Below are positions 1-61,096 of a DNA stretch of 61,096 nucleotides, in pieces. This DNA is from a virus. Within the stretch, counting starts at the first letter, position 1, and every line of letters begins with the position of its first letter. Below the pieces are notes generated by a model that ran no database searches, was not told the DNA's origin, and saw only the letters and a list, made by a program, of their open reading frames with translations. The translations under genes were made by a program, and so were the position numbers. The DNA is taken from IMG/VR virus record IMGVR_UViG_3300044633_000159, positions 1 to 61,096 of that record. One strand, 5' to 3'.

Positions 1-1
1 T

Positions 2-3000
2 TTTAACAACCGTACAGTTTCTGTTCAATTATATTTTGATACAGATGAAGATGTTTTAAAAGAAAATGGATCAAGTATAGACTTAAGTACAATTAAAAAC
101 GCTAGTGATATTTATTTAAGAGGACTTGCTGATGTAATATATTTACCTAATAAAATAAATAACTTAAATTTAGATAAGGGTACTAAAGCGTTTATGGTTC
201 CTAAAGAAATCACGTTAAGTGGAACTAAAAATATACAAAGTTTAGAATTAAAAATACCTAAAGACGAACAAGGATATTTTGATGTTAATAAAATTGTTTT
301 TGAAAATAAAAACACTTCTATAAATGAAACGTTTTTCATAATAGATGAAAAACCGTCAGATAAACTTATACAAGACATTTTAAAAAGCGAGATATTTTCA
401 ATTTCTAAAGAAGTAGTTGTATTTGGTAATGCTTTCTATAGAGATGCTGATGGAATTGGACAGTTTGAAAACGTGAGAATTGAATTAAAAAAACCTGAAC
501 AAAACGAAAGCGACGTAATTAAATTTAGTTTAGCAGAAGAAGAAAACGGTAAATTATCTCCTTTCTTAAAAGGATTGCCTTTTACTAAACAATGGCTTGT
601 AGCAAGAGATATAGATAGAGCTATTAACAAAGCTAAAATGTCTAGTTCTGCTCAACAAACAGAAATTGATAAACTAAACGTTAAGATATCAAAGACTGCA
701 GATCCTGTTAAAATAAAAGAACTAAAAGAAAAAATCAGTGAATTAGAAAGATTTGACAAAGTTACATTTAAAGTGCCAAGTAAGTCGGAGTTGTCAGACG
801 AAGCGATCGCTTACTTTATAATATCAAAAGTCGCAGAAGGTTACAATGATTTTGAGTTTAGAGTTAAAAGAAACGCTAGTGGACCTTTAACTAAGCAAGT
901 ATTAGACAATCTTGATTTTAAATCTAAGAAAGCAGCAGAAATAAGAAAACTAAACAGCAACTTAGAAGAAGGAATGAATCAGATTATAGAGGAAAACACA
1001 GGAGTTGAGGCATCAGAAACTTTCTCACCTGAAACCGCTAAAAATCTTGGTAAAAACATCGGTAAATATGATATATTCCTACCGCCAGAAGACGAGGATT
1101 TCTTAGGTTTGCTATACACTCTTGCTTCAGGCAAAGGTAAAAAAGGTGAGGAACAAATGAATTTCTTGAAAAGAGCTTTGATTGAACCTTACACAGACGC
1201 TATGCTTAAGTTGATGCAAGCAAGACAGGTTATGTATAAAGACTGGAGAGAGTTAATAAACAAAAAACACAAAGGTATAACAAAAGTGTTGAAAACAGAC
1301 TCTGGTTATGGTGGTTACTTAAACGATCAAGCAGTTAGAGTTTATTTGTGGAGAAGAGCTGGATACGATATACCTGGATTAGATAAGAAAGACGTATTTA
1401 ACTTACAAGAGATAGTTAGAAAAAACCCTGAATTAAGGAAATTCGCTGAAGACGTTTCTTTACTTTCTAAACAAGCAAATGGTTACATTGAACCAGATAG
1501 TAACTGGGGGTTTGGAAGTGTTGTAGGTGATATAAATAACATCATATCTAAATCAAGTAGACAGAAGTATTTAGAACCGTGGACTAGTAATGTAGAAAAA
1601 GTATTCTCTAAAGACAATCTAAGTAAGATAGAGGCGTTATATGGCAGAAAGTATGTTGTTGCGCTAAAGAACACTTTAGACAGAATGAAAACCGGCACTA
1701 ACAGAGCTGAAGGTTCATCAGATGCTTTTTTAAATTGGTTAAACGGAGCTACTGCTGTAACGATGTTCTTAAACGCAAGATCTGCTGTATTACAAACCAT
1801 AGGAGCGGTTAACTACATAAACACCAGTGATAACAATATTGCTAAAGCTGGTTTAGCATTGTTAAATGTTCCTCAGTATACTAAAGATTTCTTTACTCTT
1901 TGGAATTCAGATTATTTAAAAGATAGAAGATCTGGATTAACTACTGATGTTGTAGAAGCTGAATTAGCGCAGACAATGAACGATCCTAGAAACAAAAGTA
2001 TACTAGATAAGTTTAAAGCCGTTAACTACTTAATACTTAAATTTGGTTTTAATCCTACAAGACTTGCTGATAGTTTTGCTATCGCAATAGGCGGCGCTGG
2101 TTTTTATAGAAATAGAATCAACACTTACAAAAAACAAGGTATGGTTGAAGAAGATGCTATAAATAAGACTTTACGTGATTTCTACGATGTATCTGAAGTA
2201 TCTCAACAGTCTGCTGACGTGTCTAAAATATCAATGAACCAAGCTAGTACAAAAGGTAGGATATTACTTTCTTTTATGAATACTCCGTTTCAGTACTCTA
2301 GATTGATAAAGAAGTCTGCTATAGATATAATCAAAGGTAGAGGTAGTATTGAAAATAACTTAGCTAAAATAGTTTATTATGGAGCTGTTCAGAACATATT
2401 GTTTAACGCTCTTCAAAACGCTTTATTTGCTATGTTTCTTGACGACGAAGAAGACCAGAAAAGCGGTAAATTTGATACGGCTAAGATAAGAACAATAAAC
2501 GGAGCTTTAGATACTTTTGTTAGAGGTATGGGTATGAAAGGGGTTTTTCTTTCTACTCTTAAAAACGCGTTAATGAAAGCTTATGAAAAAAGAAAAGATC
2601 CTAAAGGATATGGAGACGTACTTGCTGAAATAGCTAACTTGTCACCTTCTATAGGTATAAAGGTTAGAGCAGTAGTAAAATCATACAAAGCTGTAACTTA
2701 TAATTTAGGTGAAATAAAATATAAAGGATTTAGTATAGATAATACTCACGCTATAGAAGCAGCAACATCTTTAACTTCAGCTGCTACTAACTTACCTGTG
2801 GATAGATTGTATATGAAATTTCAAAATATAGGCAATGCTTTAAGTGACGAATTTAATACTTGGCAAAGAATAGCTTTTCTGTTTGGTTATAATGAGTGGA
2901 ATTTAAACCCTACTAAAACAAAACAAGTAAATTCAAATTCTTCAGGAGGTTTAAAAATACCAGTGTTAAAGACAAGCGAGTTAAAACAACCTGGTCTTAA

Positions 3001-3010
3001 AACACCGTAA
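2..3010 (+). CDS. Very large internal virion / DNA-ejection protein (T7 gp16 position), 5'-truncated by the window edge
   Basis: The reading frame is open from base 2, so the first ATG at 194 is internal and the left edge cuts the gene. The visible part is about 1002 residues. It is rich in charged helices; a hydrophobic, Ala-rich stretch (FLNARSAVLQTIGAVNYI) lies near residue 595 and another helical apolar segment (NALQNALFAMFL) near 800. It ends just before the convergence terminator. The open gene at the right edge (60780 onward) is in the same frame across the joined ends and would add about 106 N-terminal residues (about 1108 in all). It would then be the last of four genes placed like T7 genes 13, 14, 15 and 16, whose products form the ejected inner core. 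No lysozyme or transglycosylase motif was seen. The role rests on gene order and size, not on a recognised catalytic domain. Confidence 0.6.
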   Translation, partial: FNNRTVSVQLYFDTDEDVLKENGSSIDLSTIKNASDIYLRGLADVIYLPNKINNLNLDKGTKAFMVPKEITLSGTKNIQSLELKIPKDEQGYFDVNKIVFENKNTSINETFFIIDEKPSDKLIQDILKSEIFSISKEVVVFGNAFYRDADGIGQFENVRIELKKPEQNESDVIKFSLAEEENGKLSPFLKGLPFTKQWLVARDIDRAINKAKMSSSAQQTEIDKLNVKISKTADPVKIKELKEKISELERFDKVTFKVPSKSELSDEAIAYFIISKVAEGYNDFEFRVKRNASGPLTKQVLDNLDFKSKKAAEIRKLNSNLEEGMNQIIEENTGVEASETFSPETAKNLGKNIGKYDIFLPPEDEDFLGLLYTLASGKGKKGEEQMNFLKRALIEPYTDAMLKLMQARQVMYKDWRELINKKHKGITKVLKTDSGYGGYLNDQAVRVYLWRRAGYDIPGLDKKDVFNLQEIVRKNPELRKFAEDVSLLSKQANGYIEPDSNWGFGSVVGDINNIISKSSRQKYLEPWTSNVEKVFSKDNLSKIEALYGRKYVVALKNTLDRMKTGTNRAEGSSDAFLNWLNGATAVTMFLNARSAVLQTIGAVNYINTSDNNIAKAGLALLNVPQYTKDFFTLWNSDYLKDRRSGLTTDVVEAELAQTMNDPRNKSILDKFKAVNYLILKFGFNPTRLADSFAIAIGGAGFYRNRINTYKKQGMVEEDAINKTLRDFYDVSEVSQQSADVSKISMNQASTKGRILLSFMNTPFQYSRLIKKSAIDIIKGRGSIENNLAKIVYYGAVQNILFNALQNALFAMFLDDEEDQKSGKFDTAKIRTINGALDTFVRGMGMKGVFLSTLKNALMKAYEKRKDPKGYGDVLAEIANLSPSIGIKVRAVVKSYKAVTYNLGEIKYKGFSIDNTHAIEAATSLTSAATNLPVDRLYMKFQNIGNALSDEFNTWQRIAFLFGYNEWNLNPTKTKQVNSNSSGGLKIPVLKTSELKQPGLKTP

Positions 3011-3059
3011 AATAAGGAACAAATAAACTGAGCACCATACTCAAAGTTCCTATATAAAG

Positions 3060-3092
3060 AAAGGGGATGCACTTAATAGTGATCCCCTTTTC
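3060..3092. terminator. Bidirectional terminator hairpin between the converging arms
   Basis: An AAAGGGGAT arm and its complement ATCCCCTTT enclose a second short pairing (CACT with AGTG) around a TAAT loop. The stem is about 13 pairs with one bulged G. A-rich and T-rich flanks allow termination in both directions. It lies where the late plus-strand arm (ending at 3010) meets the early minus-strand arm (ending at 3114), as expected for a shared terminator. Confidence 0.85.
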
Positions 3093-3113
3093 TTGTATAT
3101 AATAATTAAATAG

Positions 3114-3314
3114 TTATACTTTTTTCTCTAATTCTTCTTTTGCTTTTTCAGTCATTAGTTTAATAGCGTCTTCATAACCTGGCATTAACTTTAGCGTCTC
3201 TAAAGTACCAGCAGCTAATGTAGTTAGATGTTGTTGTTCAGTCATTACATATTGTAGAAGTCTAGTTAAAGATTCTACTTTGTTTTTCATTTCAACTAAG
3301 GTTTGTTCTTTCAT
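3114..3314 (-). CDS. Small coiled-coil protein, unknown function
   Basis: This is a 66-residue protein and the last gene of the minus-strand arm. It is predicted to be nearly all helical, with heptad-like spacing of Leu/Val/Met and a charged, Lys/Glu-rich C terminus. The start ATG overlaps the stop of the upstream oxygenase gene by four bases (ATGA), so the two are probably translationally coupled. I do not recognise a family. No membrane segment or metal-binding motif is visible. Confidence 0.7.
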   Translation of the reverse strand: MKEQTLVEMKNKVESLTRLLQYVMTEQQHLTTLAAGTLETLKLMPGYEDAIKLMTEKAKEELEKKV

Positions 3315-3874
3315 TTATTTACTTTATAAAACATTACAAATACTACTCTACTTTCTATAAACTCATTAGGATATTTACTATGGAAGTAATTACATGGGTA
3401 TGATATTAATCTATTCTTTTTGTGACCTATTATAGATTTTAAATCCCATAAATCAAGGTCATTAGCGTCTTCAATTAGCAATTTATTTTGTGCTTCGATA
3501 CTAATTTTTTTAAGTCTATCTCCATATCTTTTATGCTCCCAAAAAGCCGTGCCATTTAATCCTTCTTGTTTAGATTCAGAAACAAACAACACGCAAGCTC
3601 TATCTGGTTGTTGACCTTCTATTATAGAATCGTTATGTATACGCCAATCTACGTCTTGTCCTTCTTTTGCTTCTCTAATAAAATATAATATAGGTTCTAT
3701 ACTATTACCTTCTAAATTTTCTATTTCAAGTTTTATAATTTGCGCTATTGTATTAGGCACATCTTTAACCCAAAAGGATTTTCCAGGAGTTTTTACTTCC
3801 TGGAATTCATCCTTATTAGTGTTTAATAATTCAATTAAATTATCGTCTAAAAAATCATCTTTTATATAGATCAT
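3311..3874 (-). CDS. 2-oxoglutarate/Fe(II)-dependent oxygenase, prolyl-4-hydroxylase-like
   Basis: The 187-residue protein carries the iron-binding facial triad expected for 2OG-Fe(II) oxygenases: His-x-Asp at about residues 79-81 (RIHNDS), a distal His near 164 (NYFHSKYP), and nine residues later an Arg (ESRVVFVMFY) that would bind the 2-oxoglutarate carboxylate. The family hydroxylates protein side chains, nucleic acid bases or small molecules; the substrate cannot be told from sequence. The gene overlaps the ribonucleotide reductase stop upstream and the next small gene downstream by four bases each, so it is expressed within the nucleotide-metabolism operon. Oxygenases of this type occur in many marine phages. 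Its start is fixed by the overlap. Confidence 0.75.
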   Translation of the reverse strand: MIYIKDDFLDDNLIELLNTNKDEFQEVKTPGKSFWVKDVPNTIAQIIKLEIENLEGNSIEPILYFIREAKEGQDVDWRIHNDSIIEGQQPDRACVLFVSESKQEGLNGTAFWEHKRYGDRLKKISIEAQNKLLIEDANDLDLWDLKSIIGHKKNRLISYPCNYFHSKYPNEFIESRVVFVMFYKVNK

Positions 3875-5739
3875 ACTATTTCACAATTACCACCGCCACA
3901 AGCAGCTGAATCTGCAAAGTTGGTATTATCTTGAATCTCAACTACTTTGGACAGATCTACATCTTTTAACGCTGCCATCATCTCGTTGTAAACTTCTTCA
4001 GAACAGTCTTCAAACGGAGTTTGCTTGTATGTACCACCGTGGTAAGGTAGTACAGAAAGTCCGTTATAATAATCTTTATTCTGCCACATCCATTCTCCAA
4101 CTTCTTCCCACTCACCGTCTCTGACAGAAACTGTACAAGAAACATTATGAGTATTGTTACCTTTAATGTGACCATTTTTAACCCAGTCTTTAGATATTAA
4201 TTTAACTCTTTCAAGAAGATTTATTGTAGACTCATGTCTTGTTATAGCGCCATTAGGAGCCTTCTGAGGTACAGAAATTACTGCTTGCAATGTTGGATTA
4301 AAGTATTCGTCTTCGATCAGTTCTGGGTGGTGTATAGCAAGATAGGAATATATAGCTTCATTCTTACCTAAGCGCATACGGCGAACATAAAAATCATTAT
4401 GCCAAGCATGTATACCGCTAGAAGTACCAAGAACCAAGCTAGTTGTCCCAGCTGGTTTGACGGCAGTAGTTCTTGCTGCTGGATTGATCTTAAGTCGTTC
4501 AGCCAATTGCCAATTAGTTTCTTTAACGATTTCAGAAGCTTCTTCATAATTTAATTTTAAGTTAGACTCAGATGCAATACCTGTCATTGACACGCCTAAT
4601 AACGCGTCTTTCTCTGTGTTTTTTCTCCATATATCACGTAGATAATGAAAATCAGAATACGATGCCTGTAATGTGCCTATAAATGACGCTGCTGATGCTC
4701 TAGCATTAAAATCGTCTTGACTTTCAATATCTGCCATGTTAATCTCTGTGAGATTACAAAATTGATAAGGTCTTAAAGCGATTTCACAGCAAGGATTAGT
4801 ACCCCAATCTTTATCATTAGTAAGATATATTCCAGGTTCACCAGATCCAGACGCTTCAATACGTTCCCATACTTTGTCAAATGTTTGTCTATCGATTTTA
4901 TGTCTTAATAATACCACGGAGTTATTGGCTCTACCTCTTTGAGGATTGTTCTCCCACCATTCTCCTGCTTTGCAATTAAGCATTTCAGTACTATCAAGAT
5001 CAAATAAACTAATCATAGCGGCTCGTCTAATACCTCCTGCTAATACAGCATCGGCAATATGACATTGAATATCATGACACTCGATGTCTGTTAGTTTAGT
5101 TCTATCTGCTTTTTCACGTAATATACCTTCGATCTTTACTAGCGCTAGTCTAAGAGGTTCTGGACCAGGTGCTTTACCACCAGCAGTTACCAACAAAGCT
5201 CCTTTTTGTCTAATATCTGACAAATCAAACTCAATATGAGAGGTTAAACCTCCAGTGTATGACTTAAACAACGTCTTAACAGCATCTGCCCAACCTATAA
5301 TACTATCTTGTACTACGTATTTCTTTTTTCTATCGTAGTTAGGTTTTCTAATCTCTGGCAGTTTGTCTATGTTATGGTTTTGTACTGAATAACCAACACC
5401 TGTTCCACCTAATAACAAGAACATAGTTTCACTAAAACAATGAATACTATCTACAGGCATAAAAGCACAGTTATATATTCTAGCATTGTTTAGTTCTATC
5501 GCTTTACCGCCAAACTGCAAACTACGCATTGACGGTAAAACTTTCTTACTAAATACAAAATTATTGTATATCTGTTCTATAGACTCTCTTAACTCTGGAA
5601 ATTTAGTAATATGCATCTCCATATTCCTTGTTACTAACTCCTCCCAAGTCTCACGCCTTTCTTTTTGTGGTAAGTATTTAGCATATTTAGTATATACTGT
5701 AATGTCCGATAAGATTTGTTTATCTAATGTTAAACTCAT
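3871..5739 (-). CDS. nrdJ: Ribonucleotide reductase, adenosylcobalamin-dependent (class II), monomeric type
   Basis: This 622-residue enzyme reduces ribonucleoside triphosphates to deoxyribonucleotides for phage DNA synthesis. Recognisable segments are RIYNCAFMPVD (first active-site Cys) near residue 85, LLLGGTGVGYSVQ near 110, the NPCCEIAL segment with the thiyl-radical Cys and catalytic Glu near 316, the phosphate-binding KPAGTTSLVLGTSSG near 430, and a C-terminal CGGGNC that would act as the redox-active swinging tail. No NrdB radical subunit or NrdG activase gene is present, and the motifs match the monomeric B12-dependent RTPR type. It is somewhat shorter than the Lactobacillus enzyme (about 740). 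Coenzyme B12 must come from the host or medium. It heads the oxygenase operon; a 50-residue gene ends five bases upstream. Confidence 0.93.
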   Translation of the reverse strand: MSLTLDKQILSDITVYTKYAKYLPQKERRETWEELVTRNMEMHITKFPELRESIEQIYNNFVFSKKVLPSMRSLQFGGKAIELNNARIYNCAFMPVDSIHCFSETMFLLLGGTGVGYSVQNHNIDKLPEIRKPNYDRKKKYVVQDSIIGWADAVKTLFKSYTGGLTSHIEFDLSDIRQKGALLVTAGGKAPGPEPLRLALVKIEGILREKADRTKLTDIECHDIQCHIADAVLAGGIRRAAMISLFDLDSTEMLNCKAGEWWENNPQRGRANNSVVLLRHKIDRQTFDKVWERIEASGSGEPGIYLTNDKDWGTNPCCEIALRPYQFCNLTEINMADIESQDDFNARASAASFIGTLQASYSDFHYLRDIWRKNTEKDALLGVSMTGIASESNLKLNYEEASEIVKETNWQLAERLKINPAARTTAVKPAGTTSLVLGTSSGIHAWHNDFYVRRMRLGKNEAIYSYLAIHHPELIEDEYFNPTLQAVISVPQKAPNGAITRHESTINLLERVKLISKDWVKNGHIKGNNTHNVSCTVSVRDGEWEEVGEWMWQNKDYYNGLSVLPYHGGTYKQTPFEDCSEEVYNEMMAALKDVDLSKVVEIQDNTNFADSAACGGGNCEIV

Positions 5740-5743
5740 ATTT

Positions 5744-5896
5744 TTAATTGTCTATTTCTAATGTAAAGTTAATAAATGGTAAATATAACGCATGCGTTTT
5801 AAACGTTGGTTCTTCGTATGTTCTAATACCTATTAGAATACCGGGATAAAACCCTACAGCTAACTCCCACTCTCTTTCTTCTTTTATTTCTTTCAT
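5744..5896 (-). CDS. 50-residue protein, unknown
   Basis: An ATG at 5896 opens a 50-codon frame that ends just before the reductase start. The ATG overlaps the TGA of the upstream nuclease gene (ATGA), which is the usual junction in this operon and supports real translation. The product starts MKEIKEEREWELAVGFYP and has an apolar, beta-like middle and end with no membrane helix. I do not recognise it. Confidence 0.65.
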   Translation of the reverse strand: MKEIKEEREWELAVGFYPGILIGIRTYEEPTFKTHALYLPFINFTLEIDN

Positions 5897-6342
5897 AAAT
5901 TCTGTTTTCTTTTTTCTAAAATAAGTTTAATAGTTTCATCACAATCTTTTTGACTTTGAGGTTTGTATAAAGTCCTATTGTCACACATTAAAGTCATTAA
6001 CCACTTAAATAGTTTCCAACGTAAAGGAAAAGAGTCGTTCGCTCTACCTTTAGTTTCTATTATAAAATCTTCACCAATAAAATCAGGTGTATATTTTAAA
6101 TTTAAAACTTTCTTATTACCTCGGTTTATATAATCACCTTTACCGTTAGACTGTCTTTCTATGCAGTCATTTTTAAAATTAAAAGAAGGTAATAATTCAA
6201 ATGATTGACTTTCATATTCAGCATGTATATCTGCTTGTTTTAGTACTTTATACATATACTTCTCTAAACCAGAAGCGAAGGTGATACCGTCATATATCAC
6301 CTTCTTTGAAACAACTGGTCCTTTCTTTCTTTTTTTAATCAT
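5893..6342 (-). CDS. PD-(D/E)XK endonuclease, T7 endonuclease I / DUF1064-like
   Basis: The 149-residue protein has a basic N terminus and a nuclease core: Glu in ASGLEKYMYKVL near residue 28, then KYTPDFIGEDFIIETKG near 83-100 giving the PD...ExK signature, and a basic helix (RWKLFKWLM). This arrangement matches small phage Holliday-junction or branch-cutting nucleases such as T7 gp3 and the DUF1064 family. The likely job is resolving branched replication and recombination intermediates before packaging, in line with neighbouring replication genes. It overlaps the MazG-like gene upstream by eight bases and the 50-residue gene downstream by four. Confidence 0.78.
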   Translation of the reverse strand: MIKKRKKGPVVSKKVIYDGITFASGLEKYMYKVLKQADIHAEYESQSFELLPSFNFKNDCIERQSNGKGDYINRGNKKVLNLKYTPDFIGEDFIIETKGRANDSFPLRWKLFKWLMTLMCDNRTLYKPQSQKDCDETIKLILEKRKQNL

Positions 6343-6667
6343 TCTTGTCTTCTGTGACTTTGAAATGTTCGTTTTTATACGTTACTTCTTCAAACATAAC
6401 ATCTATGTCTAATTCTCTGAATTCTTTTAATAAACTTTCTTCTGACAAGTCGTGTATTTCGTCTTTGCACGCTTGTATGTATAGCACAGCGTCCATTAAC
6501 TCTTCCTGAACGTCGTTTAGGTATTTAAAAAGACCTTTCATCTTCTTAGTACGTTCGTCATGTAGTGTTTGACCGTATTTAGCAAACCCTACGTCTGATC
6601 TAGATACTAATTTGTCAACTACTTTTTCAACTACTGGGTCTCTAAAAACTATATTTTTTTCTGTCAT
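6335..6667 (-). CDS. MazG-like nucleotide pyrophosphohydrolase, small phage type
   Basis: The 110-residue helical protein has the pattern typical of short phage MazG-like proteins: FAKYGQTLHDE near residue 28 followed by YLNDVQEELMDAVLYIQA near 50, where the EExxD acidic cluster would bind Mg2+ and the triphosphate. Such enzymes hydrolyse nucleoside triphosphates or alarmone-like molecules. It sits between the nuclease and a second MazG-domain gene, so two members of the superfamily are encoded side by side. The exact substrate is not visible. Confidence 0.72.
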   Translation of the reverse strand: MTEKNIVFRDPVVEKVVDKLVSRSDVGFAKYGQTLHDERTKKMKGLFKYLNDVQEELMDAVLYIQACKDEIHDLSEESLLKEFRELDIDVMFEEVTYKNEHFKVTEDKND

Positions 6668-6668
6668 A

Positions 6669-7556
6669 CTATAAAGTTGTTGTTTGAAAATGATCGTTAA
6701 GTTTTACTGTATATTCTTGTTTTGCTTTTTTACTTGGTTTTGCCGTTGGTACTTCTGTTTCTTTAACAAACGTGCCGTTTTCCATTTTACCGTTTCTCCA
6801 CTTAATAACGTCATAAGCTGATACAACACAGTCTTCGACTTTTAATCCTTCTAGAGCGGCTAGATTTGTCAACACAACCATCATATCGCCAATAGCATCA
6901 ATTAATTCTGGTCTATCATTCTTTAAGATTGCTCTAGCTAATTCGCCAGACTCTTCCATTAACTTAACATACTGAGTTTTTGAATCACCATTTTTGTATA
7001 TACCACGGTCGTCAGCCCATTGTCTAATTAAGTCGTAAACATTTGGGGTTTCTTCTACAACTGCTTTTTCTGGATTTATAGTTGTATTTGTAGATTTAAC
7101 AAACTCATGCATTGCTTTGTTATATACAAATGACCTAGAAGGATTAAACATAGATGTTTTAGCATTGTAAGCTATCCATTGTATTAATTCATTAGTCATA
7201 GGATACTTGCCGTAGTCTGTTTCTATGACAATTTGCCTGTTGTCCATTAAGTTACCCTTCAACTTGTTTACTGGACATGGGAACGTTGTTGTTTGCTCTG
7301 TTACATTTAATTCCATTTGCTTTTTCTTTTTTGGTTTTTGTTTAATTATTAAATCTTTGTATAAATCTCTGTCTACTCTATAACCATAGATAGTTTGAAG
7401 TTCTAATTCTTTTTCTGATATATAATCTATATCATCGCTAGAATCTAGAACTTCATATTCTCTGTAACCGTAACCTTGTTGGCGTGTTAACCTATCTTTA
7501 AGATCACACGTAACTCCTATTTTTTTACCAAATATATGGTATAAGTAATACGTCAT
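6669..7556 (-). CDS. Fusion of a GIY-YIG-like N-terminal domain and a MazG-like pyrophosphohydrolase domain
   Basis: The 295-residue protein has two parts. Residues 1-75 resemble a GIY-YIG nuclease fold: YYLYHIFGKKIGVT stands for the GIY...YIG strands, followed by Arg in DRLTRQQG and a Glu-rich helix (SEKELELQTIYG). The signature residues are degenerate, so nuclease activity is uncertain. Residues about 165-265 form a MazG-like domain with KLMEESGELARAIL and ELIDAIGDMMVVLTNLA, which supplies the ExxE and ExxD metal ligands. The region between has TNELIQWIAYN and looks like a small helical domain. The gene sits between the other MazG-like gene and the thymidylate-synthase-like gene, fitting nucleotide-pool management. 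Confidence 0.72.
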   Translation of the reverse strand: MTYYLYHIFGKKIGVTCDLKDRLTRQQGYGYREYEVLDSSDDIDYISEKELELQTIYGYRVDRDLYKDLIIKQKPKKKKQMELNVTEQTTTFPCPVNKLKGNLMDNRQIVIETDYGKYPMTNELIQWIAYNAKTSMFNPSRSFVYNKAMHEFVKSTNTTINPEKAVVEETPNVYDLIRQWADDRGIYKNGDSKTQYVKLMEESGELARAILKNDRPELIDAIGDMMVVLTNLAALEGLKVEDCVVSAYDVIKWRNGKMENGTFVKETEVPTAKPSKKAKQEYTVKLNDHFQTTTL

Positions 7557-7744
7557 AGTTTTTTTATTTCTTGTTTAACTTCAATCCAACGTTGTTGTAT
7601 TTCTGATATTAACGGTAAGTTATCTCTAATTTCGTCAACCGCTATTAATGCGCACTGTTTAGCAAAACTAATTGGTATATATAAATGTTCTCCTAACTTA
7701 TAATATCTTAAAGTTAGTTCCTCTGCTGTTTCTTTTGGCGTCAT
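7553..7744 (-). CDS. Small conserved phage protein, unknown
   Basis: A 63-residue protein whose centre (AKQCALIAVDEIRDNL) is a pattern often seen in small uncharacterised phage proteins encoded near nucleotide-metabolism genes. It is helical and soluble. It overlaps both neighbours by four bases. No function can be assigned. Confidence 0.7.
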   Translation of the reverse strand: MTPKETAEELTLRYYKLGEHLYIPISFAKQCALIAVDEIRDNLPLISEIQQRWIEVKQEIKKL

Positions 7745-8379
7745 AGTTTATCGTTATATAGATGTAAGTTATGAGCAAAGTGATAATATGTACCAACTTC
7801 TAATTGTAGAATTTCAGCAATATCCATTTGTAATTTTGAAAAACAGAACTGATCGTTACAGAAACCATACCAGATGTCATTAGAACGCATTAGAACGGCC
7901 ATATTTAATCTATTGTCTAATATTGTAAACTGAACAGCATACGTACAGGGAGTGTCATTAGAATACGTATCAATCTCTTTACCGTCGTATATAGATAATG
8001 TAGCTTTTCTAGTATTTGGATTGTCCTGTAGCAATTTTACTACTTTACCTAATTGATCATTACGTCGCCATTGCCAACCATAGTTAGATCTAACTTCGCC
8101 GTTTTCATCCATCATATTTTTCCATATTGGAGCATACTTTGATATTTCTACAGCGCTAGGATCACCAGATAGATACCATTGCCATTCTCTCATAGCATAG
8201 TTTATATTCCATTTCCTATGTGGTTCTGTTATTTCATTATCTGTAGGATTTTCTATATAAAAACCTACGTTAAACAAAGCTTTAGTATTATCAAAATCTA
8301 CGCCATCGGTTATAATCTTGTCTAATAAGTATTTGTATGCTTCGTTCGCATTTGTAAAACTACTTTTTGTACTTTTCAT
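7741..8379 (-). CDS. Thymidylate synthase-fold enzyme, possibly dCMP-specific (hydroxymethylase-like)
   Basis: The 212-residue protein follows the ThyA fold: REWQWYLSG near 65, an Arg (NPNTRKATLSIYD) near 128, the catalytic Cys in DTPCTYAVQFT near 144, the RSND segment with GFCNDQF near 163-176, and the nucleotide-sugar HLY near 207. In E. coli ThyA the residue contacting the pyrimidine is Asn177 in GLPFN; aligned without gaps from the shared RSxD, this protein has Asp there. In T4 dCMP hydroxymethylase the equivalent residue is Asp, which selects cytosine over uracil. The protein ends soon after HLY, so the ThyA C-terminal tail is missing. dTMP synthesis is the simple reading; dCMP modification is the alternative. 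Confidence 0.75.
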   Translation of the reverse strand: MKSTKSSFTNANEAYKYLLDKIITDGVDFDNTKALFNVGFYIENPTDNEITEPHRKWNINYAMREWQWYLSGDPSAVEISKYAPIWKNMMDENGEVRSNYGWQWRRNDQLGKVVKLLQDNPNTRKATLSIYDGKEIDTYSNDTPCTYAVQFTILDNRLNMAVLMRSNDIWYGFCNDQFCFSKLQMDIAEILQLEVGTYYHFAHNLHLYNDKL

Positions 8380-8602
8380 AATAATAAGTATAATATTTAA
8401 AGATTTGTTTCCATATATCCATTTTACCGTAAGCTACTGGATCAGTGTTTTGCCTTTTATTCATATCTATGTCTATATACCATTTATTTGTTGATATAGC
8501 TCTTGGACTTATTAAGATATTATTTCTAACACACCACATATAAGCTTCTAGTTCTTTAGTAGAATATAGATAATTACCCATATCTATTGTTGACTTTTTC
8601 AT
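8360..8602 (-). CDS. Small Tyr-rich protein, unknown
   Basis: An 80-residue protein starting at the ATG at 8602, chosen over a GTG two codons upstream because it overlaps the primase-helicase stop in the ATGA arrangement used throughout the operon. It is rich in Tyr and Lys (ends FKYYTYYYEKYKK) with a central WYIDIDMNK segment. It overlaps the downstream synthase gene by 20 bases. No family is recognised. Confidence 0.65.
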   Translation of the reverse strand: MKKSTIDMGNYLYSTKELEAYMWCVRNNILISPRAISTNKWYIDIDMNKRQNTDPVAYGKMDIWKQIFKYYTYYYEKYKK

Positions 8603-10320
8603 TCCCACGGAAGTTTATCGCTAGACGTATCTAACGGTATATGAGGTATAAAACACCCTGATCTTGGTTCCCATTTAAAATGTGCTTCTGCGCCATTTTC
8701 ACCTAAGTTTTGGAACTTAACTTTTAATACCTTACATTTAACTGTTTTTTGATCATAGTCTCTATGAACTAATAAACCGTGATAAGACGCATCGTACCAT
8801 TCACCACCACCTTTAATATTGTACATCGTAGGTTCTTCTATTTTACCGTCTCTATCTTTATACATTTTAGTTGGATGAGCAACTACGATAACTAATACAT
8901 CATACTTTTTAGCAAATACCTCTATCTGTTGTAGATATTCTAATGTATAAACGTTTACATCGCCAGAAGCGTCTTGAGCTCTAACCTTATTAAACGGATC
9001 TATGACTAAGCACTTAATACCTTTACGTTTAACTAGTTCTGCGCCTTTTCTTAATACAGACTCTAACGTATAACGTTCCATGTCTATAAAAAAGTAACTA
9101 TTGTTAACGTGGTCTGCTACTTGATTCCATTTATCTCCGTGTATTTCTTCAGGCGAAGGCATATCACCCCAGGTTTTACGCATTAACTTATGAGCATGTA
9201 GATAAGTTGGTTGATTCTCAGGTGAAGCAAAAGCAGTCTTCCAACCATATTTGCCATTATATCCAACAACCATTTGGTCAACAAAGTCAGATTTACCAGA
9301 ACTAGGTATTCCAGTGACGGTAATAAACTGACCAGTATATGTACTGAATATACTATCAAAATTATCCAACCCAATTTGGAAACCAGGTTTAAATCCGTTT
9401 CTAACAAAATCTGTAACATCATCTTCTATGTCTTTAAATGTTTTAACGTTTTCTAATGGAACAGGTCTTGCTTGCGATATTCTCTGAGACAGTTTTTCTT
9501 TACCATACTTTAATAAGTATTCATTAGCGTCTTTACAGTCTTCAAACGATGCTAGATAACAAACTTCAGAACCTAATCTACGTATTAACTCTGTTTGTAA
9601 CGCTTGACCTGCAGCATCAGAATCTACTGCTAATATAATCTTTTCTTTGTCGTCAAAGTAGTCTATACAACTATCTAAGTAATCTAGATTATTAGCATTT
9701 AAAGTAGCACCGTTAGGTACAGATACTACGTTTGTCACTCCAGCTTCGTGTAGAGCTAGAACATCCATTTCACCTTCTACTATTACACAATACTCATATC
9801 CCACGATGCTGTTTATATTGTAAAATACTTTTTCCGCGCCTTTATAAAGTTTAAAATTCTTTTTGGCATCACGGTATTTTATATTAACTAGTTGATCGCC
9901 GACGAAGTAATTAAAGTGTATAGCATTCTCCTCTTTACTAGTCTGAGGCATAAATTCTTTACCATCAGATATCTGTAACTCATAAAGAGTTTCTTTAGAT
10001 ATACCTCGTGTAGCAAACCAATTAACAACCGGTTCGCTTACTTGCATTTCTTCTACGTTTATTTTAGCAGGTGGTTTAATATAAACCTTTTCGCTAGTAC
10101 CTTTACGTTGGTAAGTATGTAGTTGAAAAGTCTTATTACAATTGTGGCAAGTACCTATACCGCGTTCCCAATCGTAAGATGCGCATTTTGCTTTTTCGTT
10201 TTTAGGTTTTCTATCAGAAGAGCATAGCGGACAAACGCCTTGAGTCTTACCTTCTTCTAAACCATACTTGTTAAACGTATCAATCAAGAAGCCATTTATT
10301 TCTGTGTTATTTACTTGCAT
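8599..10320 (-). CDS. Bifunctional DNA primase-helicase, T7 gp4-like
   Basis: At 573 residues it is close to T7 gp4 (566). The N-terminal zinc-binding primase module has two Cys pairs (CPLC near 30 and CHNC near 57). A TOPRIM catalytic domain follows (VIVEGEMDVLALHEAG near 180, with LAVDSDAAGQAL near 225). The C-terminal RecA-like helicase has Walker A GIPSSGKS near 340, Walker B CLVIDPFNKV near 440, and IVVAHPTKM. It primes lagging-strand synthesis and unwinds the fork. It lies downstream of SSB and the recombination genes. A strong hairpin terminator precedes its start, so it may have its own promoter or depend on readthrough. No phage DNA polymerase was found to pair with it. Confidence 0.95.
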   Translation of the reverse strand: MQVNNTEINGFLIDTFNKYGLEEGKTQGVCPLCSSDRKPKNEKAKCASYDWERGIGTCHNCNKTFQLHTYQRKGTSEKVYIKPPAKINVEEMQVSEPVVNWFATRGISKETLYELQISDGKEFMPQTSKEENAIHFNYFVGDQLVNIKYRDAKKNFKLYKGAEKVFYNINSIVGYEYCVIVEGEMDVLALHEAGVTNVVSVPNGATLNANNLDYLDSCIDYFDDKEKIILAVDSDAAGQALQTELIRRLGSEVCYLASFEDCKDANEYLLKYGKEKLSQRISQARPVPLENVKTFKDIEDDVTDFVRNGFKPGFQIGLDNFDSIFSTYTGQFITVTGIPSSGKSDFVDQMVVGYNGKYGWKTAFASPENQPTYLHAHKLMRKTWGDMPSPEEIHGDKWNQVADHVNNSYFFIDMERYTLESVLRKGAELVKRKGIKCLVIDPFNKVRAQDASGDVNVYTLEYLQQIEVFAKKYDVLVIVVAHPTKMYKDRDGKIEEPTMYNIKGGGEWYDASYHGLLVHRDYDQKTVKCKVLKVKFQNLGENGAEAHFKWEPRSGCFIPHIPLDTSSDKLPWE

Positions 10321-10353
10321 TTACTTGATTTAATTGTTACTAATTATAGATAG

Positions 10354-10376
10354 AAAAACCCCAATAAATGGGGTTT
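10354..10376 (-). terminator. Rho-independent terminator between SSB and primase-helicase
   Basis: On the minus strand AAACCCC pairs with GGGGTTT across an ATTTATT loop and runs directly into a T tract. It stands 30-odd bases upstream of the primase-helicase start, so it would end or weaken transcription coming from SSB, and it closes the structured stretch at 10388-10470. Confidence 0.8.
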
Positions 10377-10387
10377 ATCTAACCAAC

Positions 10388-10470
10388 GTTACTGTGTGGT
10401 AGTTCAGTTATCTGCTCGTTTACTGACTATTAACCTATCTGTGCAGAAATCGGGCCACATTCATAGTAAC
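10388..10470 (-). ncRNA. Candidate structured RNA between SSB and the terminator
   Basis: The 150-base gap after SSB is not coding. Its ends pair: GTTACT at one side with AGTAAC at the other, then TGTGG with CCACA, then TCTGC with GCAGA inside, giving a nested long-range fold that begins five bases after the SSB stop and is followed by the terminator. It could be a small RNA released by processing, a 3' UTR that protects the ssb transcript, or a regulator of the primase gene. The fold was found by eye and no family is recognised. Confidence 0.4.
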
Positions 10471-10474
10471 TATT

Positions 10475-10789
10475 TTAAAATGGTAAATCATCTTCTACTA
10501 CTACTTGTTTTTTAGCAGGAGCACTTTGTTGTTGACCATCTTTAGGTGCTACATCTACGTTTTGACCGTTTGTCCATATAACCTTTACGTTACCTAAATA
10601 AACTTTAGGAGTTTTAGATTCACGCTCTTCCTTGCTTTGACTGACAGTAATAGGACCTTGATTTCCAAAGTTGTCACACTCATCGTTTATAGTTATAGAG
10701 ATAGGTAAATACTTACCTTTCTTTCCGTCTATAATCTTGTGTTTAGGAATGTCGTTTAGATTAATACTCGCATTGATAATTGAAGCCAT
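10475..10789 (-). CDS. ssb: Single-stranded DNA-binding protein
   Basis: The 104-residue protein has a small beta-rich body (residues about 1-80) and a Gln/Pro/Lys linker leading to an acidic tip ending DDLPF. That acidic tip with a terminal Pro-Phe is the hallmark by which SSB proteins recruit replication partners. The body is shorter than E. coli SSB and diverged, but the tail plus the position between nuclease/ERF genes and the primase-helicase makes the call good. A noncoding structured stretch and terminator follow it. Confidence 0.82.
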   Translation of the reverse strand: MASIINASINLNDIPKHKIIDGKKGKYLPISITINDECDNFGNQGPITVSQSKEERESKTPKVYLGNVKVIWTNGQNVDVAPKDGQQQSAPAKKQVVVEDDLPF

Positions 10790-10790
10790 A

Positions 10791-10928
10791 TTATACTTGA
10801 TTTAATTTGTTAAAAAATTGTTTAATTCTACCGTAAACACTTAACTGTTCTTTAGTCTGTTTTAATTCTTTTAAAACTTCTGGTTCTTCAGGTTTAATAG
10901 ACGTAAATGGTTTCTTTTTGTTACTCAT
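10791..10928 (-). CDS. 45-residue basic protein, unknown
   Basis: A 45-codon frame fills the gap between the nuclease gene and ssb, ending just before the ssb start. The product is basic at the N terminus (MSNKKKPFTSIKPEEPE) and helical after that. Tight spacing on both sides supports it as a real gene. Function unknown. Confidence 0.6.
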   Translation of the reverse strand: MSNKKKPFTSIKPEEPEVLKELKQTKEQLSVYGRIKQFFNKLNQV

Positions 10929-10936
10929 ACTTGTTT

Positions 10937-11668
10937 TTATAAAGTTAAATTAATAAAATAATTCTCTGGAATAAAGTCTGGGTCATTGTAAAACAACTCG
11001 TATGCTTCAACTGCTTTTTCTACTTTCTCTTTACCTCTTGCTAAGAACTCTTCTGAACAGTCAAATATACCTATTTGATGTGTTCCTTTGTCTATAGCCA
11101 TAAATACAAGGTCATAACCAAATAGATGTTTGTATATATACGCTTGACTATCGTAGTTATACTTTTTAGCAGAATACCTAAAGTCTAATATATTAGACGT
11201 TGTTTTAAGATCTATGATTATTTTTTCTGAATGGTTTAATATATCTGCTTTGCCTTTCCACATTTGACCACATATTTCCGATATACCAGGTATCTCGTAA
11301 TCATTATTATCTGCTCTTATCAAACCTCTACATACTTCGTTTGCTAGAACCTTGTCTATCATCACCTCTAACTGATCTACTTCATGCTGTAATAGACACA
11401 TTTCGCCTCCAGACATTTCTTTGTAGATATTTGTATTCCTTGTAGATGATTGCACAATCTTGTACTTTTTTAATTTATCAGGTTCTAGTATAGCTGTATG
11501 GAAATAACCGCCGACTAAGAAGTTTATATTAGGTTGTTGAGGTTGTCTTAAAGCTAAAGGGTTAGTTAGTAATGTCATTATGTTTGAATTACTTAAGAAC
11601 TGTTGACCAAATTCGCCATAGTAATCTTCATCGTTTTTTAACCTTTCTAAGATTAATTCTTTTTTCAT
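10937..11668 (-). CDS. PD-(D/E)XK exonuclease, RecE / DUF3799-like
   Basis: The 243-residue protein has FLVGGYFHTAILEPDKL near 50 (the RecB-family GxxxHxxxLEP helix), then MWKGKADILN near 150 with the metal-binding Asp, IIIDLKTTSN near 162 giving DxK, and YDSQAYIYKHLFG near 185 (the QxxxY motif). This matches RecE-type phage exonucleases that resect duplex ends to single strands. The adjacent ERF gene supplies the annealing partner, making a two-component recombination system. The genes are one base apart. Confidence 0.85.
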   Translation of the reverse strand: MKKELILERLKNDEDYYGEFGQQFLSNSNIMTLLTNPLALRQPQQPNINFLVGGYFHTAILEPDKLKKYKIVQSSTRNTNIYKEMSGGEMCLLQHEVDQLEVMIDKVLANEVCRGLIRADNNDYEIPGISEICGQMWKGKADILNHSEKIIIDLKTTSNILDFRYSAKKYNYDSQAYIYKHLFGYDLVFMAIDKGTHQIGIFDCSEEFLARGKEKVEKAVEAYELFYNDPDFIPENYFINLTL

Positions 11669-11669
11669 A

Positions 11670-12236
11670 TTATAGTGTTGTTAAGATTTTTTCTGCTTCT
11701 TTACTTAATTCGTATTTACCTTTGATAGTATCGATAGAGCCGCCACTAGAAACAAACGTTTTAGCTTTTTCAAAAGCATCGTCCTTAACATCTAATTTTA
11801 CCTTTGGTTTAGTTTGATCTGTTTTACCATGTGTATTTGAAGCATCGGCGTCAGCAGTATCATCTATTAATAATAGATTACCAAGAGCATATTTTTTGCC
11901 GTAAGAAGATGCTGAACCGAAAGCTTGTGGCGTCTGCATGCCTTTTTGTTGTAAATCCACGCCTACAATTGCTTTAACTTCAATTGACTTATCGCTGAAG
12001 GCATCGTGTATAGCAGCTCTGCTAATGATAACCGGGAGATCATGAGAATAAATATAATCCTCGTTAATTGTAAAATAAACACCGTACTTTTCGTTAAAAG
12101 GTTTTAAACCTTCTAATATATCCTCAGCGGATCTAAAATTGTACCTGCCGAAAGGATTATACCTGCTTTTATTAGCTTTGAATTCAACTTGAATTCTAGA
12201 CAGTTTAACAGACAATTCCATTGCTTGATTTTCCAT
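11670..12236 (-). CDS. ERF-family single-strand annealing protein
   Basis: The 188-residue protein carries the ERF superfamily core: YNPFGRYNFRSAEDILEGLK near residue 27-46 and the strongly conserved GSASSYGKKYALGNLLLID near 106-124, followed by an acidic DDTADADASN stretch. ERF proteins, like P22 Erf, bind single strands and promote annealing and circularisation. It is coupled to the RecE-like nuclease downstream. The C-terminal 50 residues form a small charged helical tail. About 80 noncoding bases separate it from the sigma factor; I see no clear promoter there. Confidence 0.88.
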   Translation of the reverse strand: MENQAMELSVKLSRIQVEFKANKSRYNPFGRYNFRSAEDILEGLKPFNEKYGVYFTINEDYIYSHDLPVIISRAAIHDAFSDKSIEVKAIVGVDLQQKGMQTPQAFGSASSYGKKYALGNLLLIDDTADADASNTHGKTDQTKPKVKLDVKDDAFEKAKTFVSSGGSIDTIKGKYELSKEAEKILTTL

Positions 12237-12316
12237 ATATTTGATTTAATTGTTTAATACTTATATCTATATAATTACACGTTTTATCCAATATTTAGGA
12301 CAAATTTCAATATAAC

Positions 12317-13096
12317 TTAAAGATAGTCAATCACTTGCGAAGTGTCTACGTTTTCTATCAACTTGTTTATAGCTAACTTTTTTAATTCAGATATTCTAAC
12401 ATAAGAACTAGGACCTTTAAATCCTAATATACCAGAAATCTGATTAGCAGAGTGTTTGTCGCAATCTAATCCAAAACTAAGTCTTAACACTTCAGATTCT
12501 ATAAACGTTAAATGCTTTTTAAATAAACTAAATAAATAAGCGTTAAGTATATCTATATTATATTCTTTAGACTTGTCTTCGTATTGAGTTTCTCTGTGCT
12601 CTTCGTCTATTCCATTAGAGTCTGTATTTTCTTCAAAACCCTCGTCCATACTTTTAAATATACTGTTAAAGAACATCTCAACTATATATTTATCTTCAGG
12701 ATTTCTACGCATCTCGTTTAATTTATGTTCCGGAATACGTATAGAACCTCTATTAATGTCTATCGCGCGCCGTATCGAACCCTTTATCCGTTTAGACAGA
12801 AACGATTTAATCGTCTGTTCTTGGTCCTTAGATTCATTTATTTTGTCCCACTCTATTCTGTCAATAGCAAATATTAAACCTATACTACCTTCTTGAATTA
12901 TATCGGTTATATCCATAATACCTGACGCTTGATCAGCTGTAGAAAACTTTTTAGCTATATTTTCTACTAAAGGTAAAAACGTAGCTATTAGATCGTCTCT
13001 GGATAATTGATTGTAATCTTTTTTGTCGATGTTGCTTATAGTCTTTTTAAGGTCAGACTTATAACGCAAATAATTTTCTAGGTTATACTTTTTCAT
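12317..13096 (-). CDS. Sigma-70-family RNA polymerase sigma factor
   Basis: The 259-residue protein has region 2 at about residues 45-135 (DIIQEGSIGLIFAIDRIEW for core binding and FLSKRIKGSIRRAIDINRG for -10 recognition, followed by SIRIPEHK) and region 4 at about 193-250 (LTFIESEVLRLSFGLD and a helix-turn-helix through SANQISGILGF). Between them is an acidic linker; region 1.1 is absent. It would redirect host RNA polymerase to phage promoters. The natural target candidates are the repeated elements with GGACTT and GATAAT boxes on the same strand, but this link is inference. Its start overlaps the upstream gene by 14 bases. Confidence 0.88.
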   Translation of the reverse strand: MKKYNLENYLRYKSDLKKTISNIDKKDYNQLSRDDLIATFLPLVENIAKKFSTADQASGIMDITDIIQEGSIGLIFAIDRIEWDKINESKDQEQTIKSFLSKRIKGSIRRAIDINRGSIRIPEHKLNEMRRNPEDKYIVEMFFNSIFKSMDEGFEENTDSNGIDEEHRETQYEDKSKEYNIDILNAYLFSLFKKHLTFIESEVLRLSFGLDCDKHSANQISGILGFKGPSSYVRISELKKLAINKLIENVDTSQVIDYL

Positions 13097-13403
13097 TTAA
13101 CTTTTTTATTATGTCTTGTTTTATTTTCTCGTGAACTTCTAATGCATCTTCATAAGAAGTATGTCTAAATTGTACGCATTGATCGAATTCTACAAAGTTA
13201 CAACTAAAAGTCATTGTTTCCCATAATATAGGGTTTTTACCGTCATGAGAATGATCTAAACCAAGAAATACTGTAGATAGATAAACATCTTTTATATATT
13301 CTTGTTTTACAGCTTTTTTATCTGGATTCTTTTCAATCCACTCACAATATTCTGATCCAGTAACAGCAACAGGTTTGTTGTCTTCATCTAATTTGTACCA
13401 CAT
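13083..13403 (-). CDS. Conserved small phage protein, unknown
   Basis: A 106-residue protein with WYKLDEDNKPVAV at the start and the block STVFLGLDHSHDGKNPILWE in the middle. A similar block (VxTVFLGLDHxF...P.LWETM) recurs in small phage proteins of unknown role, and I recognise the type but not a function. The C terminus is a charged helix. It overlaps the sigma-factor and the helix-turn-helix genes, so it is co-expressed with regulators. Confidence 0.72.
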   Translation of the reverse strand: MWYKLDEDNKPVAVTGSEYCEWIEKNPDKKAVKQEYIKDVYLSTVFLGLDHSHDGKNPILWETMTFSCNFVEFDQCVQFRHTSYEDALEVHEKIKQDIIKKLNEKV

Positions 13404-14017
13404 AGTTCTTGATTTAATAATTCTTTTTCTTTTTTAAGTTCTTTGCCGATGTTTCTGTATATTGTTCTAGGAGAACAACAGAGATATTTCGCTAGTTTTT
13501 CAACAGTAATTTTATCGCCATCGTCGTGAGTGTATAGCATGGCATCGTAGATCTCTGACTCTGATAATTTTTTACGACCGATAATTTGACCTACGATTTG
13601 TAGTTTCTGTTCTGTACTTAACATACAATTGTCTTTAAATATTATCTTACGTAACTTATTCTTAGGAGGAGATTCTAAGTCTGCCATGCTAACCTCATAA
13701 ATAATAGTTTTTAAAACATGCTCTGATATTGTAAATGTAACAAAATTATTTGAAGTATCACAGATAAATCTACATAAAGATTCTAAATTGTCTTGATCTA
13801 ACTTAGGGTTAAGATACCATATAACCAACAGATGCCATTTTAAACTTTTATAAGTATTTATTTTAGCTTTGCTTCTAAATAACTCGTAGCATTCATACGT
13901 TCCGTCTTGGTAATAATAACCCCAGTCATATATATCCGTTGGTTTATCATTAACTGGAAACCTTCGGTATATTATTCTTTTATCGATCAAGTATTTAATA
14001 TTTCTATCATGTGACAT
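13388..14017 (-). CDS. DNA-binding protein with C-terminal helix-turn-helix; candidate regulator
   Basis: The 209-residue protein is mainly helical. Its C terminus holds a clear helix-turn-helix, KITVEKLAKYLCCSPRTIYRNIG near residues 170-193, of the Trp-repressor/resolvase-like type; the rest has no recognised domain. The start codon is preceded by AAGGGGCTA, a good ribosome-binding site for this genome. That start region is one half of a long-spaced inverted repeat (14012-14053) that recurs near 22.1 and 24.6 kb, so autoregulation is possible. It is the first gene of the group that carries the sigma factor. Confidence 0.72.
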   Translation of the reverse strand: MSHDRNIKYLIDKRIIYRRFPVNDKPTDIYDWGYYYQDGTYECYELFRSKAKINTYKSLKWHLLVIWYLNPKLDQDNLESLCRFICDTSNNFVTFTISEHVLKTIIYEVSMADLESPPKNKLRKIIFKDNCMLSTEQKLQIVGQIIGRKKLSESEIYDAMLYTHDDGDKITVEKLAKYLCCSPRTIYRNIGKELKKEKELLNQELCGTN

Positions 14018-14053
14018 TAGCCCCTTATTATTTATATATACACCCTATTGTCA
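14012..14053. promoter_or_regulatory. Long-spaced inverted repeat, copy A (candidate operator)
   Basis: TGACATTAG on one side and CTATTGTCA on the other form an inverted repeat with outer boxes 37 bases apart, matching two more copies at 22121 and 24546. The left half covers the start codon and ribosome-binding site of the helix-turn-helix gene; the right half lies in the end of a 39-codon gene upstream. Eight of nine positions of the half-sites are complementary, with the same mismatch position in all three copies. Confidence 0.55.
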
Positions 14054-14151
14054 CAGTATATATCATTATTAATATATTCTTCACTACAAATCATTTCATC
14101 ATACTCTGTTTCGTTTTTTATTTTTTCAAATAATTCTCTGTTTAACCCCAT
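14032..14151 (-). CDS. 39-residue protein, doubtful
   Basis: A short frame from ATG 14151 ends just before the helix-turn-helix gene. It encodes an acidic peptide beginning MGLNRELFEKIKNETEYDE. Its last codons overlap one half of the inverted repeat, so part of its sequence may be constrained as DNA rather than protein. There is no independent evidence for translation beyond position and phase of neighbours. Confidence 0.45.
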   Translation of the reverse strand: MGLNRELFEKIKNETEYDEMICSEEYINNDIYCDNRVYI

Positions 14152-14170
14152 ACTTAAAAGGCTATTTACA

Positions 14171-14446
14171 TTAAATTTCGGAAATCCTAGATTTTAAATA
14201 CTCTATACGCTCGGAACATGCCGATGCTTTTTCGTATTCTTCAGTCTTTTCGTAAGCATCTATCATTATCCGTAGCTTAGTTATTTCCATTATCATCTTG
14301 TCTTTTTCGCTGACTCGCTCGTGGACTTCGATAGGTACATTGCTAGCTTCTAGATCTCTAATAAATTCTTTGTCAAGTTGTTTCTGCTTTTCCATAAGTT
14401 TACCCACAATAACATCGGCTAATTCATCCATTTCTTTTTTTGTCAT
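14171..14446 (-). CDS. Helical protein with UVR-like C-terminal hairpin, unknown
   Basis: The 91-residue protein is helical throughout. Its C terminus (ITKLRIMIDAYEKTEEYEKA followed by ERIEYLKSR) resembles the UVR coiled-coil hairpin of UvrB/UvrC that mediates protein pairing, but this may be only general similarity. It lies directly downstream of one promoter-like element (14464-14491), which would put it at the head of a short transcript. Confidence 0.68.
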   Translation of the reverse strand: MTKKEMDELADVIVGKLMEKQKQLDKEFIRDLEASNVPIEVHERVSEKDKMIMEITKLRIMIDAYEKTEEYEKASACSERIEYLKSRISEI

Positions 14447-14463
14447 ATATAATTATTTTAAAT

Positions 14464-14491
14464 ATTATCCGTTCTGTAAACTTTTAAGTCC
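14464..14491 (-). promoter_or_regulatory. GGACTT / 16 bases / GATAAT promoter-like element, copy 1
   Basis: On the minus strand CACGGACTT is followed after exactly 16 bases by GATAAT. This is the same arrangement as at 19323, 21608, 22030, 22775, 23253, 23690 and 24233. Here it overlaps the 3' end of the 53-codon gene and lies 18 bases upstream of the 91-residue gene it would serve. Confidence 0.6.
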
Positions 14492-14626
14492 GTGTAGTGA
14501 TTCGATATTCCGTTTGTTGCTACTATATAACCTATTGCCTTTGCAGTAATCGCAACTACCGTGGTTTCTACATTGTTTATCAAATCTTCTAGACTTTCTA
14601 TAAGCTTGTTTAACTGTTCTACTCAT
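14465..14626 (-). CDS. 53-residue Cys-containing basic protein
   Basis: Encodes a basic protein starting MSRTVKQAYRKSRRFDKQC and continuing RNHGSCDYCKGNR. The three close cysteines plus a histidine could bind a zinc ion. Similar short RRFD-CRNHGSC-YC proteins occur in phages and are uncharacterised. The start overlaps the stop of the upstream membrane peptide gene (ATGA). Its final codons coincide with a promoter-like element. Confidence 0.68.
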   Translation of the reverse strand: MSRTVKQAYRKSRRFDKQCRNHGSCDYCKGNRLYSSNKRNIESLHGLKSLQNG

Positions 14627-14730
14627 AAAACTATTTCTTTAAGTTCTATCATCTTTAATATTAAGAATACGCCAATTACAAGCGCGCAGTATAATATATA
14701 AAGCATTAATGAAAATGCATTTTTTTTCAT
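14623..14730 (-). CDS. 35-residue single-pass membrane peptide
   Basis: A short frame starting MKKNAFSLMLYILYCALVIG gives one strongly hydrophobic helix with a Lys-containing start and a charged end. It is coupled by ATGA overlap to the 53-residue gene. It could be a small inner-membrane effector or exclusion factor; nothing more can be said. Confidence 0.55.
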   Translation of the reverse strand: MKKNAFSLMLYILYCALVIGVFLILKMIELKEIVL

Positions 14731-14731
14731 A

Positions 14732-14983
14732 CTAATCTAATAAAGTCATATAAGCTTTAGGACTGTTGTCTTTGAACCACCATAGACCATCATAGAACCG
14801 TTTAGATAAACTGTTATCGCCGCTTGTGCCAGATAATATCATCTCTGCACCTTTTATAAAGTCGTACATGCTTAATTCTTCGCCTGTTAAAACACACGTT
14901 TCACCACTGTAAGGATTTGTTACTTCGCATCCTTGAGTGTAAATTTCTCCGTCAAACCATTCTGGTAATAATTTTTTACTCAT
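14732..14983 (-). CDS. Conserved small phage protein, unknown
   Basis: The 83-residue protein contains LLPEWFDGEIYTQGCEVTN and TGEELSMYDFIKGAEMILSG, a pattern I have seen in many uncharacterised small phage proteins. It is acidic and soluble. It overlaps the upstream gene by eight bases and is followed immediately by the membrane peptide gene. Confidence 0.72.
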   Translation of the reverse strand: MSKKLLPEWFDGEIYTQGCEVTNPYSGETCVLTGEELSMYDFIKGAEMILSGTSGDNSLSKRFYDGLWWFKDNSPKAYMTLLD

Positions 14984-15233
14984 GATCTTGTTTATATTTG
15001 TTAATTAAATCTTTTAAGCCTTTCTTTTTTTCTTCATTAAAAACATCATATAATCCTAACTTCTCATCTTCTTGCATAATATCTATTAAATGTTGTTTAG
15101 TGTCTTCGTATATCTCTAATAGTTCGTATTCTAAATACGTTTCATCATACTTACTTTTAGCGTAAAGTATTTCTTGTTTGTAGTTTCTATTCCTATAAGG
15201 GTAATATTCATCTAGCCATTTCTTGAATGTCAT
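14976..15233 (-). CDS. Acidic helical protein, unknown
   Basis: An 85-residue protein, Tyr-rich at the N terminus (LDEYYPYRNRNYKQE) and helical with many Glu and Lys afterward. It overlaps both neighbours by a few bases, which supports translation. No family is recognised. Confidence 0.68.
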   Translation of the reverse strand: MTFKKWLDEYYPYRNRNYKQEILYAKSKYDETYLEYELLEIYEDTKQHLIDIMQEDEKLGLYDVFNEEKKKGLKDLINKYKQDHE

Positions 15234-15556
15234 AAGTTTATCTGTATTTTACGTGTTTCGCAACTCATCTTGTGTATAGCACTCGTCTGTCCACAGCTAC
15301 TGCAATAATCATCTTGCGTACACTTTGGATAGTTGCATTGTTCTAAATTACATATCTCACCTTCGCGCTTAACGCCATTGTGTTTGCACTTGTTTGAGTC
15401 TTTACCGTTAGGCCAAAAGTATGAACAACTTGTTTCATCATCTTCAGGACTAAAGTTAGCATAGGATTGCCAAAAATCATTAGGAGTAACTGTAAACCTA
15501 TGGCAATAATCTTTTGAGGGGCAATGTAGGTTTCTACACATTGAAATATCTGGCAT
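15230..15556 (-). CDS. Cysteine-rich protein with two putative metal-binding modules
   Basis: The 108-residue protein has about 14 cysteines. The N-terminal half (CRNLHCPSKDYCHRFT) matches a Cys module seen in small phage proteins; the C-terminal half (CNLEQCNYPKC then CSSCGQ) looks like a second zinc or iron-sulfur site. It may bind nucleic acid or act in redox chemistry; the metal is not known. It is coupled to the downstream gene by a four-base overlap. Confidence 0.7.
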   Translation of the reverse strand: MPDISMCRNLHCPSKDYCHRFTVTPNDFWQSYANFSPEDDETSCSYFWPNGKDSNKCKHNGVKREGEICNLEQCNYPKCTQDDYCSSCGQTSAIHKMSCETRKIQINL

Positions 15557-15558
15557 AA

Positions 15559-15762
15559 TTATAGTTCTTTTAAAATGTTACCGTTATTATCTAACCAACC
15601 ACCTTCTATAAAAGCATTTGCTGCTCGACCATAATGGTCTTGTAATGACCATGCTACATTAGTTTTAACCATATCAGAAAACAGTTCTATTATTTCTTTA
15701 TCATTAAGCATGCCATATTCAAATTGCATTATTTGATCTACAAAGTCTTTAGTTCTTTTCAT
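15559..15762 (-). CDS. Conserved small phage protein, unknown
   Basis: A 67-residue protein with LNDKEIIELFSDMVKTN and AWSLQDHYGRAANAFIEGGW. Proteins with this LQ-HYGR-A-A-I pattern are widespread small phage proteins without known function. It is helical and soluble and sits in the tight block of small early genes. Confidence 0.74.
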   Translation of the reverse strand: MKRTKDFVDQIMQFEYGMLNDKEIIELFSDMVKTNVAWSLQDHYGRAANAFIEGGWLDNNGNILKEL

Positions 15763-15765
15763 TAA

Positions 15766-15972
15766 TTATCTATTTTTTTCTATTAAAGTAAATAAATACA
15801 TGTAAATTAATTTTTCTTCCTCAGTTTGTTCTATAACACCCTGTAATTGCTCTGCGTCTATACCACCTGTATTATCATACTTTAAGTTTTCACGCAATCT
15901 TTGTAATTCAAAGTTTAATGTAGTTAATTTAGCGTAAACCTTGTCAAACGCTTTTTCTTTTATATCTTGCAT
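15766..15972 (-). CDS. Small coiled-coil protein, unknown
   Basis: A 68-residue all-helical protein with heptad-like Leu spacing (YAKLTTLNFELQRLRENL) and a Gln/Glu-rich centre. It lies three bases upstream of the next gene. No family is recognised. Confidence 0.66.
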   Translation of the reverse strand: MQDIKEKAFDKVYAKLTTLNFELQRLRENLKYDNTGGIDAEQLQGVIEQTEEEKLIYMYLFTLIEKNR

Positions 15973-15988
15973 GTTATGTTAGTTATTA

Positions 15989-16213
15989 TTAAGTTATAAC
16001 TTTTATAAAATTACCTTGTTGGTCACAAATCAAAGTTAAATCATACTCATGATCTAAAAAATCCATAATACTAATTATAGACATCATAAGATGTTGAGCG
16101 CTAGCATTAAAGTCATGTACACTACCAGTAAAACCTTTAGATATAACATAGTCATATATAAATACCCAATCTACAACTCTGTCATTCCTCATTTTAATAT
16201 ATCTTTCCTTCAT
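15989..16213 (-). CDS. Small protein, unknown
   Basis: A 74-residue protein with WVFIYDYVISKGFTGS and a C-terminal YDLTLICDQQGNFIKVIT. The chosen ATG at 16213 gives MKERYIKMRNDR; a second ATG six codons on is possible. A terminator lies just upstream, so it should have its own promoter or receive readthrough. Confidence 0.64.
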   Translation of the reverse strand: MKERYIKMRNDRVVDWVFIYDYVISKGFTGSVHDFNASAQHLMMSIISIMDFLDHEYDLTLICDQQGNFIKVIT

Positions 16214-16228
16214 AATATACAGTTGTTA

Positions 16229-16257
16229 AAAAGACCCACCTTTCACAGTGGGCCCTT
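16229..16257 (-). terminator. Rho-independent terminator after the VWA gene
   Basis: On the minus strand GGCCCAC pairs with GTGGGTC around a TGTGAAAG loop and is followed by TTTTT. It closes the MoxR-VWA transcription unit. Confidence 0.85.
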
Positions 16258-16268
16258 TAAATTCTTTA

Positions 16269-17696
16269 CTAATTAGATTTTTTACTTTTTTTACCTTCGT
16301 CAACTACGACTTTACCTTCTTCTGAATAAGAGGTTACAGAACTATCATAGGATACTTGAACTTGTTTACCACCGGTTTTAACACATAAGTCTTTTAACTC
16401 AGTACTAAACTGCATTAAAGATACTGCATTAACCTTGTATGGTAAACTATCATAACCTACTCTATCTTCACCATCGTTAATAATTAAGATTTCAGGTTTT
16501 TCTACTGACAGATCTATGTCTAAGTTATGTAGTCTTTGCTTAGATATTTCTTGTGATATATGAGTAACTATGCCACCTATATCGGTAGTACCACCGTTTG
16601 GATTATTAGAAAACCATTTCCAGAAATCCATTACGTCTTCTCTGTTTTTAAGATGATGAAAATTCAAATGTTCAGACCTATATACAAAGTAACTGAAGAA
16701 CACTTCGGCTTCTTCCTTCATAACATACCGCAAACGGTCGATGAGTATAGCATTAACCCATATCTGTTTCTCAGGGTCATCCATACTGCCAGAAAAATCT
16801 AATAATATAATTATTTTCTGCTTTTGTTCTTTACGGTCAACAGGTACATTAACAGTTAAGTCTTTAGTTAAGAACTTAGTACGAAAGTTTGGAAACATTT
16901 TTTGGTATAACTCGATCTGACTAAACTGAGCATAGTCACGCATAATCTTTTTAGCATACTGATCAGAGTTGGATACAAGTTTTTCATCAACTTCTTTTTC
17001 AACCTTGAACTGATCGCCAAGTTTACCGACAATAGATATTTTATCTAGTATATCCATTTTACGCTGTTTACTTAACTCGTTAAAGTCAAGTTGTTCGTTT
17101 ATACTAGGATCAGAATAGGTTGCTCTATCAAAGTCTAAGGTTGTTTCATACTGTAGATCACCTTCTTCTTTTAATTTACCGTCTTGATAAACAGGAGCAC
17201 CACTTATTTGCTTGAATATAGCTATCGCTTGTTCTAACGGAGTATTACCTGGTATAAACTTTTCGAATATAGAGTCATACAAAGATTTTTTAGCTTCATA
17301 GTCTTGCTGTTGACTATCGGAAAGAGAATCAAAGTCTGAGAATTTTTCACTAATATATTCTTTTTCATCTATCATCTTGAAGTAACATACTCTAGCTAAG
17401 TCTTTAATAGTATCTATGGATTTTTCATTCCATACATTAGACTTTATTTTAATATCTGCTTTTGTAGGCGTTAAGTAAGTTACTGGATCTTTAACGAATA
17501 AATCTGAGTTATCATCTTCATCATAAGCGCCAGACCAAGAGTAGTTAGTCCATACACTCGGTTGCCAAGAGTATGAACTATATCTACTTTTACTTTTACT
17601 TTTACCACCATAACCATAACCATAACTTCCGTAGTTGTCATACTCAGACACATACTCGTCTTCGTCACCCCAATAAGAATTTTTAAATCTGCTCAT
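16269..17696 (-). CDS. VWA-domain protein (CobT-like C terminus), partner of the MoxR ATPase
   Basis: The 475-residue protein has a low-complexity Ser/Tyr/Gly N terminus (about residues 15-60), a helical middle, and a C-terminal von Willebrand A domain. The metal-ion-dependent adhesion site is visible: LLDFSGSMD near 300, GGTTDIG near 370 and INDGED near 407. MoxR-type AAA+ ATPases act with such VWA proteins to remodel or insert metal into target complexes; cobaltochelatase CobS-CobT is the best-known case and CobS-like genes are known from marine phages. The gene is 18 bases downstream of the ATPase gene and ends at a terminator, so the pair forms a transcription unit. The target is unknown. 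Confidence 0.85.
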   Translation of the reverse strand: MSRFKNSYWGDEDEYVSEYDNYGSYGYGYGGKSKSKSRYSSYSWQPSVWTNYSWSGAYDEDDNSDLFVKDPVTYLTPTKADIKIKSNVWNEKSIDTIKDLARVCYFKMIDEKEYISEKFSDFDSLSDSQQQDYEAKKSLYDSIFEKFIPGNTPLEQAIAIFKQISGAPVYQDGKLKEEGDLQYETTLDFDRATYSDPSINEQLDFNELSKQRKMDILDKISIVGKLGDQFKVEKEVDEKLVSNSDQYAKKIMRDYAQFSQIELYQKMFPNFRTKFLTKDLTVNVPVDRKEQKQKIIILLDFSGSMDDPEKQIWVNAILIDRLRYVMKEEAEVFFSYFVYRSEHLNFHHLKNREDVMDFWKWFSNNPNGGTTDIGGIVTHISQEISKQRLHNLDIDLSVEKPEILIINDGEDRVGYDSLPYKVNAVSLMQFSTELKDLCVKTGGKQVQVSYDSSVTSYSEEGKVVVDEGKKSKKSN

Positions 17697-17714
17697 GTTA
17701 GTTTGTTTTAAGGA

Positions 17715-18746
17715 TTAATCCATTATTGAAGATACAACTTGCTTTTTAGATAACGTAGTATACAACTCTGTAGCAGACTTGATTAAAGACGCATGATTTG
17801 TAGCTAAATCGTCTGACACTGTTAATTTCTTAATATCTCTAATAGCATTAGCCAATAAACCGATGTCATTAGTATATTTAGATTTTTCTTCACCAGTAAT
17901 TAAGTTATTAGCTTGCAACTCGTTAACAATAGCACCTAAGTCATCAGATAATTTTCTGAACTTTAATGTACTTTGATATTTCTTAAGAGTCTCAGCGATT
18001 AATGCAGGTTTTTTAGAGAACTCAGCGATAAAGTTTAATGAGTCTGGACCACATTCTTCGTATACTGTATAAGCAGTAACTGCAACCCTTGGAGATATAG
18101 TAATACCACCACGATGATATTCTTGAAGTAGATAAGGTATAATAGGATCTACATTGCCTTCGCCAAACTTAGTTTCTAACAACTTGTTATAACTAGCTTC
18201 AGTATAATTATCCCATACGACATTTAATTCTAACGGAAAACGCTCCATTAACGCTTTTAAAGATGCATTCTTAGAGAATTCTTCACGAGTTCTATTAGTA
18301 CAACAGATAATAAACTTTGTTTTAATAGGAAAGATCTGCGTACCGTTTCTGAATATCTTAGAAGATAATATATCTTTTAATTGCTCGAGGATAAAGTCTG
18401 GAGCATCGAATAATTCTTCAAAAATAACATACTCATGATTCATAAATGAATTCTCAACAAGGTATTCGATTTTACCTGTTTTCTCGAACGTAGGTATATC
18501 TAAACCGCCGAATAGTCTGTCAGTGGTCATACCTGTACCCATTGTAATAACGTAAGGATTAATGCCTTTTTCAGCAAGATACGCCATTGTTAATTCTGAT
18601 TTACCATGTCCACCAGGACCGTACAAGACGATGTTTTTACCTGTCTTCAACCCAATATCTAAGATATTAAGTGATTTGTCCATGAATACGAAGTCTGCGC
18701 CTACGCCAGATACTTCTACCGCTGTTGATTTTTTAGCTTTCGCCAT
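17715..18746 (-). CDS. MoxR-family AAA+ ATPase (CobS-like)
   Basis: The 343-residue protein has Walker A LYGPGGHGKSE near residues 42-52, a region matching the MoxR insert (TTDRLFGGLDIP), Walker B YVIFEELFDAP near 107 and sensor 1 IICCTNRTREEF near 148, and an arginine in LMERFPLEL typical of the finger region. The C-terminal 100 residues form a helical lid. It couples ATP hydrolysis to action of the VWA partner encoded just downstream. The upstream leader carries a hairpin and the tRNA-like element. Confidence 0.88.
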   Translation of the reverse strand: MAKAKKSTAVEVSGVGADFVFMDKSLNILDIGLKTGKNIVLYGPGGHGKSELTMAYLAEKGINPYVITMGTGMTTDRLFGGLDIPTFEKTGKIEYLVENSFMNHEYVIFEELFDAPDFILEQLKDILSSKIFRNGTQIFPIKTKFIICCTNRTREEFSKNASLKALMERFPLELNVVWDNYTEASYNKLLETKFGEGNVDPIIPYLLQEYHRGGITISPRVAVTAYTVYEECGPDSLNFIAEFSKKPALIAETLKKYQSTLKFRKLSDDLGAIVNELQANNLITGEEKSKYTNDIGLLANAIRDIKKLTVSDDLATNHASLIKSATELYTTLSKKQVVSSIMD

Positions 18747-18775
18747 AATTAAAATGTATTAAAGGGTTTAATAAG

Positions 18776-18792
18776 GTTACCACTATGGTAAC
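18776..18792 (-). terminator. Short hairpin downstream of the tRNA-like element
   Basis: GTTACC and GGTAAC pair around ATAGT. There is no long T tract, so it may be a processing signal or leader hairpin of the ATPase gene rather than a true terminator. Confidence 0.4.
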
Positions 18793-18795
18793 TTC

Positions 18796-18860
18796 GTGAT
18801 TAAGAAGGACTCGAACCTTCAACTCAGTCTATGTCCCTGAGTCATCGCCTGATTTAATCG
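18796..18860 (-). tRNA. tRNA-like element lacking a normal D arm, CAU in the loop
   Basis: On the minus strand a perfect T arm (GAAGG, TTCGAGT, CCTTC) is followed by TTAATC, which pairs with GATTAA 55 bases upstream to make an acceptor stem; the terminal pair is a C-A mismatch as in bacterial initiator tRNA. Between them CTCAG and CTGAG enclose GGACATAGA, with CAT at the anticodon place. Only 12 bases remain where the D arm should be, and the base before CAT is A instead of T. At 65 bases this is either a degenerate tRNA, a tRNA mimic, or chance pairing beside a real T arm. Confidence 0.4.
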
Positions 18861-18881
18861 ACCAACACGCCTTATCGAGCG

Positions 18882-18890
18882 TGTATAGCA
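18882..18890 (-). promoter_or_regulatory. TGCTATACA element upstream of the tRNA-like locus
   Basis: TGCTATACA resembles an extended -10 box (TGnTATAnT). It lies 21 bases upstream of the tRNA-like element, close to the 23-base spacing of the same box upstream of the split tRNA at 20115. It also occurs next to five GGACTT promoters. Confidence 0.5.
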
Positions 18891-18892
18891 AG

Positions 18893-19081
18893 CTATTTAC
18901 GTCGCCACGCTTTATGTACTTTAGCACTAAGCTCTTGACTAACTATTTGAATTGTATTACCTGTTTTATGCTCAATAATAGGTATATAACTATAGGTTTT
19001 TGTAGTAGAACATTCTACACAACTTTTATATCCTAGACCTAGTCTTACTGGATGCAACTCATTACCACATCTACAATACAT
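18893..19081 (-). CDS. Small zinc-ribbon-like protein, unknown
   Basis: The 62-residue protein has CRCGNELHPVRLGLGYKSC followed by VECS, two Cys pairs that fit a zinc ribbon, and a second half with HKTGNTIQI and a basic end KVHKAWRRK. Small proteins of this layout are common in phages, function unknown. Nucleic-acid binding is a reasonable guess. Confidence 0.7.
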   Translation of the reverse strand: MYCRCGNELHPVRLGLGYKSCVECSTTKTYSYIPIIEHKTGNTIQIVSQELSAKVHKAWRRK

Positions 19082-19090
19082 ACTAATTAT

Positions 19091-19318
19091 TTAAGGTTTA
19101 ACAAACTCGAACTCGTAATTATATTCTGCTAAATTAATATCAGACTCTCTTGTTTCCATTTGAGCATCGATAGCAATATTGAATATTGAATTTCTAATAA
19201 ACTGAGCAACTATCTGTCTCTCAGGAAATGTACACTTAACTAATGGTTTGCCATTGTAAGTCCAGTAGCCGTTTTTTACTTTGATTTTTGCTTGCATGTT
19301 GTTAATTTTTTCGTTCAC
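19091..19318 (-). CDS. Small basic protein, unknown
   Basis: A 75-residue protein (MNEKINNMQAKIKVKNGYWT start) with a beta-like first half and an acidic end. It lies directly downstream of promoter-like element copy 2 (GATAAT at 19323-19328), so it should be first in its transcript. No family is recognised. Confidence 0.64.
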   Translation of the reverse strand: MNEKINNMQAKIKVKNGYWTYNGKPLVKCTFPERQIVAQFIRNSIFNIAIDAQMETRESDINLAEYNYEFEFVKP

Positions 19319-19322
19319 GTAT

Positions 19323-19350
19323 ATTATCCTACTAAAATATTATATAGTCC
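19323..19350 (-). promoter_or_regulatory. GGACTA / 16 bases / GATAAT promoter-like element, copy 2
   Basis: CACGGACTA and GATAAT are separated by 16 bases on the minus strand, with ATATACG after the second box as in other copies. The first box ends in A instead of T. It would drive the 75-residue gene at 19091-19318. Confidence 0.6.
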
Positions 19351-19434
19351 GTGCAGATTAACAAGCACAGTATATGTAATAACTACTAAGATAACAACTA
19401 CTAATAATACTATTGATTCTCTGTTTTCTTTCAC
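19324..19434 (-). CDS. 36-residue membrane peptide, doubtful
   Basis: A GTG-initiated frame encodes a single hydrophobic helix (ESIVLLVVVILVVITYTVLV) with a charged start. It ends within the promoter-like element. The GTG start and lack of a ribosome-binding site make it uncertain; the strong membrane character argues it is not random. Confidence 0.4.
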   Translation of the reverse strand: MKENRESIVLLVVVILVVITYTVLVNLHGLYNILVG

Positions 19435-19450
19435 TGTATTTAATATTTAG

Positions 19451-19490
19451 TGTCCACAGTAGGAATCGAACCTACGACCTGATGATTATG
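19451..19490 (-). tRNA. 3' half of an interrupted tRNA (anticodon CAU)
   Basis: On the minus strand this gives CATAA (anticodon and loop), TCATC (3' anticodon stem), AGGTC variable loop, a perfect T arm (GTAGG, TTCGATT, CCTAC), the acceptor strand TGTGGAC and discriminator A. The acceptor strand pairs perfectly over seven bases with GTCCACA of the 5' half at 20109-20115. Beyond the anticodon (towards 19500) the sequence no longer fits a tRNA. The HNH gene lies between the halves. Confidence 0.72.
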
Positions 19491-19558
19491 TAGCTCAAAT
19501 GGTTAAAATAGTTTATTTATGTGTAATAATATAACTATATAACTAAACGAATTGAAAA

Positions 19559-20104
19559 ATGGAAAAAGAAAAACTACAAGAACAAATATTATTGTCTAAG
19601 TCATCTAGAGAAATAGCTAAACATTTTGATGTTAGCCAAAGCACTATAAGATATTGGACAAAAAAATACCAATTAAGTATGCTGTTTAATAGCGAATATA
19701 ATGGTTTAAAGTGTAGAGTTTGTAACTCTTCATTAGTAAATATGCAGAAAGTTTACTGTTCAAATAACTGCAAAGTAAAAGGTCATTATATTAATTCTAA
19801 AAACAATACTAATTCTGTATATAGTCAAGAAAGTAGAGGTATAGAGCGTAAAAAACACTTTATGAACATACTAGGTGGTAAATGCAATTCTTGCGGTTAT
19901 AATAAGAATATTACCGCGTTAGAATTCCACCATGTAGATCCAACTACTAAAAAACTACAACTAAACATGAGAACTTTTTCCAATAATTCAATGAACGTTT
20001 TAATTGAAGAGGTTTACAAGTGTGAATTACTATGTGCTAATTGCCATAGAGAACACCATAATCCTCGTTTTAACTACTTTATTCAATCTGCTCTAACCGA
20101 CTGA
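19559..20104 (+). CDS. HNH homing-type endonuclease inserted in a tRNA gene
   Basis: The 181-residue protein has an N-terminal helix-turn-helix (SSREIAKHFDVSQSTIRYWT, residues about 16-35), a Cys4 zinc module (CRVC near 52 and CSNNC near 68) and a C-terminal HNH nuclease (CNSCGYN near 110, LEFHHVD near 122, CELLCANCHREHH near 154-166). This layout is typical of mobile HNH endonucleases in phages. It is the only plus-strand gene inside the minus arm. Its last codons and TGA stop lie inside the 5' half of the interrupted tRNA. It probably inserted here together with flanking tRNA-like sequence. Confidence 0.9.
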   Translation: MEKEKLQEQILLSKSSREIAKHFDVSQSTIRYWTKKYQLSMLFNSEYNGLKCRVCNSSLVNMQKVYCSNNCKVKGHYINSKNNTNSVYSQESRGIERKKHFMNILGGKCNSCGYNKNITALEFHHVDPTTKKLQLNMRTFSNNSMNVLIEEVYKCELLCANCHREHHNPRFNYFIQSALTD

Positions 20105-20115
20105 GCTATGTGGAC
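20084..20115 (-). tRNA. 5' half of the interrupted tRNA
   Basis: On the minus strand: acceptor GTCCACA, TA, D arm GCTC-AGTCGGTTA-GAGC (perfect four-pair stem with the GG of the D loop), A26, and then GAT..., the first three bases of an anticodon stem that would match TCATC of the 3' half. The next bases (TG, then AAT) do not continue the stem, so the break lies in the anticodon stem or loop. The sequence overlaps the end of the HNH gene on the other strand. Whether the tRNA is restored by splicing or is dead cannot be decided from sequence. Confidence 0.75.
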
Positions 20116-20138
20116 TACCGAGATTACCTAGCGCTACG

Positions 20139-20147
20139 TGTATAGCA
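20139..20147 (-). promoter_or_regulatory. TGCTATACA element upstream of the split tRNA
   Basis: TGCTATACA with extended -10 character lies 23 bases upstream of the tRNA 5' end and is the likely promoter of the original tRNA gene. Confidence 0.5.
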
Positions 20148-20154
20148 CTACGCT

Positions 20155-20646
20155 CTACCTATCCATAAGCGATTGTAATTTTTTTAACATCGGTAATAAT
20201 TCGCTGAACATCTCGGCACGCTTTTGTTGCTCATCAAGTGTTTTCTGCGTAGGCATCTCACGTGCTTTGATCCATTTACCATTTTTAAATACCTTTATAT
20301 TTCTATAATAAAAGTCTCCGTTAGGTAATAACTCATGATCTTCATTGGTAACGATCTGACCATACTTAGTCCAGACACCTAGAGCAAAACCTCGACGCTC
20401 AGCTTCTTTGGTCATCTCTAATACCTTGCAACAATCACTACTTGCTGGTACAGTTATAGATGGTTGTTTACCATTATCTATATCCATCCAGAATACGTGA
20501 CCTTGATTGGTTAAATTCCAAGGAAATGCTGATTTAAGGTCGATATCCATATCGATACACTTTCCTAGTTCTTCTTGATTTCTAAATCTTAAGAACTCTT
20601 CTACAAATAATTCTTTCTGTACTCTTGTTAACTTGCTAATTTTCAT
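20155..20646 (-). CDS. Hypothetical protein, 163 residues
   Basis: A protein with a helical N terminus, a central beta-rich part (GHVFWMDIDNGKQPSITVPA, GFALGVWTKYGQI) and a C-terminal helix. It contains two adjacent Cys (SSDCCKVLEM). I do not recognise it. It is the first clear gene upstream of the tRNA locus and ends eight bases from the TGCTATACA element. Confidence 0.66.
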   Translation of the reverse strand: MKISKLTRVQKELFVEEFLRFRNQEELGKCIDMDIDLKSAFPWNLTNQGHVFWMDIDNGKQPSITVPASSDCCKVLEMTKEAERRGFALGVWTKYGQIVTNEDHELLPNGDFYYRNIKVFKNGKWIKAREMPTQKTLDEQQKRAEMFSELLPMLKKLQSLMDR

Positions 20647-20648
20647 GC

Positions 20649-20900
20649 TTATTTAATATTAATGGTTAATGACTGAAATCCTTGTTCTGTACTTACATGC
20701 TTGTGATTCCACAATCGAGTGCAAGCGAACTTCTTACTCTTACTAAACGTAGACTTTTGTCTAGTTGGTAACCTAAACCATTCAGAGTTCGTTAGTCCGC
20801 TGCATCTTCTCTCTTGTGAGTTTAAACGCCTATGCTCGTTTATTCTATCTCTTTTTAAATTCTTAATATACTCGTGGGCAATTACTGCTGCTGCTTCCAT
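20649..20900 (-). CDS. Very basic small protein, unknown
   Basis: An 83-residue protein rich in Arg and Lys (IKNLKRDRINEHRRLNSQER, STFSKSKKFACTRLW). It begins two bases after the end of the 52-residue gene upstream. Nucleic-acid binding is likely from charge alone. A 110-codon frame on the opposite strand at 20719-21051 is judged spurious. Confidence 0.58.
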   Translation of the reverse strand: MEAAAVIAHEYIKNLKRDRINEHRRLNSQERRCSGLTNSEWFRLPTRQKSTFSKSKKFACTRLWNHKHVSTEQGFQSLTINIK

Positions 20901-20902
20901 AG

Positions 20903-21061
20903 TTATATATATGTTATTTCTAAATTTAACTTCTCTGTGGTCATGTAACTCGTGGTGTCTAAACCATAGTGTTTATCTACATATTCTTCGATATTTGTAC
21001 CTGTTGGTACTTCGACTATGTTTACTTTACCTTCTGAGTAATCTAATATAGTTATATACAT
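20903..21061 (-). CDS. 52-residue acidic protein, unknown
   Basis: An ATG at 21061 opens a 52-codon frame (MYITILDYSEGKVNIVEVP start) ending two bases before the next gene. The short beta-hairpin start followed by an acidic helix (NIEEYVDKHYG) resembles small phage proteins seen elsewhere, of unknown role. Confidence 0.65.
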   Translation of the reverse strand: MYITILDYSEGKVNIVEVPTGTNIEEYVDKHYGLDTTSYMTTEKLNLEITYI

Positions 21062-21063
21062 AC

Positions 21064-21174
21064 TTAACTTCTTAATGCCGCTCCCGCTGCGTTAGACAAT
21101 TCTCTAAAATTCACTTGTAATTTACTAGCTAACCTAAAGGTTATTAAACTTACTAGTCTTCTGTATTTTCTCAT
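21064..21174 (-). CDS. 36-residue basic peptide
   Basis: A 36-codon frame (MRKYRRLVSLITFRLASKLQ start) ends two bases before the next start. It is a basic amphipathic helix. Tight spacing is the main support. Confidence 0.5.
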   Translation of the reverse strand: MRKYRRLVSLITFRLASKLQVNFRELSNAAGAALRS

Positions 21175-21184
21175 TATATTTAAA

Positions 21185-21361
21185 CTATTGGTTATAAACT
21201 TGATTTACTAAGTCCTCTAATAATACACTACGATCGTAGCCGGATTTCCAGCTACAATCAGTGTATATATACTCAGACATTTCTCTAATCACTTGATCTC
21301 TTTCGCCATATTCAGCGAACGCTTTGAAATGCTCTATGGTACTATCTTTAAATTGACTCAT
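21185..21361 (-). CDS. 58-residue protein, unknown
   Basis: The frame starts one base after the stop of the 65-residue gene and encodes an acidic helical protein (MSQFKDSTIEHFKAFAEYGE start, then DCSWKSGYDRSVLLEDLV). Spacing and codon content fit a real gene. Function unknown. Confidence 0.65.
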   Translation of the reverse strand: MSQFKDSTIEHFKAFAEYGERDQVIREMSEYIYTDCSWKSGYDRSVLLEDLVNQVYNQ

Positions 21362-21362
21362 G

Positions 21363-21560
21363 TTAGTTTAAATCAGATTTTCTAATGAAAGTCCAACCTT
21401 TGTGGTTAAACCATGAAGTTACGCCATCTCGCTCATTCTCGGCATCGTAGATGAAGGCAAATTTAGCTGGGAGGTTACCAATTAGGAAACCAGTGTATTC
21501 GACTTTGTTAAGCCAAATAGTAGACTCGCGTCTTTTGAAAGTTTTAACTGTTGTAGTCAT
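21363..21560 (-). CDS. 65-residue protein, unknown
   Basis: A small basic, beta-like protein (KRRESTIWLNKVEYTGFLIG). It is the first gene downstream of promoter-like element copy 3 and heads a run of tightly packed small genes (21361 down to 20155). Confidence 0.64.
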   Translation of the reverse strand: MTTTVKTFKRRESTIWLNKVEYTGFLIGNLPAKFAFIYDAENERDGVTSWFNHKGWTFIRKSDLN

Positions 21561-21607
21561 AGGTAATAAAGGTATTAAAGTTTAATTATTAAATTATTTC
21601 CACGTAT

Positions 21608-21635
21608 ATTATCTTACTAAAATAATATATAGTCC
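21608..21635 (-). promoter_or_regulatory. GGACTA / 16 bases / GATAAT promoter-like element, copy 3
   Basis: CACACGGACTA, a 16-base spacer ending TTTAGTAA, and GATAATATACG on the minus strand. It lies 48 bases upstream of the 65-residue gene and begins 11 bases after the stop of the acidic gene. Confidence 0.65.
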
Positions 21636-21645
21636 GTGTGGTTGA

Positions 21646-21909
21646 TTATTGCTTCGGTATGGTAAATATAGTTGAATAGAAATCTTCTTCTTCTTCATAC
21701 TCATCATAGTTATCAGGGTATAACTCAGATAGTTCCTCGTAAGTGGGGTCATTAAAAGTATCGAAGGTATGGTGTATACTCACGGTAATAACTTCTATCT
21801 CGTTACCATCCTCGTCTTCTGTAAATCCTTCTTCTATATCGAAGGTTATTACTCCGTTAATTTTCTCGATAATACTTGATAATTCTGGAAATTCTGGAAA
21901 TTCTTGCAT
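21646..21909 (-). CDS. Highly acidic small protein, possible DNA mimic
   Basis: The 87-residue protein is exceptionally rich in Asp and Glu (DIEEGFTEDEDGNEIEV, PTYEELSELYPDNYDEYEEE) with very few basic residues. Small acidic early phage proteins often mimic DNA and block host nucleases or other DNA-binding proteins, as T7 Ocr does. There is no sequence match to a known mimic, so this is inference from charge and early position. It has its own promoter (22030-22057) and a structured leader. Confidence 0.68.
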   Translation of the reverse strand: MQEFPEFPELSSIIEKINGVITFDIEEGFTEDEDGNEIEVITVSIHHTFDTFNDPTYEELSELYPDNYDEYEEEEDFYSTIFTIPKQ

Positions 21910-21951
21910 AAGTAAAAGGTGTTAATTTATTTGTTAGTTTTAAAGTTCCTT

Positions 21952-22023
21952 GAGGGTGTATTACCACGCTTCATCCTGACTATTAACTAGTTAAGACTCG
22001 AAAGGTGTTAATAATTAACCCTC
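21952..22023 (-). promoter_or_regulatory. Structured 5' leader of the acidic gene
   Basis: The leader begins a few bases after the GATAAT box. GAGGGT at its start pairs with ACCCTC near its end, and it contains the palindromes TTAATTATTAA and TTAACTAGTTAA. The remaining 40 bases to the start codon show no clear ribosome-binding site. The fold could stabilise the transcript or regulate translation. Confidence 0.45.
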
Positions 22024-22029
22024 GAATAT

Positions 22030-22072
22030 ATTATCTTACTAAAATTTTAACAAGTCCGTGCGGTGTATAGCA
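22030..22072 (-). promoter_or_regulatory. TGCTATACA plus GGACTT / 16 / GATAAT promoter-like element, copy 4
   Basis: TGCTATACA (22064-22072), then CACGGACTT, 16 bases, and GATAAT (22030-22035) on the minus strand. It would drive the acidic gene at 21646-21909. Confidence 0.7.
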
Positions 22073-22120
22073 GTAACTTGCTGCTTTAATGGCACACCAA
22101 ACCACCAATCTGGAAAAGTG

Positions 22121-22163
22121 TGACATTAGGGTATTAAGTAAGAAGAGTAACAGGCTATTGTCA
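22121..22163. promoter_or_regulatory. Long-spaced inverted repeat, copy B
   Basis: TGACATTAG and CTATTGTCA with outer boxes 38 bases apart, the same as copies A and C. It lies between the stop codon of the 71-residue gene (which it touches) and the acidic gene's promoter. Confidence 0.55.
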
Positions 22164-22376
22164 CAGTTTTTTATCTCCATACTTGCAGTAAAATAACTTA
22201 TCTATTGACTCGTAGTTGACTCCATACTCAGTAACTATGGCTTGGAATACACTATCCACCCATTGCCACTCACTATCTAGTGACTCGTCACCACAATCCG
22301 CATAAAAGTTGATCGCTTGACCATGTTTGGTGATTATTATCCACCCTTCTTGTAATACTATTCTACCGTATTCCAT
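22161..22376 (-). CDS. 71-residue acidic protein, unknown
   Basis: A protein with GRIVLQEGWIIITKHGQAIN (beta-like) and a Trp/Asp/Glu-rich middle (SLDSEWQWVDSVFQAIV). It lies downstream of the terminator that ends paralogue 1, so it needs readthrough or an unseen promoter. No family is recognised. Confidence 0.64.
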   Translation of the reverse strand: MEYGRIVLQEGWIIITKHGQAINFYADCGDESLDSEWQWVDSVFQAIVTEYGVNYESIDKLFYCKYGDKKL

Positions 22377-22395
22377 GTTTTTAAAATTAAAGTTT

Positions 22396-22420
22396 AAAAA
22401 AAAGCCGCCCGAAGGCGACT
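22396..22420 (-). terminator. Terminator after paralogue 1
   Basis: GTCGCC and GGCGGC pair around TTCG and run into eight T on the minus strand. Confidence 0.9.
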
Positions 22421-22431
22421 TATTTGACTAA

Positions 22432-22728
22432 TTATACTAATTCTGGTAACGCTCTAACGAAAGCGGGAAGATTGTTAGTATTGGTATAACTCCCGTACTT
22501 CTCGAAGCATGGCATGAGGTCGAATTTCGCTTTTAAAGCGTTATATACCTTATCATGGTCGTAGGTACATAGTACGTTTTTAGCGTTGGTAAAGGAAATA
22601 ACTGTGTTAGTTCCTATTAATGACTTGCGAATAACAAAGCGCTTAGTTGTAATAGCGTTTTTAGTTGTTACTACTGCTACAGGAGCTGCCACTGGCGCTA
22701 CGACTGTATTGGTTTTTACTTTGGACAT
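22432..22728 (-). CDS. Paralogue 1 of a four-copy small protein family
   Basis: The 98-residue protein starts at ATG 22728 (MSKVKTNTVV); the longer frame upstream runs through the promoter and is rejected. After an Ala/Val/Pro linker comes a core of about 70 residues shared by four adjacent genes: TTKRFVIRKSLIGTNTVISF, TYDHDKVYNALKAKFDLMPC and YGSYTNTNNLPAFVRALPEL. The core is basic, soluble and has one invariant Cys. Family and function are not recognised. The cassette has its own promoter, leader hairpin and terminator. Confidence 0.82.
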   Translation of the reverse strand: MSKVKTNTVVAPVAAPVAVVTTKNAITTKRFVIRKSLIGTNTVISFTNAKNVLCTYDHDKVYNALKAKFDLMPCFEKYGSYTNTNNLPAFVRALPELV

Positions 22729-22747
22729 AGGTAATAAATTATGGTTA

Positions 22748-22769
22748 TGAAGTCGAATATCGAACTTCA
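22748..22769 (-). other. Leader hairpin of paralogue 1
   Basis: TGAAGTTCGA and TCGACTTCA pair (one bulge) directly after the GATAATATATA box, so it would be the first structure in the transcript. The same position carries differently sequenced hairpins in the other cassettes. Confidence 0.6.
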
Positions 22770-22774
22770 TATAT

Positions 22775-22817
22775 ATTATCTCACTATAATAATTGTAAGT
22801 CCGTGTAGTGTATAGCA
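22775..22817 (-). promoter_or_regulatory. TGCTATACA plus GGACTT / 16 / GATAAT promoter-like element, copy 5
   Basis: TGCTATACA (22809-22817), CACGGACTT, a 16-base spacer ending ATAGTGA, and GATAATATATATG on the minus strand, upstream of paralogue 1. Confidence 0.72.
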
Positions 22818-22885
22818 CTTCACACTAAATAGATCGTTAGCGATTGAACACACCTCCGCCTGTCCATTCCGCTAATAAGCAGAGT

Positions 22886-22908
22886 AAAAAACCCTCTTTC
22901 GAGGGTCT
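22886..22908 (-). terminator. Terminator after paralogue 2
   Basis: ACCCTC and GAGGGT pair around GAAA and run into TTTTT on the minus strand. The same hairpin and its flank (CTGTCCATTCC on the plus strand) are repeated after paralogue 3. Confidence 0.9.
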
Positions 22909-22922
22909 TTATTTACCTTATA

Positions 22923-23207
22923 TTATACTAACTCTGGTAATGCTCTAACAAAAGCAGGTAAGTTATTGGTATTGGTATAACTACCATACTTTTCAAAGCA
23001 AGGCATGAGGTCAAACTTAGCTTTTAACTGGTGATAAACCTTGTCATGGTCATAAGTGCATAACTCATTCTTGTTGTTGGTAAAGCTAATTACTGTGTTA
23101 GTTCCTATTAGACTCTTTCTAATAACAAACCTTTTAGTAGTTAGTGCATTCTTGGTTACTACAGGAGCTACTGGTGCTACGACTGTGTTAGTTTTTACTT
23201 TTGACAT
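22923..23207 (-). CDS. Paralogue 2 of the four-copy family
   Basis: A 94-residue protein with the same start (MSKVKTNTVVAPVAP) as paralogue 1 and a nearly identical core through YGSYTNTNNLPAFVRALPEL. At the DNA level many codons differ by silent changes, so the protein sequence has been kept by selection since duplication. Own promoter and terminator. Confidence 0.84.
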   Translation of the reverse strand: MSKVKTNTVVAPVAPVVTKNALTTKRFVIRKSLIGTNTVISFTNNKNELCTYDHDKVYHQLKAKFDLMPCFEKYGSYTNTNNLPAFVRALPELV

Positions 23208-23228
23208 AGTAATAAATATTAAGTTACT

Positions 23229-23246
23229 GAGCTCATTATTAAGCTC
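23229..23246 (-). other. Leader hairpin of paralogue 2
   Basis: GAGCT pairs with AGCTC around TAATAATG immediately after the promoter box. Position is the same as in other cassettes, sequence is not. Confidence 0.58.
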
Positions 23247-23252
23247 GTATAT

Positions 23253-23295
23253 ATTATCTTGCTAAAAATCCTGTAAGTCCGTGTAGTGTATAGCA
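23253..23295 (-). promoter_or_regulatory. TGCTATACA plus GGACTT / 16 / GATAAT promoter-like element, copy 6
   Basis: TGCTATACA (23287-23295), CACGGACTT, 16 bases, GATAATATATACG on the minus strand, upstream of paralogue 2. Confidence 0.72.
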
Positions 23296-23368
23296 TAATG
23301 CACTATGATAAAGACTGTAAATGACAATTAAAGTCGGCTCTGCCTGTCCATTCCACCGATAGGTAGAA

Positions 23369-23391
23369 GAAAAAACCCTCTTTCGAGGGTC
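23369..23391 (-). terminator. Terminator after paralogue 3
   Basis: ACCCTC and GAGGGT with a GAAA loop, followed by TTTTTTC on the minus strand; a near copy of the terminator at 22886. Confidence 0.9.
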
Positions 23392-23406
23392 TTTAGTTGA
23401 TTACTG

Positions 23407-23643
23407 TTATACTAACTCTTTAAGTGATCTAACGAACGCTGGTAGGTTATTAGTGTTAGTGTAACTACCATACTTATTAAAACAAGGCATAGAATCAAAC
23501 TTGTCTTTTAGTTGGTTGTAGACTTTGTCATGATCATAAGTCATTAACTCATTCTTGTTGTTGGTAAAACTGATAACAGTGTTTGTACCAATTAAACTTT
23601 TTCTGATCACAAATCTTTTTGTAGTAATAGTGTTTACTGACAT
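23407..23643 (-). CDS. Paralogue 3 of the four-copy family, short N terminus
   Basis: The 78-residue protein starts at ATG 23643 (MSVNTITTKRFVIRKSLIG); the in-frame ATG at 23685 lies in the leader hairpin and is rejected. It lacks the Ala/Val/Pro linker, which shows that the core alone is sufficient. The core carries ELMTYDHDKVYNQLKDKFDS where others have Cys before TY, so that Cys is not essential, while the one in MPCF is kept. Confidence 0.82.
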   Translation of the reverse strand: MSVNTITTKRFVIRKSLIGTNTVISFTNNKNELMTYDHDKVYNQLKDKFDSMPCFNKYGSYTNTNNLPAFVRSLKELV

Positions 23644-23661
23644 AGTATAAAATATTAAGTT

Positions 23662-23685
23662 ATGGAATCCATTATTAAATTCCAT
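23662..23685 (-). other. Leader hairpin of paralogue 3
   Basis: ATGGAAT and ATTCCAT pair perfectly (seven pairs) around TTAATAATGG right after the promoter. Confidence 0.62.
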
Positions 23686-23689
23686 ATAT

Positions 23690-23731
23690 ATTATCTGACT
23701 ATAAAACTCGTAAGTCCGTGCGTGTATAGCA
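23690..23731 (-). promoter_or_regulatory. TGCTATACA plus GGACTT / 16 / GATAAT promoter-like element, copy 7
   Basis: TGCTATACA (23723-23731), one base closer to CACGGACTT than in copy 6, then 16 bases and GATAATATATATG. Confidence 0.72.
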
Positions 23732-23742
23732 TCGGAAGGATA

Positions 23743-23768
23743 TAAAAAAAGACCACCGAAGTGGCCTT
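23743..23768 (-). terminator. Terminator after paralogue 4 and the small membrane gene
   Basis: GGCCAC and GTGGTC pair around TTCG and are followed by seven T on the minus strand. Confidence 0.9.
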
Positions 23769-23773
23769 TAAAA

Positions 23774-23875
23774 CTATATACTTATCAAACTACGTATAAC
23801 AAAGTATAACGCTGCATAGATGATAAAGAATATCTGAAGTCTCGCTTGACTAAAGAATCTGAGTATGTATTTCAT
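23774..23875 (-). CDS. 33-residue membrane peptide
   Basis: A short frame (MKYILRFFSQARLQIFFIIY start) with a basic N terminus and one hydrophobic helix lies between paralogue 4 and the terminator, so it would be co-transcribed with paralogue 4. It is the third tiny membrane peptide in the early arm. Confidence 0.5.
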   Translation of the reverse strand: MKYILRFFSQARLQIFFIIYAALYFVIRSLISI

Positions 23876-23933
23876 ATTAAGATATATTAGATTAATAAAT
23901 AAAGCAGTTTAATGACTTGCTTAGGTCGGTTGA

Positions 23934-24191
23934 TTAAACTATCTCTTTCAATGCTCTAACGAACGCTGGGAGATTGTTTGTGTTCGTGTATGAACCATAC
24001 TTAGCGAAGCATGGCATTGCATCGAACTTGTCTTTGAGCTGCTCATAGACTTTGTCGTGATTGTAAGTGCATACGACTTGCTTTGCATTTGTGAATGAGA
24101 TCACTGTGTTAGTACCGATCAGAGACTTTCTGATAACGAATCTTTTAGTAGTAATTTCTACTGTTGCTGGTAATGTGTTTAATTTAGACAT
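23934..24191 (-). CDS. Paralogue 4 of the four-copy family
   Basis: An 85-residue protein (MSKLNTLPATVEITTKRFVI start) with the shared core, including VCTYNHDKVYEQLKDKFDAM and YGSYTNTNNLPAFVRALKEI. It is the gene nearest the divergence point and probably among the first transcribed. Codon use differs from the other copies, mainly at silent positions. Confidence 0.83.
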   Translation of the reverse strand: MSKLNTLPATVEITTKRFVIRKSLIGTNTVISFTNAKQVVCTYNHDKVYEQLKDKFDAMPCFAKYGSYTNTNNLPAFVRALKEIV

Positions 24192-24209
24192 AATAAATTT
24201 ATTTAATTA

Positions 24210-24225
24210 TAAGCTTAATTGCTTA
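24210..24225 (-). other. Leader hairpin of paralogue 4
   Basis: TAAGC and GCTTA pair around AATTAA after the promoter; shorter than the others. Confidence 0.5.
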
Positions 24226-24232
24226 CATATAT

Positions 24233-24308
24233 ATTATCCAATATAAATTCTTGTAAGTCCGTGTGTTATAAAATATATATATAAAGTAGTAAGTCCGTGT
24301 GTATAGCA
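24233..24308 (-). promoter_or_regulatory. Promoter-like element copy 8 with a second GGACTT box upstream
   Basis: CACGGACTT, 16 bases and GATAATATATATG (24233-24260). A second CACGGACTT follows further upstream (24291-24296) with TGCTATACA (24300-24308) directly against it, separated from the first by an AT-only stretch. The tandem arrangement suggests a strong or doubly controlled early promoter. Confidence 0.7.
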
Positions 24309-24545
24309 AAGGTAAAAAGCTAAAACAAAGCAGCGCATCGATCCGATTCGACTGACGATGAAAACCAAAACATAAACACAAAGGGGAACCCGGCAAAACA
24401 AAACGCGTTTTCCTTTTGGAAACGAAAATAGAAAATGGGGTAGTAACCCATCAAATCTCTATATCTCACACCCATCAAATCTCCACATCTCATATTCAAA
24501 TATGAAATACGAAAAAATTTTTTACAATATTTTTTTTTAAAAGTA
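24309..24545. other. Divergence region with direct repeats and AT tract; candidate replication origin
   Basis: No gene is supported here (a 97-codon minus frame has low-complexity content). Two tandem 24-base repeats, each beginning CCCATCAAATCTC, lie at 24447-24470 and 24471-24494 with three differences. They are followed by a run of A and T (24510-24541, including ATTTTTTTTTAAAA) and preceded by a hairpin-forming CGTTTTCC...GGAAACG. Short direct repeats beside an easily melted tract at the switch between replication and late arms fit an origin, but the primase-helicase has no visible origin-binding partner. Confidence 0.45.
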
Positions 24546-24588
24546 TGACAATAGGGTATTAGAATAAAGGAGTAAGGGGCTAATGTCA
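24546..24588. promoter_or_regulatory. Long-spaced inverted repeat, copy C
   Basis: TGACAATAG and CTAATGTCA with outer boxes 38 bases apart, between the candidate origin and the first late gene. AAGGGGCTAATG in its right half equals the ribosome-binding site and start codon of the helix-turn-helix gene at copy A, but here only a seven-codon frame follows. Confidence 0.55.
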
Positions 24589-24655
24589 CAGTATGCCTAT
24601 GTGTAAAAATCACTACTTCCGTGTAATAGTATACATATGATTAAATATTACTATT

Positions 24656-24934
24656 ATGGCGTTTGAATTAAGAAATCAGTCACCTTTGTTAAAGCAGAAG
24701 TTATCTCCTTTAGCTGCTAAAAAGAAAGCAGCTAGAGATCTTGCTTATGCTAAAACAGACGATAGGAGAGCTAAGAAGGCACATTCACAAAGGATGCGTC
24801 GTAAAGATCCTAAAGGTAAAGGAAAGGACTGGGATCACGAGGATGGCAGATGGGAGAGTGTTAAGCAGAACAGGGGTAATGAAGGTGAGGGTACTAAGAA
24901 AGAGAGTGGTAAAAGATATAAGGTTCCTAAGTAA
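24656..24934 (+). CDS. Small basic protein, first gene of the late arm
   Basis: The 92-residue protein starts MAFELRNQSPLLKQKLSPLA and is rich in Lys and Arg, with a conserved-looking end (ESVKQNRGNEGEGTKKESGK). Similar small basic proteins open the structural region in related-looking marine phages, so a virion or DNA-condensing role is plausible. It shares the SPLxQ motif with other small proteins of this arm. Its last base overlaps the next start (TAATG). Confidence 0.72.
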   Translation: MAFELRNQSPLLKQKLSPLAAKKKAARDLAYAKTDDRRAKKAHSQRMRRKDPKGKGKDWDHEDGRWESVKQNRGNEGEGTKKESGKRYKVPK

Positions 24935-25203
24935 TGGCTACACAGAAGTTTATGGGTAAGGGACAGTTAGTTGATAGACTAGCTGCTCAGGTTGGTAGCA
25001 GGGAACTTGCTATTAGTTTATTGAAGAAGAGAGGCCAGATGACTGCTAGCGGTAAGTTAACGGTAGAAGGTAAAGAAAGAAATAATATGACTGCTGAGGA
25101 ACGTGCTAAGGATAGAGCGTCTAAAGCAACCGGCAAACCTAAGAGTAGTTTTAGTTATAACCCTGCTACAAATAGAACTAAGAAGTTAAATAAAAAGAAA
25201 TAG
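24934..25203 (+). CDS. Small basic protein
   Basis: An 89-residue basic protein (MATQKFMGKGQLVDRLAAQV start) with a helical first half and a Lys-rich disordered end. It is coupled to the previous gene by a one-base overlap. Role unknown; likely virion-associated by neighbourhood. Confidence 0.7.
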   Translation: MATQKFMGKGQLVDRLAAQVGSRELAISLLKKRGQMTASGKLTVEGKERNNMTAEERAKDRASKATGKPKSSFSYNPATNRTKKLNKKK

Positions 25204-25204
25204 A

Positions 25205-26137
25205 ATGGGTATTAAGAAAGTAGAACCTACCGCTAAGAAGTCGGGGGTTATGAGTGATAAGTCTGGGCAAGACCCGCCAAAAGGAAAAACTATATATGTA
25301 GAATCAAAAAATGACCCTAGATATAAAGCTTATCAAGATAGTTTGTTAGCTTATACAACTCTTGATAAATATAAAAATATTCCTAAAAATATACCTTTTA
25401 AAAAAGAAGATGAAAAGAATATAAGAAAAATATGGGCAAGTAACTTAGAACCTTTAGCTCGTGATTTTAGTAATCCAAGACCTCTTACTGATAGAAGTAA
25501 TGGTAATATAGAAAGAGCTGATTATTTTACACCTACTAAATATAAAAAACCACAACAACAAGTAATAGTAAAAGAACAAGAAAAAAGAAAACCTGTAAAA
25601 GCAATACAAAACAATATAAAACCGAAAGGATTAATACAAAGTGATACAAAATTAAATACTGATATAAAAGGATTAAAACCTACAGTAAAAACACCTAAGT
25701 ACTATAATATACAAGAAAATATAAATCAACCATTTGGAGGAAGTCAAACAAATTATAGAAGTTCTGATTTAAAGAATATATCAAGCCCTGATGATTTAGG
25801 CCCTGGTAATACAAGAAAGACAACTCCTATTTATCAAACAAAAGAAGATATGGTACAAACGCCATTGATGAAAACAGCAGCGTGGACACGTAAGGAAGGT
25901 AAAGATCCAAAAGGTGGACTGAACCAGAAAGGTGTTGAGAGTTATAGAAGAGAGAATCCAGGGTCAAAGCTGCAAACAGCTGTGACTAAGAAACCTTCTG
26001 AGTTAAAGGCAGGTAGTAAAGATGCAAAGCGTAGAAAATCATTCTGTGCTAGGATGTCTGGTATGCCAGGTCCTATGAAGAAACCAAATGGAGAACCAAC
26101 AAGAAAAAAACTAGCATTAGACAAATGGAATTGTTAA
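25205..26137 (+). CDS. Basic protein with a C-terminal DUF6321-like domain
   Basis: The 310-residue protein has a long disordered Lys/Pro/Asn-rich first part and a conserved C-terminal 85 residues: AAWTRKEGKDPKGGLNQKG, RRKSFCARMSGMPGPM and the terminal DKWNC. I recognise this C-terminal pattern as the DUF6321 type found in phages and in some large DNA viruses; function is unknown. Conserved Cys and Trp residues suggest a small compact fold. The next gene starts inside its last codons. Confidence 0.72.
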   Translation: MGIKKVEPTAKKSGVMSDKSGQDPPKGKTIYVESKNDPRYKAYQDSLLAYTTLDKYKNIPKNIPFKKEDEKNIRKIWASNLEPLARDFSNPRPLTDRSNGNIERADYFTPTKYKKPQQQVIVKEQEKRKPVKAIQNNIKPKGLIQSDTKLNTDIKGLKPTVKTPKYYNIQENINQPFGGSQTNYRSSDLKNISSPDDLGPGNTRKTTPIYQTKEDMVQTPLMKTAAWTRKEGKDPKGGLNQKGVESYRRENPGSKLQTAVTKKPSELKAGSKDAKRRKSFCARMSGMPGPMKKPNGEPTRKKLALDKWNC

Positions 26138-26271
26138 AAAGAAAAGACGGATCGTACTCAAAGCGTGGGTTGTGGGATAACATACGTGAGAATAAGGGTA
26201 GTGGTAAAAAACCTACCAAGAAGATGCTTGCTGAAGAAAAAAAAATAAAAACTAAAACAAAAAAGAAATGA
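26125..26271 (+). CDS. 48-residue very basic protein
   Basis: A short frame (MELLKRKDGSYSKRGLWDNI start) overlaps the end of the previous gene by 13 bases and the next gene by four (ATGA). Nearly half of its residues are Lys or Arg. The part SKRGLWDNIRENKGSGKKPT resembles the C-terminal domain of many small basic phage proteins. Confidence 0.68.
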   Translation: MELLKRKDGSYSKRGLWDNIRENKGSGKKPTKKMLAEEKKIKTKTKKK

Positions 26272-26768
26272 TTAAGAAAAAATCACCGTTGAAACAAGAA
26301 GATCCAAAACCTACTTATAGCAACATGCCTACTAGTAAGAGAAGCGGGTTTAAAGATAGACCTTACACTGCTACGAAAAAGGATAGCGCTGACTATAGAG
26401 AAGGATTCAACAACCCTACTAAGTTGTACTCTAGTAGAATTAAAAATGCTGGTAGAATAGAAGCTATAAAAGCTAAAAAATCTCCTTTAAAACAAGAAGA
26501 TCCTAAAAAGGCACCGTACGTTCCGGGTAGAGTTTCTAAAGAAGTTAGAGACGCTGCGGACGCTAAGAAAGCTGCTGCAAGAGAATTAATGAAGTCTAGA
26601 TTTGAAAAAGGCGCTACTAGTAAAGGAATGACCACTAAAGAATATTCTAAGTATTTAGATAAACAATCAAAGAAAAAAGACGTGCCAGCTGGTAATCCAA
26701 GAACTTCATTTGGAACACCATCTGGAGGTAAAGGTAGCGGGGCTAAATGTCCTCCTATGCCTAGCTAG
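26268..26768 (+). CDS. Basic low-complexity protein with repeated SPLKQEDPK motif
   Basis: The 166-residue protein carries KKSPLKQEDPK twice (near residues 3 and 70), a Lys/Ala-rich helix, and a Gly/Pro end (GGKGSGAKCPPMPS). It is probably disordered in part. The repeated motif is related to SPLLKQ and STPLKQQ in neighbouring small proteins. A virion or assembly role is inferred from position. Confidence 0.7.
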   Translation: MIKKKSPLKQEDPKPTYSNMPTSKRSGFKDRPYTATKKDSADYREGFNNPTKLYSSRIKNAGRIEAIKAKKSPLKQEDPKKAPYVPGRVSKEVRDAADAKKAAARELMKSRFEKGATSKGMTTKEYSKYLDKQSKKKDVPAGNPRTSFGTPSGGKGSGAKCPPMPS

Positions 26769-26797
26769 TAATATAACATAAACATCGACAATAAAAA

Positions 26798-28882
26798 ATG
26801 GCAATAAGCAATAGTTATCCAATAGCAACCCCAACAACAGGGGATATATTAATAGGATCTAAAAACCTTGGGGAAGATGGTATAATTACTAAATCTTTCA
26901 CCATTGGCGATATACTATCTCTAGGTAATGGTGAGTCTGGCCCGCAAGGACCTCCGGGTCCAGAAGGTCCTCAAGGTTTGGTATGGAGAGGTGAGTGGGT
27001 TCCTAATGGTACTTACTTTCCTGGTGAAGCTGTTAGTGTTGAAGGGTCCTCATATATTTGCACGGTAGAAGTTGATGGATCAAATGAGTTCCCTTATGAT
27101 GATCCAGCTAATTGGGATTTACTAGCTGCTGAAGGCAATATTGGACCTGGTATAATAAACTGGAGAGGAGCTTGGAATGGTTCGTCTTATGTGCTGAACG
27201 ATGCGATACAGTATCAGGGTTCATCATATATATGTATCAGTAATACCTCAGGTTTTGTACCTCCAAGTAGCAACCCCACCAAATGGAGTTTATTAGCATT
27301 AAAAGGCGTTAATGGAGTTCAAGGCGCTACAGGTTCTCAAGGAATACAAGGTGCAACCGGCCCAGCCGGAGCTGTTGGTCCAGCTGGATTAGAATGGCAA
27401 GGTTCATGGGTTAGTGGAACATCTTATGTAGAAGACGATGCGGTCGCATTTGGCGGTGCCTCGTACTTTTGTATACAAAATACTTCTGGAACTACGTCTC
27501 CACCAAGTGATCCAACTAATTGGGCGTTGTTAGCATCGCAAGGCGCTCAAGGCCCAGCAGGATCTCAAGGCCCAACAGGTGCTCAAGGATCTATAGGCGT
27601 ACAAGGGCCAGCAGGACCTCAAGGAATACAAGGTTTAACAGGGCCACAAGGTCCGACTGGGGATAAAGGCGATACAGGTCTGACTGGAGCTCAGGGTAAT
27701 CCAGGTCCTACTGGAGCTCAGGGTATTCAAGGAACTGCAGGATTAGCAGGCCCCGTTGGTCCAGCCGGTCTTAATTGGGAAAGTTCTTGGGTTTCAGGGA
27801 CATCTTATGTGGAAGATGATGCCGTTGCTTTTGGTGGTGCTTCTTATTTTTGTATCTTAGCAACTTCAGGAACATCTAATCCTTCTGTCGATACTACACA
27901 TTGGGCATTACTTGCTTCTCAAGGAGCGCAAGGTCCAACCGGAGCACAAGGCCCAACTGGAGCGCAAGGTCCTCAAGGCCCACAGGGTGAAGCCGGGGGT
28001 GCTGGTACATTGCAGCAGACTGTTGATAACGGTGATACAGTTGTAAATGGGGCTTCCTCGACTACTATTCAAGCAGGATTAATATCAACTACAGATTTAT
28101 TAGGTTCTGTTGAACTAGGCTCAAATATAAATTTTTATAAAGGCGCTAATATAGTTACATTAATACCACCTAGTGTATTAACTGGAGATCGATTATATGA
28201 ACTGCCAAACGCTTCAGGTACCATTGCTTTAACTAGCAATATTACATTGCAGAACGCAATAACCGGAGGTAATACTATTACAGATGGTATAACGACAATG
28301 ACTGTTACTGCAAATTCTATAAAAACAAATGATTTCCTTGGTGGACAAATAGAAATGGTTTCTGATTCTATTTCTAATCCTTATATAAAATTTGGATTGC
28401 CAGCTTCAGCAGGTAAGACAGTAACTTTAACTCACGCAGATACTCAGTCAGCAAGTAGAACAATTAAGTTACCAGATGCAAATGGAACCGTTGCTTTAAC
28501 TAGTGATATTACATTACAAAAAGCTTTTGACAATAACGGTAATACTATTTCAGGAGCAGTAGGCCCAAGTACTTTTACTACAACATTAACAAATACATTT
28601 ATAAAAGTTGGAGCATCAAGTACTTCAGGTATGACTTTAAATACCAGTCAGATTATTTTTGAAAAAAGTGGAGGGACTGAATTAATGGCTTTACAATTTC
28701 CTCCTGCTTTATCAGGTATTAAACAAATAACACTACCAAATTCAACAGGTACTGTTGCTTTAACAAGTCAACTTCCAACCGTATCCGGAGATTATATTAA
28801 TGATGCAGCTGCGGCCGCAGGTGGAATTGCGGTGGGTGGATTATACCATACAGCAGGAGTGGTTAAGATTAGACTTGTATAA
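26798..28882 (+). CDS. Tail fibre with collagen-like repeats and carbohydrate-binding-like modules
   Basis: The 694-residue protein begins with an anchor shared with the next fibre ([20 protein letters not shown]). Gly-X-Y runs (for example [13 protein letters not shown]) at about 46-60, 170-195, 247-320 and 373-398 should form collagen-like triple helices. Between them are four modules of about 50 residues with the pattern W..sW..g..Y...D.V...G..Y.C......P..W.LLA, like chitin-binding CBM5/12 domains. The C-terminal part repeats LPN-SGT-ALTS units. It likely binds host surface sugars. Confidence 0.86.
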
Positions 28883-28932
28883 ATTAAAAAAATAAATCAA
28901 TAGGTTTTACAACGCATTGATAAAGATTATAT

Positions 28933-31900
28933 ATGGCAATAGCTAATTCGTATTTTAATAGTTCACCAATAACAGATTCAGATATATTCGTAGGTACTAA
29001 GTATGCTACGAATAGAACTGTTAATTATACTGCTCAGAGTATTGCTGACTATCTTAATGTCAATGCTAGAATATCTATAAGTGGACAATTAACATTTAAG
29101 TTTACTATCTTACCAAACGTAGCAAAAACAATTGCTTTTGAAAACGGTGGCGGAGATGGTAGACTTTTTTCGTCTATAGATAAACTTATAGTATCTATAT
29201 TGGACGCTGGCGGTAGTAATATAACTGTGTTCTTAGACTATTTAATAGATAGTGAAATATTACTTGCGGAGCAAAACCAACCAAACTCGTTTGGGCATTA
29301 TAAAGTAACCAATTATGTTGTTACTACAAACCCAAATTTTTACGAACTAAGTTTAGAATACATCGGAGGGAATGGTAATATATACAAAGACGTATACTAT
29401 GACATGACGCCTTGGGCAGGTTCTGGTGGTATTGTAACAACACCAAATCTTCAACAAGTAACAGACGAGGGCAACACTACTACAAATGATATTACAATAA
29501 GCAAAGAAACTGGAACATCTTTTATTCAACTAGTAAGTAACAACAATACATTAACACTTCAAGTAAATGATGTTTCTGGTTCTTATATTGAACTAAATGA
29601 TTCTGATAATAATAATTATGGTGCATTGTCTTGTGCAGAGCTAGTTATGACAAATAATGATGCTGGAGAAAATGTACAATTAAATTCTAATTATCTTTTA
29701 ATTCAGAGTTCAAATTCAAAACCATTAATTGAATTAAGCGGTTCGGATTTTACATTAACGGGTTCTGTTCAAATTAAAACAGATTTAGTAGATGGTCAAT
29801 ATGAGCAACAATTACCTAATAAAGGTGGTACATTCGCAATGTTGGACGATATTCCTGCATTAACAGCCGGTACCAATATAACCATTGACAACACTGACCC
29901 TTTAAACCTTATAATTAGCGCTAGCGGCGGAGGTGATGATTTTCTATCATTAGCTGGTGGCACAATGGATGATGGCGCTAACATATTTTTCAATAATGGT
30001 TCTAAACTTAGTGAGGGCGCAGTAGATGCTGGAACTGGTGGAAATAAAGGTATTGCTTTAACTTGCGCAGTTGGTTTTGAATGGAAGTTTGAAGCAGGAG
30101 AAGCATATTTAACAGAAACAACAAGTGGTTATATTAGACTTAAGCAATACGCAAGGAATTTACCTACCATAGATGATGACATATCAAAAGGTTTTGTAAA
30201 TGGTTCATTTTGGTATTTAGATAGTGGAATTGCATATATATGTACTGATTCAACTAATGGCGCAGCAGTTTGGGAAATTTATCATAACTTTATTCCTACA
30301 CTTCAACAAGTAGTTAATGAAGGCGGGCAATTAACAGATTTAGGAATTGCATTTGATTCTGTTGTAAATCCTAATTTAACCGCTGGAATTAATATAGATG
30401 GTTTAGCATTTATAGATAATGATGGTATTGATGAAGAAACAACTGTCTACGCATCAAATGGTATTCAAAGAAACTTAAACGCAAATGGCACTTTGCTTAA
30501 TTTTGAAACACCAACAAATCCTGACAACGTAGTATTGGTTCCAAACGGAAGCGGAACACTAGCATTAACTTCTGATATTCCAACTGCTGGAGTTACATCG
30601 GTCGGTTTAACTATGCCAAGTGCATTTACTGTAACAAATAGTCCTATAACATCAAGTGGCGATATAGCAGTTACAGGAGCAGGTTTAGTGTCTCAATATG
30701 TTAGAGGTGATGGTACATTAGCTAACTTCCCTAATTCAACTGGTGGTGGTTCATCAGTTAATTATTACCTTAATGGTAGTATTTCTCAAGGTACATTTGG
30801 AGGAACTACTTATTATCAAATGAGTAAAACTCCTATACTTGGAGCAGGTACTAATTTTATAAGAACAAATGGAGCAGGTAATGGATATATAGCGTCTTTC
30901 ATAACTGATGTAGCAGACCCTAGTCAATTAAATATACCTGGTGGTAATTGGAATGTAGAGTTTTATTTTAACGCAAGCAGTGGTGGTGGTAGTCCTAGTT
31001 TTTATGCTGAGCTTTATACAGTAAGTGCTACAAATGTTTTTACACTTATTGCAAGTGATTCTCTTAATCCAGAAAGTATTACAAATGGTACAACTGTTGA
31101 CCAATACTTCACATCAATTCCTGTACCTCAAACTACATTACTTACAACTGATAGATTAGCTATTAGAATATTTGTAAATACAGGAGGTAAAACTATTACA
31201 CTACACACTGAAAATGGTAATTTATCAGAAGTATTAACTACATTTACAACAGGACTTACAGCGTTAAATGGACTTACAACACAGGTACAAAACTTTGCAG
31301 TAGGTACATCAGGAACTGATTTTGGTATTAGTTCTGCTACAGAAACACATACATTTAATTTACCAACTGCCTCTGCTATAAATAGAGGAGCTTTATCATC
31401 AGCAGATTGGACTACATTTAACAATAAGCAAAATGATTTAGTTACTTTTCAAAGAAAAGAGGGAATTATATTTTTTGATGATTTTTTAGGAACTAACGAT
31501 AACGCTGGAATTTCAACATCAACTGGAGTTACAATGGGAGCGGTAGGTACTGGTTCTATTGCTAGAATTACGGGCGTTTATCCTAATAGAACAAATCAAC
31601 AAGGAGTTATTCAATTAGCTACTGGGACTTTAACAACTGGGGGTGCGAGTTATAGATTAGGTTCGGTAAATACACCTACTTTTTTTGTTGGAACTGGTGC
31701 TATTTCTTACGAAGTTCCAATAAATATAGAAACGCTATCAACTTTGACAAATAGATTTGTAAATGTATTTGGGTTTTATACTGGTTCAAGCATAACAACA
31801 AGCAACAATTTAATTAGCTTTATTTATGACGAGGGCGGAGTTTTTGCATTTGGTGGAATTGGTGCTTCTCCAAATTGGAAATGTGTAACAGGAAATGGAG

Positions 31901-32160
31901 GTACAAGAACATCAACGGATTCAACTGTTGCGGTAACTGCAAGTGCGTGGACAAAATTAAGAATAGAAATAAACGCAAATGCAACATCAATAGGTTTTTA
32001 CATAAATGATACTTTAGTCGCTACGCATACAACAAATATTCCAGCTACAACAACCGCTATGTATTTTTTAAATGGAATACAAAAAACAACGGGATTGACT
32101 TCTGTTAATATGTACGCTGATTATTTATCCTTAAAACAAACATTTACAACTGCAAGATAA
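28933..32160 (+). CDS. Large tail fibre / receptor-binding protein
   Basis: The 1075-residue protein shares the N-terminal anchor type (MAIANSYFNSSPITDSDIFV) with the previous fibre. The shaft has repeated LQQV-NEG-T and PNGSGTLALTSD units. Near 815 LSSADWTTFNNKQ is a fibre motif widespread in Bacteroidota phages. The last 210 residues (from about EGIIFFDDFLG) look like a beta jelly-roll of the concanavalin type and probably contact the receptor. No endosialidase or depolymerase motif was seen. The following gene starts at its stop. Confidence 0.84.
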   Translation: MAIANSYFNSSPITDSDIFVGTKYATNRTVNYTAQSIADYLNVNARISISGQLTFKFTILPNVAKTIAFENGGGDGRLFSSIDKLIVSILDAGGSNITVFLDYLIDSEILLAEQNQPNSFGHYKVTNYVVTTNPNFYELSLEYIGGNGNIYKDVYYDMTPWAGSGGIVTTPNLQQVTDEGNTTTNDITISKETGTSFIQLVSNNNTLTLQVNDVSGSYIELNDSDNNNYGALSCAELVMTNNDAGENVQLNSNYLLIQSSNSKPLIELSGSDFTLTGSVQIKTDLVDGQYEQQLPNKGGTFAMLDDIPALTAGTNITIDNTDPLNLIISASGGGDDFLSLAGGTMDDGANIFFNNGSKLSEGAVDAGTGGNKGIALTCAVGFEWKFEAGEAYLTETTSGYIRLKQYARNLPTIDDDISKGFVNGSFWYLDSGIAYICTDSTNGAAVWEIYHNFIPTLQQVVNEGGQLTDLGIAFDSVVNPNLTAGINIDGLAFIDNDGIDEETTVYASNGIQRNLNANGTLLNFETPTNPDNVVLVPNGSGTLALTSDIPTAGVTSVGLTMPSAFTVTNSPITSSGDIAVTGAGLVSQYVRGDGTLANFPNSTGGGSSVNYYLNGSISQGTFGGTTYYQMSKTPILGAGTNFIRTNGAGNGYIASFITDVADPSQLNIPGGNWNVEFYFNASSGGGSPSFYAELYTVSATNVFTLIASDSLNPESITNGTTVDQYFTSIPVPQTTLLTTDRLAIRIFVNTGGKTITLHTENGNLSEVLTTFTTGLTALNGLTTQVQNFAVGTSGTDFGISSATETHTFNLPTASAINRGALSSADWTTFNNKQNDLVTFQRKEGIIFFDDFLGTNDNAGISTSTGVTMGAVGTGSIARITGVYPNRTNQQGVIQLATGTLTTGGASYRLGSVNTPTFFVGTGAISYEVPINIETLSTLTNRFVNVFGFYTGSSITTSNNLISFIYDEGGVFAFGGIGASPNWKCVTGNGGTRTSTDSTVAVTASAWTKLRIEINANATSIGFYINDTLVATHTTNIPATTTAMYFLNGIQKTTGLTSVNMYADYLSLKQTFTTAR

Positions 32161-32492
32161 TGACAATATATATTTACACACAAGGAAATAGTACAATAGA
32201 AACTACCGATTTAAACAATATACCCGAAGGCGTTTCTTACGAAACTATTGAAAGGGAAGAAACTATTGATATGGTATCTTTGACAAATGAAGCATTGCAG
32301 ATAGATTTATTATATACAGGTCTTATATCAGACCTTTTAAGAAAACATATTGAGAAACTATCTATTGATGGCATACCTATTCCTCAAGATGTAATTGACG
32401 AAAGAGATAGATTAAGAGCAGAATGCAATCAAAAGATATTAGATTTAGGAATAACAAACTTTGCCTACAGGCAATCAAATTTAAGACTATGA
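32160..32492 (+). CDS. Small protein after the fibre, possible fibre accessory
   Basis: A 110-residue acidic protein (MTIYIYTQGNSTIETTDLNN start), beta-rich first and helical later. It begins on the last base of the fibre stop (TAATG). Genes in this position are often fibre assembly factors, but there is no recognised domain. Confidence 0.66.
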   Translation: MTIYIYTQGNSTIETTDLNNIPEGVSYETIEREETIDMVSLTNEALQIDLLYTGLISDLLRKHIEKLSIDGIPIPQDVIDERDRLRAECNQKILDLGITNFAYRQSNLRL

Positions 32493-32881
32493 ATTTTTTC
32501 TACGAGTATTGGCAAACAATTTTAGCAACATTAAGCGCTCCTGTTGCGTGGTTTTTTGGAGGAAGAGCAAAACAACGTCAAGATGCTGTAAGCACAATGA
32601 AAGTTATGTACGATGACTTCTTAGTGGTTTACAAAAACCGAATGGATGAAGTTATGGTAGAAGTTATTGAAATTAAAAAACATAATCTTACTTTGCAAAC
32701 GGACTTTAATAATCTACAAATGAGTTACGCTAAAGAGGTTGAAAAGTCTCAGAATTGGGAAAAGTTACATAGAGTTTTAACAGACAAATACAACGAACTT
32801 GCTAAAGATCACGAAACTTTAAAAGGACTTTATTCTAAATTGAAAGAGGATTTTGATAAACACAAAAAATCAGTAAAATAA
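32489..32881 (+). CDS. Membrane-anchored coiled-coil protein, holin candidate
   Basis: The start at ATG 32489 (MNFFYEYWQTILATLSAPVA) is chosen over an upstream ATG because it overlaps the previous stop as ATGA. The 130-residue product has one N-terminal hydrophobic segment ending in WFFGGRAKQRQ and a long charged coiled coil. It directly precedes the endolysin gene. A holin or other lysis-timing role is likely; a single transmembrane helix fits class III-like holins only loosely. Confidence 0.65.
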   Translation: MNFFYEYWQTILATLSAPVAWFFGGRAKQRQDAVSTMKVMYDDFLVVYKNRMDEVMVEVIEIKKHNLTLQTDFNNLQMSYAKEVEKSQNWEKLHRVLTDKYNELAKDHETLKGLYSKLKEDFDKHKKSVK

Positions 32882-32882
32882 T

Positions 32883-33311
32883 ATGGTAACAAGTAAGCAA
32901 TGTTTTGATAAATGGGGAGATCCATTAACTACTCATGATGAGGGAGCATATATGACTGTATGGGATGTGCCAAGTAATTTGGAAATTGGTGTAATACCTA
33001 AAAAACTTTATTGTAATAAAGCAATGGTGGGCCCATTAACTAAAGCATTTACAAATCTTATTAAAACTGGATTTGTTAGAGAATTAAAAACTTGGGACGG
33101 TTGTTTCAATATAAGAAAGAAAAGAGGCCTTACAAGTCATTCGTTACATTCTTGGGGTATTGCAATTGATGTAAATGCGTTTGAGAATGGATTAAATCAA
33201 ACTCCTAAATTATCATCAGGATTTGTAAAATGTTTTACAGATGCAGGTTTTGATTGGGGTGGAAATTGGACACGTAAAGATGGTATGCACTTTCAATTAA
33301 GTAAGATATGA
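32883..33311 (+). CDS. Endolysin, M15-family D-Ala-D-Ala peptidase
   Basis: The 142-residue protein has the zinc-peptidase signature of the VanY/peptidase M15 family: SHSLHSWGIAIDVNA near residues 85-99 (His and Asp ligands) and DGMHFQL near 134-140 (third His with the catalytic Asp nearby). It cleaves peptide cross-links of peptidoglycan. There is no signal peptide, so release needs the holin. It lies between the holin candidate and the spanin genes and overlaps the next start by four bases. Confidence 0.9.
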   Translation: MVTSKQCFDKWGDPLTTHDEGAYMTVWDVPSNLEIGVIPKKLYCNKAMVGPLTKAFTNLIKTGFVRELKTWDGCFNIRKKRGLTSHSLHSWGIAIDVNAFENGLNQTPKLSSGFVKCFTDAGFDWGGNWTRKDGMHFQLSKI

Positions 33312-33679
33312 ATTTAATAGAAAAAATAAGTCTAGTGCCTTCTAAAATAAAAGATTATATTCTAATAGGATTAGTTGTTTCTATTGTTATTATTGTTGTC
33401 ATTATGTCTATCAATAACTTTCACGAAGTTAGAAGACAGGTTAACATAGAAAAAACAAAAAACGAATTAATAGAAACAAAAGAAGAAGTTACAGATAAAA
33501 CAAAAGCGCTTGAGGACAATGTGAAGACACATGATACTTTTGTTCAAAATACAGTAACAAAAATAAAGCAAATTACTAAAATAAAACCTAAAAGAATTCA
33601 ATATGAAAGTATTAAAGTTACAGATACTACTTACTTCGCTATGCGTAATCTGCTCGACACTGTACAGCCAAACAAATAA
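33308..33679 (+). CDS. Inner-membrane spanin subunit (Rz-like)
   Basis: The 123-residue protein has one N-terminal transmembrane helix (YILIGLVVSIVIIVVIMSI, residues about 18-36) followed by a periplasmic coiled coil (TKNELIETKEEVTDKTKALE). This is the Rz arrangement. The partner gene starts inside its 3' end in another frame, as in lambda Rz/Rz1. Together they fuse inner and outer membranes at the end of lysis in Gram-negative hosts. Confidence 0.78.
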   Translation: MNLIEKISLVPSKIKDYILIGLVVSIVIIVVIMSINNFHEVRRQVNIEKTKNELIETKEEVTDKTKALEDNVKTHDTFVQNTVTKIKQITKIKPKRIQYESIKVTDTTYFAMRNLLDTVQPNK

Positions 33680-34058
33680 AGATCTAAATTCACCTGAAAG
33701 AGTTAAAGCTTTATACGGTATCGCTGTTCAACATAAAGAACTTACAAAGCAAGTTAAAGATTGTCAAGATAGATATAATGCAGAAATGCAATCGTTTGAA
33801 AATAAATATAAACAAATACAAGATTTAGCTATTTCTTTAGGTGAAGAATCTAGCGCTTTTGTTGATCATAATTTAGACTTACAAGCGGGATTGCTAGGAT
33901 CTTTGAAGAAACAAGAACAACAAGAAGTTGAATTAGCAAAGTTAAAAGCGAAAAGACCTAAACGTTTTGGAATAGGTTTTTATGGTGGATACGATGCGTT
34001 TACTCAGACGTGGTCTGTTGGAGCAAGTTTAAATTATAATTTATTCTTATTATTTTAA
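33603..34058 (+). CDS. Outer-membrane spanin candidate (Rz1-like) with signal peptide
   Basis: The 151-residue protein begins with a cleavable-type signal (MKVLKLQILLTSLCVICSTL) and then a coiled-coil body; the last 30 residues (GIGFYGGYDAFTQTWSVGA and LNYNLFLLF) look like outer-membrane beta strands ending in Phe. It overlaps the Rz-like gene by 77 bases in a different frame. A canonical lipobox is not clear, so it may sit in the outer membrane by its C-terminal strands rather than by a lipid. Confidence 0.7.
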   Translation: MKVLKLQILLTSLCVICSTLYSQTNKDLNSPERVKALYGIAVQHKELTKQVKDCQDRYNAEMQSFENKYKQIQDLAISLGEESSAFVDHNLDLQAGLLGSLKKQEQQEVELAKLKAKRPKRFGIGFYGGYDAFTQTWSVGASLNYNLFLLF

Positions 34059-34059
34059 T

Positions 34060-34194
34060 ATGAAAAAGCAAACAAATAAAGTAGAGTTAAAACAAAAAAA
34101 TAATGTGAATAGACCAGGTGTTCACGCTAAGTCTAAAACATCGACATTGAAAGCAAGTAAGAATTATAAAAAATCTTACAAAGGGCAAGGATAG
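34060..34194 (+). CDS. 44-residue basic protein with RPGVHAK motif
   Basis: A short basic protein (MKKQTNKVELKQKNNVNRPG start, then VHAKSKTSTLKASKNYKKSY). The RPGVHAK-K-S-xNYKK-Y-GQG layout is a pattern of small proteins in Bacteroidota phages. It starts one base after the spanin stop. Function unknown. Confidence 0.66.
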   Translation: MKKQTNKVELKQKNNVNRPGVHAKSKTSTLKASKNYKKSYKGQG

Positions 34195-34251
34195 TAAAAA
34201 TAGTGTAAAATAGGTAATATATAAACTATATAAATTTAATTAAATAAAATC

Positions 34252-35796
34252 ATGTCAGACGCTATAGTCAAAAATTTAAGTTTCGGTAAAGACGCGAGTG
34301 ATAAAGTATTTGCCGGTATAGAGAAGTTATCAAAAGCAGTAAGTTCTACACTAGGAGCAAGTGGCAAATGTGTTCTACTTGAAGATTCAACAGGTAGACC
34401 TGTCATTACCAAAGATGGTGTAACCGTTGCTGATTCAATTATATTGTTAGATCCTGTAGAAAATATGGGAGCAACTTTATTAAAAGAAGCAGCGCGAAAA
34501 ACTGTTAGAGAAGCAGGTGATGGTACAACTACAGCCACTGTGTTAGCACACGCTATATTAAAGAATGCTTATAAAGTAGAAAACCCAGATACTAGAAAGA
34601 TTAAAGAAGGTATTAACAAAGCTGTTGACAACGTTGTTAAATATCTTGAAGATATGGCAGTTTTAGTTGATGATAATATGTTAGATCACATCGCTACTAT
34701 ATCTACAAACAATGATCCTGAATTAGGTAAGTTAGTTGGTAATGCTTTTAGAGCGGTAGGTAATACTGGTATTGTAATGATGGAAACATCTTCCGATGCT
34801 GAATGTAGTTTACAATTAGTTGAAGGAGTGCAATGCTCAATGGGTTTAACAAACTCACATTTTATAACTAATCATAAGAATAAGACAGCAGAACTAGATA
34901 ATCCTTTAGTTTTATTAGTTGAGTCACCAATAGAGAACGTCCGTCAACTACAAAAGATATTAGAGTATGTTATAAAGAACAATAGATCTTTATTAATTGT
35001 TGGTGATATGGAACAGATAGTATTATCTACATTAGCAATGAATAAGTCTAAAGGTAATATAAAAATCAATGTTATAAATGCACCAACTTATGGTATTAAT
35101 AGAAAAGAGATATTTGATGATCTTGCTTTATTAACTGGTGCAACTTTAATAAACGAAGATCTTGGTGATGATTTAGATTTGATAGATCCGTCAATGCTTG
35201 GCGTTTGTTTTAAAAGTATAACAAACCACGAAGAAACAATACTCCACGTTGGAGAACCAAATGAAGAAGTTTTAGATATAATTACTGATATTAAGAAATC
35301 ATTATCAGAAAACAATAATAGCGCTACTATTATAAAACTAGAAAAAAGATTAGCTAGGTTAACAGCAAAAATATCTGTAGTTAAAGTTGGCGCTAATTCA
35401 GAAATAGAGTTAAAAGAAAAGTCGGATAGAATTGAAGACGCTATTTGTGCTACAAAAGCCGCTATTAAAGAAGGTATCGTCCCAGGTGGAGGAATAGCTT
35501 TATTAAACGCTTCATATAATATAGATACTTTTTCTATTGGTGAAGAAATATTATTAGATTCTATTAGATCACCATTTAATACAATATTAAGTAATGCTGG
35601 AATAGAAGTTATGTCAGAAAAGATTGTAACAGGTATTGGTTATGGTTTAAATGTTATAACTGGAGAAACAGTAGATATGATTAAAGCAGGTATTATTGAT
35701 CCACTACTTGTTACAAAGAGTGCTTTGAAAAATGCTGCGTCTGTTGCTACAACGATACTTTCAACTGATTGTGTAATTAATAACTTGAGAGCATAA
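34252..35796 (+). CDS. groL: Chaperonin GroEL (Hsp60), phage-encoded
   Basis: The 514-residue protein is a full-length group I chaperonin. ATP-site residues are kept: TKDGVTVA with Asp near 55, GDGTTTATVLA with catalytic Asp90, and EDAICATKAAIKEG with the Asp equivalent to E. coli Asp398, followed by PGGGIALL near 410. It is about 30 residues shorter than the E. coli protein and lacks the Gly-Gly-Met tail. With the GroES encoded directly downstream it should fold phage virion proteins such as the capsid protein. A 57-base AT-rich gap upstream may hold its promoter; no box was recognised. Confidence 0.95.
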   Translation: MSDAIVKNLSFGKDASDKVFAGIEKLSKAVSSTLGASGKCVLLEDSTGRPVITKDGVTVADSIILLDPVENMGATLLKEAARKTVREAGDGTTTATVLAHAILKNAYKVENPDTRKIKEGINKAVDNVVKYLEDMAVLVDDNMLDHIATISTNNDPELGKLVGNAFRAVGNTGIVMMETSSDAECSLQLVEGVQCSMGLTNSHFITNHKNKTAELDNPLVLLVESPIENVRQLQKILEYVIKNNRSLLIVGDMEQIVLSTLAMNKSKGNIKINVINAPTYGINRKEIFDDLALLTGATLINEDLGDDLDLIDPSMLGVCFKSITNHEETILHVGEPNEEVLDIITDIKKSLSENNNSATIIKLEKRLARLTAKISVVKVGANSEIELKEKSDRIEDAICATKAAIKEGIVPGGGIALLNASYNIDTFSIGEEILLDSIRSPFNTILSNAGIEVMSEKIVTGIGYGLNVITGETVDMIKAGIIDPLLVTKSALKNAASVATTILSTDCVINNLRA

Positions 35797-36056
35797 TGAA
35801 AGCAATAGGTAAATGTTTGATTATACAGAAGAAGAAAGAAGGCACTACAACTACTAAAGGTGGTTTAATGCTTGCAGAGAATCAAAGAGAAGATATTAGA
35901 TATATAGAAGCGAAAGTGTTGTCTATAGGACAAGAAGTTGTTGGTGTCAAAGAATGTGATATGATATTCTATGATAGACATGCTGGTCATAAAATAGAAA
36001 TAGATAAAGAAACATATCACGTTATAAGATTAGGAGATGTAGTAGTTGTGTTATGA
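35796..36056 (+). CDS. groS: Co-chaperonin GroES
   Basis: The 86-residue protein matches GroES: a mobile loop with GGLML (E. coli GGIVL), the YIEAKVLSIGQ strand, and the C-terminal KIEIDKETYHVIRLGDVVVV. The gene starts on the last base of the GroEL stop (TAATG). In E. coli the order is reversed, so the unit is not a simple copy of a host operon. It caps the GroEL ring; T4 gp31 is a well-known phage analogue. Confidence 0.93.
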   Translation: MKAIGKCLIIQKKKEGTTTTKGGLMLAENQREDIRYIEAKVLSIGQEVVGVKECDMIFYDRHAGHKIEIDKETYHVIRLGDVVVVL

Positions 36057-36508
36057 TAAGGTTAGATGCTTCAGATATTAAAGATATAGGTTTATTAAAA
36101 CACTATAGAATAATTAGAAAGTGGGCTTGTAAGAATAACGGTTTAACAGATCCAGACTTAGAACTTCTTGTATATTTAGATTGTATGGATTTTTTTACTA
36201 AACAAGATTTTAAAATAGGCACGTATTCTTATAGTTGGAACAATAGACGTTGGAATGATCTATTAAAAGAAGGTTGGATAGTAGTATGGAGAAAAAGAAA
36301 TCATACAACTCAAAAGTACAATATATACAAAGTATCGTTTAAAGGTAAACAATTAATAAGTAGAATGTATCGTATAATGTTAGGTATTGAAGATATACCA
36401 ACAAGTCATAGAAACTCTATAATGAGTGGTAAAACTTATACCGACACTGTTATGATAACATCGATAGAAAACGCTAACAAAGATAAAACAAGAAACAACA
36501 ATGATTAA
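36053..36508 (+). CDS. Winged-helix DNA-binding protein, candidate late regulator
   Basis: The 151-residue protein contains LKHYRIIRKWACKNNGLTDP, LELLVYLDCMDFFTKQDFKI and WNDLLKEGWIVVWRKRNHTT, which read as a MarR-like winged helix with a basic wing, and a helical end (SFKGKQLISRMYRIMLG). Similar proteins are encoded next to structural genes in marine phages. It may control late transcription. It overlaps GroES by four bases. Confidence 0.7.
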   Translation: MIRLDASDIKDIGLLKHYRIIRKWACKNNGLTDPDLELLVYLDCMDFFTKQDFKIGTYSYSWNNRRWNDLLKEGWIVVWRKRNHTTQKYNIYKVSFKGKQLISRMYRIMLGIEDIPTSHRNSIMSGKTYTDTVMITSIENANKDKTRNNND

Positions 36509-36755
36509 CAACCAAATAACACAAACGCCGATTAGTCCTCAAGCGATGAGTAATCAAGGTACTATTAAGAATATGTTTGGTCAAGCGATACCTGGTACTT
36601 TTAATAGAACTTTAGATCTTGCACAAAGTCAAGTTCCAACAGATCCTTTAACTGGTCAAGTACCTGATCCAACGTTAGACCAAAGCACTAACTATCCAGT
36701 ACCTCCTCCAATGGGAGTTCAATCTAGTATAACACCGCCTTACGGCTTAAATTAA
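36501..36755 (+). CDS. Small Pro/Gln/Thr-rich protein
   Basis: An 84-residue low-complexity protein (MINNQITQTPISPQAMSNQG start) with a Pro-rich C terminus (PVPPPMGVQSSITPPYG). Probably disordered and possibly virion-associated. It overlaps the regulator gene by eight bases. Confidence 0.68.
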   Translation: MINNQITQTPISPQAMSNQGTIKNMFGQAIPGTFNRTLDLAQSQVPTDPLTGQVPDPTLDQSTNYPVPPPMGVQSSITPPYGLN

Positions 36756-36763
36756 TAATAACT

Positions 36764-36964
36764 ATGGTAACTAAACATCCAATGAATATCTACGACAAAG
36801 AAGCTGCTTTATCTGGAGTCGGTGCTAATGCTTTGTGGAACGGTCCATTTAATACGACTGGTTTTCCAAAAGGCAAAGGTAATAGCAACGGTAAAAACGG
36901 CATTGTTTTTAATAACGATAAACCAACATATATGTCTGGTCCTATAACTCAAAGAGCAAAATAG
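36764..36964 (+). CDS. Small Gly/Asn/Lys-rich protein
   Basis: A 66-residue basic protein (MVTKHPMNIYDKEAALSGVG start) with NTTGFPKGKGNSNGKNG in the middle. It belongs to the run of small, basic, low-complexity late proteins. No family is recognised. Confidence 0.66.
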   Translation: MVTKHPMNIYDKEAALSGVGANALWNGPFNTTGFPKGKGNSNGKNGIVFNNDKPTYMSGPITQRAK

Positions 36965-36971
36965 TTTTGTT

Positions 36972-37496
36972 ATGAGAATGATAAAAAATAACACTGGTTC
37001 TCCTTTTCAACTTCAAAGAAGTATTGTTGCTCAAGGAGATGAAAATGGCGCTTATTCTCAAGGAGGATATAATCCAGACGCTGTTGCTTACAATGGAGAA
37101 GTAATGAATTCTGTGATAGAATCTACTGGAGCAACATTAGGCGCTGCTTTAACTGCTATGGGTTCTCAGGATCAAAGTGGTCGTATGCAAAAGAGAAAAG
37201 ATAGATTAGCAATAAAAAAACAAAAGTTAGAATCTAAGGCAAAAGCAGAAAGCGCTTCTGCTGGAAAAAAAGCTAGATTAGAAAATAGAGTAAAAAGAGT
37301 TGGTGGCAGATTAGATAAAGCTACTACTAATTTAGATACTTATAACGAATCTAAAAACCCAAAGTTGACTAGTACCATAGAAAATAAGTATAGTGCTAAA
37401 AAACCAGAGGTTGAAGAAGAAGGTAAACTTGAAGAAGAAACAACGTTATTTAACGAAAATTACTATTTAAAAAATAAATACGGTTACAGAGGATAA
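36972..37496 (+). CDS. Basic helical protein with SPFQLQ start
   Basis: The 174-residue protein starts MRMIKNNTGSPFQLQRSIV and has a basic coiled-coil middle (KRKDRLAIKKQKLESKAKAE) and an acidic tail (PEVEEEGKLEEETTLFNENY). The N-terminal SPxxLQ resembles the SPLxQ motif of other small late proteins. A minor virion role is possible. Confidence 0.68.
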   Translation: MRMIKNNTGSPFQLQRSIVAQGDENGAYSQGGYNPDAVAYNGEVMNSVIESTGATLGAALTAMGSQDQSGRMQKRKDRLAIKKQKLESKAKAESASAGKKARLENRVKRVGGRLDKATTNLDTYNESKNPKLTSTIENKYSAKKPEVEEEGKLEEETTLFNENYYLKNKYGYRG

Positions 37497-37511
37497 TAAA
37501 AAACAAACACT

Positions 37512-37826
37512 ATGCCAGACCATACTAAAAAAAAGAAACAAACCACAAAAGGTAAACCTCATCAAACTAGTTATATGCCTGGTTTACCACCTGAGATTGT
37601 TAAACAACAAGAAAAAGAAATGAAAGAAGCGTCTAGTGGACCTAGGTATAAACAAGATAGTAAAGGAAAATATTATTCAAACTCAACACCCTTAAAACAA
37701 CAAACAATGAAAACTCCAAGCAAAATGAAAAGCGCTAGCGCTAAAGCAAAACCAAGTTCTCCTATGATGCAGAAAAAAGACATGATGGGTAAGAAAATGA
37801 CTCCTGCTAAAATGAAAAAGTGTTAA
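37512..37826 (+). CDS. Basic low-complexity protein with STPLKQQ motif
   Basis: A 104-residue Lys/Met/Pro/Ser-rich protein (YMPGLPPEIVKQQEKEMKE, STPLKQQTMKTPSKMK) ending KMKKC. It is most likely disordered. It shares the SPLxQ-type motif with 24656 and 26268 genes. Function unknown. Confidence 0.66.
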   Translation: MPDHTKKKKQTTKGKPHQTSYMPGLPPEIVKQQEKEMKEASSGPRYKQDSKGKYYSNSTPLKQQTMKTPSKMKSASAKAKPSSPMMQKKDMMGKKMTPAKMKKC

Positions 37827-37866
37827 CAAATAAATAAAAACAACTAAAACAAAAAAACAAAAAACA

Positions 37867-38139
37867 ATGGCAAAGTACATTCAAATTCCAACTACATTAG
37901 CAGCTTCACCAAACATCTTGTTTAATACAGATGAAATTGCTTCTGTGCTTTACTTAACCGCTACAACTTTCGCAGTATATGCCGGTACAAAATCATTTAC
38001 GTTCACTACTAGTGCTGCTGGTGCCGCTGGAACTGTTAAAGCTGTATACGATGCTATTCTAGCTTTAAACGCACCTGTTATGGCAGATGTTATTATGCCT
38101 ACTGGCGTAACGATTGGAGCTCTACCTGTAGTTGCATAA
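37867..38139 (+). CDS. Small abundant virion protein candidate (head decoration type)
   Basis: The 90-residue protein is Ala/Thr-rich, beta-like and without charge clusters (TTFAVYAGTKSFTFTTSAAG), which differs from its basic neighbours. It has its own terminator and a separate upstream gap, as expected for a highly expressed product. A capsid decoration or small structural protein is plausible, not proven. Confidence 0.6.
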   Translation: MAKYIQIPTTLAASPNILFNTDEIASVLYLTATTFAVYAGTKSFTFTTSAAGAAGTVKAVYDAILALNAPVMADVIMPTGVTIGALPVVA

Positions 38140-38150
38140 TAATTAATTAT

Positions 38151-38183
38151 TATTCCCCTGTAGAGTGATTTATAGGGGAATTT
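38151..38183 (+). terminator. Terminator after the 90-residue gene
   Basis: ATTCCCCT and TAGGGGAAT pair around a loop of about 13 bases and are followed by TTTAATAATA. Confidence 0.8.
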
Positions 38184-38204
38184 AATAATACTAAAAACAA
38201 AAGT

Positions 38205-38549
38205 ATGGCATTTAAAATGACTGGTCCTCCTTACGATACAAACAATACTCCTATCTATAGTACAGATATGGACGATAATGTTTTAGGTATGGCTCAATCA
38301 AATGGATCTATACTAATAAACAAAAACGTATCTCCTTTAGAGATAAAGAAAAGTAAGACTATAGAACACGAGATGGTTCATATAGATCAAATGAAACGTG
38401 GCGATTTAGATTACACAGACAAAGACGTTATTTGGAAAGGTAAAAAATACTCTCGTTCAAAAATGAAGGAAGGAGCAAAGAATCTTCCTTGGGAAAAAGA
38501 AGCTTATATAAAACAAAACAAAAAGAAATTAAATGGAATCAACAAATAA
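38205..38549 (+). CDS. Small zinc metallopeptidase with HExxH motif
   Basis: The 114-residue protein has KTIEHEMVHIDQMKRG with HEMVH near residues 55-59 and a downstream Glu in LPWEKEAY near 98, giving the HExxH + E ligand set of gluzincin-like peptidases. Such small putative peptidases occur next to head genes in related-looking phages; it could mature virion proteins or act on the host envelope. No signal peptide is present. It overlaps the next gene by 17 bases. Confidence 0.75.
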   Translation: MAFKMTGPPYDTNNTPIYSTDMDDNVLGMAQSNGSILINKNVSPLEIKKSKTIEHEMVHIDQMKRGDLDYTDKDVIWKGKKYSRSKMKEGAKNLPWEKEAYIKQNKKKLNGINK

Positions 38550-38796
38550 GATTAAACAAGAACAACTAGAAACTATTAGAACTCAACAAAAAGAGTTAAA
38601 TACGTTATTAAACAATATAGGGGTTTTAGAATCTCAAAAACATAGTTTGTTACACAAGTTAGCAGACGTAAACAAAGCGATTGACGAGTTTAAGACAGAA
38701 TTATTCAATGAATATGGTAATGTGAATATTAACATTGAAGATGGTTCTTACACTGAAATGGAAGTTAAAGCAGAACCAGAAACCGTAGGTGAATAA
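38533..38796 (+). CDS. Small coiled-coil protein
   Basis: An 87-residue helical protein (LETIRTQQKELNTLLNNIG with heptad spacing) with an acidic end. It is translationally coupled to both neighbours. It may be an assembly or scaffolding helper; no family is assigned. Confidence 0.68.
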   Translation: MESTNKIKQEQLETIRTQQKELNTLLNNIGVLESQKHSLLHKLADVNKAIDEFKTELFNEYGNVNINIEDGSYTEMEVKAEPETVGE

Positions 38797-39023
38797 TGGA
38801 TTCTGTTATTAGAAAAATAAGCATAGGCACAGATTACAAGAATGAAGCTATGCATTATTCTATTGGTCAACAGGTTTATGGTGGACACGAGATAGTTCAC
38901 ATACTACTTGATCCTATAGATTGTTCCTACTATATTTATATAAAGAAAAATGATGAGGTAATGCCTTGGAAGAAGTTTAATTCTAATATGGCTATTTCAG
39001 TTGAATATGACTTAGAATACTAA
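38796..39023 (+). CDS. Small beta-rich protein, unknown
   Basis: A 75-residue protein with AMHYSIGQQVYGGHEIVHIL and YYIYIKKNDEVMPWKKF, likely an SH3-like or small beta fold. It shares single-base stop-start overlaps (TAATG) with both neighbours. Unknown function, placed just before the packaging genes. Confidence 0.68.
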   Translation: MDSVIRKISIGTDYKNEAMHYSIGQQVYGGHEIVHILLDPIDCSYYIYIKKNDEVMPWKKFNSNMAISVEYDLEY

Positions 39024-39631
39024 TGAAGAGTGTTTTTAGTTTTATAGTAAAACCGGTAGGAGAAAGATACGACAACAAAGTAAAAGTTGGTGATAAAGAA
39101 CTTATCATAAATACTAAGATAGAAAGTTTTAAATCAGTTAATAATATAGCAGAGGTGGTTTCAGTTCCACTTGCTTATTCAACAGATATAAAAGAAGGTG
39201 ATCTAGTAGTAATACATCACAATGTATTTAGAAGGTTCTATGATATAAAAGGCAAACAAAAAGATAGTAGGTCATATTTTATGGACAATCTTTATTTTTG
39301 TGACATCGATCAAATTTATCTATATAAAAATGATGACAGGTGGAAGTCTTTTAATGACAGATGCTTTGTAAAACCACTAAAGAATGATGACTATTTAAGA
39401 ATAGATAAAGAGCAAAACCTTATTGGTATATTAAAGTATGGTAATAGTTCTTTAGAAGCGCTTAAAATAAGCGAGGGAGACCTTGTAGGTTATACCCCAG
39501 GCGGAGAGTTTGACTTTGTTATAGATGGTCAACGTCTTTATTGTATGAAATCTAATGATATTGTAATTAAATATGAATATAAAGGAAACGAAGCAGAATA
39601 TAATCCAAGCTGGACACAAAGCAGTACTTGA
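39023..39631 (+). CDS. Double GroES-like (Cpn10-fold) protein
   Basis: The 202-residue protein appears to contain two related halves. Each has an FxVKP start, a strand leading to I-A-VVSVP or IGILKYG, then KEGDLVVIHH (near 58) or SEGDLVGYTP (near 150). The second half ends FDFVIDGQRLYCMKSNDIVI, closely matching the end of GroES proteins. A GroES-like dimer in one chain could serve as a second co-chaperonin with the phage or host GroEL, or the fold may have been reused in head assembly. It is a different protein from the GroES at 35796. Confidence 0.7.
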   Translation: MKSVFSFIVKPVGERYDNKVKVGDKELIINTKIESFKSVNNIAEVVSVPLAYSTDIKEGDLVVIHHNVFRRFYDIKGKQKDSRSYFMDNLYFCDIDQIYLYKNDDRWKSFNDRCFVKPLKNDDYLRIDKEQNLIGILKYGNSSLEALKISEGDLVGYTPGGEFDFVIDGQRLYCMKSNDIVIKYEYKGNEAEYNPSWTQSST

Positions 39632-39848
39632 GTTAATCAAGGTTGCTGAAGAAGCGATTATAAATAACGGCGATGATGATCTATCAGCTGACAAACTTAA
39701 GAACGCAGCCGCTACTAAAAAACTAGCAATATTCGATGCTTTTGATATTCTTTCCAGAATACAAGAAGAAGAAAAACTACTTGTAGAAGACGAAAAAGAA
39801 AGTGGTACTAAAGTGTTTAAAGGATTCGCAGAAGGGAGATCAAGATAA
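39573..39848 (+). CDS. Terminase small subunit candidate
   Basis: A 91-residue helical protein (IIQAGHKAVLELIKVAEEAI, KLAIFDAFDILSRIQEEEKL) ends on the first base of the large terminase gene and overlaps the previous gene by 59 bases. Position and size fit a small terminase subunit that selects phage DNA for packaging, though no helix-turn-helix is obvious. Confidence 0.6.
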   Translation: MNIKETKQNIIQAGHKAVLELIKVAEEAIINNGDDDLSADKLKNAAATKKLAIFDAFDILSRIQEEEKLLVEDEKESGTKVFKGFAEGRSR

Positions 39849-42070
39849 TGTACGAACAAACACTATATAAGATTCTTCCAGACCATGTAAAGTCTAGCGT
39901 TATTAAACAAAACAATAGACTTAAAAAATGGAGTTATGGATATAATAAAGACCATGATATGGTTGTTATTAGTAAGACTGGAAAGATTGGTGAGATCGTT
40001 GAAATCCAGAATTTAGTGATAGCATTACCATTACCTGAAGATGTATATTCTAGATCTAAGGTAAAAGAAGAACAATACTGGGAACAAATGGAATTCCCTA
40101 AAGAGTTAAGTAAGATAAAGAGTACTTTCGATTGGAATAAACAAACAGATAGTTTTAAAGATAGATGGTACGATTATATAGATAATGAGTTTAAATACAG
40201 AGAAGAAGGTTTATTCTTTGAAAACAATGGTAAACCAACTTATATAACTGGCACTCATTATATGTATCTACAATGGAGTAAAATAGACGTAGGTGCGCCT
40301 GATTTTAGAGAGTCAAACAGATTATTTTTTATATTCTGGGAAGCATGTAAAGCTGATACTAGATGTTATGGCATGTGCTACTTAAAGAATAGACGTTCTG
40401 GATTTTCATTTATGTCTTCTTCAGAACTAGTAAATCAAGCAACAATATCTAGTGATTCAAGGTTTGGTATATTATCAAAATCTGGAGCAGATGCTAAAAA
40501 GATGTTTACCGACAAGGTTGTACCAATATCTATTAACTACCCTTTCTTCTTTAAACCCATACAAGACGGTATGGATAGACCTAAAACAGAATTAGCATAT
40601 AGAATACCAGCGTCTAAACTTACTAGAAGAAAATTAGATTCTAATGAAAGACTAGAAGAACTAGACGGGTTAGATACTACTATAGACTGGAAGAATACTG
40701 GTGATAACAGTTATGATGGTGAAAAATTAAAACTGTTAGTTCATGATGAAAGTGGTAAATGGGAGAGACCAGATAACATATTAAACAACTGGCGAGTTAC
40801 TAAAACAACGCTAAGATTAGGTAGTAGAATTATAGGCAAGTGTATGATGGGTTCAACTTCTAATGCTTTAGATAAAGGTGGAGATAACTTTAAAACACTA
40901 TACTATAATTCAGATGTTTCAAAAAGAAATAGAAACGGACAAACTAGTTCTGGTTTATATAGTCTGTTTATTCCTATGGAATGGTCTTATGAAGGTTTCA
41001 TAGATTTATATGGTGTACCAGTATTTGACACACCATCAAGTCCAGTTAAAGGAGTTGACGGAAACCATATAGAATATGGAGTTATAGAACATTGGCAAAA
41101 CGAAGTAGATGGTTTAAAACAGGATCAAGACAGTTTAAACGAATACTACAGGCAGTTCCCAAGAACAGAGCAACACGCTTTTAGAGATGAAGCAAAACAA
41201 TCTTTATTTAATCTTACTAAAATATACGAGCAGATAGATTATAATGATGATCTAAGAAACACTAGTATATTAACGAAAGGTAGTTTTCAATGGGAGAACG
41301 GTATAGTAGACAGCAAAGTTATATTCTATCCAAATAAAGACGGTAGGTTTTTAATATCTTGGATTCCACCAATACACATGCAGAATCATGTAGTTACAAA
41401 GAATGGTATTAAATACCCGGGTAACGAACATTGCGGAGCTTTTGGGTGTGACCCTTACGATATATCCGGTACAGTAGACGGTAAAGGTTCTAATGGAGCT
41501 TTAAGCGGTTTAACTAAATTCTCAATGGAAGATGTACCACCTAATAGTTTTTTCTTAGAATATATAGCTAGACCTCAGACTGCTGAGATATTCTTTGAAG
41601 AAGTTTTAATGGCATGTGTGTTTTATGGTATGCCTATACTAGCTGAGAATAATAAACCTAGATTATTGTTTCACTTTAAAAGAAGAGGTTATAGAGGTTA
41701 CTCTATGAATAGACCTGATAAAGTATGGAATAATTTATCTATAACAGAAAGAGACATCGGAGGAATACCAAACTCAAGTGAAGACGTTAAGCAAGCTCAT
41801 GCCGCAGCAATAGAATCATATATCGAAGAACATGTTGGATTTAAAGAAGGTAGTTACGGAGATATGTATTTTAATAGAACATTGAACGACTGGTCTAGAT
41901 TTAATATAAATAACAGGACAAAGCATGATGCATCTATTAGTTCTGGTTTAGCTATAATGGCTTGTAATAGAAATAGATACACGCCAACTCCACCGAAGAG
42001 GATTATTACTTATGATTTAGGTATTAAAAAGTATGATAACACAGGTTATTCATCAAAAATATACAATTAA
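39848..42070 (+). CDS. Terminase large subunit
   Basis: The 740-residue packaging motor has an ATPase part with a degenerate Walker A, YLKNRRSGFSF near residue 178, Walker B LKLLVHDESGKWE near 295, and a coupling region RIIGKCMMGSTS near 330. The nuclease part contains GAFGCDPYDISG near 530 with the metal-binding Asp and later acidic residues. Length and layout match podovirus-type large terminases of marine phages. It overlaps the portal start by one base. Confidence 0.88.
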   Translation: MYEQTLYKILPDHVKSSVIKQNNRLKKWSYGYNKDHDMVVISKTGKIGEIVEIQNLVIALPLPEDVYSRSKVKEEQYWEQMEFPKELSKIKSTFDWNKQTDSFKDRWYDYIDNEFKYREEGLFFENNGKPTYITGTHYMYLQWSKIDVGAPDFRESNRLFFIFWEACKADTRCYGMCYLKNRRSGFSFMSSSELVNQATISSDSRFGILSKSGADAKKMFTDKVVPISINYPFFFKPIQDGMDRPKTELAYRIPASKLTRRKLDSNERLEELDGLDTTIDWKNTGDNSYDGEKLKLLVHDESGKWERPDNILNNWRVTKTTLRLGSRIIGKCMMGSTSNALDKGGDNFKTLYYNSDVSKRNRNGQTSSGLYSLFIPMEWSYEGFIDLYGVPVFDTPSSPVKGVDGNHIEYGVIEHWQNEVDGLKQDQDSLNEYYRQFPRTEQHAFRDEAKQSLFNLTKIYEQIDYNDDLRNTSILTKGSFQWENGIVDSKVIFYPNKDGRFLISWIPPIHMQNHVVTKNGIKYPGNEHCGAFGCDPYDISGTVDGKGSNGALSGLTKFSMEDVPPNSFFLEYIARPQTAEIFFEEVLMACVFYGMPILAENNKPRLLFHFKRRGYRGYSMNRPDKVWNNLSITERDIGGIPNSSEDVKQAHAAAIESYIEEHVGFKEGSYGDMYFNRTLNDWSRFNINNRTKHDASISSGLAIMACNRNRYTPTPPKRIITYDLGIKKYDNTGYSSKIYN

Positions 42071-44457
42071 TGAATATATACACAAATACAAACAGTGCTT
42101 TTCCTAGTCAAGTAGTAAGTGATGCTGAGAAAGCTTCTGAAGAATATGGATTACAAGTTTCTAGAGCTATAGAGCAAGAGTGGTTTGATCAAGGTAGAAC
42201 TACTCAGAATAGATATGTTTCTAATTGGAACAACTTTCATCAATTAAGATTATACGCTAGAGGAGAACAATCTGTACAGAAATATAAAGACGAATTAGCT
42301 ATTAACGGTGATTTATCTTATTTAAACCTAGACTGGAAACCTGTTCCAGTTATATCTAAGTTTGTTGATATAGTAGTAAATGGCATGTCTCAAAAGACTT
42401 ACGATATTAAAGCTTACGCTCAGGATCCAGAGTCTTTAAAATCAAGAACTGTTTATGCTAAGTCTATATTAATGGATATGTATTCCACTGATTTGATAAA
42501 CAAAGCAAAAGAATTAATAGGTCAAGACTTTTCTGCTTCTCCTTTGTCTCAAGATGAGTTACCTCAGAATAAAGAAGAGTTGGATTTACACATGCAGTTG
42601 TCTTATAAGCAATCAATAGAGATTGCAGAGGAGGAAGCGATCAATAATGTATTAGCTGCGAATAAGTGGGATTTAGTTAGAAGAAGATTAAATTACGACT
42701 TAACTGTTCTGGGTATAGCATGTGTTAAAACTAGTTTTAATGTATCAGAAGGCATTAGAACAGAGTACGTTGATCCAGCTTACTTAGTTTATTCTTATAC
42801 TGAAGATCCAAACTTTGAAGATATATATTACGTAGGAGAAGCTAAAGCAGTAACTATACCTGAATTAAAAAAGCAGTTTCCTCATATTACAGAAGAAGAG
42901 TTGTATAAAATACAACAGATGCCTGGTAACAGACAGTATATAACTGGTTGGGGTAATTACGACGAGAATACCGTGCAAGTATTATATTTTGAATATAAGA
43001 CTTATATGAATCAAGTGTTTAAGATAAAGTATGGTGAAAACGGTTTAGAAAAAGCAATAGAGAAGACAGACGAATTTAATCCACCTGAAAACGACAACTT
43101 TAGTAGAGTATCTAGAACTATAGAGGTATTATATACAGGCGCTAAAATACTAGGCACAAACACGATGTTAGAATGGAAACTGTCTGAGAACATGACTAGA
43201 CCATTTGCTGATACAACAAAAGTAGAGATGAACTATGTTATCTCTGCTCCTAGAATGTACAAAGGTAGGATAGATTCTATAGTAAATAAGATTACTGGGT
43301 TTGCTGACATGATACAGTTAACTCACTTAAAACTACAACAAGTCATGTCTAGACTTATACCTGATGGTGTATTCTTAGATGTAGACGGTTTAATAGATGT
43401 TGATTTAGGTAATGGTACAAACTATAACCCAGCAGAAGCATTAAACATGTACTTTCAGACTGGTAGTGTTATAGGTAGATCTTTAACACAAGAAGGCGGA
43501 ATGAACGCTGGTAAGGTACCAATACAAGAACTAACTAGTTCCTCTGGTCAAGCAAAAATAGCAGGTCTTATACAAACGTATCAATACTATCTTCAATTAA
43601 TAAGAGATGTAACTGGTCTTAACGAAGCAAGAGATGGTAGTATCGCAGATAAAGATACACTAGTAGGACTTCAAAAGATGGCTGCTAACGCATCAAATAC
43701 TGCTACTAAGCACATATTACATTCTAGTCTGTTTCTTACTCTTAGAACGTGCGAGAATATCTCGTTAAGAATAGCGGACGCGTTGGAATATCCTTTAACT
43801 TCTAAAGTGCTAGAACAAAGTATAAGTACATATAATGCTAAGACATTAGAAGAGATAAAAAATCTAAATCTTCACGATTTTGGTATCTTTTTAGAACTAG
43901 AACCTGATGATGAGGAAAAAGCGATGTTAGAGCAAAATATACAAGTAGCTTTACAAGGTGGAACTATAGACTTAGACGATGCTATAGATATTAGACAAAT
44001 CAAAAATCTTAAGTTAGCAAATCAATTACTTAAGTTAAGAAAAGCTAAGAAGCAAAAAGCAGCGCAAGAAGCTCAAATGCAAAACATTCAAGCTCAAGCA
44101 CAAGCAAATCAACAAACAGCACAACAGACTGCTTTGTTTGAAGTTCAGAAGCAACAAGCTTTAACACAAGAAACTATAAACATCGAAAGAGCAAAAGCTG
44201 ATTTTGAAATGCAGAAGCTACAAACAGAAACACAGTTGAAGAGACAAATAATGGATCAACAGTTTCAGTACGATATGCAGTTAGCTCAATTAAAAGCTCA
44301 GGTTGAAGATCAGAAACTTCAAACAGCAGAAGACAGAAAAGATGAAAGAACTAGAATACAAGCATCTCAACAGTCTGAATTAGTAATGCAAAGAAAAACA
44401 AACTCTTTACCTCAAAACTTTGAATCATCTAGTTTTACAGGTTTAGAAGGATTATAA
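42070..44457 (+). CDS. Portal protein
   Basis: The 795-residue protein sits between terminase and scaffold. It has a mixed alpha/beta clip and stem region (APRMYKGRIDSIVNKITGFA, IQTYQYYLQLIRDVTGLNEA, the latter typical of portal wing helices) and a long Gln/Ala/Lys-rich C-terminal coiled coil from about 660 (AQMQNIQAQAQANQQTAQQ), which resembles the portal barrel. It forms the dodecameric DNA entry ring. Confidence 0.88.
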   Translation: MNIYTNTNSAFPSQVVSDAEKASEEYGLQVSRAIEQEWFDQGRTTQNRYVSNWNNFHQLRLYARGEQSVQKYKDELAINGDLSYLNLDWKPVPVISKFVDIVVNGMSQKTYDIKAYAQDPESLKSRTVYAKSILMDMYSTDLINKAKELIGQDFSASPLSQDELPQNKEELDLHMQLSYKQSIEIAEEEAINNVLAANKWDLVRRRLNYDLTVLGIACVKTSFNVSEGIRTEYVDPAYLVYSYTEDPNFEDIYYVGEAKAVTIPELKKQFPHITEEELYKIQQMPGNRQYITGWGNYDENTVQVLYFEYKTYMNQVFKIKYGENGLEKAIEKTDEFNPPENDNFSRVSRTIEVLYTGAKILGTNTMLEWKLSENMTRPFADTTKVEMNYVISAPRMYKGRIDSIVNKITGFADMIQLTHLKLQQVMSRLIPDGVFLDVDGLIDVDLGNGTNYNPAEALNMYFQTGSVIGRSLTQEGGMNAGKVPIQELTSSSGQAKIAGLIQTYQYYLQLIRDVTGLNEARDGSIADKDTLVGLQKMAANASNTATKHILHSSLFLTLRTCENISLRIADALEYPLTSKVLEQSISTYNAKTLEEIKNLNLHDFGIFLELEPDDEEKAMLEQNIQVALQGGTIDLDDAIDIRQIKNLKLANQLLKLRKAKKQKAAQEAQMQNIQAQAQANQQTAQQTALFEVQKQQALTQETINIERAKADFEMQKLQTETQLKRQIMDQQFQYDMQLAQLKAQVEDQKLQTAEDRKDERTRIQASQQSELVMQRKTNSLPQNFESSSFTGLEGL

Positions 44458-44458
44458 C

Positions 44459-44484
44459 AAATTATTAAATTATATTATATTATG
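44459..44484 (+). repeat. 26-base leader repeat, copy 1 (before scaffold)
   Basis: A 26-base AT-only stretch ending in the start codon of the scaffold gene is repeated without change at 47178-47203 before the 276-residue gene. It begins AAATTATTAAATTATATT. It may be a translation enhancer or promoter. Confidence 0.7.
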
Positions 44485-45657
44485 GAAGAAATTAAACAAG
44501 AAGGAGATTTTAAAGTGTCTAAACCAACAAGACCAAAAAATCTAAACAAAAAAAATGAAGTAATTAAAGTAGATTTATCAACAGAACCTGTTGAAACCGA
44601 AGTAATTAAAGTAGTAATACCTAACACAGAACAATCAAAAGATGCCATTCAAGAACAAAGCACAGATGAAAGCCTGTTACGCGCAGAACAGTCCAAAGTG
44701 GAACTGCAAGAAGTGGAGCAAGGAGACAAAGACACCTCTAAGGTTGTTATTGAAGAAATCACAGACGAAAAAGTAGATGACGTAATCATTAAAGATTCTG
44801 GAGAACAATATAAAGAAAAAGTTGTAGAAAGAAACTTGCCTGAGAACTTAGAAAAACTTGTTAAGTTCATGGAAGAAACAGGTGGTTCAGTAGAAGACTA
44901 TGTTAGATTAAATACAGACTATTCTAATGTAGATGAAAAGACATTATTAAAAGAATACTACTCAAGAACAAGACCTCACTTAGACGCGGAAGAAATTGAA
45001 TTCTTAATTGAAGACAGTTTTGAATATGATGAAGATATAGACGAGGAAAGAGATATTAGAAAAAAGAAATTAGATTACAAAGAAACTATTGCGAAAGCTA
45101 AAAACCACCTGCAGTCAGTAAAGGATCAATACTACGATGAGATCAAGTTGAAATCAAACGTAACCAAAGAACAGCAAGAGGCGTATGACTTTTTCAATAG
45201 ATACAAGAAGAACGAGAACGAGAGTAAAGAAAGACACGAGCGTTTTAAACAAGAGACTAAAAAACTGTTTACCGAAGATTTCAAAGGTTTTGAATATAAC
45301 TTAGGTGACAAAAGATTTAGATACACTGTACAAAACGGGGAACAAATCGCTGATAGTCAATCAGATATTAACAATTTTATCGGAAAGTTTCTAGATAAGC
45401 AAGGAAATGTTAATGATTCTAAAAATTATCACAAAGCTCTTTACACGGCTATGAACTCTGACAAAATAGCACAACATTTTTACGAACAAGGTAAAGCAGA
45501 CGCTATCAAAGAGGTAATGACTAATTCTAAAAACCCTGGTTTAGCACCACCTAGACAAACGTCTGGAGAAGTGTTTATCAATGGTTTAAGAGTTAAGTCT
45601 GTTAGTGGTTTAGATTCTTCAAAATTAAGAATACAAACAAAAAAATTTAACAATTAA
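44482..45657 (+). CDS. Capsid scaffolding protein
   Basis: The 391-residue protein is very rich in Glu, Lys and Gln and is predicted to be largely helical and disordered at the N terminus (about 1-130). It lies between portal and major capsid genes, the usual place for scaffold (T7 gene 9). The C-terminal part (TSGEVFINGLRVKSVSGLDS) is compact and could bind the capsid protein. Confidence 0.78.
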   Translation: MEEIKQEGDFKVSKPTRPKNLNKKNEVIKVDLSTEPVETEVIKVVIPNTEQSKDAIQEQSTDESLLRAEQSKVELQEVEQGDKDTSKVVIEEITDEKVDDVIIKDSGEQYKEKVVERNLPENLEKLVKFMEETGGSVEDYVRLNTDYSNVDEKTLLKEYYSRTRPHLDAEEIEFLIEDSFEYDEDIDEERDIRKKKLDYKETIAKAKNHLQSVKDQYYDEIKLKSNVTKEQQEAYDFFNRYKKNENESKERHERFKQETKKLFTEDFKGFEYNLGDKRFRYTVQNGEQIADSQSDINNFIGKFLDKQGNVNDSKNYHKALYTAMNSDKIAQHFYEQGKADAIKEVMTNSKNPGLAPPRQTSGEVFINGLRVKSVSGLDSSKLRIQTKKFNN

Positions 45658-45668
45658 AATTAAAGATT

Positions 45669-47123
45669 ATGTCAAACATATCTCCGCAATTCGGTTCAAT
45701 TAAACCGAGTCAAAAACAACAAGCGCTAGAAACAAATTACTTAAACTTCGCAAATGGAAGTGGTAATGACTTCGCGCAACAATATTTACCAGAAATCTAC
45801 GAAGCAGAAGTAGAGCGTTACGGAAACAGAACTTTATCTGGATTCTTACGTATGGTAGGTGCTGAAATGCCTATGTCTTCTGATCAAGTTATTTGGTCTG
45901 AACAAAATAGATTACACATTGCTTACAACGATGTAACAGCAGCTACTGCAACTACATTGACGTTTACAACTGGTAGTACTGGATCAAACTTCGTAGCTAA
46001 CGTTATTTCTCCGGGACAAACTTTGGTAGTTATGGATCCAACAAGCGGTAAAGAATTAAAAGTATTAGTTACAGCTTCTTCAACAACAAGTAATACAGCT
46101 ACTATCACAGTTGCTACTTATACTCAAGCTAGTTTGTTCTCTGGAACAGTAGTATGGAGTGCTGCGAACACAAACCTTAAAATCTTTGTATACGGTTCTG
46201 AATTTAAGAAAGGTACTACAGACGCTTCAATCAACGCTGTAACTCCTTCTTTCCGACAGTTTAACAACTCTCCTATCATCATCAAAGAAAGATACCAAAT
46301 TTCTGGTTCTGATACTGCTCAAATCGGGTGGGTTGAAATCGCTACTGAAGACGGAGCCGGTGGATTTTTGTGGTACTTAAAAGCAGAGTCTGAAACAAGA
46401 TTGCGTTTTGAAGATTACTTGGAAATGTCAGTTATTGAAGGTGAATTAGCCGCTGCTAGTTCTGGTGTTGCTAACATTGCTGCTACAGGTGATGGTGCTG
46501 TATACAAAGGAACACAAGGTCTTTTTGCTGCTATCAAAGAAAGAGGTAATATTGTAAATAACTTTACAGCTGTTGGTGGTTTAAGTGATTTCGATTCTAT
46601 CTTGAAAAACTTAGATACTCAAGGAGCTATTGAAGAAAACATGTTCTTCTTGAACAGAGCTACATCACTTGACTTTGATGATATGCTTGCTTCTCTATCT
46701 TCTGGAGCCAATGGTGGTGTTGCTTACGGTTTATTTGAAAACTCTGAGCAAATGGCATTGAATTTAGGTTTCTCTGGTTTCCGTCGTGGATCTTATGATT
46801 TCTACAAAACAGACTGGAAATACTTAAACGATGCTTCTACACGTGGTGGAATTGCTAACACTTCTATTGATGGTGTACTTATTCCTGCTGGAACATCTAC
46901 TGTATACGATCAACAATTAGGTACTAATATCCGTAGACCTTTCTTACATGTTCGTTACCGTGCTAGCCAAGCAGACGACAGACGTATGAAGTCTTGGATC
47001 ACTGGATCTGTTGGAGGTGCTTATACTTCTGATCTTGACGCAATGCAAGTACACTTCTTGTCAGAAAGATGTTTAGTTACACAAGCTGCTAACAATTTCG
47101 TATTGTTCACTGCGTCAGTGTAA
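45669..47123 (+). CDS. Major capsid protein
   Basis: The 484-residue protein follows the scaffold gene and is followed by a strong terminator. The sequence is balanced and beta-rich with long Ala/Thr/Gly stretches, as in HK97-fold capsid proteins (LPEIYEAEVERYGNRTLSGF near the start, QIGWVEIATEDGAGGFLWYL near 215). Codon choice (CGT, GGT, frequent C-ending codons) is more biased than in neighbours, consistent with very high expression. No protease cleavage site is evident. Confidence 0.85.
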   Translation: MSNISPQFGSIKPSQKQQALETNYLNFANGSGNDFAQQYLPEIYEAEVERYGNRTLSGFLRMVGAEMPMSSDQVIWSEQNRLHIAYNDVTAATATTLTFTTGSTGSNFVANVISPGQTLVVMDPTSGKELKVLVTASSTTSNTATITVATYTQASLFSGTVVWSAANTNLKIFVYGSEFKKGTTDASINAVTPSFRQFNNSPIIIKERYQISGSDTAQIGWVEIATEDGAGGFLWYLKAESETRLRFEDYLEMSVIEGELAAASSGVANIAATGDGAVYKGTQGLFAAIKERGNIVNNFTAVGGLSDFDSILKNLDTQGAIEENMFFLNRATSLDFDDMLASLSSGANGGVAYGLFENSEQMALNLGFSGFRRGSYDFYKTDWKYLNDASTRGGIANTSIDGVLIPAGTSTVYDQQLGTNIRRPFLHVRYRASQADDRRMKSWITGSVGGAYTSDLDAMQVHFLSERCLVTQAANNFVLFTASV

Positions 47124-47133
47124 AAATATGGTG

Positions 47134-47166
47134 ATATTACCCCTGCTTCATTGTGGGGGTAATTAT
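47134..47166 (+). terminator. Terminator after the major capsid gene
   Basis: ATTACCCC pairs with GGGGTAAT around a loop of about 12 bases, followed by TATTACCTTTT. Confidence 0.85.
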
Positions 47167-47177
47167 TACCTTTTAAA

Positions 47178-47203
47178 AAATTATTAAATTATATTATATT
47201 ATG
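47178..47203 (+). repeat. 26-base leader repeat, copy 2
   Basis: This copy is identical to 44459-44484 and ends in the start codon of the 276-residue gene. The genes behind the two copies are unrelated, so the leader itself appears to be selected. Confidence 0.7.
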
Positions 47204-48031
47204 AAACAAAATACAAAAGAAACAGTAGTAGAACAAGAAGTAGCAACTGAAGTTGTTACAACAACAAAACCTCAAGAACCAAAAAAACCAAAGAGTACTT
47301 GGGAGATTAAAGATAGAACTTATATGATTTCAGATAGTTCTTTCCCGTTAACATACACATTACATTGTAGACACACTCCAAGGTACCCATTGTTATGGTT
47401 TGATAATGAAACTGGTAATCAAGAAGAATTAAGATATGCTACTAATCAAAATTCACCATTGGTTAAAGACCAGAAGGGACAAGTAACACTAGGACACGTT
47501 ATATTTGAGAACGGAATATTGTTTGTTCCAAAAGAAAAACAAAACTTACAAAAACTATTATCTATTTACCATCCAGGACGTAATATAAAATATACTGAGT
47601 TTGACGCTGTTGTTGAAGCAGAAGATGATTTAGATTATTTAGAACTAGAAGTTGAAGCAATGAACGCTGCTTTTAGCATGGACATCGACATGGCAGAAGC
47701 TATCGTAAGAGTAGAAGTAGGTTCTAGAGTCAATAAGATGAGTTCTAAGGAAGTAAAAAGAGATTTATTACTGTTAGCTAGGAAAAATCCTTCTTTGTTC
47801 TTAGAATTAGCTAATGACGATAATGTACCTTTAAGAAACTTAGCGATTAGAGCAACTGAAACTGGTATAATCAAACTATCACAAGATCAACGAACGTTTA
47901 TGTGGGGAGAGAATGATAGAAAACTTATGACAGTGCCTTTTGATGAGAATCCGTATTCAGCTATGGCTGCATTTTTTAAGACAGATGAGGGTATAGGTAT
48001 TTTTAAATCTATAGAGAAAAAACTAAAATAA
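47201..48031 (+). CDS. Head or neck protein of unknown fold
   Basis: The 276-residue protein has a disordered Glu/Thr/Lys N terminus (about 1-35), a beta-like middle (TYMISDSSFPLTYTLHCRHT, with IFENGILFVPKEKQN) and a helical C-terminal half rich in acidic residues. The last part contains LLLLARKNPSLFLELANDDN. It sits between capsid and tail tube genes and is flanked by terminators. Proteins of this kind lie in the same place in marine podoviruses; function not known. Confidence 0.65.
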   Translation: MKQNTKETVVEQEVATEVVTTTKPQEPKKPKSTWEIKDRTYMISDSSFPLTYTLHCRHTPRYPLLWFDNETGNQEELRYATNQNSPLVKDQKGQVTLGHVIFENGILFVPKEKQNLQKLLSIYHPGRNIKYTEFDAVVEAEDDLDYLELEVEAMNAAFSMDIDMAEAIVRVEVGSRVNKMSSKEVKRDLLLLARKNPSLFLELANDDNVPLRNLAIRATETGIIKLSQDQRTFMWGENDRKLMTVPFDENPYSAMAAFFKTDEGIGIFKSIEKKLK

Positions 48032-48051
48032 CATGTAATACTAATATGAAG

Positions 48052-48083
48052 GCGGATATTGTAAATTAAACTGCAGTATCCGC
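48052..48083 (+). terminator. Terminator after the 276-residue gene
   Basis: GCGGATATTG and CAGTATCCGC pair over ten positions (one wobble) around a 12-base loop. The T run after it is weak (TTAATATTATAAT). Confidence 0.7.
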
Positions 48084-48107
48084 TTAATATTATAATAAAA
48101 ATAACAA

Positions 48108-48803
48108 ATGGCAGTAAGTGTAGACACGGTATATAGAACTGTTTTATTAATTATAAACAAGGAACAAAGAGGTAACTTAACTCCTGATGAATTTAATAAA
48201 ACTGCAACTCAAGTTCAATTAGAAATATTCAACGAATACTTTGAAGATCTAAACCAAGTTCTTAGAGTTCAAGGTAATGACAGTGAATATTCAGATAGAA
48301 TAAAAAACCTAGAAGAAAAAATAGCTTTTTTTCATTCTAACGGAAATTGTACTTTTTCTGTAGATAGTTTTGCAACGCCTGATGCTACCAATTTTTATAA
48401 GATAGGCACTGTAATATACAAAGGAGAAAAAGAAGTTCAATATGTTCAACCTAATGAACTATTAGAACTAATGTTGTCACCTATAACAAAACCTTCACTT
48501 TATTGGCCAGTATACGAATATAAAAATTCTAAAATATACGTATATCCAAAAACTATAAGCACTGATATTTCTTGTACCTATATTAAGAAACCATTAAACC
48601 CAATGTGGAATTTTACATTAGGACCAAACAATCAATATATCTATAATGCTGGCGCTTCGCAGGATTTTCAATTACATCCTACAGAACAAAATAATTTAAT
48701 AACTAGAATATTACTTTATTCAGGTATAGTTGTAAATGATCCGCAGATAGTGGGTATAGCAGCTCAACAGATTCAAGCAGAGAATATTAATTCAAAATCA
48801 TAA
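48108..48803 (+). CDS. Tail tube / adaptor protein (T7 gp11-like position)
   Basis: The 231-residue protein starts with a helix bundle (VYRTVLLIINKEQRGNLTPD and QVQLEIFNEYFEDLNQVLR) followed by a beta part, the layout of podovirus adaptor/tail tubular A proteins. It is first in the tail module and precedes the nozzle genes. Confidence 0.68.
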   Translation: MAVSVDTVYRTVLLIINKEQRGNLTPDEFNKTATQVQLEIFNEYFEDLNQVLRVQGNDSEYSDRIKNLEEKIAFFHSNGNCTFSVDSFATPDATNFYKIGTVIYKGEKEVQYVQPNELLELMLSPITKPSLYWPVYEYKNSKIYVYPKTISTDISCTYIKKPLNPMWNFTLGPNNQYIYNAGASQDFQLHPTEQNNLITRILLYSGIVVNDPQIVGIAAQQIQAENINSKS

Positions 48804-48809
48804 TAGAGT

Positions 48810-50075
48810 ATGTCAACACCTAACAATGGATTAATAACGGAAACTAATAGACAGTATTACGAAGGAGCACAAGGTTTCGAAATAATATATACTCCAGGCA
48901 GCGGAACTAGACCTACATGGACCTCATCTTTTACTACAACTTTTAATACAGACCTTGTTTTTGGAGATTGGGACCCTAATGGTACTAACTATGCTTTAAA
49001 TAATTTTAAACTGTACTGGAGTTTAACAGGATTCCCTGGTACATTTGAGGAAGTTGTAACTCAATATTCGGTTAATGGTAATACAATAACGTATGTTAAC
49101 TCTTCTCTACCAACATCAGACAGTTTTTTAGTTGTTCAATTAAAAACTTTAAGTGGTGGCAGATATGGAGATCAAGATGACCCATCTACTTTGGCTTACG
49201 GAGAGACTACAGAACAAAACTATGGTAGTTATTCTTATATAACACTTAACGATGTTATTAATAATTTTATGGTTGCTTATGTTGGACATGGCAAATTAAT
49301 AAATACAGTAAAAAGAACTGATGTTATATTCCATGCTAAACGCAGTATGCAGGAGTTCAGTTATGATACTTTAAAAAGTATTAAATCACAAGAACTAAAC
49401 ATACCACCAAGTCTAAGTATTATAATACCTCAAGACTATGTAAACTACGTGAAGATGTCTTGGATAGATCATTCAGGAATAAAACATCCTATATATCCTT
49501 CAAACAATATAACTATCAGTCCTTATGAGAATCCTATACAGGATAATAGAGGTATGCCGATTCAGGATAACTTTGAATCAAATATAACAGGTACATCGAT
49601 AACAGAAGAAAGATGGGCAACCAACAATAAAGACCGTATAACATTTGACTCTAATAACTTTGTTGGTGATTGGTATAATGGAGACATGTGGGTACAGAGT
49701 GTTTTCTATGGTAGAAGATATGGCGTAGATCCACAGTATGCAAACATGAACGGTTATTTCACTATGAATGAAAGAGAAGGTAAAATATCTTTTAGTAGTG
49801 ATTTAGTTGGTAAGTTAATAGTTTTAGAATATGTTTCAGATGGTTTAGCTTATGATCTAGATTCTAGAGTACCTAAACTAGTAGAAGAAGCAATGTATGC
49901 TTATATTCTTCACGCTATAATAGCGTCTAGAGCAAATCAACCTGAATACTTAGTTCAAAGATTAAAACAAGAGAAGAGTGCTAAACTAAGAAACGCTAAA
50001 ATAAGATTATCAAATATCAAGTTAGAGGAAATAACTCAAGTATTAAGAGGACAATCTAAATGGATTAAACACTAG
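48810..50075 (+). CDS. Tail protein between adaptor and nozzle
   Basis: The 421-residue protein has a beta-rich first third with FTTTFNTDLVFGDWDPNGTN, then a part with IIPQDYVNYVKMSWIDHSGI near 210 that resembles the core of adaptor/connector proteins, and a helical end (LRNAKIRLSNIKLEEITQVL). It may bind the portal or tail tube. It starts six bases after the previous gene and ends four bases before the nozzle gene. Confidence 0.66.
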   Translation: MSTPNNGLITETNRQYYEGAQGFEIIYTPGSGTRPTWTSSFTTTFNTDLVFGDWDPNGTNYALNNFKLYWSLTGFPGTFEEVVTQYSVNGNTITYVNSSLPTSDSFLVVQLKTLSGGRYGDQDDPSTLAYGETTEQNYGSYSYITLNDVINNFMVAYVGHGKLINTVKRTDVIFHAKRSMQEFSYDTLKSIKSQELNIPPSLSIIIPQDYVNYVKMSWIDHSGIKHPIYPSNNITISPYENPIQDNRGMPIQDNFESNITGTSITEERWATNNKDRITFDSNNFVGDWYNGDMWVQSVFYGRRYGVDPQYANMNGYFTMNEREGKISFSSDLVGKLIVLEYVSDGLAYDLDSRVPKLVEEAMYAYILHAIIASRANQPEYLVQRLKQEKSAKLRNAKIRLSNIKLEEITQVLRGQSKWIKH

Positions 50076-50079
50076 TAAA

Positions 50080-53000
50080 ATGGCTGAAGTAAAAAATAGT
50101 TTCTTACAATCAAAAATGAATAAAGATCTAGACGATAGACTTATTCCAAATGGACAGTACAGAGACGCTTTAAATGTATCTATAGGTAAATCTGAAAGTG
50201 AAAATGTAGGTGTACTACAAAATATTTTAGGTAATACAAAACTAAATACATTAAGTACTGTTGATGCTACTCTAAATTGTATTGGTGTTTTTATGGATAA
50301 CCAAAACAATAGAATATATCAATTTCTAACTAATTATACAGATTTAAATCCTGAAGATATAACGTTATGTGATAATATAACTCCTCCTATAGGTGGTTGG
50401 GTTATGAAAATTACTGTTTATGACTTCAATACAAGTCCTCAATATACAACATTAGTATCCGGTACTTTTTTGAACTTTTCAACAACAAACCTAATATTAG
50501 GTGTAAATCTAGTAGAAGGTTTATTATTTTGGACTGATAATAGAAACCAACCGCGTAAGATAAATGTTAGTAGCGCATTAAATAATCCTTTGTATTATAC
50601 TACAGAAACTCAAATATCTGTAGCTAAATACGCTCCTGTTGATCCTATATCTATGTTTAAAAAAGCAACGGCAGTTGTAATAAGTATAGACACTGACAAT
50701 TTTGTTTATAGTTTTGAAAGCCAAACAGGAGTATTAGAAGTAGGTATGACGCTGGTTAAGAGTACAATGCCTGAAAACGGATATACCTCAATAGTAGGTT
50801 TTCCAAATGAGGATTCATTTGAATTATATACTTTTGATAATACTATAAGCGAAGGTGACACACTTACGTTTATAACATCTACTATGACAGACAAATCTTC
50901 TGATCCAGATTGGCCGGGTGATCCATCTTTTTTAGAGGATAAATATGTTAGATTTAGTTATAGATTTAAGTTTGATGATAACGAGTATTCTTTAATTGCT
51001 CCATTTACTCAAATAGCATATATACCAAAACAAAAAGGATATTTTATAGATGGTAATGAGTCTTCAGCTTATAAGAGTACAGTTATTAGTTGGATGGAAA
51101 ACAACGTTAATAATATAGAATTATTGGTACCTTTACCAGATACAGGTGATAATATTAGAGACTCATACAAAATAACTCAATTAGAAATATTATATAAAGA
51201 GTCTGATGCTTTGTCTATAAAAGTATTAGATACTATTGACTATGTTGCTATAAGACAATCTTCTCCAAATACTAATGTATATAATTACCCATATCAGTCT
51301 CAGAAGCCATTTAAAACACTCTCTGATGATCAAATAACTAGAGTATATGATAATGTACCAGTTAGAGCATTAGGGCAAGAAATAGTTGGTAATAGGGTGG
51401 TTTATGGTAACTTTTATAATATGTATTCTCCACCATCATCAATAAATTATAATACTACTATATTGTCAAAATCTAGTATTTTTAATAATTTTATAGAATA
51501 CCCTAATCATACAATAAAACAAAATAGAAATTATCAAGTAGGCTTTGTATTAGCTGATAAGTTTGGTAGACAATCATCTGTAATATTATCAACAGTTGAC
51601 CTACAGTCTACAAGTGTAGCCGGTACAATATTTGGAGGATCAACATTATATGCTCCATATGAAGAGGATAGTTCATCAAATATAATATCAGTAAAAAATT
51701 GGTTTGGTAATGCTATAGTTACTATTGTAAACAGCACTATAGATTCAACAAGAGATATTCAAGCCGGAACACCTGGACTATATGCAGAACCAACATCTGC
51801 TATTGGATTTATCGTTTTACCTACTACCACCGCTATCACAGATAATTCTTATCAATTTACAATAAGCTCAGCACCCGGTCAGGCCGTGCCTGTTATAGGA
51901 GATCGTATGAGAGGTGCGTATACTGATTATGTTACTGTTGTACCTAAAAAACCTTCAGACCCAAATCCACCACATCCAGCATACTTTATTAGAACTAGTG
52001 GAAGAATTAATGATGTTTATTTATCAAACCCTGACAATGATGTTGATACAAAATTCGCATATAATATAAATGAAATAGGTTGGTATTCTTATAAGATTGT
52101 GGTTAAACAACAGCAACAAGAATATTATAACGTATATTTACCAGGAATGTTGGATGGGTATCCTAGTAATCAAACATATGGTTCTCAAGTAATATATACA
52201 GATGGAGTGGCATCTACACAAAACGGTATAAATACAACTGACTTCCCAGTAGGAGAAATTGGCAAAACAGGTCATATAGTATTAATAAATGATAATATAA
52301 ATAAAGTACCTAGAGATTTAGTTGAAGTTGGACCTGATCAAAAATTATATAGAAGTAGTGTTTCTTTATATGGTAAAGTAGAAAACGCGGCTACTTTATT
52401 ACCATTAATTGCTGATGAAGATTATTTAGTAACAAATCCATTAGAAACATCGATAGTATATAAAATAGAAGACAATGTTGGCATATTAACATCTGTTGTA
52501 GCCGGTAATGGAATTCAATCTGATCAATCAAACACTCCCGCTGACAATCCTAAAAGATGGTATGCTAATACAGCAGTAGTTTCTAATGAATTGTATTCTT
52601 TTGATGTAATAATAAGAGTTTTAGCAGAAGTAGGAGATACGCTTATAGCTTTAAATGTTCCTCATGAAAATATAGAAATAGACGATCAAGTAGTATACGA
52701 AGTTGATGGTATTAAATATTATAATTCTATATCTGCAGGGGGAACTACAGATGTTACACTAACCACTGCTTTAACTACTGATATACCTGTAGATACAATA
52801 ATAAAAATTATTAGGCCAACCCACGGTAAAATTACTTTTAGTCCACCAAACTTTGTTAATAACGATGGAACAAATGTATATTTAAACTACACTATAGCAA
52901 AAGGAGAAAATATTCAATATTTCCCAACAAGAAAAGCGGACATAGTAACAGCTATAGCCACAGCTGCAGATTTTAATTTCTTAGATAATAACGTAAACAA

Positions 53001-56000
53001 TATAAAAGGTACTGCCGGTTTAAACTTTTATCAATTACAAACAAAACCTAGTATTGGCAGGGTGTCTGTGGTTAACCCAATAGGAGTTATCAGTGATATA
53101 ATGACCCCGTACTTAAGCGTATATGAAACAACACCTGAAATATCTGCTTTGCAATTATTTTGGGAAACCGCATCAACTGGTCTTATATCAGATTTAAACT
53201 ATGATGTTTCAGTTGGTTATGATGGTCCTATAGGATTTAGCAATATTAACTTTGTATTTAATGAGGATCAAGATAAAGATGGATCTGGCTTAAATGAAGG
53301 AGAGCCAAATTCAAAATGGATAACTAATACTTTTACTCTTTTAAATAACACGGGCGTACCATTACCTTTTATAGGTAATCCAGTATTAGTTTCCGTTTTT
53401 GATAATTTTGGTACAGATGTAACATCGTCTTTTGGAGTTAGTTTAGAATCGCCTCTTGACCCTAACACTATAAGAATATTTATTAACAATTCATTTGCTT
53501 TTACACACACGTCAAATATTTTTGGTAACTTTACATTTCAAATAAGAACAGAATTAACACCTGGTCAATTTGCAACATTCCCTGTTTATGGGCGTTTAAG
53601 AAATATAGCTCCTTATTTTACAGAAACTGCAGAAGACTATAGCGTTAAAATATCTGTAGATTATCCATTTAATAGTAGTCAGGATGTTGAATTCATAACT
53701 GCTAGTAATGGTTCTTTTAGTACTGGTTCACAAAGTCAAATAAACTTGTTTTGGAGCATAATAGAAGGTAATTCTGATAATTACTTTACATTAAATAGTT
53801 CTACTGGATTATTATCTTTAATTAATGAAAATATACCTATTGGTATATACACATTAAAAGTCGAAATACAAGACGCTTATAGTTCTGGTCCTTTATTTGG
53901 TGATCCTGATTATTTTGGCACATTATCAAGCGAAATTGAATTTACTGTTACTATAATGCCACGCCCGGTTCCTGATAGTTTAATATATGAAACAGATGAG
54001 TTTGTATGGAATCATGACACTGCATGCAGCGGTTCTAATGTCCCCGGTCAAGGTTATGCGGCTTTTTATGTAGGAGCTGCTAATATAAGACCAAATATAT
54101 TTGGAATAAACCTTGGATTACCTGATATAACACTTACTAGCCCTCCGGCATCAAGTAGAGCTTTCCAATCATATGTAAATGTAGGTAGCGCTAATGGGTT
54201 AATATTTGGTTCATCAAATCCTCCAATAGGATTGACTAGAGGTACTTTAGAGTGGGTCATATCAAATGTTGGTAGAAATATGTATCCAAACTATAGCTCA
54301 GTTGATACTGCTCAAAAGAAAAACGCATATTGGAATACGCAAAGGCAAGGTGACTTAGAATATATATTATACTACAGAGCAAATAGTAGTGATTCTTGGA
54401 TACCAGCTAGGAGTGATAATGGTTTCCCAGAAACTTTACAATCAACGCCCGTTTGGAGATCTATAGTAGATTTAGAAATGTCTCTTTACCATTTTACTTG
54501 GGCAAAGTTAGAGAATGCGGTTAATCCTAACAGTACATCTATTGCTATAATCATACCTGAATTTCAAGCACAGCCAAAAGTAAACGATTATATTGAAATG
54601 CAAAGTTCAATTTTTTCTATTCCTTTTACTAGTAGGATAACTGAAGTTAATATAAATACAAACACAGTTGGAATAATAATAGACCCACCAACTCCTCCTA
54701 TTGCGGGATTTGGGGCTGGTTTAAATGTTAAGATAATTAGAGTTCCTGAAAATAGTACAGGTGAAGTTTTTAAACAAACATCTTTTACAACATCTAATCC
54801 AGGGGAATATTGCCTTGTGTTAAAGTATACTTATAAAAGAGAAGTTGATGACTATGTATTTAGAAGAACTACTGATGGTCTTGGAGTCAGTGATTATGTT
54901 AATCTTGATCCAGGTGTAGCGGTGGTAGTTGGCGATAATGCTTTCTGGTCTACAAATGAGCCTTTTGCAAGTTATTCTAGGACAGTTGAAAGCGTTACAA
55001 CAATTTTAACTGGCCAACGGATAAATATGAACGGAACAAACGTTGTGATACCAGACAATACAACAATAACGTTTCGTAGACCAAATCCTAAAAATTTATA
55101 TTGCTCTACTATTGACATGTTTGGCAAGGTACAAACTAGAGATGTTAATTACCCGATTAATCCTATAAGATACCAAGTAGCGTCAAACTCTATTTCAAAT
55201 TACCCTTATAGTACATCTCCGCTATCTTATTTAAGTGTTATTACAGGATTTGATTATGTAATTAACGCTACTCTAATAGCGCAGACAACGGTATCAAATG
55301 AAATAGAGTTATTAAGTCTACCAATTCCGCAATATTTATTTGTAATGGATGGTAAAATTACACCTGGTGTTTATGTGTATACTTCTGGATATACTGATTG
55401 GGTTGGTGATCCGTATTTTGAACCTAATGCGCAAGTAACTGATTTTGATGAAAATACTAGGACAATAACAATAAGTTCTTCAACTAAAGTTCCAATACCG
55501 GCAGATACTAAAATAGTTTTAACAGTTAGACCTGACGCAGGATTTGGGTTTACTGGTTCTTTATGGACAACTTCTAATAATGGATTAGCTATAACTCAAT
55601 TTTACTCAGATGAAAATATGTTACTGCCTTGGCAACCGGCGTATAGTGATGGGTTTTGTGTTTATAGAAACGCTGATAGAGATTATAGTGAGCAAATAAC
55701 AGATGGCCCAGTTACATGGAGCGTTCCACCTCCTGGTAATGCACCGTATATAACTATTATGCCTCCAATAACCAAAAAACCATTCTTTACAGGAAGGTTC
55801 ACTGGAAATGGGCAATCTATTATAAGTACGACCTCGGGAGCTGTAGATTTTTATACTGCTTGGAATTATGAACAAAGATATCCTATAGTTGGTGTAAATG
55901 TTAGTGTTTTATTACAGTGTTTGGTTGACGATACATCTTCGTTTTTAAGTGACGTTGTAGTTGGGGACTTCGTTTATAATTTAACAACTGGACTCTCCAC

Positions 56001-56142
56001 TCAAGTTACGGAAGTAATCAGTAATACCGTGTTAAAATTAAGTGATAATATATTTACTGAAGTTGGAAGAACATATATGGTAAGCCCTAAGTTGTTTGTA
56101 AATCAAGAACCAGGCAATCTATACCAAGTAAAATCTTATTAA
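50080..56142 (+). CDS. Giant tail nozzle protein with inserted cadherin-like domain
   Basis: The 2020-residue protein opens with NKDLDDRLIPNGQYRDALNV and VGVLQNILGNTKL, the start of stabilisation/nozzle proteins of podoviruses (T7 gp12 role). The body is beta-rich throughout. Near 1190-1290 a cadherin-like domain is visible (FTLNSSTGLLSLINENIPIG, YTLKVEIQDAYSSG). Modules such as DDQVVYEVDGIKYYNSI recur here and in the next gene. It is far larger than T7 gp12 (794), so much of it probably forms appendages that contact the host. The next gene continues the nozzle fold. Confidence 0.74.
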   Translation: MAEVKNSFLQSKMNKDLDDRLIPNGQYRDALNVSIGKSESENVGVLQNILGNTKLNTLSTVDATLNCIGVFMDNQNNRIYQFLTNYTDLNPEDITLCDNITPPIGGWVMKITVYDFNTSPQYTTLVSGTFLNFSTTNLILGVNLVEGLLFWTDNRNQPRKINVSSALNNPLYYTTETQISVAKYAPVDPISMFKKATAVVISIDTDNFVYSFESQTGVLEVGMTLVKSTMPENGYTSIVGFPNEDSFELYTFDNTISEGDTLTFITSTMTDKSSDPDWPGDPSFLEDKYVRFSYRFKFDDNEYSLIAPFTQIAYIPKQKGYFIDGNESSAYKSTVISWMENNVNNIELLVPLPDTGDNIRDSYKITQLEILYKESDALSIKVLDTIDYVAIRQSSPNTNVYNYPYQSQKPFKTLSDDQITRVYDNVPVRALGQEIVGNRVVYGNFYNMYSPPSSINYNTTILSKSSIFNNFIEYPNHTIKQNRNYQVGFVLADKFGRQSSVILSTVDLQSTSVAGTIFGGSTLYAPYEEDSSSNIISVKNWFGNAIVTIVNSTIDSTRDIQAGTPGLYAEPTSAIGFIVLPTTTAITDNSYQFTISSAPGQAVPVIGDRMRGAYTDYVTVVPKKPSDPNPPHPAYFIRTSGRINDVYLSNPDNDVDTKFAYNINEIGWYSYKIVVKQQQQEYYNVYLPGMLDGYPSNQTYGSQVIYTDGVASTQNGINTTDFPVGEIGKTGHIVLINDNINKVPRDLVEVGPDQKLYRSSVSLYGKVENAATLLPLIADEDYLVTNPLETSIVYKIEDNVGILTSVVAGNGIQSDQSNTPADNPKRWYANTAVVSNELYSFDVIIRVLAEVGDTLIALNVPHENIEIDDQVVYEVDGIKYYNSISAGGTTDVTLTTALTTDIPVDTIIKIIRPTHGKITFSPPNFVNNDGTNVYLNYTIAKGENIQYFPTRKADIVTAIATAADFNFLDNNVNNIKGTAGLNFYQLQTKPSIGRVSVVNPIGVISDIMTPYLSVYETTPEISALQLFWETASTGLISDLNYDVSVGYDGPIGFSNINFVFNEDQDKDGSGLNEGEPNSKWITNTFTLLNNTGVPLPFIGNPVLVSVFDNFGTDVTSSFGVSLESPLDPNTIRIFINNSFAFTHTSNIFGNFTFQIRTELTPGQFATFPVYGRLRNIAPYFTETAEDYSVKISVDYPFNSSQDVEFITASNGSFSTGSQSQINLFWSIIEGNSDNYFTLNSSTGLLSLINENIPIGIYTLKVEIQDAYSSGPLFGDPDYFGTLSSEIEFTVTIMPRPVPDSLIYETDEFVWNHDTACSGSNVPGQGYAAFYVGAANIRPNIFGINLGLPDITLTSPPASSRAFQSYVNVGSANGLIFGSSNPPIGLTRGTLEWVISNVGRNMYPNYSSVDTAQKKNAYWNTQRQGDLEYILYYRANSSDSWIPARSDNGFPETLQSTPVWRSIVDLEMSLYHFTWAKLENAVNPNSTSIAIIIPEFQAQPKVNDYIEMQSSIFSIPFTSRITEVNINTNTVGIIIDPPTPPIAGFGAGLNVKIIRVPENSTGEVFKQTSFTTSNPGEYCLVLKYTYKREVDDYVFRRTTDGLGVSDYVNLDPGVAVVVGDNAFWSTNEPFASYSRTVESVTTILTGQRINMNGTNVVIPDNTTITFRRPNPKNLYCSTIDMFGKVQTRDVNYPINPIRYQVASNSISNYPYSTSPLSYLSVITGFDYVINATLIAQTTVSNEIELLSLPIPQYLFVMDGKITPGVYVYTSGYTDWVGDPYFEPNAQVTDFDENTRTITISSSTKVPIPADTKIVLTVRPDAGFGFTGSLWTTSNNGLAITQFYSDENMLLPWQPAYSDGFCVYRNADRDYSEQITDGPVTWSVPPPGNAPYITIMPPITKKPFFTGRFTGNGQSIISTTSGAVDFYTAWNYEQRYPIVGVNVSVLLQCLVDDTSSFLSDVVVGDFVYNLTTGLSTQVTEVISNTVLKLSDNIFTEVGRTYMVSPKLFVNQEPGNLYQVKSY

Positions 56143-56171
56143 AAACCAAAATAAACAAGTAATTATTAATT

Positions 56172-57761
56172 ATGGCAGCAACTATAGAATTAAAATATTT
56201 TAACTCATTTTGGTTAAAGAAGTTAGACACTGTGGTAGATGTTTTCCCAGCAGAATATCCTGTTTTTGAAAGTAACATAACTGAAAATACTATAACATTT
56301 GACTTAAGTTTAGTATCTATTGGCATAGGACAATCAATAAGTTATGAAGTTGACGGGGTAACTTATACTAACACTGTGTTTAAACGTACTTCTGGTACAA
56401 AAGGCATACAGTTATCTACGCAAATGCCAGATGAAGTTCCTGTTGGTACTATTATAAAATTTGGAATAATAACAGATTTTTCACATATTCCAGAAGCATA
56501 TCAATCCACCCCGGAAAGTGATTGGTATGTTGAAGAAGCTAGAATACGTGGTGGTTATAATAATACATCTGTAGACTTTGGCGTTAAGGCATATATAGTT
56601 GAAGACGTGAATGGTCAACAATATAGAGGTAACTCTATGATATATTCTGGTATATTTAATTCTAGAACCGGTATAAACAATACTAATCAGTTTTCAGTAA
56701 GTGAAGATATAATTAGAAGCGTAGAACCTTCTCAAGGATCTATACAAAAACTATATGCCGAAGATACAAACCTTATTATATTTCAAGAAAGAAAGGTTAG
56801 TAGAGCATTAATAGATAAAGATGCGATATATTCAGCTGAAGGTCAGCCAATGACTACATCTGGAACGCAGGTAATAGGTCAAATTCAATCATACGCCGGT
56901 AATTATGGTATAAGTACTAACCCTGAGAGTTTTGCTGTTTATGGGTATCGAAAATACTTTACAGACAGAAATCAGAACGCTGTTCTAAGATTATCTCAAG
57001 ACGGTATAACTGAAATATCAGCAAACGGTATGATTGATTACTTTAGAGATAATTTATCAGGAGTTGGTCAAAGCGGTAGAGTGGTAGGATCTTGGGACAT
57101 GCATAATAAATTATACGTCTTGTCTATGCAACCGCCAGTTATAACAGGTACTAGAGATGATATAGATCGTTTTCAAACAATATCTTTCGATGAAGATATA
57201 AATGGTTGGACTAGTCTTTATTCATTCAAACCAGAATTAGCTGGTAGTTTAAGAGAAAACTATTTTACTTTTAAAAATGGAAATATATGGAAACATTATG
57301 CTCCTACAACTCAAGTTGGTTATTCTAATTTCTACGGAGTGCAATATAGTTCAAAAGTAACTTTAGTATTAAACCCTAATGTATCTGAGTCTAAAAACTT
57401 TAATACTATAAACTATGAGGGCGGACCAGGATGGGCTCTTACGGATCTTCATACTGATTCAGACAAAGCTTTAAGCATTAGTTCGTTTGTTCTGCCAACT
57501 AACTTAAACGATTTACAAAATCAATTATTTACAAACTCATTTAAGAGTAAAGAAAATAAATACTTTGGAACAATAATAAATGATACTGTTTCGAGTCAAG
57601 GCGAAGTTATATATGGAAATTCTATGTCTGGTGTAAAAGGATATTATATAACAGCTACATTAGAATTCCCTGACCCTTACTTAACAGGGGCTGCTATATC
57701 TAATACTAAACAAGCTGAGTTATTTGCGGTGTCTTTAAACTATGTGCATTCATATTATTAA
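56172..57761 (+). CDS. Tail nozzle protein, second part
   Basis: The 529-residue protein contains EEARIRGGYNNTSVDFGVKA near 125, EDTNLIIFQERKVSRALIDK near 200 and NYGISTNPESFAVYGYRKYF near 248, the most conserved stretches of podovirus stabilisation/nozzle proteins. In many marine phages these stretches and the NPNGQYRDALNV-type start are in one polypeptide; here they are in two adjacent genes, 29 bases apart. The gap has no in-frame extension, so the split is real and not a simple frameshift. Confidence 0.74.
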   Translation: MAATIELKYFNSFWLKKLDTVVDVFPAEYPVFESNITENTITFDLSLVSIGIGQSISYEVDGVTYTNTVFKRTSGTKGIQLSTQMPDEVPVGTIIKFGIITDFSHIPEAYQSTPESDWYVEEARIRGGYNNTSVDFGVKAYIVEDVNGQQYRGNSMIYSGIFNSRTGINNTNQFSVSEDIIRSVEPSQGSIQKLYAEDTNLIIFQERKVSRALIDKDAIYSAEGQPMTTSGTQVIGQIQSYAGNYGISTNPESFAVYGYRKYFTDRNQNAVLRLSQDGITEISANGMIDYFRDNLSGVGQSGRVVGSWDMHNKLYVLSMQPPVITGTRDDIDRFQTISFDEDINGWTSLYSFKPELAGSLRENYFTFKNGNIWKHYAPTTQVGYSNFYGVQYSSKVTLVLNPNVSESKNFNTINYEGGPGWALTDLHTDSDKALSISSFVLPTNLNDLQNQLFTNSFKSKENKYFGTIINDTVSSQGEVIYGNSMSGVKGYYITATLEFPDPYLTGAAISNTKQAELFAVSLNYVHSYY

Positions 57762-57772
57762 AATTAAATTAA

Positions 57773-58180
57773 ATGGAATTAAATATAAGAGCATTAAAAG
57801 AATCTGATTGGGAAACATTATTATCCTGGTGGAAATGGTGGAGATGGCCAGAGTTGAACAAAGAAGTACTGCCGATGAATGGTACTGGTGGATTGATGGT
57901 TTGTAAAGGAGATATACCAATCGCTGCTGGCTTTTTATATTTAACTAATTCTAAAGTCGCGTGGTTAGATTGGATTGTTTCTAATCCTGATTATAGAGAA
58001 AAAGATAGAAAAGAATCTTTAGCTTTACTAATAAATGGTTTAGAAACAGTAGCCTTAAACGAAGGATGTAGTACAATAATAAGTATAACAAGAAGTAAAA
58101 GTTTAATGGATATACATAGTAAGCTAGGATATACTGTAGACAAGAATCCTTCCTATGAAATATCAAAAAAAATAACATAA
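57773..58180 (+). CDS. GNAT-fold protein at the T7 gp13 position
   Basis: The 135-residue protein has a GNAT N-acetyltransferase layout: NIRALKESDWETLLSWWKWW at the start, IPIAAGFLYLTNSKVAWLDW in the central sheet, and KLGYTVDKNPSYEI at the end. The acetyl-CoA loop (RxxGxG/A) is not clear, and T7 gp13 has a similar size and ending, so it may be a virion core protein that keeps the fold without the reaction. Confidence 0.68.
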   Translation: MELNIRALKESDWETLLSWWKWWRWPELNKEVLPMNGTGGLMVCKGDIPIAAGFLYLTNSKVAWLDWIVSNPDYREKDRKESLALLINGLETVALNEGCSTIISITRSKSLMDIHSKLGYTVDKNPSYEISKKIT

Positions 58181-58181
58181 T

Positions 58182-58925
58182 ATGGCAGTAGTAACAGCAT
58201 GTGTAGGAGCTGGTTTAGCAGTTGGTGGGGCTTTAGTACAAGCTAACCAAGCAAAACAAGCAGCAAAAGGACATAGAAACGATGCTAATAGAAAAGCAGC
58301 AGAGATAGCAGAGATTGAAAGAAACAGGCAAGCAATACCAAATCCTTATGCTAACATAAGAGATCTTAGTGATATTGCTAAAGATCTTAGTTCTCAAATG
58401 ACAAATCCATTTATGAACTTAGGTGTCGCTACTCAAGCCGCTAAAATGCAAGCGGAAGAAGTAGATATATCATTAGCTAATACATTGGATACATTAAGAG
58501 CTACTGGTGCTAGTGCTGGCGGAGCAACTGCTTTGGCTCAAGCAGCATTACAAAGTAAGAAAGGAGTTACTGCAACTATAGAACAACAAGAAGCAGATAA
58601 TGAGAAATTAAAAGCTCAAGGAGCTGCTCAATTGCAAGAGATGAAGATAGCTGAAGCACAGAGAATTCAAGGTGTTAAATTTAGCGAAGCACAAAGAATG
58701 CAAGCGGCAGAATCTGAAGGTATTAAATTCCAGTATGGAGAACAAGAATCTAGAGACATAGCTATGTTAAATAGATTATCAGGTCAACAAGCGCAATCTC
58801 AGCTAAATAGACAATCAGCTCTTCAAGCGCAGAGTGCTGCTTATGGAGCTGGTATAAGTGCTGTTGGTAGTATTGCTGGTGGTTTAATTGCTAGCGGCGC
58901 TGGTGGTGGTGGTGGACAAGGATAA
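58182..58925 (+). CDS. Internal virion protein, T7 gp14-like
   Basis: The 247-residue protein has an apolar N terminus (VTACVGAGLAVGGALVQANQ), a long Ala/Gln/Glu-rich helical middle and a Gly/Ala apolar end (GAGISAVGSIAGGLIASGAG). T7 gp14 has the same plan and forms the outer-membrane part of the ejected channel. It directly follows the GNAT-fold gene. Confidence 0.78.
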   Translation: MAVVTACVGAGLAVGGALVQANQAKQAAKGHRNDANRKAAEIAEIERNRQAIPNPYANIRDLSDIAKDLSSQMTNPFMNLGVATQAAKMQAEEVDISLANTLDTLRATGASAGGATALAQAALQSKKGVTATIEQQEADNEKLKAQGAAQLQEMKIAEAQRIQGVKFSEAQRMQAAESEGIKFQYGEQESRDIAMLNRLSGQQAQSQLNRQSALQAQSAAYGAGISAVGSIAGGLIASGAGGGGGQG

Positions 58926-58948
58926 ATTAACATTAAAAAACTAAACAA

Positions 58949-60778
58949 ATGGGATATTACGAAAATCCACCTATAATTCCACCTAGTAGAGGTAGTGAGA
59001 TAATTTCTGCATCGATAGTTGACGCTGCTAGTTCTTTGTCTAAAGGTTTTATGGCTCTTGGAGAAAGAAGAGCTAAAGAAGCAAAAGAGAATAAACTAAC
59101 ACTTCAAAAACTAAAAGACGACAAAAACGAAACAGATCTTTTATATAATGAAAAATTATCTAATTGGGCAAAAGATCAAACACATATAACAGATGAATTT
59201 GATAAGAACCTATATGAAATAACTAGACAAAAGATAGTTAAAGCTGCTGATAGTAGAATAATGTTGTCTCAAGAAACTGATCCTGAAAAAAGACAAGAGT
59301 ATTTAAAAAACATAAGAGACGCTGAAGGATTTATAACTTCAACTAGTTCTTTCGCTAAAAATATTGGTGGTCAAGTTGCTACAAATCGACTTAGATTAAA
59401 AGCAGAACAACTTGGAGAACCTAATGGGTTTGTTGTTAATGGAAGTTCTGATAAGGAGATATTAGATAATACTGCTGTTTTAGATGTTTTAGGTGGAATG
59501 ACTGGTAAATACTCCGATGTTGGTATTCAAGTAAGTCCTGACGATCAAGGAGATGGTGCTTTATTAAACGTGTTTGGTAAACGTCAAGACGGCACAGATT
59601 TTAATGTTACTATAAATTCAAAAGCATTTGAAAGATCAGATGTGGATACAGACGATGGATTACTTATGCCAGTTGAAAATGCTAATTCATGGTATACTAA
59701 AGCTGGAGAAGGTGTTACTGATGAAAAAGGAAATATACTTCCAGGTCTTTTATCAGAAACACGTTACACGTATGATCTAGATAGTAAGGGAACTTCTGGT
59801 GGAATAGGTAGAGATATATATCAAATAAAAAACGGTAGACAAGTTGAAATAGAGGCTATTAAAAGAGATATAAATAAAAAAGCAATAATAACAGCGACAG
59901 GTAGATTAAGCACAGACAATCCTTCTAGACTTAGAAACTTCTTAAACTATACTCTAAAACAAGGCGTGGGTTATTATGATGATACTTTTAAGAACTTACC
60001 ACAAGACCAACAAACTAAAGTTCTAGCAGATATATTGTCTAAAAAAGCAGTTGAACGTTTAACTGAAAATTTAGAAAGAACAACAATAAAAGATAAAGAC
60101 GGTAACGTTGAAAATGTAATATACTGGAATCCTACAGGTGCAGATATTCAAATAAAAGACAAACCAACTCCTAAGAAGTCTTCTGGCGGTGGAGGAAGTG
60201 GCGGTAGCGGTACTCCCCCTGCGACTACTTATAGATCTGAGTATTATGATAAGATAATAAGAGGTTATGTTCCTCCGGCAGGTAAAAAAATTGATCCTGG
60301 TAAGCAAAACTTTTATACAAGAGCAGAGTTAGTAGAAAACTTAAATAAACTAGAAGGTGTTACATCTGAATTTATTACTAGAGAAGATCTATTTAAAGAA
60401 TACGCCGCAAGTCCTTATACTACGCCAGACGGTCATCCAACTGGTAAATCATTATGGAAAGCTTTTAACGATGGTGATTTAAAAGATGATCCAAGAAAAA
60501 CTTTCGCTAAGATATGGGGTAAAAAGACTGTTAACGGTCAAGTATATTCTAAAAAAGGAGAAGGTCCATACAGAGAAATAAAAGGTTATGACTTGACGAA
60601 AGCTAGAGATAGAATACTAATAGCACTAGATCAAACAGTAGACGCTGGAGAAAGAAAGATATTACAAGACAAATTATATGATGCTACTGTTGCAGATTGG
60701 TTTGATGCAAATCCTAGAAGAAGAGGAGAGTCAGATCAAGCATACGCAGCAAGAGCAAGAAAATCTATAAAACAATAA
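58949..60778 (+). CDS. Internal virion protein, T7 gp15-like position
   Basis: The 609-residue protein is helical in the first 150 residues (RRAKEAKENKLTLQKLKDDK), then mixed, with a Ser/Gly linker near 408 and a compact C-terminal part (RAELVENLNKLEGVTSEFIT). Place and size fit T7 gp15, the periplasmic tunnel part of the ejection complex. The last gene starts two bases after its stop. Confidence 0.7.
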   Translation: MGYYENPPIIPPSRGSEIISASIVDAASSLSKGFMALGERRAKEAKENKLTLQKLKDDKNETDLLYNEKLSNWAKDQTHITDEFDKNLYEITRQKIVKAADSRIMLSQETDPEKRQEYLKNIRDAEGFITSTSSFAKNIGGQVATNRLRLKAEQLGEPNGFVVNGSSDKEILDNTAVLDVLGGMTGKYSDVGIQVSPDDQGDGALLNVFGKRQDGTDFNVTINSKAFERSDVDTDDGLLMPVENANSWYTKAGEGVTDEKGNILPGLLSETRYTYDLDSKGTSGGIGRDIYQIKNGRQVEIEAIKRDINKKAIITATGRLSTDNPSRLRNFLNYTLKQGVGYYDDTFKNLPQDQQTKVLADILSKKAVERLTENLERTTIKDKDGNVENVIYWNPTGADIQIKDKPTPKKSSGGGGSGGSGTPPATTYRSEYYDKIIRGYVPPAGKKIDPGKQNFYTRAELVENLNKLEGVTSEFITREDLFKEYAASPYTTPDGHPTGKSLWKAFNDGDLKDDPRKTFAKIWGKKTVNGQVYSKKGEGPYREIKGYDLTKARDRILIALDQTVDAGERKILQDKLYDATVADWFDANPRRRGESDQAYAARARKSIKQ

Positions 60779-60779
60779 A

Positions 60780-61096
60780 ATGGAAGAAATATATATTTTA
60801 CCTGATGGTTCAAACATCGACATATCAGATTACTCTGAATCAGAGAGATTAAGTTTTTTAGTAAAGAACCCAAAAGCAAAAAAGCAAAAAGGCGCAACAG
60901 GAAGTGCGACTGTGGCGCCAGCCAAAAACAAAGCACAGAAAAAACCTATGGGATCAACTTCGGTAGTTGGTTCTTCGGGTTCAAAAAAGTTTAGATTAGC
61001 TACAGAGGGGGATTTACAGACTCAACAGAAGAGAGGATTAATGCCTCCTCCTTCTGCCACGCCTACGTCTACCGTAGACACAAAGGATTTATATGG
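60780..61096 (+). CDS. N-terminal part of the last gene, cut by the window edge
   Basis: The frame starts MEEIYILPDGSNIDISDYSE and stays open to the edge (105 complete codons). The segment is charged and then Ala/Ser/Pro/Thr-rich (low complexity), as at the N termini of internal virion proteins. Joining the window ends leaves the frame open and in phase with the gene at 2-3010, so the two are probably one gene on a circular map. Confidence 0.62.
   Translation, partial: MEEIYILPDGSNIDISDYSESERLSFLVKNPKAKKQKGATGSATVAPAKNKAQKKPMGSTSVVGSSGSKKFRLATEGDLQTQQKRGLMPPPSATPTSTVDTKDLY

Follow-up and report, generated by a model that had tools for sequence, protein, structure and literature searches.

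Why does a phage keep four nearly identical small genes side by side, each with control elements of its own? The window analysed here, a virus record of 61,096 bases, raises this question at the point where its two strands diverge. The plus strand carries mainly structural genes and the minus strand replication and small genes; a four-gene array is the first feature of the minus strand at this late/early divergence. The genes are copy A (23934–24191, 85 aa), which lies beside the divergent late region as the first gene of the minus-strand region, copy B (23407–23643, 78 aa), copy C1 (22923–23207, 94 aa) and copy C2 (22432–22728, 98 aa), the last with an N-terminal Ala/Val/Pro-rich tail. These four adjacent minus-strand genes had been pointed out in a first-pass annotation of the sequence; the ORFs bear them out, and a profile search found exactly four family members in the whole record. 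The common core, estimated there at about 70 residues, comprises 67, and any two copies share 57–63 of them (85–94% identity).

Could such a repeat be the product of chance or of mis-assembly? We consider the probability of this practically negligible. Most silent positions differ between the copies, and independent contigs also contain arrays of two or three copies, which refutes an assembly artefact. Over the 67-codon core, dN between the window copies is 0.07–0.17 and pS is 0.76–1.14; since synonymous sites are thus saturated, no more can be said of dN/dS between these copies than that it is low. For genes of the same slot in other phages dS can still be measured, and the ratio there is 0.02–0.13 and so not near 1. 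Saturation at this level of core identity means that the copies arose long ago and that purifying selection on them is strong, in agreement with the initial claim of selection on the protein after duplication and not recent copying. The idea that synonymous divergence goes beyond saturation, as a guard against recombination, was discarded, as the number of codons shared between copies fits plain saturation.

The copies of different phages can be matched to each other by position. Among same-slot genes of seven phages, residue identity across phages is 0.883, compared with 0.833 between different slots of one phage, and none of 5000 label permutations gave a same-slot value as high. In a nucleotide tree the B and C genes group by slot, and the A genes do so more loosely; slot A counterparts are found in loci L001, L003–L006 and L014. 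Slots A, B and C, to which copies A, B and C2 belong, are orthologous across phages, and both the same-slot likeness and the tree grouping indicate that the duplications predate the split of these phages. Certain fixed positions, and the C-type tail, distinguish the slots. Copy C1 is an additional C-like duplicate: it is an extra C-tailed copy present in the window only, with a core intermediate between B and C. It may perhaps have come from recombination, yet we did not retain a B × C exchange as its origin, since the signal is no more than suggestive: of four break points tried, one gave P 0.036 without correction.

This bears directly on why four copies are kept, for which the first-pass annotation had offered dosage or slightly different targets. 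On the pure dosage reading, the phage needs a great deal of one protein, and the copies only multiply output. The near-identity of the residues, the shared control elements and a copy number varying from one to four agree with it. However, the slots retain separate identities across phages, with their fixed differences and the C-type tail, and one copy suffices for most relatives. Since the slots are kept as orthologues, division of roles explains the copies better than dosage alone, which we regard as rather unlikely; the second half of the proposal gains support, as orthologous slots speak for divided roles beside dosage. The one-to-four copy series with its orthologous slots makes dosage versus division of labour directly testable.

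How widespread is the family? At least 501 relatives were confirmed when IMG/VR was scanned with a diverse alignment, and a divergent second subfamily (NFVVRKSW type) adds 154 further IMG/VR loci, although contigs may overlap between the two scans. Each of the 80 loci of the NFVVRKSW type that were read has one copy. Over 143 main-set loci, some of them cut at contig ends, there is one copy in 106, two in 26 and three in 10; four is the maximum and occurs in the window alone. Whole-record searches of 26 relatives found one to three copies in each; the family is present in all 26, which had been chosen for carrying it, and in 11 of 13 long records picked via a sigma-like gene. Neighbouring genes are conserved around the family at the late/early divergence of related phages, but the families to which they belong offer no functional clue. 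None of four queries credibly matched any of 50,697 phage records, and divergent members sought among isolated phages were not found. Relatives in bacterial genome assemblies lie on 11 contigs of 3–55 kb in metagenome bins of unrelated phyla; rather than bacterial genes, they are most likely mis-binned phage contigs. One record, G028 (129.5 kb, loci L197 and L198), is about twice the usual length, with a pair of family copies near 13 kb and, near 76 kb, a single copy of the divergent subfamily; it is possibly two phages joined in assembly.

As for the phages themselves, the window terminase shares 64.5% identity with its counterpart in MW202828.1 and about 45% with the terminases of Flavobacterium podoviruses; Cellulophaga phages appear among the further matches. 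Elemovirus and the Cellulophaga podoviruses (NC_055852; MW202828) resemble the window in their divergent late and early strands, related terminase and phage GroEL/GroES, but at the sensitivity used no member of the gene family was found in them. The window has a GroEL-like gene at 34252–35796 on the plus strand, and in 74 related loci GroEL-like genes are found close to the array on its late side. Tentatively, and as part of the overall interpretation given below, we place the family-bearing phages, whose genomes are of about 60–70 kb, in an uncultured group of podovirus-like phages of Bacteroidota in which the family would be near-core.

What kind of protein is it? Eight positions (F, Y, H, D, C, K, P and R) are conserved to 99% or more in a set of 226 distinct domain sequences, and this core is the mark of the family, found in the members tested. 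The conserved C has one known exception, a Ser in L138; this, together with the lack of fold support, led us to reject a catalytic cysteine. For a 77-residue member AlphaFold2 predicted a compact fold in which four strands are followed by two helices and one strand (pLDDT 93.8, pTM 0.79), and the model of copy C2 has a similar order of elements plus a disordered tail. Fold searches with the models against PDB and viral models gave no match (none in PDB with E up to 0.001), nor did sequence searches against proteins of solved structure. Profiles of Pfam, PHROGs, NCBIfam and PADLOC gave scattered matches with a best E of about 0.001, far below curated cut-offs where these exist; DUF3198, SspE, YonK, PorX and other weak matches are of chance size. 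Thus the annotator's impression of an unfamiliar family holds in all five of these databases, by sequence or by fold, and no ordinary known family turned up.

The net charge of 188 members is always positive, with a mean of +7.5. Positive charge alone is insufficient evidence of nucleic-acid binding, and no fold match points there. A basic, small, conserved and possibly abundant protein could also serve a structural or DNA-packaging role, for example as a genome-coating protein, instead of acting in takeover. We find this quite unlikely, because the gene sits on the replication-side strand with its own promoters, distant from the virion genes.

Another alternative is counter-defence, in which a small abundant protein neutralises a component of host defence or its signalling molecule, and the copies provide dose or target variants. 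The early-side position, the small size, several near-invariant polar residues and slots with slot-specific residues would all suit such a protein. Unlike typical arms-race proteins, however, this one has a core that is nearly constant over hundreds of phages, and its presence in nearly all records searched (the selected 26 and 11 of 13) differs from counter-defence genes, which are usually accessory. Moreover, the family has no match in PADLOC or Pfam, and a fold search with the family model found none in PDB. On balance, we hold counter-defence to be improbable.

We then turn to the control elements. The claim that each cassette has the same type of promoter is borne out by a promoter-like element at all four copies: CACGGACTT, 16 nt and GATAATATAT occur upstream of each with zero mismatches, on the minus strand at 24229–24263 (A), 23686–23720 (B), 23249–23283 (C1) and 22771–22805 (C2). 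The sequence GATAATATA at the four array sites provides candidate start points. The same or a near form of the element also occurs at 22060, 21638, 19353 and 14494. GATAATA precedes 94% of family members, including those that are distant, and is found before other early-side gene clusters at 84–93% in a few and 0–30% in most. The promoter pattern and the family occur together in 13 of 14 contig stretches; in the remaining one, L159, the pattern is a match of another kind, apparently inside coding sequence. E. coli-type sigma-70 sites were dismissed, being no more frequent in the region than in shuffles. Copy A has two successive CACGGACTT elements and one GATAATATAT within 24229–24299 on the minus strand (the second CACGGACTT at 24291–24299), and a similar doubling is seen in L002, L009, L010 and L162.

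Promoters of the Bacteroidota primary sigma factor have TTTG at −33 and TAnnTTTG at −7 (PMC6847099, PMC9723704). The array element agrees with this consensus in part. The aligned array promoters show TATAWNYG on the −7 side, with the final G at a fixed place and, in most copies, TTAC at the corresponding distance of 19 nt upstream, and the array leaders likewise lack a Shine-Dalgarno sequence. They differ in having no TTTG at −33, a variable T at −7 and −6, and a conserved GATAA before the box. The window encodes a phage sigma-like factor (12317–13096, minus strand; phrog_351, E 1e-15), and such a gene is present in 23 of the 26 family-bearing records. Since the element departs from the Bacteroidota consensus and the phages share this gene, the sigma-like factor is a possible reader of the element. 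If so, the array would not be immediate early; its early timing is itself suggested by position and strand only.

Directly upstream of the array promoters lies a further repeated sequence, TGCTATACA, at 24300–24308 on the minus strand, with equivalents at 23723–23731, 23287–23295 and 22809–22817. About 9 more minus-strand sites are found in the window, and others in L001–L028, L053, L136, L196 and L197. It is far commoner on the early strand than expected (TGCTATAC, 14 sites against 0.8). In several relatives the sites before array promoters are inverted (TGTATAGCA), and the downstream sites are forward. It also occurs within coding sequence, several times as Ala-Ile-His.

Each copy has a leader hairpin as well, as had been noticed from the sequence, with fold z from −2.0 to −4.7: at 24208–24227 for A (−2.0), 23661–23686 for B (−3.2), 23225–23249 for C1 (−4.2) and 22746–22771 for C2 (−4.7), all on the minus strand. 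Relatives have compensatory changes in the hairpins of B and C2. Across relatives, eight cells have changes on both sides of the stem, a number reached in none of 500 shuffles, and every slid control was far lower. The individual terminators described for C2, C1 and B are present too. That of C2 (22402–22421) was found by the terminator scan. Those of C1 (22891–22906) and B (23375–23390) are hairpins followed by a T run, ACCCTCGAAAGAGGGTTTTTT, read directly from the sequence, the scan reporting both palindromes on the opposite strand only. Copy A is followed, as described, by a gene for a predicted 33-aa membrane peptide (MKYILRFF..., 23774–23875) and then by a terminator from the scan common to both (23748–23769); all these features are on the minus strand. 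The hairpin is characteristic of the close multi-copy clade, in which 31 members have a mean z of −2.7; most distant phages lack it (mean z +0.1, n = 41). Likewise, terminators follow 44% of close-clade members compared with 6% of distant ones. Because hairpin and terminators are largely confined to this clade, the insulated cassette looks like a derived state accompanying gene multiplication.

Repeated control units before small phage genes have precedents. In T4-type phages, Arbiol et al. in 2010 reportedly described a mobile early-promoter/stem-loop unit recombining between unrelated genes. The likeness lies in small genes with repeated promoter and hairpin units, but the window units carry paralogues, have another promoter type and place the hairpin in the 5′ leader beside separate terminators. 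In cluster K mycobacteriophages, start-associated sequences are 13-bp repeats at translation starts before many small, unrelated genes, partly with 17-bp imperfect inverted repeats (PMC3203893). Here too a repeated upstream element, in part with inverted repeats, precedes many small genes; in contrast, the window has a promoter-like element and a 5′ hairpin of varying sequence before paralogues. Inspection of the array leaders showed that the 13-bp repeat GGGATAGGAGCCC at the start codon, described for cluster K (PMC3203893), is absent from them. What is mainly new here is the extent of the family, its orthologous slots, the covariation in the leader hairpin and the lack of known relatives.

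Taken together, our favoured though tentative interpretation, which we put somewhat below even, is that the array encodes an early factor of Bacteroidota phages whose target during takeover would be nucleic acid or transcription, expressed from per-cassette units with drifted slots. Each cassette would be an independent transcription unit at the head of the early-side strand, its 5′-terminal hairpin slowing mRNA decay and its terminator insulating it from the next, which would allow a small basic protein to be produced abundantly at the first reading of the region. With less assurance, this protein might bind nucleic acid or the transcription apparatus and help turn the cell over to the phage, and slots A, B and C might have drifted to partly different partners or times, C1 being a further duplicate. 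A stronger version, which we think doubtful, combines a new fold with a near-universal takeover factor of a large, uncultured set of Bacteroidota phages that in one clade has become three specialised paralogues in insulated cassettes read by the phage sigma factor. In any case, a protein that stays almost unchanged in hundreds of phages yet has neither a described relative nor a match by fold points to a blind spot in present knowledge of the onset of infection by Bacteroidota phages.

Several other features of the minus strand were observed. At 16269–18746, a MoxR-type ATPase gene precedes one of von Willebrand A-domain-like type. A tRNA-like gene at 19451–20114, with left end GTCCACATAGCTCAG and a right end containing CAT and TGTGGACA, is split by an insert with an HNH-like endonuclease gene on the opposite strand (19559–20104); it is absent from the ARAGORN report, and its score with the Rfam tRNA model is below threshold. 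A second tRNA-like stretch at 18795–18860, in which ARAGORN found no gene, has acceptor and T arms, an odd D region, and TGCTATACA and a small hairpin upstream. TGCTATACA also occurs upstream of tRNA-like genes, and similar tRNA-like stretches follow it in L004, L005, L010 and L014.
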